NCBI GenBank assembly: GCA_019307945.1 | Contig: JAFDIS010000023.1 | Location: 1-39,924 of the forward strand | DNA from: Deltaproteobacteria bacterium | GTDB taxonomy: Bacteria; Desulfobacterota; DSM-4660; Desulfatiglandales; Desulfatiglandaceae | Direction: 5' to 3' | DNA: 39,924 nt | In this document: positions 1-39,924 of the stretch, one piece after another | How the letters are laid out: each line of letters starts with the position of its first letter | Numbering within the stretch: the stretch's first letter is position 1 | Translations under genes and position numbers: made by a program | Notes under the pieces: model-generated | What the model was told of the DNA's origin: nothing | Database searches by the model: none | What the model saw: the letters and a program-made list of their open reading frames with translations, nothing else

Positions 1-1
1 G

Positions 2-157
2 CTGCCCGAGGGTGTGGAGATGGTGATGCCGGGTGACAACGTGAGCCTGGAGGCCGCCCTGATCACGCCGATCGCGATGGAGAAGGAGTTGCGATTTGCC
101 ATTCGAGAGGGCGGAAGGACCGTGGGCGCGGGCGTCATCAGCGAGATCATCGAGTAG
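2..157 (+). CDS. tuf: Elongation factor Tu, C-terminal end (partial)
   Basis: This is the last 51 codons of translation elongation factor Tu, the GTPase that brings aminoacyl-tRNA to the ribosome. The start lies outside the window. The visible part is the third (beta-barrel) domain: the stretch MVMPGDN, then [18 protein letters not shown] and the terminal [12 protein letters not shown] are signature EF-Tu sequence. The stop is TAG. It ends 11 nt before rpsJ, the usual arrangement in which tuf closes the str operon just before the S10 operon. The identification is secure; only the gene's length is unknown. Confidence 0.97.
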
Positions 158-168
158 GGGAGAGACGA

Positions 169-480
169 ATGATAGCGAACCAGAAAATCCGGATACGCTT
201 GAAGGCCTATGACCACAAACTGCTCGACCAGTCGGCGTTGGAGATTGTGGAGACCGTCAGGGCGACCGGTGCTAAGGTGGCGGGACCCATCCCGCTCCCC
301 ACGATGATCAATAAGTACTGCGTCTTGCGGTCCCCCCATGTGAACAAAAAATCGAGAGAACAGTTCGAGATCAGGACGCACAAGCGAATGCTCGACATCC
401 TGGAACCAACCCAGCAGACCGTCGACGCCCTGATGAAACTGGATCTGGCCGCCGGAGTGGACGTAGAGATCAAGCTTTGA
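169..480 (+). CDS. rpsJ: 30S ribosomal protein S10
   Basis: S10 is a small-subunit head protein, also known in other bacteria as NusE in transcription antitermination. The 103-residue product has the normal length. It begins with the typical [14 protein letters not shown] segment and carries the conserved GPIPLPT loop and the [19 protein letters not shown] region. The ATG follows a GGGGAGAGACGA ribosome site. It is the first gene of the S10 cluster here, with only 11 nt between it and tuf, so read-through from tuf is possible. No separate S10 leader is visible. Confidence 0.98.
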
Positions 481-545
481 GTCGATGCCGGCCCAGCATC
501 GAAAATCTCGGTTAGGGAATGCAACGGAGTTGGGGTGAGAGGTCA

Positions 546-1166
546 ATGGTGGACAAGCTTTTCGGCAAAAAGATGGGAATGACCCGGTTTTTTCTCGAGG
601 AGGGCGGAAGCATCCCGGTGACCGTTTTGAGAGTGGGCCCCTGTGTGGTCATCCAGAAAAAGACCGCCGAAAAGGAGGGCTATAACGCCCTTCAGCTCGG
701 TTTCGAGGAGCAGAAGACGGGTCGCGTGAACAAGCCTCTTAGGGGACATTTCAAGGCGGCGGGTGAGCGCTGCTTCAAGTACCTTCGTGAGGTGCGCGTT
801 GAGGATCCCGCCTCCTTCGAGCTAGGCCAGGAGATCCGGTCGGACCTCTTCCAGAGAGGCGACGTGGTGCATGTGACCGGGACGAGCAAGGGTCGCGGCT
901 TCAGCGGCGTGGTGAAGCGGTGGGGATTCGGCGGGGGGCGCAAGTCCCACGGTTCTCGTTCCCACAGGATTCCCGGCTCCATCGGGTGCAGCGCTACGCC
1001 GGGAAGGGTCCAGAAAGGCAAGAAACTGCCCGGGCAGTACGGCGGCCAGCGGGTGACGGTCAAGAACCTGAAGGTCGTTGACGTCAGACCGGAGATGAAC
1101 GTGGTCTTGGTCAAGGGAGCCGTGCCCGGTAGTCGGAACAGCCTCGTTGAAATCCGAAAAGCCTAA
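546..1166 (+). CDS. rplC: 50S ribosomal protein L3
   Basis: L3 binds 23S rRNA near its 3' end and nucleates 50S assembly close to the peptidyl-transferase centre. The 206-residue product starts VDKLFGKKMGMTRFF and contains the L3 signature GTSKGRGFSGVVKRWGFGGG and the long-arm region GSIGCSATPGRVQKGKK. The frame is open upstream to a possible start at 519, but ATG 546 has a purine-rich GGGGTGAGAGG site close by and gives the family's normal N-terminus. It ends just inside the upstream extension of the rplD frame. Confidence 0.97.
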   Translation: MVDKLFGKKMGMTRFFLEEGGSIPVTVLRVGPCVVIQKKTAEKEGYNALQLGFEEQKTGRVNKPLRGHFKAAGERCFKYLREVRVEDPASFELGQEIRSDLFQRGDVVHVTGTSKGRGFSGVVKRWGFGGGRKSHGSRSHRIPGSIGCSATPGRVQKGKKLPGQYGGQRVTVKNLKVVDVRPEMNVVLVKGAVPGSRNSLVEIRKA

Positions 1167-1194
1167 CCTTCCTCCGGCAACCAAGAGGCGCAAA

Positions 1195-1818
1195 ATGACA
1201 GTGTTGGACGTATACAACCTACAGAGAGAGAAGACAGCGGAAGTGGAGCTGGATGACAGGATTTTCGGGGTGCAGGTGAAAAAACACGTGCTGCACCAGG
1301 TGATCGTGAGCCAGCGGAACAAAAGGCGGGCAGGGACTTCCGCCGTGAAAACGCGATCCCAGGTCCGGAGTTCCGGAACAAAACTCTGGAGACAGAAGGG
1401 CACGGGCAGGGCGCGCGTGGGCACGCCTGCATCACCAACGCGTCGAGGTGGGGGCGTGGCTTTCGGCCCGGTCCCCAGGGACTATTCCACCAAGGTCTCC
1501 AAGAAGGTGCGCAAGGCGGCCGTAAGAATGGCGCTCACGGACAAGGTGAGGAACAACCAGCTCGTGGTGATCGACCGTTTTGATCTGCCCGACCATAAGA
1601 CCAAGGGCTTCGTCCAGGTCATGAACAACTTTGATTTCCACAAAGTGCTGATCGTGACATCGGATGCCAATGAGAACCTGGACAGATCCTCCCGGAATGT
1701 GCCATGGGTGAAGGTGATGCGGTGCGAGGGACTCAACGTATACGACATTCTGAAGTACGATTACCTTTGCCTTGAGCAACCGACTATCGAGAAAATACAG
1801 GAGGCATTGGTTTCGTAG
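1195..1818 (+). CDS. rplD: 50S ribosomal protein L4
   Basis: L4 is a 50S protein whose extended loop lines the peptide exit tunnel; in Enterobacteria it also regulates the S10 operon. The 207-residue product shows RRAGTSAVKTRSQVRSSG and the tunnel-loop motif WRQKGTGRARVG, followed by the globular NNQLVVID and KVLIVTSD segments. An earlier in-frame ATG at 1147 would overlap rplC and add a basic tail not seen in the family, so ATG 1195 (preceded by AAGAGGCGC) is preferred. Its TAG shares a base with the GTG of rplW. Confidence 0.96.
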   Translation: MTVLDVYNLQREKTAEVELDDRIFGVQVKKHVLHQVIVSQRNKRRAGTSAVKTRSQVRSSGTKLWRQKGTGRARVGTPASPTRRGGGVAFGPVPRDYSTKVSKKVRKAAVRMALTDKVRNNQLVVIDRFDLPDHKTKGFVQVMNNFDFHKVLIVTSDANENLDRSSRNVPWVKVMRCEGLNVYDILKYDYLCLEQPTIEKIQEALVS

Positions 1819-2105
1819 TGGACATCTACCAGGTCATCAAGGAACCGCATATTACGGAAAAGGGAACGCTCCAGAAGGACCTGAACAACCAGTTGGTCTT
1901 CAAGGTGCACAAGCGTGCCAACAAGATCGAAATCAAACAGGCGGTGGAGACCCTTTTCAAGACCAAAGTCGTCGAAGTCCAGACCATGAACATAAGAGGC
2001 AAGCGTCGGCGACTGGGGCGGAACGTGGGCAGGCGCCCCGATTGGAAAAAGGCCGTGGTGAAGTTGGCGCCCGGCGAGAACATCGAATACTTCGAAGGGA
2101 TGTAG
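1818..2105 (+). CDS. rplW: 50S ribosomal protein L23
   Basis: L23 sits at the peptide-tunnel exit and is the docking site for trigger factor and SRP. The 95-residue product has [14 protein letters not shown] at the N-terminus, [17 protein letters not shown] in the middle, and a basic [20 protein letters not shown] loop. The start is GTG and overlaps the rplD stop (TAGTG), so translation is probably coupled. Length and position are normal. Confidence 0.97.
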
Positions 2106-2130
2106 GACCAAGGTTCGCGGAGCTGACAAT

Positions 2131-2952
2131 ATGGGTATCAAGATCAACAAACCGACCTCTCCGGGCAGAAGATTCAATACGTGCTCCACGTTCGAGGAGA
2201 TCACGAGGAAGGCCCCGGAGAAAAGTCTCCTGCGGCCCCTCAAGAAATCGGGAGGACGCAACGCCAACGGACGGATTACCACTCGGCACCGGGGCGGAGG
2301 GCACAAGAGAAAATACCGTGTGATCGACTTCAAGCGGAACAAGGATGGCGTTCCGGCCCGCGTCGCCGGCATCGAGTATGACCCCAACCGTTCGGCGAAC
2401 ATCGCTTTACTCCATTACGCGGATGGGGAAAAACGGTACATCTTGGCCCCAAATAAACTGAAGGTGGGAGATCAGGTGCTCTCGGGGCCTACTGCGGAGA
2501 TCCGCACGGGAAATGCCTTGCCCCTGCGCAATATCCCCCTGGGTACCCATATTCACAACGTGGAATTGAACATCGGCCGGGGTGGACAGTTGGTCCGCAG
2601 CGCGGGCAATTACGCCCAGTTGATGGCAAAGGAAGGCAAGTACGCCCAGATCAAACTCCCGTCGGGCGAGGTGCGGATGGTACTGCTGGACTGCAAGGCC
2701 ACCATCGGACAGGTGGGGAACCTGGATCAGGAGAACGTATCCATCGGAAAGGCGGGGAGAAACCGCTGGAAGGGACGCAGACCCCGGGTCAGGGGCGTTG
2801 CCATGAACCCGGTGGATCATCCCCACGGCGGGGGGGAGGGGAAGTCTTCCGGCGGCAGGCATCCGGTCACGCCGTGGGGCGTTCCTACAAAGGGTTACAA
2901 GACCCGTCGCAGGAAGCAGAGCGACAGGCTGATCGTCAAGAGGCGCAAGTAG
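2131..2952 (+). CDS. rplB: 50S ribosomal protein L2
   Basis: L2 is one of the largest 50S proteins; it is required for subunit association and peptidyl transfer. The 273-residue product is full length. It contains [18 protein letters not shown] near residue 60 and the C-terminal signature [20 protein letters not shown] with the conserved histidine, then [14 protein letters not shown]. Translation starts at ATG 25 nt after rplW. A roughly 100-nt gap follows before rpsS, the longest spacing inside the S10 part of the cluster. Confidence 0.98.
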
Positions 2953-3004
2953 GCCCTAGGGCCGCGTGCGCCGCCATTCGGCGCCGGGAAGGAGCCGGTA
3001 CCGC

Positions 3005-3020
3005 CGGTTTTTGCAAACCG
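3005..3020 (+). other. Small inverted repeat ahead of rpsS
   Basis: CGGTTT (3005-3010) and AAACCG (3015-3020) flank a TTGC loop in the 103-nt rplB-rpsS gap. A tandem AAAGATTAGG-like repeat follows, leading into the GGGAGG ribosome site of rpsS. There is no T-tract, so it is not an intrinsic terminator. It could stabilise or process the message. No function can be assigned. Confidence 0.3.
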
Positions 3021-3055
3021 AAGGAAAAGATTAGGAAAGATTAGGGAGGAGAACG

Positions 3056-3343
3056 TTGCCTCGATCACTCAAAAAGGGACCGTTCGTGGATGAACACCTC
3101 TTGAAGAAGGTGCAGAAGGCCAACGAGATCCAGAGCAGAAAGATTATCAAGACCTGGTCACGCAGGTCTACGATCATCCCCGAGTTCATCGGGTTGACCT
3201 TTGCCGTTCATAACGGCAAGAAGTTTCTTCCCGTCTTCGTCACCGACGACATGGTTGGACACAAACTGGGTGAGTTTTCTCCCACCCGGATTTTTTACGG
3301 TCACGCAGGGGATAAGAAATCCAGGTTGAAAGGGAAGAAATAG
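3056..3343 (+). CDS. rpsS: 30S ribosomal protein S19
   Basis: S19 forms a complex with S13 in the small-subunit head that contacts the tRNAs. The 95-residue product begins [18 protein letters not shown] and carries [38 protein letters not shown] and the terminal GHAGDKKS, all diagnostic of the family. It uses a TTG start, placed by a strong AGGGAGG site eight to ten bases upstream; no in-frame ATG gives the conserved N-terminus. Confidence 0.98.
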
Positions 3344-3373
3344 GACCCTGCGTTTTGAAACGACGTGGAGATC

Positions 3374-3706
3374 ATGGAAACAAGGGCAGCAGCAAAATAC
3401 GTGAGAATCGCACCCCGGAAGGTCCGGCTCCTGATGGATCAGGTGAAGGGGAAACAGGTTGAGGACGCGCTCAATCTCCTTTCTTTCTCTCCCAAGAAGG
3501 GGGCGCGCATCCTGAAAAAACTCATTCAGTCGGCGGTGGCCAATGCCCAGCACAATGCGGGTCTCGATGTGGACGCGCTTTATGTCAAGAGGGTGTATGC
3601 GGACGAGGGACCGACCCTCAAGAGATTTCGGCCACGCGCTTTGGGAAGGGCCGCGAGGATCAGAAAGAGAACGAGTCATCTGACCGTCATCCTGGACGAG
3701 ATGTGA
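3374..3706 (+). CDS. rplV: 50S ribosomal protein L22
   Basis: L22 reaches from the 50S surface into the exit tunnel, and its loop forms the tunnel constriction. The 110-residue product begins [21 protein letters not shown] and has the [21 protein letters not shown] helix and the hairpin [20 protein letters not shown]. The frame also opens at GTG 3365, but ATG 3374 gives the canonical N-terminus and is close behind GGAG (3367-3370). It lies 30 nt after rpsS. Confidence 0.96.
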
Positions 3707-3791
3707 GAGGAGTGCAGATGTGCCCGACAGCGCTCGGCGCCCTCGTTGCTTGAATCGGCGGGTTCAATGAAGAGGATCTTGGAGGTGTAGA

Positions 3792-4430
3792 TTGGGACAG
3801 AAGGTTCATCCGATTGGTTTTAGGCTGGGATCCTACAAGGATTGGGATTCCAGGTGGTTCGCCCGAAAGGAATACAGCGCTTTTGTCTTCGAGGATTATA
3901 GGATAAGGAAGTTCTTGAAGGAGAAACTGTCCCAGGCGGGAGTCTCGAAGATCGAGATCGAAAGGGCCGCCAATCGTGCCAGGATCCGCATTCATACGGC
4001 CAGGCCGGGAATCGTGATCGGCAAGAAGGGCCAGGAGATCGAAGCCCTCAGGAGAAAGCTCGAAAACAAGATCGATCGGGAAATTATTCTCGACATACAG
4101 GAAGTACGGAAACCCGAAGTGGACGCGCAACTGATCGCCGAAAACGTGGCTCTTCAACTCGTGCGGCGCGTCGCCTTCAGGAGGGCAATGAAGCGAGCCG
4201 TGAGTTCGGCCTTGCGTTTCGGCGCACAGGGGATCAAGATCGCCTGCGCCGGAAGGCTCGGCGGCGCCGAGATGGCGCGGCGGGAGTGGTACCGTGAAGG
4301 GCGGGTGCCGCTTCATACGCTCAGGGCCGACATCGACTACGGATTTGCCGAGGCCTTCACCACCTACGGTGTGATCGGTGTGAAAGTGATCGTCTTCAAC
4401 GGCGAAATTCTGCCCGAGAAAAAAGGATAG
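3792..4430 (+). CDS. rpsC: 30S ribosomal protein S3
   Basis: S3 forms part of the mRNA entry channel of the 30S subunit and has helicase activity with S4 and S5. The 212-residue product begins [12 protein letters not shown]. It has a KH RNA-binding domain with the GXXG loop in [17 protein letters not shown], and the C-terminal signature [20 protein letters not shown]. It starts at TTG behind a perfect GGAGGTG site at 3781. The 85-nt gap after rplV holds nothing recognisable. Confidence 0.98.
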
Positions 4431-4441
4431 GATCATACACC

Positions 4442-4852
4442 ATGCTCAGTCCCAAGAAGCTTAAATACAGAAAAAGACAGCGGGGCCGTACAAAGGGAAA
4501 GGCTTACAGGGGCAGTACCCTGGCATTCGGAGACTACGGTTTGCAGGCCCTGGAGTGCGGGTATATGACGGCCCAGCAGATCGAGGCCGCCAGAGTGGCC
4601 GTGACCCGGCATGTCAAGAGAGGCGGGAAGATATGGATCCGAGTCTTCCCGGATAAGTCCGTTACGAAGAAACCGGCCGAGACCCGGATGGGTAAGGGAA
4701 AAGGGGCCCCGGAAGGGTGGGTGGCCGTCGTAAAACCCGGCAGGATTCTCTACGAATTGGAAGGGGTGGGGGAAAACGTTGCGGCCGAGGCCTTTCGCCT
4801 GGCGGGGCACAAGCTTCCCTTTGCCACCCGATTCGTCAGCAGAGGAGCTTGA
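4442..4852 (+). CDS. rplP: 50S ribosomal protein L16
   Basis: L16 sits near the A-site tRNA elbow on the 50S subunit. The 136-residue protein begins [15 protein letters not shown], then [21 protein letters not shown], and contains [20 protein letters not shown] followed by [20 protein letters not shown]. The ATG lies 11 nt after rpsC. Its stop is 4 nt before the rpmC start, so the two are probably translated together. Confidence 0.98.
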
Positions 4853-4856
4853 GGTC

Positions 4857-5057
4857 ATGAAGGCCAATGAGTTAAGAGATCTGACGTTGGATGAACTGAA
4901 AGACAAGGAGGCGGCGCTGAGCCAGGAACTGTTCAACCTGCGGTTCCAGAAGGCGACCGGACAACTCGGCAATACGGCCATGATTCCCAAGACCAAGAGG
5001 GAACTGGCAAGGGTGAAAACCGTCCTGCGGGAAATGGGGGCTGCTGATTCAGCATAG
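4857..5057 (+). CDS. rpmC: 50S ribosomal protein L29
   Basis: L29 is a small two-helix protein next to L23 at the tunnel exit. The 66-residue product begins [17 protein letters not shown] and continues [17 protein letters not shown], the usual L29 pattern, with [17 protein letters not shown] in the second helix. The frame is open upstream into rplP, but ATG 4857 behind GAGGAGCTTGAGG gives the normal size. Confidence 0.96.
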
Positions 5058-5072
5058 TAAAAAGAGGGTGCA

Positions 5073-5345
5073 ATGACGGACAGAGGAAACAAGAAGAGGC
5101 TGGTGGGCACCGTATTGAGTGATCGCATGGACAAGACCGCGGTCGTACTGGTCAACCGCCTGACGAAGCACCGCACGTATAAGAAATTCATCCGAAAACG
5201 GGCCAAATACATGGCGCATGATCCTCGGAATGCATGTCGAATCGGCGACAAGGTCCGGATTATTGAGAGCAGACCCTTGAGCAAGCGGAAAAGGTGGCAG
5301 GTGATCGAGATCCTGGAAAGGTCAAAGATCGTGGAAGGTGCCTGA
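5073..5345 (+). CDS. rpsQ: 30S ribosomal protein S17
   Basis: S17 is a primary 16S rRNA-binding protein of the OB-fold class. The 90-residue protein contains LVGTVLSDRMDKTAVVLVNRL, the conserved DPRNACRIGDKVRIIESRPLSK block and WQVIEILE. The ATG is 15 nt after rpmC, behind AGAGGG. It is the last gene of the classical S10 portion; the next gene, rplN, begins the spc portion without a visible promoter or terminator between them. Confidence 0.97.
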   Translation: MTDRGNKKRLVGTVLSDRMDKTAVVLVNRLTKHRTYKKFIRKRAKYMAHDPRNACRIGDKVRIIESRPLSKRKRWQVIEILERSKIVEGA

Positions 5346-5378
5346 TGCGGCGTCCTTACCCGTTGCGGAGTAATCAAG

Positions 5379-5747
5379 ATGATTCAAGCAGAAACCAAAC
5401 TGAGGGCGGCTGACAATTCGGGAGCCAAGGTGCTTTCCTGTATCAAGGTCCTCGGGGGATCCAGGCGGAGATACGCAAGCATCGGGGACATCATCGTGGT
5501 TTCCGTCAAGGAGGCCATGCCCAACTCCAAGGTAAAAAAGGGAGACGTGGTACGAGCCGTGGTGGTGCGAACGAAGAAGGAGATCGGAAGGCCCGACGGT
5601 TCCTATATCAAGTTCGATGACAACTCCGCCGTATTGATCAACCAGCAGAGGGAACCCATCGGCACGCGGATCTTCGGGCCCGTGGCCAGGGAGCTGCGAG
5701 CGAAGAATTTCATGAAGATCATCTCGCTGGCCCCGGAGGTGCTCTGA
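5379..5747 (+). CDS. rplN: 50S ribosomal protein L14
   Basis: L14 lies at the inter-subunit face, where it forms a bridge with 16S rRNA and contacts RsfS. The 122-residue sequence is almost textbook: [63 protein letters not shown] and [12 protein letters not shown]. Length is normal. A 78-nt gap to rplX contains a run of C residues but no feature that can be named. Confidence 0.98.
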
Positions 5748-5825
5748 TCCCCCCCCGGCACCATGCACCGGCAGTTGCGGGAGATTTCGGGGCAAGGCGG
5801 CGTTTCAGGAAAATGAGGCTTAATC

Positions 5826-6176
5826 ATGGGAGCGGCAGTAAAGAGGAAGAAACGAGCCAAGATCAGAATTAAGAAGAACGACAAGGTGATCGTCCTTTCA
5901 GGGAAGGAAAAGGGTAAGATCGGGACGGTCCTTAAAGTCGATTTTGAAAAAGAACGGCTCATTGTCGAGAAAATCAACATGGTCAAGAGACATGCCCGGC
6001 CCGGCCCCCAGACGGCCCAAGGAGGCATCATCGAGAAAGAGGCACCGCTCCACATCTCGAACGTGATGATAGTGTGCAACAAGTGCGCCGAACCTACGAG
6101 AATAGGCATGAAGATCCTGGAAGACGGCTCCAAGGTCAGGATCTGCAAGAAATGCCGCGAACCCATGGAAGACTAG
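5826..6176 (+). CDS. rplX: 50S ribosomal protein L24 with zinc-type cysteine pairs
   Basis: L24 is an assembly initiator of the 50S subunit. The 116-residue product has a KOW motif in the first third ([20 protein letters not shown]) and the conserved [23 protein letters not shown] region (split across residues 54-76). After it comes a C-terminal module with two CXXC pairs, C84/C87 and C107/C110, the zinc-ribbon-like form found in many bacterial L24 proteins but absent from E. coli. The start is ATG. Confidence 0.97.
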
Positions 6177-6200
6177 GCGCATGGTGGAGAGGAGGTCGCG

Positions 6201-6740
6201 TTGTCTCGGTTGAAGGAGAAATATCAGGACGAAGTGATTCCGGCCATGATAAAGGAATTCGGATACAAGAGCGTCATGGCCGTTCCGAAGCTGCTCAAGG
6301 TTTCCTTGAACATGGGGCTGGGAGAGGCCATCCAGAACATCAAGATCCTGGATGCCGCAGTGGAGGAGTTGACTCTCATCGCTGGACAGCGGGCGGTGGT
6401 GACCAAGGCCAAACGATCCATTGCCGGTTTCAAGCTTCGCCAGGGGATGCCTATCGGGTGTATGGTGACGTTGAGGAAGGAGCGCATGTACGACTTCCTG
6501 GACAAGCTGTTCAACGTGACGCTCCCCAGGGTCAAGGACTTCCGCGGTTTATCGGACAGGATTTTCGACGGACGCGGGAACTGCACGGTGGGGATCAAGG
6601 AGCACATCATTTTTCCGGAGATCGACTACGATAAGGTGGAAAAGATCAAAGGGTTGAATATCTCCATAGTGACGTCCGGTAAGACGGATGCCGAAGGCCG
6701 CTATCTGTTAAAGCTTCTGGGAATGCCTTTCCGCAATTAA
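6201..6740 (+). CDS. rplE: 50S ribosomal protein L5
   Basis: L5 binds 5S rRNA in the central protuberance and contacts P-site tRNA. The 179-residue protein shows the signature [14 protein letters not shown], then [41 protein letters not shown] and the C-terminal [20 protein letters not shown]. It starts with TTG behind GGAGAGGAGG (6185-6195); the family N-terminus ([10 protein letters not shown]) confirms this start. It lies 24 nt after rplX. Confidence 0.98.
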
Positions 6741-6754
6741 CAAGGGAGGTTACG

Positions 6755-6940
6755 TTGGCTAGGAAATCTCTTCGTGTCAAGGCGCAGAGGAAACCGAAAT
6801 TCTCGACTCGATCGTACAACAGGTGCCCCATTTGCGGGCGGCCCAGAGCCTTTATGAGAAAATTCGGCATCTGCAGGATCTGTTTCCGCAGCATGGCCTC
6901 CAGGGGAGAAATCCCCGGTGTCATCAAATCAAGCTGGTAG
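6755..6940 (+). CDS. rpsN: 30S ribosomal protein S14, zinc-binding (type Z)
   Basis: S14 is a late-assembling protein of the 30S head. This is the short 61-residue zinc form: C24, C27, C40 and C43 occur as CPIC and CRIC pairs, and the C-terminus is [12 protein letters not shown]. It begins at TTG with AAGGGAGG upstream, 14 nt after rplE. Long cysteine-free S14 forms in other bacteria are about 100 residues, so this belongs to the C+ class. Confidence 0.98.
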
Positions 6941-6993
6941 GGAACATCTCCACCGAAAGACCGTTAGAAAAGCAGAGGCAAGGAGCGCGATAC

Positions 6994-7392
6994 ATGGCAA
7001 TGACCGACACCATTGCGGATATGTTGACGCGAATCAGGAATGCCCTGAAGGCGTCCCATGAATCCGTGGACATCCCGGCTTCCAAAGTGAAGATCAACAT
7101 CGCAAATGTCTTGAAGGCGGAAGGCTATATCCGCAACTTCAAGGTCATTTCCGACAACAAGCAGGGGATCATCCGCATCTTTCTCAAGTACGACGAGGAC
7201 GGCACACCGATCATTGGAGGGCTCAAGCGGGTCAGCAAGCCGAGCCGTCGGGTGTATGCGGGCTACGACGAGATTCCCAAGGTGCTTAACGGCTACGGGA
7301 TTCAGATCGTCTCGACGTCCGGCGGCCTGCTGACGGACCGACAGGCGAGGGAGAAAAAAATGGGCGGAGAGATCCTTTGCTCCGTCTGGTAG
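6994..7392 (+). CDS. rpsH: 30S ribosomal protein S8
   Basis: S8 binds the central domain of 16S rRNA and, in E. coli, represses the spc operon by binding its message. The 132-residue product begins AMTDTIADMLTRIRNA, has the conserved SKPSRRVYAGYDEIP segment and ends TSGGLLTDRQAREKKMGGEILCSVW (residues 108-132). The frame stays open upstream into rpsN, but ATG 6994 lies eight bases after AAGGAG (6980-6985) and gives the normal length. Confidence 0.97.
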   Translation: MAMTDTIADMLTRIRNALKASHESVDIPASKVKINIANVLKAEGYIRNFKVISDNKQGIIRIFLKYDEDGTPIIGGLKRVSKPSRRVYAGYDEIPKVLNGYGIQIVSTSGGLLTDRQAREKKMGGEILCSVW

Positions 7393-7464
7393 CGAATTTG
7401 GAAAACCAGAGGGCGGACCGGGGGGTCTCGGCCTGTGGCTTTGATTTTGGCCGGAGGTAATTGA

Positions 7465-8001
7465 ATGTCACGCATAGGCAAAAAGCCTATTCCCATACCG
7501 AAAGGCGTCGAGGTCGTCTCGACGGGGGGAACTCTAACCGTAAAGGGCCCCAAGGGTATGCTGAAAAGGAATCTTCATCCCAAGGTGACCGTCCGCGTAC
7601 AGGACGGGGTGGCCACGGTTTCGGTACCGGATGAATCGAAGGAATCCAAATCCTTGCACGGCCTCTTCAGGGTGCTTCTTCACAATATGGTCAAGGGGGT
7701 CAGCGAGGGGTTTGAGCGGATCCTCGAGATCGTGGGGGTCGGGTACCGGGCCGAAGTGAGCGGGAAAACCGCGACATTGAACCTGGGATATTCCCACCCG
7801 ATCGTTTTTGAACTGCCGGACGGTGTGGATATGAAGGTGGACAGGACGAGGATCGTTTTGAGCGGCATCGACAAGGAACTTGTGGGCCAGACGGCCGCCA
7901 AGATACGTGCTCTCAGACCCCCTGAACCTTACAAGGGAAAGGGGATCAAATACGCAGACGAATACATCCGGAGGAAGGCGGGCAAGGCCGGGGTCAAGTA
8001 A
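7465..8001 (+). CDS. rplF: 50S ribosomal protein L6
   Basis: L6 is located near the GTPase-associated region and the sarcin-ricin loop. The 178-residue protein begins [16 protein letters not shown], has two similar halves as expected for L6, and ends with the signature [24 protein letters not shown] (from about residue 152). The ATG follows CCGGAGGTAATTGA, a strong ribosome site. A 72-nt gap separates it from rpsH. Confidence 0.98.
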
Positions 8002-8045
8002 TCGGCTTAAGCCTTCACTCTCTTTATTGACAGGGGTTTTGCACC

Positions 8046-8414
8046 ATGGCAGCCAGGACAAGAAGCGAAGCACGCCTCAGGAGACAGAAACGGGTGCGAA
8101 AGAAGATCCGCGGTACGGCGGAACGCCCCCGGCTCTGTGTTTTCCGGAGCACAAAGAACATATACGCCCAGATTATCGATGATGTGTCGGGCGTCACCCT
8201 GGTGGATGCCTCCTCCATCTCCAGGGATCTCCGTTCAGAGCTGGCAGAGAAGGGCGGGAACAAGGAAGGGGCCGCCCTGGTAGGGGCTGCCATCGCCCGG
8301 CGGGCCTTGGAAAAAGGCATTCGGAAGGTAGTTTTCGACAGGAACGGGTTCCTGTATCACGGTCGTGTCAAGGCATTGTCGGAGGCGGCCAGGGAGGCCG
8401 GTCTCCAGTTCTAG
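8046..8414 (+). CDS. rplR: 50S ribosomal protein L18
   Basis: L18 binds 5S rRNA together with L5. The 122-residue protein has the basic N-terminus [24 protein letters not shown], then [23 protein letters not shown], and ends [23 protein letters not shown] with the conserved FDR(N)GFLYHGR motif. Start is ATG behind AGGGGTTTTGC. Gene order rplF-rplR-rpsE is standard. Confidence 0.97.
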
Positions 8415-8458
8415 TGGTCCGTTGGGCGATGAGACGCAAGATTGTGAAGTGAGGGAAT

Positions 8459-8962
8459 ATGGCACCGTACAAAGACGACGACGAAAATCAGTTCATCGAA
8501 AAGGTGGTTCACATCAATCGAGTCGCCAAGGTGGTGAAGGGAGGTCGCAGGTTCAGTTTCAGCGCCATCGTAATCGTGGGTGACGGAAAAGGCACCGTGG
8601 GCAGCGGGCTCGGGAAGGCCAACGAGGTGCCCGAGGCGATTCGTAAAGGCATCGATAAGGCCAGGAGGGATATGAAACCCGTGGCCCTGCACGAGACCAC
8701 CATCCCTCACGAGGTGATCGGCAGGTGGGGCGCGGGCCGGGTGCTTCTGAAACCCGCAGGGCCCGGTACCGGCGTCATCGCCGGTGGTGCTGTTCGGGCG
8801 GTCCTGGAAGCGGCGGGGATCCAGAATATTCTGACCAAGTGTCTGGGGTCACACAATCCGCACAACCTTGTCAGCGCCACCATCAAGGGACTCCGTTCGC
8901 TCAAAAGGCCTGAAGAGATCGCGCGCAGGAGAGGAAAGACGGTGCGTGAAATCACCGGTTGA
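8459..8962 (+). CDS. rpsE: 30S ribosomal protein S5
   Basis: S5 works in decoding fidelity and in the mRNA entry tunnel. The 167-residue protein has the N-terminal double-stranded-RNA-binding signature [21 protein letters not shown] and the C-terminal domain [19 protein letters not shown] followed by [17 protein letters not shown]. The ATG follows GTGAGGGAAT. The reading frame runs only 29 nt before rpmD begins. Confidence 0.98.
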
Positions 8963-8991
8963 TCTCCTTGGCAATGAAAAAGGATAATCCC

Positions 8992-9168
8992 ATGGCTGAT
9001 ACGATTAAAGTCACGCTGGTCAGGAGCGGGATCGGCAGGAACAAAAAGATCCGTCAAACGTTAAGAGGCCTCGGCCTGACCAAGATGAACAAGACGGTGG
9101 AACTGAAAAACACGCCGGCGATTCGAGGGATGATCAGCAAGGTTTCGTTTCTTGTGAGAATCGGATAG
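8992..9168 (+). CDS. rpmD: 50S ribosomal protein L30
   Basis: L30 is a small alpha-beta 50S protein. The 58-residue product reads [21 protein letters not shown], then [22 protein letters not shown], typical of the family. The frame is open upstream to 8959, overlapping rpsE, but ATG 8992 is seven bases after AGGA (8981-8984) and gives the usual size. Confidence 0.95.
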
Positions 9169-9187
9169 GACTGAATGAGAGATCATT

Positions 9188-9628
9188 ATGAAATTGCATG
9201 AACTTTCACCACCGGAAGGCTCCAGGAAGAAACGCAAGCGAGTGGGACGCGGTCCCGGCTCCGGCCACGGCAAGACTTCCTGCCGCGGACACAAGGGACA
9301 GAAGGCGCGCTCGGGCGGCGGGCCCGCGCGTGGATTCGAGGGCGGCCAGATGCCGCTCCAGAGACGTTTGCCCAAACGCGGTTTTACGAACATCTTCAGA
9401 AAAGAGTATGCCATCGTGCACGTGGGAGATCTTTCCCGCTTCGAGCCCAACAGCACGGTGGATCCGGAACGCCTGAGGGAAGCGGGACTCGTGCGAAAGA
9501 TGAAGAGCGGTGTCAAGCTCCTGGGAGATGGAGATGTGACGATCCCCGTTGAGGTCCGGGTACACAGGGCCAGCCGAACCGCCCGGGAAAAGATCGAGGC
9601 CGCAGGAGGAAGGGTGGAGATTATTTAG
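9188..9628 (+). CDS. rplO: 50S ribosomal protein L15
   Basis: L15 is a late-assembling 50S protein with a long basic N-terminal extension. The 146-residue sequence starts [21 protein letters not shown] and includes [20 protein letters not shown] and [17 protein letters not shown], all family signatures; the C-terminal domain ends [22 protein letters not shown]. It lies 19 nt after rpmD and 60 nt before secY. Confidence 0.98.
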
Positions 9629-9688
9629 GCCCATCGGGGGCGGTTCAAAATCCCGGCGAAACGCCCCGGACCTGGGGGAGCGGTGCAC

Positions 9689-11005
9689 ATGATTGGCGGC
9701 TTTCAAAACATACCGAAGATCCCGGAGCTCAAGAAACGCATCCTTTTCACTCTCATGATGCTGGCGGTCTACCGGTTGGGTTGTCATATTCCCACGCCGG
9801 GGATCGACGGGACGGCGCTTTCGGCCTTTTTCGGGGCCCAGAAGCAATCGTTGTTCGGACTTTTCGACATGTTTTCCGGGGGCGCGCTGAGACGAATGTC
9901 GGTGATGGCCCTGGGAATCATGCCTTACATCAGCGCCTCCATCATCCTGGAACTGCTCACGGTGGTGATCCCGCATCTGGAAAAACTCAAGAAAGAAGGA
10001 GAACAAGGCCGCAAAAAGATCACTCAGTATACGCGATACGGAACTGTGATCCTGAGCATCATACAGGGTTTTGGAATCGCGGTGGGCCTGGAACGCATGT
10101 CGAGCCCGGGCGGCGTCATGGTGGTGCCCGTAGGCGGATGGGGGTTCAGGCTCCTGACGGTCATGACGCTGACGGCCGGCACGGCGTTTCTCATGTGGCT
10201 GGGAGAGCAGATCACGGAGCGGGGCATCGGAAACGGCATATCGCTCATCATTTTCGCGGGCATCGTGGCCCGTTTCCCCATCGCCGTGGCCAACACGTTC
10301 AGGCTCATGGGGACAGGTCAAATCACGCCCTTTTTCATGGCCCTGCTCCTGGGATTCATGATCGGCGTGGTGGGGCTCATCGTGTTCGTGGAGAGGGGTC
10401 AGCGAAGGATTCCCGTTCAATATGCAAAACGGGTGGTGGGAAGGAGGATGTATGGGGGACAGAGTACCCATCTGCCCCTGAAGGTGAACACGGCCGGGGT
10501 GATACCTCCCATCTTCGCTTCCTCCATCATCATGTTTCCCGCGACCATTGCCAACTTTCTGAATGTGAAAGAGATCCCCTGGTTGCAGTTCATCGTGAAC
10601 GCCCTTTCACCGGGGCACATCATCTACATCGCCATATACGTGGCCTTTATCTTTTTCTTTTGCTATTTTTACACGGCGGTGCATTTCAACCCCGTGGACG
10701 TGGCTGACAATATGAAGAAATACGGGGGCTTCATTCCCGGCATCCGGCCCGGGAAAAACACGGCCGAATATATCGACAGGGTTCTGACGCGGATAACCTT
10801 TACCGGCGCCGTTTATGTCTCTGCCGTGTGCATTTTGCCCCAGATCCTGATTTATAAGATGAACGTCCCCTTTTATTTCGGGGGCACGGCTCTTCTCATT
10901 GTGGTGGGCGTGGCCATGGACACGACGAACCAAATCGAGTCTCACATGCTCACCCGGCACTACGAGGGATTCATGAAAAAGGGCTTCGGTAAGAGGGCAC
11001 GGTAG
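9689..11005 (+). CDS. secY: Preprotein translocase subunit SecY
   Basis: SecY is the channel-forming subunit of the SecYEG translocon in the inner membrane. The 438-residue protein has about ten hydrophobic membrane spans. Signature segments are [19 protein letters not shown] (second span, plug region), GERGIGNG-type [19 protein letters not shown], the cytosolic loop [15 protein letters not shown], and [16 protein letters not shown] 9689 lies nine bases after GGGGGAG; a GTG two codons earlier is too close to that site. It is followed by infA, without adk or map. Confidence 0.98.
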
Positions 11006-11054
11006 CCAAAATCCTGACGAACCGCGTGGCGGGCGGCAGGCGCGAGACAAAGAG

Positions 11055-11276
11055 ATGGCCAAAGAGGAGTCCTTCGAAGTCGAGGGCGTTGTGATCGAGA
11101 CATTGCCCAACGCCATGTTCCGAATCGAGCTCAAGAACGGGCATCGGGTGTTGGGGCATATCTCGGGAAAGATGCGAAAGCATTTCATCAAGATTCTGCC
11201 GGGGGACCTGGTCAAGGTTGAACTCTCTCAGTACGACCTGACGAGGGGCCGTATCACATACCGGAGCAAGGGCTGA
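11055..11276 (+). CDS. infA: Translation initiation factor IF-1
   Basis: IF-1 is an OB-fold protein that occupies the 30S A site during initiation. The 73-residue product is normal in size and contains [48 protein letters not shown] and the C-terminal [10 protein letters not shown]. It lies 49 nt after secY, where many Gram-negative bacteria have map or adk-map, and 31 nt before rpmJ. Confidence 0.98.
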
Positions 11277-11307
11277 GGTCCCGGATTGCAGGGAGGTTGA
11301 AATCGTC

Positions 11308-11421
11308 ATGAAGGTCAGACCGTCAGTGAAAAAGATGTGTAACCACTGCAAGATCATCCGCCGAAAGGGTGTCATGCGAGTGATCTGCACCAACCCACGC
11401 CACAAACAACGGCAGGGATAG
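11308..11421 (+). CDS. rpmJ: 50S ribosomal protein L36 (C+ zinc form)
   Basis: L36 is the smallest 50S protein. Reading from ATG 11308 gives 37 residues: it begins [20 protein letters not shown] and ends [12 protein letters not shown]. The zinc ligands C11, C14, C27 and H32 are all present. A GGGAGG site lies at 11291-11296. It is too short for many automatic gene callers, but its sequence and its place between infA and rpsM make the call certain. Confidence 0.97.
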
Positions 11422-11457
11422 ACTCAACCATAGACCGGGTAGAAAAGGAGTCGGAGA

Positions 11458-11829
11458 TTGGCAAGAATCGCGGGTGTCGATTTACCAAGGGGAAAGAGGA
11501 TCGAAATCGCCCTGACCTATATATACGGCATAGGCAGATCCTCTTCTCAAAAGATTCTGGATGAGGCGGGCATCGACTGGGACCTCAAGTCCGATGACCT
11601 GACCGAAGACCAGATCTCCAGCATACGGCGAATCATCGACGAGAAGTACAAAGTGGAGGGTGATCTGCGCCGGGAAGTGTCCATGAATATCAAGCGTCTC
11701 ATGGATCTGGGAGCCTACCGTGGCTTGCGGCACAGAAGGGGTCTCCCGGTTCGGGGACAGCGCACCAGTACGAACGCCAGGACCCGGAAGGGACCGAGGC
11801 GCGCGGTGATGGGCAAGAGAAAGAAATAG
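11458..11829 (+). CDS. rpsM: 30S ribosomal protein S13
   Basis: S13 lies in the 30S head, contacting P-site tRNA and the 50S subunit. The 123-residue protein begins [21 protein letters not shown], has [11 protein letters not shown] and [20 protein letters not shown], and ends with the conserved [21 protein letters not shown] tail (21 residues, 103-123). It starts with TTG, with AAAAGGAG at 11443-11450 upstream. Confidence 0.98.
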
Positions 11830-11845
11830 AACGCGAGGGATTAGA

Positions 11846-12241
11846 ATGGCAAAGGCTCCGAAAAGGCGCGGTCGCGGCAAAAAGGAAAAGAAGAACGTCC
11901 CTACGGGGATCATACACATACAATCAACCTTCAATAATACCATCGTGACGGTTACGGACAACGACGGCAATGTGATCGCCGCCGCCAGCGCGGGCAGTTC
12001 CGGGTTCAAGGGATCGAGAAAGAGCACACCGTTTGCCGCACAACTGGCGGCCAAGAGCGCCCTGGCCAGGGCCATGGAGCACGGCATGAAAGTGGCCGAG
12101 GTTCGCGTAAAAGGGCCCGGAGTAGGACGGGAGGCGGCCTTGAGGGCGCTTCAGGCCGACGGTTTCACGGTGAGCGTCATCCGCGATGTGACGCCGATCC
12201 CCCACAACGGCTGCAGGCCGCCCAAGCGGCGGAGGGTCTGA
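11846..12241 (+). CDS. rpsK: 30S ribosomal protein S11
   Basis: S11 lies on the 30S platform and helps select tRNA. The 131-residue product has [57 protein letters not shown] and ends [15 protein letters not shown], the full family pattern. It starts at ATG 16 nt after rpsM. The 71 nt before rpsD contain a short GTCCC/GGGAC pairing but no clear control element. Confidence 0.98.
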
Positions 12242-12312
12242 GTCCCTGGGGGACGCGTGATCGGTGGAAAAGGCGATAGGAACGAGTCAGTAGCAGTCTG
12301 AGGAGGTCGAGC

Positions 12313-12942
12313 TTGGCCAGATATCGAGGTTCATCGTGCAGGTTGTGCCGCAGGGAGAATTTGAAATTGTTCCTCAAGGGCGACCGGTGTTACGGGGATA
12401 AGTGCTCCTTTGAACGAAGACCCTATCCCCCGGGACAGCACGGGCAGCGCAGGGGCGGAAAGTTCAGCGATTACAGGATTCAGCTCCGGGAGAAGCAGAA
12501 AGTCAAAAGGATTTACGGAGTTCTGGAGAAGCAGTTCCGGGGCTATTATTACCGCGCCGATCGTCAGAAGGGAATCACCGGTACCAACCTTTTGACGCTC
12601 CTGGAGAGTCGCCTGGACAACACAGTGTACCGCATGGGTTTCGCGGCATCCAGGAATCAGGCCCGCCAGTTGGTGCGCCATAATCATTTCATGGTCAACA
12701 ACAAGAAGGTCAATATCCCCTCCTACCGGTTGAAACCGGGTGACGTGGTTGAGGTGAGAGAGAAGAGCCGCAAGGTATCTCAGATCCTGGAGGCCATGGA
12801 GACGGTAGTCAGGCGTGGCATCCCCAATTGGCTCGAGGTGGAGAAAGACAAGTTCAGGGGCGTTTTCAAGACCCTTCCCAATCGGGAAGAGCTGACAATG
12901 CCCATCCAGGAGCAGTTGATCATCGAGCTTTACTCCAAATAG
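12313..12942 (+). CDS. rpsD: 30S ribosomal protein S4 (C+ zinc form)
   Basis: S4 is a primary 16S rRNA-binding protein that starts 30S assembly and affects decoding accuracy. The 209-residue protein has four N-terminal cysteines, C9, C12, C26 and C31, the zinc-binding C+ arrangement, followed by [15 protein letters not shown]. The S4 RNA-binding domain contains [33 protein letters not shown] (from about residue 95). It begins with TTG directly behind AGGAGG (12301-12306). Confidence 0.98.
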
Positions 12943-13138
12943 AGAGTGTGTCACCCGGGGTGAGCGGCGGCCCCGTCGCAATATCGCCGCAGCGGAAATA
13001 CGATTCCTGTACAAAGGCCGGTACCTGTTCCCTGCGCCGGAAGACCGGGAGAAAGGGAGCGGTCGCGGTGCATGGAGACTCCTTACGGGCCCATGCGCCG
13101 CTTGAAAACCGTTAACAGGAATACAGGGGAGGCTTTTT

Positions 13139-14179
13139 TTGGCAGATCTCAAGAGTAAGAATTGGCGGGAGTTGATCAGGCCCAAGAGGATTGAAATCCA
13201 GGAGGATACCTACAGCGACTTCTACGGCAAGTTTACGTGTGAGCCGCTGGAGAGGGGTTTCGGCATTACCATCGGAAACTCCCTCAGGAGAATCCTGCTT
13301 TCCTCGTTGCAGGGCGCGGCCATTGTCTCCGTGAAGTTCGACGGTGTGCTACACGAGTTTACCACCATCCCGGGCGTGGTCGAGGATGTAACGGATATCA
13401 TATTGAATCTGAAGGAGATTCGTCTCAAGCTGGTGAACGCCGAAGAGGCCGTGATGCGCCTGTCGCACAAGGGAGAAGGTGTGGTTAGGGCGGGGGACAT
13501 CGAAGCGGGCGAGCACGTGGTGATCCTCAATCCGGACCAACACATCGCCACTTTGAACAAGGAGGCGGACCTGGTAATGGAGATGGCGGTTAGGTCGGGA
13601 AGGGGTTATGTGCCGGCCGAGCGGATCAAGACCAAAGACATGCCCATCGGCGTGATTCCGATGGACGCCATCTTTTCGCCCATCAAAAAGGTGAACTACG
13701 TGGTCACGAACGCCCGCGTGGGCCAGATCACGGATTACGACAAGCTCACATTAGAGGTGTGGACCGACGGGAGCGTCACTCCTGAGGACGCGGTGGCCTT
13801 TGCCGCAAAGATTCTCAAGGAACAGATGACGCCTTTTATCAATTTCGAAGAAGAACCGGAGCCCCTGGATGAGGAGGAGGGAGAAGAGGGTGAAATCCTC
13901 AACGAGAACCTCTTTCGACCCGTTTCGGAACTGGAACTTTCGGTCAGGTCGGCCAACTGTCTGAAGAATGCGAACATCACATTGATCGGGGAACTGGTTC
14001 AGAAGACCGAGGCCGAGATGCTGAAGACCAAGAATTTCGGACGGAAATCCCTTAATGAAATCAAGGCAATACTTGATGAAATGGGGCTTTCGCTCGGGAT
14101 GCAACTGGATCATTTCCCACCCGCCCGCAAACCCGAGGAAGGCGAAGAAGAAGGAAAGGATGAAGGGAAGGATCAATGA
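13139..14179 (+). CDS. rpoA: RNA polymerase alpha subunit
   Basis: RpoA dimerises to nucleate RNA polymerase, and its C-terminal domain contacts promoters and activators. The 346-residue protein has the N-terminal domain ([22 protein letters not shown]) and an alpha-CTD near residues 265-325 ([28 protein letters not shown]). The linker and tail are unusually acidic ([27 protein letters not shown]). It starts at TTG after AGGGGAGG. A 196-nt gap upstream holds no clear promoter. Its TGA overlaps the rplQ ATG. Confidence 0.98.
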
Positions 14180-14712
14180 GGCACGCTAAGGCGGGAAGAC
14201 AACTCAGTCGCAACTCGGCGCACCGCAGGGCCCTTTTGAGGAACCTGGTGACTTCGCTGTTCAAGTATGAGCAGATCGAGACCACGGACGCCAAGGCAAA
14301 GGAATTGCGGCCCATTGCCGAGAAGATGATCACATTGGCCAAGCGTGGTGACCTTCATGCAAGGCGCCAGGCTCTGGCCTACATCCAGGAAAAGGCGGTG
14401 GTCCATCGGCTGTTCGATGAACTTAAGGATCGATACATGGACCGGCAGGGAGGCTACCTGCGCATCATCAAGAAAGGCACTCGAAAGGGTGACGGTGCGC
14501 CCATATCCATAGTGCAGTTGCTGCCGTTGGATGAGAAGGGCAAATCTCAGAAGAAAAAGGCGGCCAAAAAGAAGGCCGCAAAACCAAAGACGCGCACGAC
14601 CGATCGGAAGGAGATGACGCCCGAGTCGGTCAAAAGTGAACAGAGTGCCGAGGCCCGGGCCTCACAGACCTCCGAAGACACGGGGGAAGAGGGAAAGAAG
14701 TCCGAGGCATAG
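14176..14712 (+). CDS. rplQ: 50S ribosomal protein L17 with long C-terminal extension
   Basis: L17 lies near the peptide exit on the 50S subunit. The first 120 residues are typical: [44 protein letters not shown] and [18 protein letters not shown]. It then carries about 55 extra residues, first a lysine/alanine-rich stretch ([13 protein letters not shown]), then a Ser/Glu-rich acidic end, so 178 residues in place of about 120-130. The tail is low complexity and its role is unknown. The start overlaps the rpoA stop (ATGA), giving translational coupling. Confidence 0.96.
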
Positions 14713-14825
14713 GGAATTGGTGCAATGAGGCCCTCGCGGTTTCCCGGGGCCTCCGTGCGGGGTAGGAAGGGCTTTGGGCGGATCGTGAGAGGATGCAATA
14801 CGAACCGGAACATACCTGCTAGGCT

Positions 14826-14909
14826 ATGATTGTATTTTGCGAAAACAAGCGAAGCCTCCTTGTCGTTACCGTGACAAGGAGGTTTTTTTTGGCAAGGAGC
14901 GGCATGTGA
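14826..14909 (+). CDS. Possible pyrB leader peptide running through the terminator
   Basis: A 27-codon reading frame starts at ATG 14826, passes through both arms of the terminator hairpin and its T-tract, and stops at TGA 14907-14909, overlapping the pyrB GTG (14906-14908). A U-rich stretch lies at 14830-14838 before the hairpin. This is the layout of the E. coli pyrBI leader, where a ribosome following RNA polymerase through a U-rich pause prevents termination when UTP is low. The ribosome site is weak (only AGG close by), and a frame of this length can occur by chance, so it is a hypothesis. Confidence 0.35.
14852..14890 (+). terminator. Intrinsic terminator / probable pyrB attenuator
   Basis: CCTCCTTGTC (14855-14864) and GACAAGGAGG (14873-14882) form a perfect 10-bp stem with an 8-nt loop, followed by eight T residues (14883-14890) and preceded by AA, which extends the stem. 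It is a strong rho-independent terminator. It lies 140 nt after rplQ and could end the ribosomal transcript. Because only 15 nt separate it from the pyrB start, any pyrB message with a leader must read through it. Confidence 0.9.
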
Positions 14910-15847
14910 CGAGATTCGAACACAAGGATTTGCTGGGCATGGGTCAGCTCACGGCTGACGAAATCACTTACATTCTTGATACGGCCGAGTCCTTTAAGGA
15001 GATTTCCACAAGGGAAATCAAGAAGGTTCCCACCCTTCGGGGAAAGACGGTGATCAATTTTTTCTACGAGCCGAGCACGAGGACCAAGACCTCCTTTGAG
15101 ATGGCCGCTAAGAGGCTCAGCGCGGACACCACGGGTCTGTCCGCTGCGGGCAGCAGTATCGTCAAGGGTGAAACCCTGATCGATACGGCCCGCAATCTGC
15201 AAGCCATGAACCCTGACATCATCGTCCTTCGCCATTCCTCAAGCGGAGCCCCGGCGCTTTTGGCAAGAGAGGTGAAGGCGGGGGTGATAAACGCCGGGGA
15301 CGGGATCAACGAGCATCCCACCCAGGCCCTGCTGGACCTCATGACCATACGGGAAAAAATGGGGCGAATCCGGGGGTTGAGGGTTGTCATCGTGGGGGAT
15401 ATCGCCCATAGCCGTGTGGCGAGATCCAACATAATAGGTCTGACCAAGATGGGGGCGGAAGTCACCGTGTCGGGTCCTCCCACCATGATGCCTCCGGGTA
15501 TCGAGGCGATGGGGGTCCAAGTGGTCCATGATCCTCGGGAAGCGGTCAGGGACAAGGATGTGGTGATGGTCCTGCGTATCCAGTTGGAGCGGCAAAAGGC
15601 CGTACTGTTCCCCACGCTGCGGGAATATTCCACCTACTTCGGCCTGGACCGGGGAATGATCGACAGGGCGGCACCAGGGGTCCTGGTGATGCACCCCGGT
15701 CCCATGAACCGCGGCGTGGAGATCGCCTCGGATGTAGCCGACGGACCTGCTTCGGTGATCCTCGAACAGGTGACCAACGGCGTGGCGGTCCGGATGGCGG
15801 TGCTCTATTTGCTGATCGGAGGATCCAAGCGTGACGGTATGGATTAA
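14906..15847 (+). CDS. pyrB: Aspartate carbamoyltransferase catalytic subunit
   Basis: PyrB joins carbamoyl phosphate and aspartate to make carbamoyl aspartate, the first committed step of pyrimidine synthesis. The 313-residue protein has the carbamoyl-phosphate loop STRTKTS (57-63), the [12 protein letters not shown] motif, the second-domain [12 protein letters not shown] and the MHPGPMNRG segment. The frame is open up to TTG 14837, but that would place the terminator inside the gene. GTG 14906 has AAGGAG (14894-14899) six bases away and gives a normal N-terminus. The next gene, pyrC, starts 17 nt before its stop. No regulatory pyrI gene is seen. Confidence 0.96.
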
Positions 15848-17135
15848 GGATGGGGAAGTGGTGGACCCCCGGCGGGGGGTGCGGCATGACGATTTGATAG
15901 TTGAGAAGGGCAGGGTCGCCGGAATTCTGCCGAGGGGAGCTTTCCGCCGGAGCGGTGAGGGCGTAAGGGTGATAGACGCCTCCGGAAAACTCGTGCTGCC
16001 CGGTCTCGTGGACATGCACGTACATCTGCGCGAACCAGGGGAGGAATACAAGGAGACCGTTTCTTCCGGTTGCCGCGCGGCGGTGGCGGGCGGGGTGACC
16101 GCCGTGGCCTGCATGCCCAATACCGTTCCCCCCAATGACTGTCGTGCCGTGACGGAGTTCATCCTGAAGCAGGCGGCCGGGGCGGGGACGGCGAGGGTCT
16201 ATCCCATAGCATGCATCACGGCGGGACAGCAGGGCAAGACCCTGACCGAGTTCGGGGATCTCGCCGCAGCAGGGGCCGTCGGCGTTTCGGATGATGGATT
16301 GCCCGTGGCCGACAGTGAGGTCATGCGGCGTGCCCTGGAGTACGGGCGCTTTCATGGCCTCACCGTTATTTCTCACTGTGAGGACAGGAGCCTCTCGGAG
16401 GGAGGCGTGATGCACGAGGGTGTGGTCTCCACGAGGATCGGTCTGCCGGGGATCCCCGCCGCCTGCGAGGAGATCATGGTCTGCCGGGATATCTCCTTGG
16501 CAAGGCTTACCGGGTGCCCTGTTCACGTGGCCCATGTAAGCACCGCGGGCGCCGTGGCATTGATAAGGCGGGCCAAGGAAGAGGGCGTTCCGGTCACCTG
16601 TGAAACCGCACCCCATTACTTTACCCTGGACCACGAGGCAGTGGCGGGCTACGATACACGGACCAAAGTCAATCCGCCCCTGCGAACCCCGGAAGACGTG
16701 GCGGCGATCCGGCAGGGTCTGGCCGACGGGACCATAGACGCCATAGCCACGGACCACGCACCGCACAGCCCCCTGGAAAAGGAGCTGGAATTCGACCGGG
16801 CGGCCTTCGGCATGATAGGGCTTGATACCTTTCTGCCTCTGGTCCTGCAACTGGTGAGGGATGGGGTCCTGGACCTGCCCGAGGCCGTCCGAAAGTGTAC
16901 ATTGAATCCGTCGGTCCTGCTGGGGATCGAAGGGGGTGGACTGGAAGAAGGAAGCAGGGCGGACCTGACACTGGTGGACCCGGAGATGGAATACCGGCTT
17001 AGGGAAGAGGATCTCGTCTCAAAGAGCAAGAATTCCCCGTTCATCGGGATGACGCTCAAGGGCCGCGCAGTGCTCACCATGGTGGGGGGACGAATCGTCT
17101 GGGAGCGCGATGGAACGCATCCTGATAGTCGATGA
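15831..17135 (+). CDS. pyrC: Dihydroorotase (class I)
   Basis: PyrC cyclises carbamoyl aspartate to dihydroorotate, the step after PyrB. The 434-residue amidohydrolase has the metal ligands H63 and H65 in [10 protein letters not shown], the AACMPNT-like substrate loop, the VSDDG motif, the HVAHVST strand and the C-terminal ATDHAPH with its catalytic aspartate. It therefore appears to be an active enzyme, not the inactive PyrC-like subunit that accompanies some PyrB proteins. The GTG start overlaps pyrB by 17 nt, and its end overlaps the next gene by 26 nt, so the three genes look like one transcription unit. Confidence 0.95.
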
Positions 17136-18477
17136 CGAACACAGCATGCGGGAATTCCTGGAGATCATGCTGACCCAGGAAGGTTACGGGGTCACGCTGG
17201 CGGGTGACGGACGGCAGGCCTGTGACCTCCTCGACAGGGAGGCCTTTGACCTGGTCGTCACGGACATAAGGATGAAGGACGTCAACGGTCTGGACGTCCT
17301 GAAAAAGGCCAAGGCGGTAGACCCCAATGCCGTGGTGGTCCTCATTTCGGCCTTCGCCACGGCGGAGACAGCCGTGGAGGCCATGAAGGAAGGCGCCTAC
17401 GACTATATCCCCAAGCCCTTCAAGGTAAACGAGTTCAAGAAGATTGTGCGTGAGGCGCTGGCCTCCCGGCAGCCCTCTCCCGATGCCCCGGAGGATGCAA
17501 CGACCGGAAGACGGAAGCACTTCGACCTCCTGGTGGGTGAAAGCCCCCAGATGCGCAAGGTCTACGATTTCATCCGACGGGTGGCGGCCACCAGGAGCAA
17601 TATCCTCATCTCCGGGGAGAGCGGTACGGGCAAGGAACTCGTGGCCCGTGCCGTTCACAGACTGAGCGACCGCAAGGAAAAACCCTTCGTGGTGATCAAT
17701 TGCGCGGGCATTCCCGAAAACCTCATCGAGAGCGAACTCTTTGGGTACAAGAAAGGGGCCTTCACCGGGGCGGCGGCGGACAAGGAAGGCCTATTCGATG
17801 TGGCGAACGGCGGAACCGTTTTTCTCGACGAGGTGGGAGAACTTACACCAGCGATCCAGGTCAAACTCCTGCGCGTGATCCAGGAGCGCACCTACACGGC
17901 CGTGGGTGGTACGGAGGAAAAACGGGTCGACGTCCGTTTCATCTCAGCCACCAACAAAGATCTGGAAGAGGAGGTGATCGCAAAGAAATTCAGAGAAGAC
18001 CTCTATTTTCGGCTGAATGTCATCCATATCCACATGCCGCCCCTGAGGGAACGAGAAGGGGATCTACCTCTTCTGGCCCAGCACTTCCTCGAAAGGTACT
18101 CCCGCGAACTGGGAAAGGACATCCGGAAGGTTTCCGCCTATGCCATGGATATCCTCAAGCAGTACGCATTCCCTGGGAACGTGCGGGAACTGGAAAACAT
18201 CATCGAACGGAGCGTGGCACTTGAAACCTCCAATATCGTCCTCCCGGAAAGCCTCACCCTTTCAAACCTCCAGCGCGACCGCGAGCGGATGAACAGGCGC
18301 CGGACGGACCTGGGACCGGAGGGCATCGACCTGGAGAAGGTCCTGGGCCAGATGGAAGGGGAATACATTATCAAGGCCATGCGCCTGGCCCATGGAAAGA
18401 AACAGAGGGCCGCGGAACTGCTGGGAATCAGCATGCGCTCCCTTCGTTACCGCATGAGCAAGCTGGGTCTTGGCTGA
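17110..18477 (+). CDS. pilR: Sigma54-dependent response regulator, NtrC family, PilR-like
   Basis: This is a transcription activator that remodels sigma54 RNA polymerase. The 455-residue protein has a receiver domain (1-118; acidic pocket D8/D9, phosphoacceptor D52, K102), a AAA+ domain with Walker A GESGTGKE (169-176), the sigma54-contact GAFTGA (216-221) and Walker B FLDE (238-241), and a Fis-type helix-turn-helix at the end (RAAELLGISMRSLRYRMSKLG). The ATG follows GGGAGCGCG inside the 3' end of pyrC. The pilin gene downstream suggests a PilR role. No partner kinase (PilS) is in the window. The family is certain; the pilin target is inferred. Confidence 0.85.
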   Translation: MERILIVDDEHSMREFLEIMLTQEGYGVTLAGDGRQACDLLDREAFDLVVTDIRMKDVNGLDVLKKAKAVDPNAVVVLISAFATAETAVEAMKEGAYDYIPKPFKVNEFKKIVREALASRQPSPDAPEDATTGRRKHFDLLVGESPQMRKVYDFIRRVAATRSNILISGESGTGKELVARAVHRLSDRKEKPFVVINCAGIPENLIESELFGYKKGAFTGAAADKEGLFDVANGGTVFLDEVGELTPAIQVKLLRVIQERTYTAVGGTEEKRVDVRFISATNKDLEEEVIAKKFREDLYFRLNVIHIHMPPLREREGDLPLLAQHFLERYSRELGKDIRKVSAYAMDILKQYAFPGNVRELENIIERSVALETSNIVLPESLTLSNLQRDRERMNRRRTDLGPEGIDLEKVLGQMEGEYIIKAMRLAHGKKQRAAELLGISMRSLRYRMSKLGLG

Positions 18478-18492
18478 AAATCGGACTCAAAT

Positions 18493-18536
18493 CCTGACAA
18501 AAATTGTCAGGGATCGTACAAAATTTGTCGGTTGTC
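18493..18536 (+). promoter_or_regulatory. Tandem dyad, possible PilR operator
   Basis: A perfect dyad CCTGACAA-AAA-TTGTCAGG spans 18493-18511. A related weaker dyad, ACAAA-A-TTTGT, spans 18518-18528. Their TTGTC half-sites (18504 and 18525) are exactly 21 bp apart, two helical turns, so both lie on the same DNA face. A third TTGTC lies at 18532. P. aeruginosa PilR is known to favour sites containing TGTC. There is no T-tract, so this is unlikely to be a terminator of the upstream gene. Binding is inferred. Confidence 0.55.
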
Positions 18537-18653
18537 CCTGCAAGGCCCAGCGGCATCCTGTCCGCCTTCCCCTTTTTCCCTCCCGGGAAAGCCTTCTTCA
18601 AGCAGTTTATTTCACTGGATAAATCTATTTTTGCTGTCCATCCTGCCTTCAAG

Positions 18654-18669
18654 TGGCATGCATATTGAA
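18654..18669 (+). promoter_or_regulatory. Candidate sigma54 (-24/-12) promoter for the pilin
   Basis: TGGCATG-CATA-TTGAA matches the sigma54 consensus TGGCACG-N4-TTGCW in register, with the GG at -24 intact. The -12 position reads GA where GC is usual, a real weakness. Transcription would begin near 18680, leaving a leader of about 170 nt. The dyads lie about 145 bp upstream, a usual enhancer distance. The rest of the 374-bp gap (18478-18851) has a small CCGTCC/GGACGG hairpin at 18778-18792 in the presumed leader and no other gene that I can support. Confidence 0.45.
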
Positions 18670-18851
18670 TGAGTATTGCAAAAAACGCTAAAGCATTTGT
18701 GGCAATGATTCGATGGGAACAGAGACGGGACAGACCGGGGAAAGGGGGTGAGGGCCGCTTCAGATATGGGCAGGTAGCCGTCCGCCGGACGGCGACAGAA
18801 TAGATTCGGGGAAAAATTCAAGGAACAAAGAAAGCAAGAAGGAGGGAAGAG

Positions 18852-19229
18852 ATGTTTTCCAAGATTCAAAGAAAGGATGAAAGAGGTTTTACATTGATCG
18901 AGTTGATGATCGTTATCGCGATCATCGGTATCCTTGCGGCCATCGCCATCCCGCAGTTTTCCGCCTACAGGCAGCGCTCGTACAACTCCGCGGCCCAGGC
19001 GGACCTCCGGAACGCAGCCACGGCCCAGGAGGCCTATTACGTGGATTTCCAGAGCTATGCGGACAACATCACGGATATCACAGGGTCCAGTTACGGGTTT
19101 TACACTTCCGAGAATGTGGTGATCAGCATCAGCAGCGCAAGCCAGACCCGTTACACGATCACTTCTTACCATCCATCCGGCAGCAAGACCTTTACGTTGA
19201 CGGGACCGGGAGGTACGATCCAGGACTAA
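18852..19229 (+). CDS. pilA: Type IV pilin (PilA-like), Geobacter-type N-terminus
   Basis: This is a major-pilin-like subunit of type IV pili. The 125-residue precursor has a 12-residue leader ending in Gly, then F+1[14 protein letters not shown] with E5, the prepilin peptidase signature. The first 60 mature residues resemble Geobacter PilA ([22 protein letters not shown]), with aromatic residues at mature positions 1, 24, 27, 32, 51 and 57. About 53 further residues follow, rich in Ser and Thr (20 in the last 54) and without cysteines, so there is no disulfide loop. A GGAGGGAAGAG site precedes the ATG. It is monocistronic between an upstream control region and a terminator. Confidence 0.92.
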
Positions 19230-19261
19230 ACAGCAATCCACCGCTCGTTTGTTGAACAAGA

Positions 19262-19299
19262 AAAGGGGGCAGGACGTTAGAGACCTGCTCCCTTTTTTT
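19262..19299 (+). terminator. Intrinsic terminator after the pilin gene
   Basis: AAAGGGGGCAGG (19262-19273) pairs with CCTGCTCCCTTT (19284-19295), with one G-T wobble in the stem and a 10-nt loop, followed by a T-tract to 19299. It lies 32 nt after the pilin stop. It covers the last codons of the opposite-strand gene ending at 19277; on that strand the following T run is shorter, so it may terminate both genes but is better placed for the pilin. Confidence 0.85.
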
Positions 19300-21406
19300 C
19301 CGCATATCGAGCGGCTTCCAGGAAGCGCTCTCCACGGTGGCGACAGGCCCGCGCGAGCCGTTTCAGGGTGAGCGCGCGGTGGGGGAAGAGGACCTGGGGG
19401 GTTTGGGGATTCCCTAGGCCGTCCATGAAATGTCGGAGCCCCTCGGGGCTTCCTTGTAGTAAGGCCCGGTCCAGGATTCCCCGGGCCTTTCTTGTGAGCC
19501 CGGCCGCCTCGTAGGTCTCGGCCAGGAAGAGCACGTCCTGAAATCGGGGCTTCCTTCCTGAAAGCGCCTTTTTCGCGTACATCAAGGCCCGGCCGTGGCG
19601 CCCCCGGAGGCGATAGGCGAGACTCGTTCTCAACAAGATGGCGCGGTTTCGAGGATTGGCCTTGAGCGCTCGTTGAAGCAGGACCAGGGCCTCCTTCACA
19701 TCTCCCCGTTCCAGCAAGAGGCCGCCAAGATTGGTCAGTGCAGGGCGGTAGCGCGGCTTGCGGCGCAGGGCCCGTCTCAGGAGCGTCTCAGCCTGGGCCC
19801 GTTTCCCCTGGACGAAAAAGAGTGCTCCGAGATTGTTGAGAAGCTTTGGGTCGCCGTCGTATATCTCAAGGGCCTTTCTGAAATAGCCAAGGGCTTCCGT
19901 CTCATGCCCGAGCCGAAAGTGTTCGACCCCCAGATTGTAATAAGTCTTGTAGAAGAAGTTTTCCTTCTTGTCGTTTGCGGTCCTTTTCCCCAGGGCCTTC
20001 TCGTATTGCCTGATGGCCTCCAGGGGTCTGTTGGTGTCCGAGTAATATTTCCCCAGGTTGACGTATGGTCGCCAGAGCTGCGGATATTTTTCGATGCAGT
20101 CCACCCAGAGGCTTTCCTCGGTCTTCCAGGAGAAGTTCCGAAGGAAAGTGGCGTGGCCTTGGCCCACGAGGAACAGGACCATGGCAGCGGCGATCAGGGT
20201 GCGGACCGTTCTGCTGAGGGGGGAGTGAAAAAGGAGGTGTGCCAGGCCCAGGGCGGGAGGGAGGAAAAGGAGCATGGAGGGGAGGTAATTTCGGTGTTCA
20301 AAGACCATTTCAAGGGGTAGAAAAGAGCTTTCCACGGCATGATTGATGAAAAAGAAGAGGATGCAGAAGGAGATGAGAGGTCTTTTCCGGGAAAAGATCA
20401 GGGCCCCCAGTACGGCCGCCGCCACGATCGCCATGGCAGGAAGAGTGGATAGAGGATCCAGGAGGCCTCGAGAGACGGTAAAATCATGGTTGACGCAAAG
20501 CCTTCCAGGGTCCGGGTACAGGAGCAGCCCCAGGTAGAAAAGAAGGACTCTGGGCTGGGTCATGAGCCTTTCCAGGGGGCCGTAGGCCCTCTTGTCGAAG
20601 CCGGCCAGAAACGCCGTGAGCCCTCCCTTTTGCAGGGCCAGGAGGTATCCTATGAAAAGGGCCGCGAAAAGCACGCACATGAGGAGGCAGAGCCTACGGT
20701 TGCGCCTGACCCATGCCCCTGGTGATTCCCCCTGGATCAGGATTACGTCGTAGAGAAAGGCTATGACGGGAATCAGGATCGTGTTTTCCTTGCTGGCAAG
20801 GGCCAGCAGGAAACATGCGAGCGATAATCCATAAGAAACAGCCCCTCCGTCCCGGGAAAGTCTCGCCCGGGCGTAGAAATAGAGTGACGCCAGGGAAAAA
20901 AGGGCGGCCATGACGGCCATTCGCTGTACGATGTAAGTGACCGCCTGGGTCTGGACCGGGTTGATCGCCCACAGGGCTGTGGCCAGCAGGGAGATGCCGT
21001 AGGCGTGCTCACGGATTTTTTCCCGGATGGTGGGAAGATGCAATGTACGGTGGATGAAAAGGAAGAGAAGAACCGCGGCCATCGCGTGCAGGATGGTATT
21101 GACGAGATGGTATCCAAATACGTCAAGCCCGCCTACATAGTAATTCAATGCGAAGCTCAGATTGGCAGCCGGTCGAAAAAGCTTTCCATTTGGCAGGAAA
21201 AATGATTTCTTTAGGTTCGTCCAGTTGAATTCGGTAAGATGAACGGATGCGTTATCCGTGATATTGATCACATCGTCGAAGTGCCAGGATGCGTCAAAGG
21301 TGTTGGCATAGACCATGAAAACCAACACACAAAGGGCCAAGGACGCGAAAACGTTTTTCCTGGCGGGTGACAAGGCGGTTTCAGGCTGAAATATCCGCGA
21401 ACTCAT
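19277..21406 (-). CDS. TMTC-like (DUF1736-type) membrane protein with TPR tail
   Basis: This 709-residue polytopic protein resembles the TMTC group, GT-C-fold proteins that in animals transfer O-mannose from a lipid carrier. One membrane span near residues 20-36 leads into an external loop with the acidic pair D44-D45 (WHFDDVINI). Conserved pieces include FGYHLVNTILHAMAA, ALWAINPVQTQAVTYIVQRM and FEHRNYLPSM. About ten further hydrophobic spans follow to near residue 425, then TPR repeats to about 660 (PYVNLGKYY, YNLGVEHFRLG, LNNLGALFFVQGK). GGGAGG precedes the ATG. Its start codon is 30 bp from the divergent gene. Donor and target are unknown. Confidence 0.8.
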   Translation of the reverse strand: MSSRIFQPETALSPARKNVFASLALCVLVFMVYANTFDASWHFDDVINITDNASVHLTEFNWTNLKKSFFLPNGKLFRPAANLSFALNYYVGGLDVFGYHLVNTILHAMAAVLLFLFIHRTLHLPTIREKIREHAYGISLLATALWAINPVQTQAVTYIVQRMAVMAALFSLASLYFYARARLSRDGGAVSYGLSLACFLLALASKENTILIPVIAFLYDVILIQGESPGAWVRRNRRLCLLMCVLFAALFIGYLLALQKGGLTAFLAGFDKRAYGPLERLMTQPRVLLFYLGLLLYPDPGRLCVNHDFTVSRGLLDPLSTLPAMAIVAAAVLGALIFSRKRPLISFCILFFFINHAVESSFLPLEMVFEHRNYLPSMLLFLPPALGLAHLLFHSPLSRTVRTLIAAAMVLFLVGQGHATFLRNFSWKTEESLWVDCIEKYPQLWRPYVNLGKYYSDTNRPLEAIRQYEKALGKRTANDKKENFFYKTYYNLGVEHFRLGHETEALGYFRKALEIYDGDPKLLNNLGALFFVQGKRAQAETLLRRALRRKPRYRPALTNLGGLLLERGDVKEALVLLQRALKANPRNRAILLRTSLAYRLRGRHGRALMYAKKALSGRKPRFQDVLFLAETYEAAGLTRKARGILDRALLQGSPEGLRHFMDGLGNPQTPQVLFPHRALTLKRLARACRHRGERFLEAARYAEKKGAGL

Positions 21407-21436
21407 TTGACCTCCCGGGCGCCTGGAGCACGATTC

Positions 21437-23320
21437 ATGCGCGGCCTACCGGCAAAATATCGTCTTTTCTGGTTGTCCACACTGCTGATCGGCCTTGTGA
21501 CGACGGCGTACCTTCCCACCTTTCACGGGGGGTTCATCCTGGACGACCGGCCCCTTATCGAGCGGAACGAATACCTTCGCAAACCCCACTCCCTAACCTC
21601 CTATCTCGGCCAGGAAGACGGTGTGATAGACAAAGAGGGTGGTGCGGTCCATCACACCGGATATTACAGGCCCCTGGTGACCTTGACCTACCGATTGGAC
21701 TATCTGTTGTGGGGAATGAATGCGCAAGGCTTCCGCACCACCAACCTGGTCTTGCACGTGGCCACCTGCCTGCTCCTTTTCGGGCTCTTGGTGTATCTTA
21801 CGGGGAGCCCGGTCCCTGCCTTCTGGGTGGTTCTCCTGTTTTCTCTTCACCCGGTCAACACCGAGGCGGTGTCCTGGATCGCTTCCAGAAACAACATCCT
21901 CGCGACCCTGTTCATGATCCTTTCCCTGTGGTGTTACATGTTGAGCTGGGCTCGCCGGCGGTTCCTGTTTGTCATCGTTTCCCTGGGGGCTTTTGCCTGC
22001 GCCCTTTTTTCAAAGGAATTTGGAGTGATGACCCTTCCGATTTTTTTCCTATACCACAGATTCCTCACACAAGAAAAAAGAAACCGCGTCAAAGAGTGCC
22101 TTTCATACCTGCCTTTTGTTTTGATCCTCCTGATCTATTTTTTTCTCAGGAAGAGCGTGATCGGCGCCTTTGTGTCACCCTTCGGGGCCCAGGACCTGGC
22201 AGTGCGAATCTTCTTCGTTCCCTACCTGGTTTTCTTGAACCTGAAACTGGTATTTCTTCCCCACGGCCTGCATTATCTCTATGTACAATATCCGGAAAGC
22301 CCAAGCTACCCTCCGGCCCTGATCTGCATACTGCTGTTCATTTCGGCAGGGGCCTTCCTGTGGCGGATTAGAGCCAGGGGACCTGTTGTCTTCTCAGCGA
22401 TCGCCTTTTTCCTCTGTCTTCTTCCGGTACTGAACATCGTCCCTTCGGCGTCCACGACCGTGACTCTCCTGGCCCTGCGCTGGCTTTATCTCCCCATGGC
22501 TTTTCTCTGCCCCGGGGCGGCATTTCTTCTCAAGCGGGGGCTCCAAGCAACAAGGGGACACATGATTTTCGCCCTCGTCACGGTGGCGTCAGTTTATTTA
22601 GGCGTCTACACTTTTGTCCTGAACCAGGGCCTGTGGCGCGAAGATCATACCTTTTTCGAGCAGGAAGTGAAGCAGTTTGGAAACTTCTTCCTGGCAGGCG
22701 ATCTGGCCGAAACCTATTTCCGTCGTGGAGACTACCGGCAGGCGGAGAGATATTTCAGAATCGCCGTGGACAAATACCCGCGTCGACTGGATACGCTGAT
22801 CAATTATTCGGCCTTCCTGGTGGAGACACGGAGACCGGCGCAGGCCCTTGCACTTCTCAGGAGAGCGGCGCCCTTGCTCAAAACCAGGCAGGAACGCGGA
22901 AGATGGCACGGCAACAAGGGGATCGCTCTTCAGCGCATGGGAAGGCGCAAGGAGGCCCTGGTGCACTTTCGCAAGGCCGTGCTTTACCTCCCGCGGCAAG
23001 CCAAGTCCTGGTCCAATCTGGGCGGGGCATTGGGCGAATTGCGCCTGTACAAAGAGTCGGAAAAGGTGCTGATGCGCGGCCTGCTCCTGGATCCTGATTC
23101 CATTGATCTCCGCATGAACCTTGCCCGGACCTACATCGGTATGAATGAATCAGATCGTGCCCTCGCCATCCTGAAAGGGATTCCTCACAATGTCCTGAAA
23201 AAGGCACCCGCCCTCATGAAGTGGAAGGTCCGGGCCGAAAGAAAGAAAAAGAGTCTTCCGGGGTTCTCTCCGGGAGATTCCCGAGCCGCGGAAAGAGGAC
23301 AAAAGGGGAACCGGAAATGA
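21437..23320 (+). CDS. TMTC-like GT-C membrane protein with TPR tail
   Basis: A second TMTC-like protein, 627 residues. The first span leads to the D36-D37 pair (GGFILDDRP), followed by [38 protein letters not shown] and RWLYLPMAF, the family's conserved loops. Several hydrophobic spans reach about residue 405, then TPRs ([46 protein letters not shown]). A start at TTG 21407 is possible, but ATG 21437 has GGAG eight bases away. Its stop overlaps the next gene's start (ATGA), tying it to a polyprenol-phosphate-sugar-synthase-like GT2. Enzyme activity is inferred. Confidence 0.8.
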
Positions 23321-24099
23321 TCAACCAAAAGAAGGTCCTGGTCGTTCTTCCGGCCTACAACGCTGAAAAGACCCTGGAGCGGACCTATCGGGAGATTCCC
23401 AGGGACATCGTGGACCAGGTCTTGCTGGTGGACGACGACAGCTCGGACCGGACCGTGGAAACGGCCAGGCGACTGGGAATCGAGAGTTTCCTGCATGACC
23501 GCAACTACGGCTATGGCCGCAATCAGAAGACCTGTTACAGGGAGGCCCTGAAACGCGGGGCGGACATCATCGTTATGCTTCATCCCGATTATCAGTACAC
23601 GCCGAAATTGTTGACGGCCATGGCCAGCATGATTGCATTCGGCGTCTACGACGTGGTTCTGGGATCCAGAATTATCGGAGGGGGCGCTCTTGAGGGAGGA
23701 ATGCCCTTTTACAAATACGTGGCCAACCGGTTTCTCACGGCCCTCGGCAACCTGCTGCTTGGAAGCAAGCTCTCCGAGTTTCACACCGGGTACAGGGCCT
23801 TTTCGAGGGAAGTCCTGGAAAGTCTGCCGCTACACCGCAACTCCGACGATTTCGTCTTTGACAACGAGATGCTGGCCCAGGTCATTCACTTCGGCTTCCG
23901 CGTGGGCGAGGTATCCTGCCCCACCCGCTACTTCGAAGAGGCATCGTCCATCGGCCTGTGGCCCAGCCTCGTCTACGGCCTGGGCGTTCTCCTGACCAGC
24001 GCCAAGTTCCGGCTGCACCGGATGGGGATCGTCCGTTTCGGTCTGTTCGAGCCACTGCGGGGGACCCCTGAAGAAGACTACTACGAAAGGATTACGTGA
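23317..24099 (+). CDS. GT2 glycosyltransferase, DPM/DPG-synthase-like
   Basis: This cytosolic GT-A enzyme of 260 residues belongs to the group that moves a sugar from a nucleotide to a polyprenyl phosphate (dolichol-phosphate mannose or glucose synthases). Visible motifs are [23 protein letters not shown], and [10 protein letters not shown] where the metal-binding DXD usually lies, a variant known in part of this family. [20 protein letters not shown] and the [10 protein letters not shown] segment follow. It has no clear C-terminal membrane spans. The ATG overlaps the stop of the TMTC-like gene (ATGA), so it may make its lipid-linked donor. Sugar and lipid are unknown. Confidence 0.85.
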
Positions 24100-24109
24100 G
24101 TCGTTGCAT

Positions 24110-24124
24110 CCACCGGTCCGGTGG
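24110..24124. other. Short hairpin between convergent genes
   Basis: CCACCGG (24110-24116) and CCGGTGG (24118-24124) form an inverted repeat in the 27-bp space between two convergent GT2 genes. There is no T-tract on either side. It could act as a weak two-way barrier to transcription or RNA decay; the sequence does not decide this. Confidence 0.35.
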
Positions 24125-24126
24125 TG

Positions 24127-24933
24127 TCATCTCCGCCGGTTCAGCCTTCGAGCCTGATGATCTGTCACCGGCGGTCGGGGGATGCCGTTTCTGATGAGAA
24201 AGCCCTTGAACCAAACCTTGATCAGTGTGGCCAGGTAGCGGAGAGTCATGGTCCCCAGTCTCAACTTGGAACCTCCCCGTGTACGCCCGTTCCAGTGGAT
24301 CGGCATGGAGGCAATCCTGTACTTCCGGACCAGAGCCGAAAGGGACATCTCGATGGTGATGTTGAAATGGCAGGCTTCGAGGGGCATCATGGAACGTATC
24401 ACAGGGCTTCGGTAGGCCTTGAAAGCATTGGTCAGGTCATTGTGCCGGGTCAGGAAGAGGACCTGGAGGAGACGGTTGACCAGGCGGTTGATGATGCGCT
24501 TGTGCATGGGGTAACCGATCACCACGGCCCCCCGGATGAATCTAGACCCGAACACGCAGTCGTAACCTTCCTGGATTTTCCGGTAATATCGTATCACGTC
24601 CCGGGGATCCTCGGACCGGTCCGCCATGACGGGTATAATCACGTCCCCCGTACAATGCGCCAGACCGCTGCGCATGGCCCTGCCGAAGCCCCGCGGGGGT
24701 CGTCGATTGATCAGGCGTACCTCCGGGGCCTCCCGCTGCATCGCTTCCACAAGGGCCTTTGTATTGTCACGGCACGCATCGTTGACCACGATTACCTCAA
24801 AGGGAATCCCTTCCTTCTTCAGCGAGGTCAGGATGCCCTCAAGGGTGGATACGATCAGTCTTTCCTCGTCGTGGGCCGGGACAACGATGGAAAGCTTAAG
24901 TGGTTTTCCATCGGGGGATCGGGTGGTGCTCAT
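24127..24933 (-). CDS. GT2 glycosyltransferase, DPM-synthase-like
   Basis: A second polyprenol-phosphate-sugar-synthase-like GT2, 268 residues. It has SIVVPAHDEERLI, EVIVVNDACRDNT, the GRAMRSGLAHCTGD helix, VFGSRFIRG, NRLVNRLLQ, the NDLTNAFKAYRS segment and the late RGGSKLRLGTM motif typical of DPM-like enzymes. Where most have MDXDXQ/SXXP, this one reads MADRSEDP, an uncommon metal site. There are no strong C-terminal spans. Its ATG overlaps the stop of the 576-residue membrane gene by 4 nt, so both are made from one message, and the pair mirrors the coupled pair on the other strand. Confidence 0.85.
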   Translation of the reverse strand: MSTTRSPDGKPLKLSIVVPAHDEERLIVSTLEGILTSLKKEGIPFEVIVVNDACRDNTKALVEAMQREAPEVRLINRRPPRGFGRAMRSGLAHCTGDVIIPVMADRSEDPRDVIRYYRKIQEGYDCVFGSRFIRGAVVIGYPMHKRIINRLVNRLLQVLFLTRHNDLTNAFKAYRSPVIRSMMPLEACHFNITIEMSLSALVRKYRIASMPIHWNGRTRGGSKLRLGTMTLRYLATLIKVWFKGFLIRNGIPRPPVTDHQARRLNRRR

Positions 24934-26660
24934 TCCTTCAGACCTCCGGCCCGTGCGGGTATGAGCACAAGGCCCCGGACGTGGCAGGACGGGTCATTTT
25001 TCATCACCTCAAAGCGGTGCCTTCCCCGCGCCACCGTCAGGCGGCCGATCGGGAGAAGAGAGCTTCGGGGCGATCCTGCTCGCCTTCGGCCCGTGCATCG
25101 TCCCGTCCCCAACAATTCTCCGTCCATGAGCAGGCGGATGATTGCGGGGCAGGTACAAGTTCCCACGTCGAGGAAGACCTCGTAACCGCCGTCCTGCTCA
25201 AGGATGAGATCAAAGGGAGGCTCCTTCGGCACCAGGGATTCGCGTGAAGGCCGGAACAGGCCTTCCTTGACGAGACGGGGAGGCCATTGTGCATAGAGGC
25301 CCCGTGGTTTCTTGATATCCTTGTGGAAGGGGCCCAGGCCCTGCTGCCGGAGCCTTAATATCGCCCGGCCCAGGATCTTGAGGTCCGGATAAATCCTTCC
25401 GAAACGATCCCCCCCGCCGTAGACGCGATCATACCGGAGAAGATCCAGGGTGTCCCTCAGATTTGCGTTGTGGGCCGTAAAAGCCGATAGCCCCTGTGCA
25501 TAGGCCAGGGCATGAAGGACGATCAATCCTGTGAACAGGAGAGAGATCACCCATTTTCTCAACGGGCCGGCCTGTCCGGTAAAGACCCCGTAAGGATGAT
25601 CATTCAAAAAAAGGACCGCCGCAAGTCCCACCCAGAAGAAGGTGCTGAAGGCCGTGTAGCGGCTTGCCAGGGCATGTGAGGGTCCGAAACCCATGCGGCC
25701 CAGGGCGGTGGCCAGCGCGCTTAAGACCACGAAGGCGATTGAAGCGAACCACGGTCTCGCCGGATCGGGAATTCGATGTCCCTCCCGGAGCACCCTGAAA
25801 AGAGCCGCAAATGAGGCGAGGAGTCCCAGGAGACCCAGCAGTGCAGCCGCTCCGGTTCCCAGCGGTTTGCCTAAGGGGGCGCCCAGATAGGCCAGGAAAA
25901 ACATACAGAAGGATGCCGGATCTTCAAGGAACAGGGTGAGGTTAGGATGGTGGACCGGGTGCCGGTAGCCTGAAAAATAGGCCCCTGCGGATCCCAGGGA
26001 GAGGATAAGCCAAAAGATCGCCCTGGCCGTTCGCGCCGGGCCCTTCGGGCCTCTAAGGATCCAGGGGAAGAGGACCCACCAGAGAATAAGGCCGTTGGCA
26101 AACGAAAAGGTGCCCAGGAGGCAGGCGGACGCGGCGAGCAAGAGGCGCCTGAGCCGCTGTGGTCCGCCTGCTGAGGCCCAAAAGGCCATGGCCGCGGCCA
26201 GGAGGTTGAGATAGACCTGGAGTTGCCAGCCCCAGGCCCAGTTCTCATGCTGGACCATGGAAAAAAGGAGGATGGATGCCAGGACGATGAAGAGTTGCAA
26301 GGGCCTTCTCCGCCCGGGAGTAAACGTGCGTCCGGCCGTCGCCGCGACAAAGACGAAGGTAATTCCCTGCAGACACACCGAGGCGTATTGTTCCCATACC
26401 ACGTTCCAGCGGCTGGGAAGGGCGAGGGCCAGCATGATGAGCCTGGGAAAGAAGAGACGATGTTCGTTGTGCTGGTGCCACAGGGAGCCAAGATTGAGAC
26501 ATCCTTCCCGCAGGGGAAGGAGGATTTGCAGGAAAAAGCCGTCCCACTGGTCCATGTATGGCAGGTTCACCGCCTGGCGCCATATGAAATACAGGAGCAA
26601 AAGCGGCGGGAGTCCCGCCGCCGGAACAATCATCGGAACTGCGCAATTGCGGTTCTTCAC
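24930..26660 (-). CDS. Polytopic membrane protein, GT-C-like, unnamed family
   Basis: I do not recognise a named family. The 576-residue protein has one N-terminal span, then an external loop with an acidic MDQWDGFF motif and HNEHRLFF, a layout like the first loop of GT-C glycosyltransferases. About ten more spans reach residue 390 (SMVQHENWAWGWQLQVY is a notable loop). A soluble region of about 180 residues follows, ending in a beta-rich part with a C-T-C motif. GTG start follows AGGGGG, and a good promoter lies upstream. It is coupled by ATGA to a DPM-like GT2, which supports a glycosyl-transfer role by context only. Confidence 0.65.
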   Translation of the reverse strand: MKNRNCAVPMIVPAAGLPPLLLLYFIWRQAVNLPYMDQWDGFFLQILLPLREGCLNLGSLWHQHNEHRLFFPRLIMLALALPSRWNVVWEQYASVCLQGITFVFVAATAGRTFTPGRRRPLQLFIVLASILLFSMVQHENWAWGWQLQVYLNLLAAAMAFWASAGGPQRLRRLLLAASACLLGTFSFANGLILWWVLFPWILRGPKGPARTARAIFWLILSLGSAGAYFSGYRHPVHHPNLTLFLEDPASFCMFFLAYLGAPLGKPLGTGAAALLGLLGLLASFAALFRVLREGHRIPDPARPWFASIAFVVLSALATALGRMGFGPSHALASRYTAFSTFFWVGLAAVLFLNDHPYGVFTGQAGPLRKWVISLLFTGLIVLHALAYAQGLSAFTAHNANLRDTLDLLRYDRVYGGGDRFGRIYPDLKILGRAILRLRQQGLGPFHKDIKKPRGLYAQWPPRLVKEGLFRPSRESLVPKEPPFDLILEQDGGYEVFLDVGTCTCPAIIRLLMDGELLGTGRCTGRRRAGSPRSSLLPIGRLTVARGRHRFEVMKNDPSCHVRGLVLIPARAGGLKE

Positions 26661-26752
26661 GTATCCCCCTGCAACCGCTACAGACCACTGAATTCGAAAT
26701 GGAGACGGCCTGGCCCGTTTCGCGTTCTTCTGTTCCGGGGCGATCGGCCGTC

Positions 26753-26781
26753 AGGATAGGAGAGGCCGGCTCTTTTGTCAA
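26753..26781 (-). promoter_or_regulatory. Sigma70-type promoter for the 576-residue membrane protein
   Basis: On the minus strand, TTGACA (26781-26776) is a perfect -35 element, followed by a 17-bp spacer and TATCCT (26758-26753) as -10. Transcription would begin near 26746, about 85 nt before the GTG at 26660. It is the best-formed sigma70 promoter I can see in the accessory half of the window. Confidence 0.65.
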
Positions 26782-26810
26782 TCAGACCTATTCGGCGTGA
26801 TTAGGGGTAT

Positions 26811-26839
26811 TTGCAATCCACGGGCCACTTTGTTATGTT
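26811..26839 (+). promoter_or_regulatory. Possible sigma70 promoter for the DUF2723-like gene
   Basis: TTGCAA (26811-26816), a 17-bp spacer and TATGTT (26834-26839) make a moderate promoter pointing right, with a leader of roughly 120 nt to ATG 26970. With the minus-strand promoter it forms a back-to-back pair in the 309-bp gap 26661-26969. The rest of that gap holds the inverted repeat described next and no gene I can support. Confidence 0.45.
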
Positions 26840-26878
26840 TTGCCCGCGGGTTCATCCGGGTAAGTAGGAATAGTAGTG

Positions 26879-26914
26879 GGGGGACCGAAGGAGTCTATCT
26901 GGCTTTTGTCCCCC
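26879..26914 (+). other. Inverted repeat in the leader of the DUF2723-like gene
   Basis: GGGGGAC (26879-26885) and GTCCCCC (26908-26914) are perfect complements with a 22-nt loop that contains GAAGGAGTC. The hairpin would lie in the 5' leader, about 55 nt before the start codon. There is no T-tract. A structural or regulatory role is possible but not shown. Confidence 0.35.
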
Positions 26915-26969
26915 AGGGTTCACGCGCGGCGCTGGTACGTAGGATTGGACAAGGGGAAAGATTAGGATC

Positions 26970-28832
26970 ATGAGCGTGCGCAAAGGATTAGACCCGGGCT
27001 GGGGGGTGGCCTTCCTCACCGGCGTTGCGGCCTTCGGGGTTTACGGACTGTGCCTTGCTCCCTCGCTCCCGGCGGCTGACGCCGGGGAACAGATCACCGC
27101 CGCACATTTCCTCGGGATCAGCCACCCCACCGGCACGCCCCTCTATCTCCTCCTCATGAAAGCCTGGGAGGTCTGCCTTCCCATGGGCTCCGTTGCCTGG
27201 CGCATGAATCTGCTGAACGCCGTGCTGGGTTCGGTGGCCGTGGGCCTTTTTGCCTTCTTTTTCCGCCGACTGTGCGCGGCCACAGCCCTTCGGCGGGGAG
27301 AAATCGTCATCCTCTCCTCAGGCATAGCCCTCACACTGGCCTTTTCGCGCACATTCTGGTACGAGAGCGCCGGTGCCTCCTCCTATGTCCTTCACTACCT
27401 TTTCTTGATTATATGGCTGGGTATTGCCCAGGACCTGATGCGGAAAGAGCGACCGGAGCGCACCCTTTGCCTCCTCTATGCCGTATCTGGCCTCGCTCTT
27501 GGAAACCATGTCTTGGCCTTGGCGCCCCTGGGCGTGACGGGAATCCTGGCGGTCTCTTTATTGGTGAGACGCAGGATCGGTCCCAAGGCTTTCTTTTCAA
27601 CACCTCTCATGTTGATCCCGGGTCTACTTTTTTATCTCTATATCCCCATCCGCTCGGCCTCGGATCCCATTCCTGACTGGGGAAACCCCCAGACCCCCCC
27701 GGCATTGTGGCATTACTTGACGCGTCAGGACTACATCGCGAATACTTACGTGTCCACCATCCACGATTTACTGGCCGCAGCCTGGTTCCATGCCAAGTCC
27801 TTCCTTGTAGAAATGACGATCATCTGGCCCCTGTTGGTGATCCTCTTCCTGTTCCTGGGTATGTATTCTTGGATACGGAAAAAGGAGGGAGCGCGGGGAA
27901 ATGGGACTTTTCAAGGGGTCGCCGTGGGGGGATGCCTCCTGGCCCTTCTCAGTTTCGTTCTTGTGGCGGCTCATGGTTCTCATAACGATCTTTTTGATCT
28001 TCCAAGATACATGGTTCCCGTCTACCTGGGTCTTTTCTCTGCCACGGCCCTCGGGGTTTTGTGGGGCATGGGATGCATGGGAAGAGGGGCCCGTGTTTTA
28101 CTGCTCGCCCTGATCTGGGTGGCCCCTGCCTCGGGTCTTATCCGCCACTGGGAGGTAAACGACCGTTCCCGGAATCGCATCGTGGAGACCTTCGCCCGGG
28201 AGGTCCTGGCGCACGTGCCCAGGGGAGCATCTCTTTATGCAGAGGGAGACAATTACCTCTTTCCTCTCCTGTACTATCATTACGTGGAGGGGGTGCGTCC
28301 CGATATCAGCCTGCTCAACCCGCGGCTCGGTCTGGGGAGCCGCGACGACATCGCCCGCCTGCTTCGTAAGGAGCGCCTGTGGGTAACCCATCCCCTCCGC
28401 ATCGGATCACCGTACCGCTCGGTACCGCAGGGCCTGGTGTTTCGCGTGACCCGGGCCCGCGAAGTTCCGAAACGATCCCTGCCGTGGAAAGGTTTCCGGG
28501 CCATTCAGTTCTCCCTGGCCCGCGCACCCCTTGAGCGGATCATGCTCTGCGATTATTGCTATCGGCGTTCCGTGTATCACCGGCTACGGGGGGAAGAAGG
28601 GCTGCGGCGCGAATGGGTGGAGAAGATGACCAGGGCCGCCGGAGACTACGATCAGGCCTTGATGCTCACCGGGAGGGCGTTTTTCGAAATGGGACGAACC
28701 GGGGAGGCCGAAATTTATTTCAGGAGGGCATTGAAAAAGAATCCTAAGAACCGTGTGGCGTTGCACTATCTGGGAAGGCTCGCGGAGGAGCGGAAGGAGA
28801 AGGCCCGGTTATCGGAGAGGGGCGATTCATGA
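26970..28832 (+). CDS. DUF2723/TMEM260-like membrane protein with TPR tail
   Basis: This 620-residue protein belongs to the DUF2723 group, whose human member TMEM260 is an O-mannosyltransferase. The signature first loop is present: PAADAGEQITAAHFLGISHPTGTPLY, split here as D37-E40 (DAGE) and the HPTGTPLY turn. About ten spans reach residue 390 (notably ALGNHVLALAPLG and YLYIPIRSASDP). A soluble domain follows, with a TPR-like pair at the end (RAFFEMGRTGEAEIYFRRALKKNPKN). TPRs at the end make it resemble the TMTC proteins. The last codon and stop overlap the opposite gene's stop. Activity is inferred from the family. Confidence 0.8.
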   Translation: MSVRKGLDPGWGVAFLTGVAAFGVYGLCLAPSLPAADAGEQITAAHFLGISHPTGTPLYLLLMKAWEVCLPMGSVAWRMNLLNAVLGSVAVGLFAFFFRRLCAATALRRGEIVILSSGIALTLAFSRTFWYESAGASSYVLHYLFLIIWLGIAQDLMRKERPERTLCLLYAVSGLALGNHVLALAPLGVTGILAVSLLVRRRIGPKAFFSTPLMLIPGLLFYLYIPIRSASDPIPDWGNPQTPPALWHYLTRQDYIANTYVSTIHDLLAAAWFHAKSFLVEMTIIWPLLVILFLFLGMYSWIRKKEGARGNGTFQGVAVGGCLLALLSFVLVAAHGSHNDLFDLPRYMVPVYLGLFSATALGVLWGMGCMGRGARVLLLALIWVAPASGLIRHWEVNDRSRNRIVETFAREVLAHVPRGASLYAEGDNYLFPLLYYHYVEGVRPDISLLNPRLGLGSRDDIARLLRKERLWVTHPLRIGSPYRSVPQGLVFRVTRAREVPKRSLPWKGFRAIQFSLARAPLERIMLCDYCYRRSVYHRLRGEEGLRREWVEKMTRAAGDYDQALMLTGRAFFEMGRTGEAEIYFRRALKKNPKNRVALHYLGRLAEERKEKARLSERGDS

Positions 28833-30632
28833 GGAGGGAGCCTCGGGTCCGAGGATCTGTTCTTCCAGTTTCAGGGCCAAATCAGGAGCTTGGCTACGAA
28901 GCGTGTCCACGGCCTTGCGGGCGCAGCCCGAATCTCCCGTCTTGAGGCACATGAGTCCCAGGTAATAACGAAAGATGGGCCTTTGAGGGGCCAGCCGGAC
29001 CGCCTCCCTGAACTGCGTTGCGGCTTCGGCGTATCTTTCGAACCGGCCCAGCAGGAGGCCGTAATTATACCTGGCGGTGACGAACCGCGGGTCCAGTCGT
29101 ACCGCCTCGGCGTGTTCCCGGAGCGCTTCACGAAGCTGCCCCACCCTCGAGAGGACCACGCCCAGGTTGGTACGAGCCCGTACGTTTGCGGGACGAAGCA
29201 CCAAGGCCTTCTTGAGACAAGAAACGGCGTCCCCGTATCTTCCTTGGCCCGCCAGGACACGCCCCAGGTTGTTCAGGGCCATATCATTCCGCGGATTGAT
29301 GCGAAGGGCCTCGCGGTAGTGCTCCATCGCACGCCCCGTGTCACCCAGCCTTTCCAGGGCAACGCCCAGGTTGTAGTGTGCCACCCCGTTCTGCTCGGTC
29401 ATCTCCAGTGCATGTCTGTAAAGGGTGACGCTGTCACGCCAGTAGGAGACCTGAACCGAGGCCGTCACGGCCAGGGCCACCACAGCGGCTCCCAGAACAG
29501 CCTTGGGTATGACCCGGCCGCGGAGAGCGAGACCGGTGAGATCGTAAAGCCCCCATACCCCTATTATGAAGATTCCTATCAGCGGGATGTAGGTATAACG
29601 GTCCGCCATGGCCTGCGAGCCCACCTGAATCAGGCCGATCACGGGGACCAGGGTTCCCAGGAACCAGAGCCAGCCCACCGGAAGGTATCCCCGGTTTTTT
29701 CGTAGAGCCGCAACGCCGAGGGATATCATCGCCAGGAAGAGGGCCGCCGTGGTTACATCAGTCCAGGGGATCCGCCGGGGGTGGGGATAGAAGACGGCCA
29801 GCCCTGAAGGCCACAGGGTTTTTGCGACATACGTGGCGTAGGATAGGACGGCGTTTTGAATACGGGCCGTTAAAGGGAGGGTGTCAAAGGGGATGATGGC
29901 CCCCCAGGAGCGCTGCGCCCAGATAGTCACAACGCTGGATGCGGCTGAGAGGGCCAGTAACGGAATTTTTTCCAGGATGAGGCGGAAGATTGGCCCTGAG
30001 CCGGCATGGGAACCATTCAAACGTCGTAGGGGCCAGTAATCCAAAAGCATGAAAACGAAGGGCAGCGTCACCACCATGGGTTTGGAGAGGAGGCCCATTA
30101 TGAAAAGGACCATGACAAGCAGGTATGCGGGCCCCCCGGGCCTTTCAGCGTAGCGCGCATATGCCAGGGTGGCGGCCATCCAAAAAAAGGTGCTCAGGAC
30201 GTCCTTTCTCTCGGCAGCCCATGCCACCGATTCCACGTGCAGTGGGTGAACGGCGAAAAAGGCCGCTACGAAGCCCGCCCGCCACAATGTCCCGGTCATC
30301 CGATGGAGGGCCAGGAAGAGAAGCAGGGTGTTGGCCATGTGAAGGATCAGGCTCGAGAGGTGATGGGCTCCCGGCTGAAAGCGGAAGAGTTCCACGTCCA
30401 GCATATGGGAAATCCATGTGAGGGGGTGCCAGTTCAGGGCATGATGCGTGGTGAAGGCCCAGCGGACTCCATCCCAGGTAAGCCCTTCGGCGATATGCCG
30501 GTTTTCGGTGATGAGGAGTGGGTCGTCGTAATTGATGAACTCGTGATGCCCCACCTGCCGAAACACGATCAGCGTCAGGGCGAGCAACAGGAGGGAGGCG
30601 ATAAGCTTTTGGCTTGCCGGAGTCACGTTCAT
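28827..30632 (-). CDS. TMTC-like GT-C membrane protein with TPR tail
   Basis: The third TMTC-like protein, 601 residues. After the first span comes D36-D37 (FINYDDPLL), then NWHPLTWISHMLDVELF, HHLSSLILHMANTLLLFLAL, AVHPLHVESVAWAAERKDVL and a MADRYTYIPLIG loop, the best family match of the three. It has about ten spans up to residue 390, then at least five TPRs (AHYNLGVALERLGDTGRA, ALNNLGRVLAGQGRYGDA, TNLGVVLSRVG). AGGAGG lies upstream, with a rather long 12-nt spacing. Its stop abuts the convergent DUF2723 gene. Function as glycosyltransferase is inferred. Confidence 0.82.
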   Translation of the reverse strand: MNVTPASQKLIASLLLLALTLIVFRQVGHHEFINYDDPLLITENRHIAEGLTWDGVRWAFTTHHALNWHPLTWISHMLDVELFRFQPGAHHLSSLILHMANTLLLFLALHRMTGTLWRAGFVAAFFAVHPLHVESVAWAAERKDVLSTFFWMAATLAYARYAERPGGPAYLLVMVLFIMGLLSKPMVVTLPFVFMLLDYWPLRRLNGSHAGSGPIFRLILEKIPLLALSAASSVVTIWAQRSWGAIIPFDTLPLTARIQNAVLSYATYVAKTLWPSGLAVFYPHPRRIPWTDVTTAALFLAMISLGVAALRKNRGYLPVGWLWFLGTLVPVIGLIQVGSQAMADRYTYIPLIGIFIIGVWGLYDLTGLALRGRVIPKAVLGAAVVALAVTASVQVSYWRDSVTLYRHALEMTEQNGVAHYNLGVALERLGDTGRAMEHYREALRINPRNDMALNNLGRVLAGQGRYGDAVSCLKKALVLRPANVRARTNLGVVLSRVGQLREALREHAEAVRLDPRFVTARYNYGLLLGRFERYAEAATQFREAVRLAPQRPIFRYYLGLMCLKTGDSGCARKAVDTLRSQAPDLALKLEEQILGPEAPSS

Positions 30633-30838
30633 GGATGGGGGCTACCTCCTGGCGCGCCGCCCGATCCGAGGGAACTTGCATGATGGGCCTTCATGGGGTA
30701 AAAGGGGAAAACCATGTCCGTATGTAGCGGAAAAGGCAGGTTATTGGGGAGCGCCCCCCGGCGGGAACGGATAGAACCGTGACGGGGGTGCGGGAGAGCG
30801 AAGGCCCCGGCAGGGGCCGGCGTGTTCGTGAATTGACG

Positions 30839-32515
30839 ATGGAAGAAAAGGGTATTCCCTTCATTCGATTTGTTTCGGCGGCGGCACTGCTCCTCTTGGG
30901 GGCGTGCGTGGTACTCCTCTCCTGGGTCCCCCCAGTGAGCCGGGACGCCCTCGTTCATCACCTGGCACTCCCCAAACTGTTCCTCCGGCACGGGATCCTG
31001 GCGGACTTTCCCACAATGGTGTATTCCTATTACCCCATGAACCTGGATCTCCTTTACATGATTCCGCTCCGGTTCGGAAACGATATCGCCCCCAAACTGA
31101 TCCATTTCTCCTTCGGTCTGCTAACGGCGTGGGTGCTGTATGCCTATCTCAAGTCCAGGCTGGGGAGGACCTACGGCTTGATGGCGGCCCTGTTTTTTCT
31201 TTCCACGCCGGTCATCGTCAAACTCTCCACCACGGTCTATGTGGACTTGGGCGTTATCTTTTTCAGCACGGCGGCCCTCCTCCTGCTCCTGCAATGGGCG
31301 GAACGGAGGTTCAGGTCACGGTACCTGCTCCTGTCAGCGGTCTGCTGCGGTCTGGCGCTCGGCACCAAGTACAATGCCCTGATCTGCCTCCTTCTCTTGA
31401 CCTTTCTCGCTTCGGTCCTCCGGGTACGCGGTGCGCCGTCGGGCCGACGCGGCTTCTTGAGCGCCGCTGGGTCGGGTGTGCTCTATCTCACGGTGGCCCT
31501 GCTCCTGTTTTCACCGTGGATGATAAGGAACTACACCTTGAAAAGCAACCCCCTCCACCCGCTGTTCAAGGGATGGTTCACCGGCGCCGGGGCCGGTGTG
31601 GGCCGGGAGGGGGCGGGGCAAATCAGGGCGAGCGGGCCCCGTTACGGGTTCTTCACCTACCGGAAAGTGGTCTACGGGGAAAGCGGTTGGGACATAGCGC
31701 TTTTGCCTTTGCGGATTTTTTTCCAGGGTCGAGACGGGGATCCCCGGTATTTTGACGGCAGGCTGAATCCGTTTCTCCTGATCCTACCCGTATTTGCATT
31801 CCTCCGCAGAGGGGAAGAGCGAAAACCGATGGCAAAGGAGAAATGGGTTTTTCTCGCTTTTTCGGTCCTTTTCCTTTGTTTTGCGCTTTTTACGAGCGCT
31901 CTTCGAATTAGGTACATCTCCCCCATTATCCCGCCCCTGGTGATCTTATCCGTCCTGGGCGTGAGAAATCTGGCTGCATGGGGAAAGGAGAAGGGCGCAT
32001 CATGGGGCCGCGTGGGAGGCCCCGCGCTTGCGGTGGGGCTGTCGGCCGCCATGATTTTCCTCAATGCGGCGTATGTCCATGCCCAATTTCGTATCGTGGA
32101 GCCTTTCACTTATATACGGGGTTCCGTGAGCAGGGATCAATACATCGACAAGCGTCGGCCCGAATACGCGGCCATGCGGTATATGAGCAAGGCCCTGCCC
32201 CGGGATGCCAGGGTTCTTTTCCTCTTCGTCGGAAAACGGGGATACTATTGCGACAGAGACTACGTACTGTTTGAGGGCGCTTTCAAACGCGCCGTTACAA
32301 GGGGGGGGTCGCCCAGGGAGATCTGCCGGGGTCTGCAACTGGCAGGCGTATCCCACCTTCTCGTCTTCGAGCCCCTGCTCAATCGCTGGGTCCTTGATAA
32401 TTTCAGGGGGGATCGACTGAAAAGGATAAGAAAATTCTTTGAACGATATGTCCGGGGATTATATTGCAGAAACGGATTCTGCGTGGCGGCCCTGAATTGC
32501 CCCGCAGACGGATGA
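30839..32515 (+). CDS. ArnT/PMT-like GT39-type glycosyltransferase
   Basis: This 558-residue protein (from ATG 30839) resembles lipid-carrier-dependent GT39/PMT_2 enzymes, which move a sugar from polyprenyl phosphate to a target outside the membrane. The first span leads to the acidic loop SRDALVHHLALPKLFL, followed by YSYYPMNLDLLYMIPL, GLALGTKYNALICLLLL, SPWMIRNYTLKSNPLHPLF and about nine further spans. A soluble C-terminal part follows (GKRGYYCDRDYVLFE). The frame is open from GTG 30779; neither start has a strong ribosome site, so the first 20 codons are uncertain. It heads a nine-gene co-directional cluster. Confidence 0.78.
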   Translation: MEEKGIPFIRFVSAAALLLLGACVVLLSWVPPVSRDALVHHLALPKLFLRHGILADFPTMVYSYYPMNLDLLYMIPLRFGNDIAPKLIHFSFGLLTAWVLYAYLKSRLGRTYGLMAALFFLSTPVIVKLSTTVYVDLGVIFFSTAALLLLLQWAERRFRSRYLLLSAVCCGLALGTKYNALICLLLLTFLASVLRVRGAPSGRRGFLSAAGSGVLYLTVALLLFSPWMIRNYTLKSNPLHPLFKGWFTGAGAGVGREGAGQIRASGPRYGFFTYRKVVYGESGWDIALLPLRIFFQGRDGDPRYFDGRLNPFLLILPVFAFLRRGEERKPMAKEKWVFLAFSVLFLCFALFTSALRIRYISPIIPPLVILSVLGVRNLAAWGKEKGASWGRVGGPALAVGLSAAMIFLNAAYVHAQFRIVEPFTYIRGSVSRDQYIDKRRPEYAAMRYMSKALPRDARVLFLFVGKRGYYCDRDYVLFEGAFKRAVTRGGSPREICRGLQLAGVSHLLVFEPLLNRWVLDNFRGDRLKRIRKFFERYVRGLYCRNGFCVAALNCPADG

Positions 32516-32559
32516 GGGGATTTGTGTTCGGAATCCCCTTGGCGAGAGGAGTGGATGGA

Positions 32560-33435
32560 ATGGAACTCAGCGATGTTTCGGTCATCATCCCGGCCTATAA
32601 CGAGGCGGATTCCATCGGGAAACTGGTGGAAAGGATCAAAGGTCTTTACCCCGATGCGGAAGTCATTGTCGTGAACGACGGTTCGCGGGACGGGACCGCG
32701 GCGGTGGCGAGGGAGGCTGGCGCCATTGTATACAGCCATCCTTACAATATCGGAAATGGGGCGGCGGTCAAGAGTGGGATCCGAATAGCTTCCGGCAAGG
32801 TTTTGGTCTTCATGGACGGTGACGGACAGCATGATCCCGAGGACATCGAAAGGCTCCTGGCACATTTCCCAGACTTTGACATGGTGGTCGGGGCCCGCGG
32901 CAAAGGCCAGCAGGCCTCGAAGGTCAGGGCTTTCGGCAACCGAGTTTTCAACCGCCTGGCCGCTTATGTATCCAAGTTTCGCGTGGAGGATCTCACGTCG
33001 GGCTTTAGAGCCGTCAAGGCGGATATCGCTCGCAGCATCCTGTACCTTCTTCCAAACACCTACTCTTACCCCACGACCATGACTCTTTGCGTCCTGCGCA
33101 ACGGGCGGAGCGTCAGATACGTCCCCATCGAGACCCGGAGGAGGTCCCGGGGAAAAAGCAAGATCCGCCTCACACGTGACGGGGTGCGCTTTTTCATGAT
33201 CATCACCAGGATCTGCGCCCTCTACTCGCCCCTGAGGATTTTCCTCCCGGTCAGTTTTTTCTTTTTCGTGGTGGGCCTTGGATATTATCTTTATACATAC
33301 TTCATGTGGGGTCGATTTACCAATATGAGTGCGCTCCTGTTTTCCACTTCGGTGATGATTTTCATGATGGGGCTCATCTCGGAACAGGTGACGCAAATGC
33401 GGTTTGAAAGGAGCGAGGGGGATCGATACATCTGA
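32560..33435 (+). CDS. GT2 polyprenol-phosphate sugar synthase with C-terminal spans
   Basis: A third DPM-like GT2, 291 residues, with the most canonical motifs: VIIPAYNEADSIGKLVERI, VIVVNDGSRDGT, FMDGDGQHDPEDIERLL, VVGARG, VEDLTSGFRAVKADIAR and RSRGKSKIRLT. Unlike the other two it ends with two hydrophobic spans (VSFFFFVVGLGYYLY and SALLFSTSVMIFMMGL), the GtrB-like layout. The frame is open upstream, even to an ATGA overlap with the GT39 gene at 32512, but ATG 32560 has AGGAG eight bases away. It probably makes a lipid-linked sugar for the GT39 enzyme before it. Confidence 0.85.
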   Translation: MELSDVSVIIPAYNEADSIGKLVERIKGLYPDAEVIVVNDGSRDGTAAVAREAGAIVYSHPYNIGNGAAVKSGIRIASGKVLVFMDGDGQHDPEDIERLLAHFPDFDMVVGARGKGQQASKVRAFGNRVFNRLAAYVSKFRVEDLTSGFRAVKADIARSILYLLPNTYSYPTTMTLCVLRNGRSVRYVPIETRRRSRGKSKIRLTRDGVRFFMIITRICALYSPLRIFLPVSFFFFVVGLGYYLYTYFMWGRFTNMSALLFSTSVMIFMMGLISEQVTQMRFERSEGDRYI

Positions 33436-33475
33436 GATCGCACAAGGGATCCGAGGGCACGCCCGGAGGATCGCC

Positions 33476-34639
33476 ATGCTGGGTTCCCTGCCCCCCCTGC
33501 GGGCCCTGAGCGCCTATTGCGCGGCCCTGACGGGTGCCCTGGCCCGGCAAGGGCCGGTCACCTTCATCTCTTTCAGGAAGATCTACCCGGCTTACCTTTA
33601 CCCCGGCGGGGGCCTGCAGGAAGACAGGTCGTTTCCCCCGCTGGAATGCCCTGGACTCCGGATTCACAGGCGTCTGACCTGGTACAACCCTGCCACGTGG
33701 CTCAGGGAGGGCTTTCTCACACGTTCGGCCCTGCTTCACGCGCAGTGGTGGAGTCTTCCGCTTCTGCCGGTGTACCTGGCGGTGTGCGCAGGGTTCAAGG
33801 CGAGGGGGAAACCGGTGGTGTTCACGGTTCACAACGTGCATTCCCACGATGGCTCGCCTTTTTTCGTGGCGGCATCCCGCCAGTTGTTTAGGCTGGGCGA
33901 CCACTTCATCGTCCATTCGCAACAGAACCGGGCCCAGATGACGCGTGTTTACGGTATCGATCCCGCAAGAGTAAGCCGTATCCCGCACGGTCCATTGGGG
34001 TTCCGGGTTCGGGGCGGCGGGGACGGTCAAGCGGTTCGAGAGCTCTTCGGGTTTGGGCCCCGTGACCAGGTGGTGCTCATTTTCGGCGCGATCAGGCCCT
34101 ACAAGGGCGTAGATACCGCCCTTGAGGCGTTTTGGAAGCTCCTGGAGACTCATCCCGGCACACGCCTGCTCATCGCGGGGATGCCCTGGGAGCCTTGGGA
34201 GCGCTACGCCCGGATTATCAGGGAACTGGGTATCGGGGACCGGGTTACCACGCACCTGCGGTTCATCCCCGCCGAGGAGGTTCATCGTTTCTTTCTGGCG
34301 GCCGACCTGGTGGTCCTCCCTTATCGACGCTTCGAGTCCCAGAGTGGGGTGGGCGCCGCTGCGCTCTCTTTTGGTAAGCCCCTGATCGTAACCCGCGTGG
34401 GAGGATTGCCCGAACTGGTTCGGGACCCCCGCTTCGTGGTCCCGCCGGACGATCCCGCTTCCCTGGCCCGTGCCATGTCCCTGGCGCTGGGCACGCCCGG
34501 GGTTTTGAGAGAGATGCGCGCGGCCGGCAAGGATATTGCATCGGAAATGAACTGGTCGGCCATCGCAAGACAAACGTGGATGGTTTACGACCGGGTTCTC
34601 GCACGAGAGGCGGAACCGGGAGCGAGGGTCCGGATATGA
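33476..34639 (+). CDS. GT-B glycosyltransferase (GT4-type)
   Basis: A 387-residue retaining-type glycosyltransferase with two Rossmann domains. The N-terminal half has GSLPPLRALSAYCAAL and VVFTVHNVHSHDGSPF; the C-terminal half has VVLIFGAIRPYKGVDTALEAF, RLLIAGMPWEP, the DLVVLPYRRFESQSGVGAAAL donor-binding stretch and GKPLIVTRVGGLPELV. ATG 33476 follows GGAGGA by five bases and lies 40 nt after the previous gene; its stop overlaps the next start. It probably adds a sugar from a nucleotide donor in the cytosol. Acceptor unknown. Confidence 0.85.
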   Translation: MLGSLPPLRALSAYCAALTGALARQGPVTFISFRKIYPAYLYPGGGLQEDRSFPPLECPGLRIHRRLTWYNPATWLREGFLTRSALLHAQWWSLPLLPVYLAVCAGFKARGKPVVFTVHNVHSHDGSPFFVAASRQLFRLGDHFIVHSQQNRAQMTRVYGIDPARVSRIPHGPLGFRVRGGGDGQAVRELFGFGPRDQVVLIFGAIRPYKGVDTALEAFWKLLETHPGTRLLIAGMPWEPWERYARIIRELGIGDRVTTHLRFIPAEEVHRFFLAADLVVLPYRRFESQSGVGAAALSFGKPLIVTRVGGLPELVRDPRFVVPPDDPASLARAMSLALGTPGVLREMRAAGKDIASEMNWSAIARQTWMVYDRVLAREAEPGARVRI

Positions 34640-35766
34640 TCCCTGCCCGGAGGATCCTACCCAAAATGATCCGTTATCGCCTTTTCAGGCTGGGCATCGG
34701 AGGGCCGGGGATGCCTTTCAACCTCACCTATTCGGTCACCAACCGATGCCAGTCCAGGTGCAAAACCTGCAGGATCTGGGAACTCTACCGAAAAGATCCG
34801 GCCAAGGCGCAGGAGGAACTAGACCTCCAGGAGATCGAGCGCATCTTCCGCTCCATGGGGCGCGTGGAGATTTTCAACATCAGCGGGGGGGAGCCTTTTT
34901 TGCGGGAGGATCTTGCGGAGATCGTCTCCCTGGCCTGCACCCACCTGGCGCCGTCCGTAATCCACATACCCACGAATGCCCTGGCCGTGGAAAGAATCAA
35001 AAGGATGACCGGGGAGATCCTGGAGGTTATCAGGCGTAAGGATTCGGGCATTCAACTGACGGTCAAGCCTAGCCTGGACCACGTGGGGGAAAAGCATGAC
35101 GAACTTCGGGGGGTCCCGGGAAACTTTGAAAAGGTCATGGCGGTTTTCAGACATCTTAAAACTCTAAAAACCCATTATCCCAATCTGCACGCGGAGTTGG
35201 GGACCGTGATTTCAGCCTGGAACGTGGATGACATCCCGGAGATCGCACGGTTTGTGCGGGAGGCTTCACCGGACAGTTATCGAAACGAGGTCGCCGAGAG
35301 GCGGTCCGAAATGTTCAACGAGGAAGACCCCATCACGCCCACCCCCGGTCAATACGAAAGGGCGATCCGTCATTTCGTCCGGGAACTCAGGGCGCACAAC
35401 CGGGGCAGGCCCCCGTTTCAGCGCATCACGAACGCTTTCAGGCTTGTCTATTACGATCTGGCGGTGCGTGCCCTGCGGGAACAGCGGCAGCCGATCCCCT
35501 GTTACGCGGGGATCTCCAACGCCCACATGAATCCCTACGGGGAGATATGGGCATGCTGCACGCTGGGATACGAGCGGTCCATGGGAAGTCTCCGTGCATA
35601 TGATTACGACTTCAGGGCCCTCTGGAAAAGCCCGGAGGCGCGCCAGGTGCGGTCCGAGATTCGGCAGGGACGGTGCCATTGTCCCCTGGCCAACCAGGCC
35701 TATTCCAATATCCTGCTGCACGGCCCCTCCCTTTTGATGGTCCTGCGGGAGGTGGCGCGAAGCTGA
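34636..35766 (+). CDS. Radical SAM protein with SPASM-like C-terminus
   Basis: A 376-residue radical SAM enzyme. The iron-sulfur cluster ligands are C38, C42 and C45 (CQSRCKTC, CX3CX2C), followed by NISGGEPFLREDLAEIV, the SAM-binding GGEP motif. Near the end are PCYAGISNAHMNPYGEIWACC and GRCHCPLANQ, an extra cysteine set like the SPASM region that holds further clusters. The start overlaps the GT-B stop (ATGA). Such proteins modify peptides or sugars. Here the neighbours are sugar enzymes and no small precursor peptide gene is seen, so I cannot name the substrate. Confidence 0.82.
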   Translation: MIPARRILPKMIRYRLFRLGIGGPGMPFNLTYSVTNRCQSRCKTCRIWELYRKDPAKAQEELDLQEIERIFRSMGRVEIFNISGGEPFLREDLAEIVSLACTHLAPSVIHIPTNALAVERIKRMTGEILEVIRRKDSGIQLTVKPSLDHVGEKHDELRGVPGNFEKVMAVFRHLKTLKTHYPNLHAELGTVISAWNVDDIPEIARFVREASPDSYRNEVAERRSEMFNEEDPITPTPGQYERAIRHFVRELRAHNRGRPPFQRITNAFRLVYYDLAVRALREQRQPIPCYAGISNAHMNPYGEIWACCTLGYERSMGSLRAYDYDFRALWKSPEARQVRSEIRQGRCHCPLANQAYSNILLHGPSLLMVLREVARS

Positions 35767-35840
35767 AAAGGTATTCCGGGGGACCCGGAGAGGGCGGTCC
35801 CTCACGGAAAGGTCACGGTCTTCCGGGAAAGGTCAGGATC

Positions 35841-36533
35841 ATGACTCGCAGCAAACGGGGGCTGAAAAGGAGATCGCTCTATTGGGTCGTAGGCTTTCTT
35901 GCGTTCGCTGCGGTCCTTTATCTGTTTTCAGCGTCCTGGCTTACGGCCCTGGGGCGATGGCTGATTCGGGAGGATCCTCAGGTTTCCTCGGAGGCGGTGG
36001 TGGTGTTGAACACCGGCGTGGAATACTACCCCAGGCTCCTGGAGGCGGCGGCCCTTTTCAAGAAAGGCAGGGCCAAGTGGGTGGTGATCAACGGCAATCG
36101 GAAGACCGACGTTCTCAGGGAACTGGAGGGGAAAGGTTTTGAGCGTTGCTGTCCGTGGTACGAAGATTCCTTGCGCATCCTGTCCCTCAACGGGGTGCCG
36201 AGGGACCGGGTCATCCCCCTGAGCGTGGAAGACGCCTACGACACCATCAGCGAGGCAAGGGCCGTGGGCGATGAACTGGTTCGAAGGGGCATGAAGAGGA
36301 TTGTCATTACCACGAGCAAGTTTCACACGAGGCGGGCCGGATTCGTTTGGCGCAGGATGCATGAAGGTCGTCTTTCAGTGGGAGCGGTGGCCGCCACGAA
36401 AGATCCCTTCGATTCCTCGGCTTGGTGGCGTGACGGACGCCAGGTCCGGTGGGTGCTGGCCGAGTATGGTGCGTGGCTTTACCTCTGGTGGAAATCATGG
36501 CGCGGGGACTTGAGGGGGGAGGGCGCAGCATGA
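35841..36533 (+). CDS. DUF218 (YdcF/SanA/ElyC-like) membrane-anchored protein
   Basis: A 230-residue protein with one N-terminal span (WVVGFLAFAAVLYLFSASW) and a DUF218 domain: AVVVLNTGVEYYPRLLEAAALF, KWVVINGNRKTD, VIPLSVEDAYDTISEARAVGDEL and the RIVITTSKFHTRRAG motif. Family members such as ElyC and SanA affect envelope integrity and lipid-carrier metabolism in E. coli. The start is set at ATG 35841 with a GGTCAGGATC site. Its stop overlaps the SDR start by ATGA. The exact role here is unknown. Confidence 0.8.
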   Translation: MTRSKRGLKRRSLYWVVGFLAFAAVLYLFSASWLTALGRWLIREDPQVSSEAVVVLNTGVEYYPRLLEAAALFKKGRAKWVVINGNRKTDVLRELEGKGFERCCPWYEDSLRILSLNGVPRDRVIPLSVEDAYDTISEARAVGDELVRRGMKRIVITTSKFHTRRAGFVWRRMHEGRLSVGAVAATKDPFDSSAWWRDGRQVRWVLAEYGAWLYLWWKSWRGDLRGEGAA

Positions 36534-37516
36534 AGTACCTCGTCACCGGCCCCACAGGCTTCATGGGCCCCTATCTCGTCCGAGAGTTGCGCTCGGCAGG
36601 ACACACATGTCGCTGCCTTGTCAGGCCTACGAGCCGAAAAGATATGCTGGATGGACCGGGTGTGGAATTCGTGGAAGGTGATGTCACCCGGGCTCAGACT
36701 TTGAGGGGCGTAGCCCGGGGATTGGATGGGGTATTTCATTTGGCCACGCTTGGCCACATGAGTAATTTTGCCGTGGCGGAGGATGCGTTCGAAGCGGTGA
36801 ATGTGCGGGGGACCTTGAACGTAATGGAGGAGGCCCTTCGAGCGCGCGTCGGGCGCGTGGTGCACTGCAGCAGTGTGGCTGCCATGGGCATTTGCCCGGA
36901 GTCCCCGGCAGACGAGGAAACGCCTTGCCGTCCTCATCACCCCTACGGCCGAAGTAAACTGCGGGCCGAGCAGGAAGTCCTTCGAATGGTGTCGGAGCGA
37001 GGTCTTCCCGCACTGATTGTTCGGTTTTCCATGGTATATGGTCCCGGCGATCCGCGGGACCTCTTGAGGCTCACCCGTCTGGCGAAAAAGGGGCTCTTCC
37101 CCAAGGTGGGAAGCCGACCGAAACTGACCCCCCTCATCCATGTGCAGGATGCGGTGAGGGGCCTGATCCTGGCTATGGAAAAGGGCAGGCCGGGCCAGGT
37201 GTATCTCCTGACAAACGAAAGGTCCGAGCCCTTTGACGAAATCCGAAAGATCCTGCAAGGGGCCCTGGGTGTCCGAAGACCCCCGCTATATGTGCCGGAA
37301 CGGGCCGCCCTGTGGGGTGCGTCCTTTGTGGAGTGGGCATTTGGACTCCTGGGAAAGGCACCCCCGGTGACCCGCAAGAACATCGAGTCCACCCTGGCCG
37401 ACCGGGTTTTTTCCATACGAAAGGCAAAGCGGGATCTGGGATTCGCGCCCCGCATCGACGTCAGGCAAGGGCTGGCTGAGACCGTGCGATGGTATAAGGA
37501 GCAGGGGTGGGTTTAG
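36530..37516 (+). CDS. NAD(P)-dependent epimerase/dehydratase (extended SDR)
   Basis: A 328-residue extended short-chain dehydrogenase. It has the nucleotide-binding GPTGFMG (7-13), the VEFVEGDVTR strand, GVFHLATLG, CSSVAAMG, and the catalytic YGRSK (YXXXK) pair in HHPYGRSKLRAEQEVL, with RFSMVYGPGD after it. It could be a nucleotide-sugar epimerase/dehydratase or act on a lipid-linked or isoprenoid substrate, as do the related HpnA and 3-beta-HSD-like proteins. ATGA overlap with the DUF218 gene; the next gene starts inside its last codons. Confidence 0.85.
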   Translation: MKYLVTGPTGFMGPYLVRELRSAGHTCRCLVRPTSRKDMLDGPGVEFVEGDVTRAQTLRGVARGLDGVFHLATLGHMSNFAVAEDAFEAVNVRGTLNVMEEALRARVGRVVHCSSVAAMGICPESPADEETPCRPHHPYGRSKLRAEQEVLRMVSERGLPALIVRFSMVYGPGDPRDLLRLTRLAKKGLFPKVGSRPKLTPLIHVQDAVRGLILAMEKGRPGQVYLLTNERSEPFDEIRKILQGALGVRRPPLYVPERAALWGASFVEWAFGLLGKAPPVTRKNIESTLADRVFSIRKAKRDLGFAPRIDVRQGLAETVRWYKEQGWV

Positions 37517-38325
37517 AAGAAGGGATGGTGGGAGCAGTGAGAAAAGAGGTCGAGGTCTTCGGCGTGACGTACGACCGGTACGTACTCCTGCAACTGCACA
37601 AGATCTTGGTGCGGCGCCTGGGGTTGCATGAGGTTGTGGAAATGCCGAGCCACGGGGCCAAGGCCGCAGGGTCCCTCTATTCCATCGGCTTCGGCCTTTG
37701 CGGCGCGAACGTCACGCTGGTCAACCCCGAGATGGAGATGATGAAGGGATGGGACGAACTGGGCATAGCGGACCGGGTCCGGGTCGTGGAAGATGTGGAC
37801 GTCTACCGGACCGGCTTCGAGGAGGGGCGATTCGACCTTTCGTGGAATTTCGTCACGTGGACGGAACTGGCGGATCCTCCGGTTTATCTTGAGGAGATGA
37901 AACGAATCTCAAAAAGGTATGTCCTGCTGGTGACATGCAACAACTTTCAGCCCGGCTACCCGTGGCACCGGCTCATCCACCGAATATACGGGTTTCCCTG
38001 GACGCACGGTGAGGTGCGGTACAACAGGGTGTCCAGGGTTAAAAAAATGTTTCGCGACGCAGGCTTGCGGGTAACGGAGTGGGGCGCTATCGACACCCCC
38101 GGATGGCCTGATCCCAGCGGACCCCGGGATATCCGGCTCCACCGGCGCTTTGGAGCCCCTGAAGAAAAGCCCCGGTGGGAGGTTCCCATGGTGCACTACA
38201 TAAAAACGAGGCGATTTCCCTTGTGGATGAGGGCCCTGGGCCGGTGGGACATGGCTTTTCGAAAAGGTCCCTGGAAGCTTCCCATGAGCCATCTTTTTTA
38301 TGTTTTGGGCTGGAAAAAGAAGTGA
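37507..38325 (+). CDS. Methyltransferase-like protein with degenerate SAM motif
   Basis: A 272-residue soluble protein with a Rossmann-like first half. The usual glycine-rich SAM loop is replaced by VVEMPSHGAKAAGSLYSIG, followed by GANVTLVNPEME (acidic end of strand two) and FDLSWNFVTWTELADPP, then a PGYPWHRLIHRIYG segment and HYIKTRRFP late on. It looks like a class I methyltransferase relative, but whether it binds SAM is unclear. GTG 37507 has AAGGAG (37496-37501) five bases away and overlaps the SDR gene; ATG 37525 is an alternative. I would not assign a substrate. Confidence 0.6.
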   Translation: MGLEEGMVGAVRKEVEVFGVTYDRYVLLQLHKILVRRLGLHEVVEMPSHGAKAAGSLYSIGFGLCGANVTLVNPEMEMMKGWDELGIADRVRVVEDVDVYRTGFEEGRFDLSWNFVTWTELADPPVYLEEMKRISKRYVLLVTCNNFQPGYPWHRLIHRIYGFPWTHGEVRYNRVSRVKKMFRDAGLRVTEWGAIDTPGWPDPSGPRDIRLHRRFGAPEEKPRWEVPMVHYIKTRRFPLWMRALGRWDMAFRKGPWKLPMSHLFYVLGWKKK

Positions 38326-38369
38326 GAGAGGCGGCGGATGCAGCCGGCCGGCGAGATACTTGGAGGAAA

Positions 38370-39080
38370 ATGACCTGGCGGGAACTAAGGAATGTTTGCA
38401 GGAGAAGGAGTGATTACCTCATCACACTTTTCTTGACGAATGAGTTGTCTCTCATTTTGACATGGTTCCTGGTCCGAACGCGGGTCACACCCAACCAGGT
38501 CACCATCACGTCAATCCTATGTGCCTTCCTGTGTGGTGTCGCCTATGGGATGGGATACTTTGTAATAGGGTCCGCGCTGCTTTTCCTGTCTCATGTCCTG
38601 GACTGCACCGACGGAAATCTGGCGAGGGCCAAGCGACTCTTCAGCCCTTTGGGAAAATGGTTGGACGCGGTAGGTGATCGCCTGGGAGAGACCTTTGTCT
38701 TCCTGGGTGCCGCCCTCTATTTCCTGCAAGGCGAGGGGTCCCTGGCCTGGACGTGCGCAACGCTTTTTTCGGCCTTGCTTCTGGCTCTGTACTACTATCT
38801 GGTGGACATGGGCCTGGCCCTGGGGATCTCCTCCCCGACCCAGGCGCTCGGCGGGCTAGAGGCCAGAGGCGTTCATATCAAGTGGGGAATCATGGAGCCG
38901 GTTATCTACGGCTTTGTCATCCTGACACCCCTGGGCTGGATCAAGATCCAGATATTGCTGGTGGCCGCTATGGCTGCGGGTGGCATCCTGTACCAGGGCG
39001 TGCGGCGGATACGCCAATTGCGTGGTGTCTGCAAGGTCTCGGGTGAAGAGACGGGACAGGAGCAGGAGCTAGAATCATGA
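38370..39080 (+). CDS. CDP-alcohol phosphatidyltransferase family protein
   Basis: A 236-residue membrane enzyme that exchanges an alcohol for CMP on a CDP-linked donor. The whole catalytic motif DG-X2-AR-X8-G-X3-D-X3-D is present in DCTDGNLARAKRLFSPLGKW followed by LDAVGD. RVTPNQVTI before it and five or six hydrophobic spans around it fit the family. ATG 38370 follows GGAGG closely; GTG 38322, which overlaps the preceding stop, is an alternative. Its place between a methyltransferase-like gene and a GT2 suggests a phospholipid or phospho-polyol headgroup for the surface product. Substrate unknown. Confidence 0.85.
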   Translation: MTWRELRNVCRRRSDYLITLFLTNELSLILTWFLVRTRVTPNQVTITSILCAFLCGVAYGMGYFVIGSALLFLSHVLDCTDGNLARAKRLFSPLGKWLDAVGDRLGETFVFLGAALYFLQGEGSLAWTCATLFSALLLALYYYLVDMGLALGISSPTQALGGLEARGVHIKWGIMEPVIYGFVILTPLGWIKIQILLVAAMAAGGILYQGVRRIRQLRGVCKVSGEETGQEQELES

Positions 39081-39924
39081 GGGCCTCCCTCGTTATTCCC
39101 ACTTACAACCGCAACCACATCCTCTGCCAAACGGTGCTGTGCGCCCTCCAGCAGGATTTTTCGAACTACGAAATCCTGCTGGTGGACCAGAGTGAAAGGC
39201 ACGACAGGGACACCACGGAATTCCTCTGTTCTCTTCCCCGGCGCGCAAGAGTGATCCTGCACAAGCCGCCTTCTCTTCCCGGAGCCAGAAACCGGGGGAT
39301 CCGGGAGGCGAAAGGCGACATCATTATCATGATCGACGACGACGTGGTCATGGACAGGGACTTTGTCTCGGAGCATGTCCGATGCTATGGGGATCCTGAA
39401 ATAGCCTTCGTCACCGGAAGGATTACCCAGGATGCCAGGTACGTGAACAGGGTTCCGTTCTTCTTCCGTAGCGAATTTCTGAAATGGTTTTCTTCCACGA
39501 ATTTTCAGGGCAGGGAACCCGGGGAAGCCTACCGGCTGGCAGGGGGAAATTTTTCGGGACGGAAGGATGCGATGCTAGAGGTGGGGCTGTTTGATGAGCA
39601 CTTCATTGGAACGGCCTGGGGGGAAGAGTATGACTTTTCCTTGCGGGTACGAAGAAGGGGTCTTCGAATCCGCTATCACCCGGGCGCTCACCTGCATCAT
39701 CTGAATGCGCGGGAAGGAGGCTGTGGCAGTCGAAGCCGCTTTGACGCCGATACAGTTTACAGCAAGGCGCACAACCTGGCGTATTTGATCGAGAAAAACC
39801 GGGTTGGCAAAACCTGCTATCCCTACCTGCTGTGGTATATCTACAAGCAGGTCCTCATTAAAAAGGACTACATCTCCATCCGGGGAGCCCGTTTTCTGCC
39901 CGCCGGGCATGTGGCTTTGGCCCG
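39077..39924 (+). CDS. GT2 glycosyltransferase (partial, runs off the window)
   Basis: Translation from ATG 39077 is open to the window end, giving at least 282 residues. It starts RASLVIPTYNRNHILCQTVL, has LLVDQSE, the GARNRGIREAKGDIIIMIDDDV stretch (its DDD is the metal site) and the later GLFDEHFIGTAWGEEYDFSLRVRRRGLRI with the catalytic-type EEYDF motif. It is a nucleotide-sugar-dependent inverting enzyme of the rhamnosyl/galactosyl kind, not DPM-like. The start overlaps the preceding stop (ATGA). Its 3' end is missing, so length and any membrane tail are unknown. Confidence 0.85.
   Translation, partial: MRASLVIPTYNRNHILCQTVLCALQQDFSNYEILLVDQSERHDRDTTEFLCSLPRRARVILHKPPSLPGARNRGIREAKGDIIIMIDDDVVMDRDFVSEHVRCYGDPEIAFVTGRITQDARYVNRVPFFFRSEFLKWFSSTNFQGREPGEAYRLAGGNFSGRKDAMLEVGLFDEHFIGTAWGEEYDFSLRVRRRGLRIRYHPGAHLHHLNAREGGCGSRSRFDADTVYSKAHNLAYLIEKNRVGKTCYPYLLWYIYKQVLIKKDYISIRGARFLPAGHVALA

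Follow-up and report, generated by a model that had tools for sequence, protein, structure and literature searches.

The 576-residue integral membrane protein encoded in the window (the 39,924-nucleotide stretch of a Deltaproteobacteria contig, JAFDIS010000023.1, that was analysed) very probably represents a new GT-C family of lipid-linked-sugar transferases, which would draw on interchangeable donors and serve an acceptor at the cell surface by the mechanism proposed below; the fold, conservation, topology pattern and gene pairing were computed, and we infer the catalytic and substrate steps. The family occurs in Bacteria and Archaea and is absent from Pfam and NCBIfam, and it is rather likely that its transferase core was joined, on separate occasions, to two donor pathways of unrelated chemistry, a GT2 making a polyprenyl-phosphate hexose and DPPR synthase with DprE1/DprE2-like enzymes making a polyprenyl-phosphate pentofuranose, the donor being set by the gene cluster and not by the transferase family.

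The reading frame exists as originally described, with a GTG start at 26660 and a stop at 24930 on the minus strand in the ORF call, and a purine-rich AGGGGGA lies directly upstream of the GTG (Table 1). The site called the clearest sigma70 promoter nearby, TTGACA-17-TATCCT, is indeed the best of three in 3.3 kb, matches the consensus at 10 of 12 positions and ends 93 bases upstream of the start codon; this is a consensus match only, and the promoter is unproven because shuffles of a region with three such sites still give 1.0 ± 1.0. Downstream, the gene shares an ATGA overlap with a GT2 gene (24127-24933, minus strand), the product of which matches PF00535 (E 2e-22) and has dolichol-phosphate mannose synthase (72 bits) and ArnC (68 bits) as its best PDB matches; its closest paralogue within its own genome shares 30% identity (83.6 bits). 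A search of the window's genome for a GtrA flippase gave none. Elsewhere, the window encodes a type IV pilin-like protein at 18852-19229, and within 14 kb lie three TPR-tailed multispanning proteins together with a TMEM260-like and a PMT_2-like protein (by Pfam).

Table 1 Features of the GT-C-like gene and its surroundings, in window coordinates.
Feature	Positions	Strand	Basis
576-aa integral membrane protein, unnamed GT-C-like family	24930..26660	-	ORF, predicted fold, relatives
D37 codon, invariant acid of the first outer loop, proposed catalytic base	26550..26552	-	conservation; role inferred
H64-N65-E66-H67-R68 codons, loop 1	26457..26471	-	near-invariant in the 76-member alignment
R322 codon, invariant	25695..25697	-	76/76
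R334-Y335 codons, pair ahead of the last two spans, proposed donor phosphate/sugar contact	25656..25661	-	conservation
C-terminal extracytoplasmic region, residues 451-576, beta-rich, variable across the family, poorly modelled	24933..25310	-	pLDDT, beta-sandwich of the Nostoc homologue L043
sigma70-like site TTGACA-17-TATCCT	26753..26781	-	consensus match only
DPM/ArnC-like GT2, proposed polyprenyl-phosphate-sugar donor maker	24127..24933	-	PF00535, PDB sequence matches, neighbours in homologues

The predicted fold of residues 1-437 is that of a GT-C protein. The AlphaFold model of the window protein has a mean pLDDT of 81.7, mostly above 90 up to about residue 440 and mostly below 50 in the C-terminal region. 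In the second look at this model with VIA-align, rows 1-49 were all GT-C-type chains, with 266-379 residues aligned at Z 18.3-11.3 (top row 4.9 Å over 335 residues, Z 18.3), after which the score dropped to Z 6.5 for WaaL in row 50; according to the tool, helical bundles may often give values below about 13, a level that most of the 49 rows exceed. The chains comprised yeast, human and archaeal OST, Pmt4, ArnT, ALG3, ALG12, AftB, EmbB, PglB, AftA, DPY19, PimE and PIG-U, the last a GPI-transamidase subunit which we take to be a non-enzymatic relative; these lists omit some GT-C families, so that absence from them carries no meaning. Foldseek alone was weak, with a best GT-C E-value of 6.5e-3, one match below 0.001 to a transporter (URAT1, TM 0.11) and further transporters mixed into the list at TM near 0.1. 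Structure comparison, the check named in the original prediction against a fold unrelated to GT-C, thus returned a GT-C fold, and an independent model made for a Nostoc homologue, L043 (pLDDT 90.7), agrees, its VIA-align rows 1-44 being GT-C chains at Z 17.5-9.4. For the C-terminal domain of this homologue the matches are beta-sandwich modules from glycoside hydrolases and comparable proteins (Z 8.1-8.6), close to the level that the tool calls common.

The model of the window protein contains 12 long helices, by which the loops are numbered here, and one of them (residues 248-267) seems not to cross the membrane, judging from positive-inside counts over 76 homologues. Lysine and arginine make up 0.17-0.20 of the residues in cytoplasmic-side loops (after helices 2, 4, 6, 9 and 11) and 0.00-0.07 in outer-side loops 1, 3/4, 5/6, 7/8 and 8/9, and loop 10/11, which carries the invariant R322 and R334, stands at 0.14. 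With helix 248-267 seemingly non-crossing, these counts give 11 spans and a C-terminus outside, which bears out the earlier description of about eleven spans and a soluble end, and by the same pattern the strongly conserved polar loop residues lie on the outer side.

Conservation was read from an alignment of 76 members, taken from ORFs scoring above 100 bits in loci L030-L108; L060, L079 and L099 were excluded as short and L078 for its unknown residues, and ORF calling gave no single ORF above 100 bits in L092, L101, L102 and L103. Span 1 ends at residue 29 and is followed by the acidic MDQWDG motif of the original prediction, of which one acid holds and the other does not: D37 is present in all 75 rows that have a residue there and W39 in 67 of 75, whereas D40, the second aspartate, occurs in only 9 of 76 rows, with gaps in 65. 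The family carries a single acid here, not a DxD. R334 is found in 76/76 and Y335 in 75/76 sequences, and G190 is also invariant or nearly so. The conservation of HNEHR in this alignment is inflated, as the homologue scan itself used that motif. In the 12 rows found by profile, where the motif was not used (nine distinct proteins by eye, some proteins being seen from two loci), D37, G190, R322 and Y335 are each present in 12/12 and R334 in 11/12, with H64 in 9/12 and the remainder of HNEHR variable. The core signature consists of D37 in loop 1, R322 and R334-Y335. Loop 2 adds the polar residues Q137 (70/76) and N140 (69/76), position 189 in loop 3 is N in 39 of 76 sequences, H in 14 and S in 13, and a proline after the loop arginine is present in 12/76 only. 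The role proposed for R334-Y335 in Table 1 would follow by analogy from R349-Y350 of GT136 (PMC11127046) and from the enzymes treated in a GT-C paper (PMC6801728).

No named family covers the protein, as had been predicted: it matched no family at E ≤ 1 in Pfam-A (PMT_2, PMT and the TMEM260-like family included) or in NCBIfam, and no PDB sequence at E ≤ 10 with phmmer. The 76 aligned members likewise gave nothing convincing, with four single-member matches to DUFs in Pfam (E 0.003-0.01) and one single-member match in NCBIfam (E 0.007), and two of the 76 matched one unnamed PHROGs family. Against PDB sequences, the best match of the family profile was an amidase at E 0.26, and ArnT was not found; hhalign of the family with three GT-C-type proteins of the window gave probabilities below 1% and was uninformative. 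Among the papers listed on GT-C enzymes (also those of cyanobacteria), TMTC, TfpW and arabinosyltransferases, GT136, GtrA, polyprenyl phosphate and DprE1, we found no description of the family, and the motif letters HNEHR returned unrelated text among the matches listed.

The family is widely spread and uncommon. A single-protein search located it in 5 of 148 genomes of relatives (the window's own included), a search of plasmids with the window protein gave one match, a gene annotated as hypothetical protein, and the Nostoc member L040 as query found no relatives in plasmids or phages. Single-protein pattern scans of genome contigs and viral contigs yielded no close relatives, whereas an alignment-based scan succeeded: using an alignment of seven proteins on a one-genome-per-species collection, it gave 146 places with family relatives, from which 79 distinct loci were kept. 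The hosts are cyanobacteria, Planctomycetota, Bacteroidota, Verrucomicrobiota, Acidobacteriota, alpha-, beta- and delta-type proteobacteria and candidate phyla, and also include two methanogen-related archaea. In random draws, the family was present in 11 of 395 genomes of the window's phylum (E ≤ 0.001) and in 11 of 369 genomes of the class of Vogesella (1e-6). Members either consist of the core only (ca. 390-520 aa) or are longer, up to 876 aa. In the core tree, the window protein is a lone long branch within a clade (99/98) shared with cyanobacterial members, where its exact position is unsure.

The genes next to family members fall repeatedly into two types of lipid-sugar maker. Across 71 loci, 13 of the 127 genes at distance 1 from the family gene (the window's among them) are GT2s that score at least 150 bits to the window GT2; at distance 2 the count falls to 4 of 121, and from distance 3 onward to 3 of 489. 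Fisher p for this enrichment is under 1e-6 whether the window is included or left out (computed with 488), although these values are optimistic as kin cyanobacterial loci were counted separately. This count excluded L034, L046, L060, L078 and L082, which are the same contigs as L008-L012, and none of them has the GT2 pairing. The hosts with such neighbours are cyanobacteria, Bacteroidota, delta-type bacteria and methanogen-related archaea. An N-terminal GtrA domain is present in all seven cyanobacterial neighbour GT2s tested, and an LPG_synthase_TM domain in both of the archaeal GT2s tested, which suggests that the donor maker and a possible flippase are fused there, next to the transferase. 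Adjacent same-strand genes (n = 82) included 20 with Glycos_transf_2, nine with Methyltransf_23, seven with Epimerase and six with GtrA domains. In three collections not chosen by the motif, a GT2 at 60 bits or more adjoins the family gene in 4 of 26 loci, one of them on the opposite strand (L220 is counted among the 26 although no family ORF was called there). The coupling to a DPM-like enzyme claimed in the original prediction therefore stands as regards the ATGA overlap and the GT2 relatives beside homologues, but is not universal: the five loci from the window's nearest relatives all lack the pairing, and three of these loci lie at contig ends.

The second type comprises HAD-UbiA/DPPR-synthase, DprE1-like and SDR genes, present together beside family members in five loci (L007, L107, L104, L108 and L071), with L053 having part of the set. 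The FAD enzyme of L007 matches DprE1 (E 1.9e-67), and the UbiA protein of this locus, which contains a HAD domain, matches decaprenyl-phosphate phosphoribosyltransferase at 7.1e-21. Approached from the UbiA side, 85 of the 369 genomes had UbiA matches and 40 UbiA-anchored regions were examined, of which four hold the family: L174, L175 and L191, in three further genomes, and L168, which is the Vogesella locus already known. UbiA matches occur in 7 of 11 genomes with the family and in 78 of 358 without it (p 0.004), and 4 of 13 family copies lie within 6 kb of a UbiA match, for which a rough model assuming 3-Mb genomes and random placement gives p of about 2e-7. The DPPR-type cluster was found in 4 of the 26 loci of the three motif-independent collections, the window's nearest relatives lack it at all five of their loci, and many family loci have neither a GT2 nor a DPPR-type cluster. 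Among plasmids, 103 records matched from the UbiA side, and in the 12 DPPR-type clusters examined from these the family was absent; several of the 12 carry GT39, GT87 or other multispanning proteins, which suggests that the family is one among several transferases used. On the core tree, the GT2 and the DPPR-type associations need three changes each. The informative neighbours of homologues are thus makers of polyprenyl-phosphate sugars and not genes of unrelated function, which together with the predicted fold supports the earlier reading of a candidate new transferase family.

We propose that the GT-C-fold glycosyltransferase sits in the cytoplasmic membrane, where the neighbouring GT2, going by its homology, would attach a single sugar to polyprenyl phosphate at the cytoplasmic face and a putative flippase would turn the sugar-lipid over. 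The GT-C protein may then bind the lipid phosphate and sugar in a groove between loop 1 and the upper membrane helices, via R334-Y335 and R322, and D37 would act as the base that activates the acceptor hydroxyl, by analogy with GT136 ORF12 and other GT-C enzymes. The acceptor of the sugar would be extracytoplasmic and is most likely a surface polysaccharide, with a protein as the less likely option; the C-terminal beta-rich region may help to bind this acceptor. Across the family the donor maker would be exchangeable, a DPM-like GT2 in some lineages and a DPPR-synthase/DprE1/DprE2-like pentofuranose pathway in others; for the window protein the most likely donor is a polyprenyl-phosphate hexose from the GT2. 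The interest of the family lies in its absence from the curated collections and in the two kinds of lipid-sugar makers beside which its members stand. If our reading is right, proteins from candidate phyla to cyanobacteria and methanogen-related archaea could be assigned as lipid-linked-sugar transferases in which D37, R322, R334 and Y335 would offer an active site open to testing, forming an extra GT-C sequence family tied to hexose and pentofuranose side-chain addition, which would cover arabinofuranose-like Gram-negative clusters resembling the mycobacterial DprE1 pathway.

A protein of this fold could instead be a structural subunit, a lipid-carrier transporter or a regulator, as PIG-U shares the fold in the VIA-align list and some family genes stand alone, without a donor maker; we regard this as very improbable, since the loop-1 acid and loop arginines that are essential in such enzymes, according to PMC6801728 and PMC11127046, are invariant or nearly so in the family. 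As to the acceptor, the window member might glycosylate a protein, such as the type IV pilin encoded nearby, within a protein-glycosylation island that would also take in the surrounding TPR and TMEM260-like GT-C proteins, for which the pilin-like gene and the TPR-tailed, TMEM260-like and PMT_2-like proteins within 14 kb speak; this seems unlikely, as the genes of the island lie on different strands and the genes adjacent to homologues are mostly GT2s, methyltransferases and epimerases, as in polysaccharide loci.

We also consider it doubtful that the protein belongs, as a divergent branch, to a GT-C family already in CAZy. GT136 is the foremost candidate, and the comparison was made with the published description of its founder, ORF12 of Citrobacter youngae, in the sections of PMC11127046 used here. 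ORF12 has the same GT-C build of 11 spans, a loop-1 Asp, an R-Y pair and a C-terminal beta-rich CBM, its essential residues are D31, E34, H106 and R349 (Y350A leaves trace activity), and its kin sit with DPPR-synthase, DprE-like and flippase genes, a cluster type shared by those members of our family that adjoin HAD-UbiA, DprE1-like and SDR genes. However, D31 and H106 are 75 residues apart in ORF12 versus 27 for D37 and H64 in the family, the D..EY pattern lacks a counterpart (D37-Q-W, with no match to E34-Y35), and those sections name no HNEHR-like motif for ORF12. The nearest solved structure to ORF12 by sequence is ArnT, yet our profile finds no ArnT among PDB sequences, and the window gene is paired with a GT2 and not with UbiA. 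Among the multispanning proteins of the 40 UbiA-anchored regions, none was a D..EY candidate for ORF12. Given the lack of a description among the papers listed and the mismatch in the spacing of the essential ORF12 residues, we file these proteins as a new, unnamed family of known type.

As a probable family of lipid-linked-sugar transferases, they can be compared with the GT-C superfamily at large, for which PMC6801728 describes an acid after span 1, a polar R and/or D/E/N/Q in loop 2, an R or K in loop 3 (or N/Q as in STT3 and DPY19), and a basic residue (R or K) in the outer loop among the last four spans, after which eukaryotic GT-C enzymes have a P 4-14 residues on; the superfamily uses polyprenyl-linked sugar donors. 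The family shows the predicted fold, the loop-1 acid, the polar Q137 and N140 of loop 2, and R322 and R334, but most members are without the eukaryotic-type P, and the gene context suggests that its donor may be of the polyprenyl-linked kind. Solved GT-C enzymes (ArnT, PMT, STT3/PglB/AglB, ALG3/ALG12, AftB, EmbB and DPY19) have in common with it the fold, the acid after span 1 and a loop arginine before the last two spans, whereas the family lacks a sequence match to them, has HNEHR and Q.EN..WG.Q loops of its own and no conserved P. In the Gtr three-component glucosylation system (GtrA, GtrB and a serotype-specific Gtr), a DPM-like GT2 is likewise combined with a membrane transferase, and in cyanobacterial family loci the GtrA domain is fused to the GT2; the window genome differs in having no GtrA found, and the family transferase in matching no named family. 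By analogy, the family probably works like a Gtr or a GT136-type transferase.

Many candidate sugar-transferase genes are packed into 14 kb of the window (19277-33435), a stretch which is an unusually dense group of likely lipid-linked-sugar transferases. It is adjoined by a type IV pilin-like protein (N_methyl, 18852-19229), a possible candidate for a glycoprotein acceptor.

Candidate sugar-transferase genes of the 14 kb stretch
Feature	Number	Position in window
TPR-tailed multispanning proteins	3	19277, 21407, 28827
TMEM260-like protein		26970
PMT_2-like protein		30779
GT2s	3	23221, 24127, 32464

At other loci, the gene for the unnamed GT-C-like membrane family occurs in three copies side by side (L080:3491-10664) or in two neighbouring copies each (L226 and L227), and in a relative belonging to the window's own family (L012:9044-10756) it adjoins genes which appear nitrogenase-like from their sequences. 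Plasmid clusters of the DPPR/DprE1 type carry two or three tandem look-alike unnamed multispanning proteins (L113:11935-16651, L116:11943-15152); these are of a different kind from the family, and are perhaps additional unnamed transferases.

No GtrA domain was found in the window's whole genome at E<=0.001, despite the presence of DPM-like GT2s. In two archaeal loci, an LPG_synthase_TM domain is fused to a GT2 adjoining family members (L067:5446-7236, L083:6203-7936), a second type of fusion between donor maker and putative flippase, after the GtrA-GT2 proteins of cyanobacteria.
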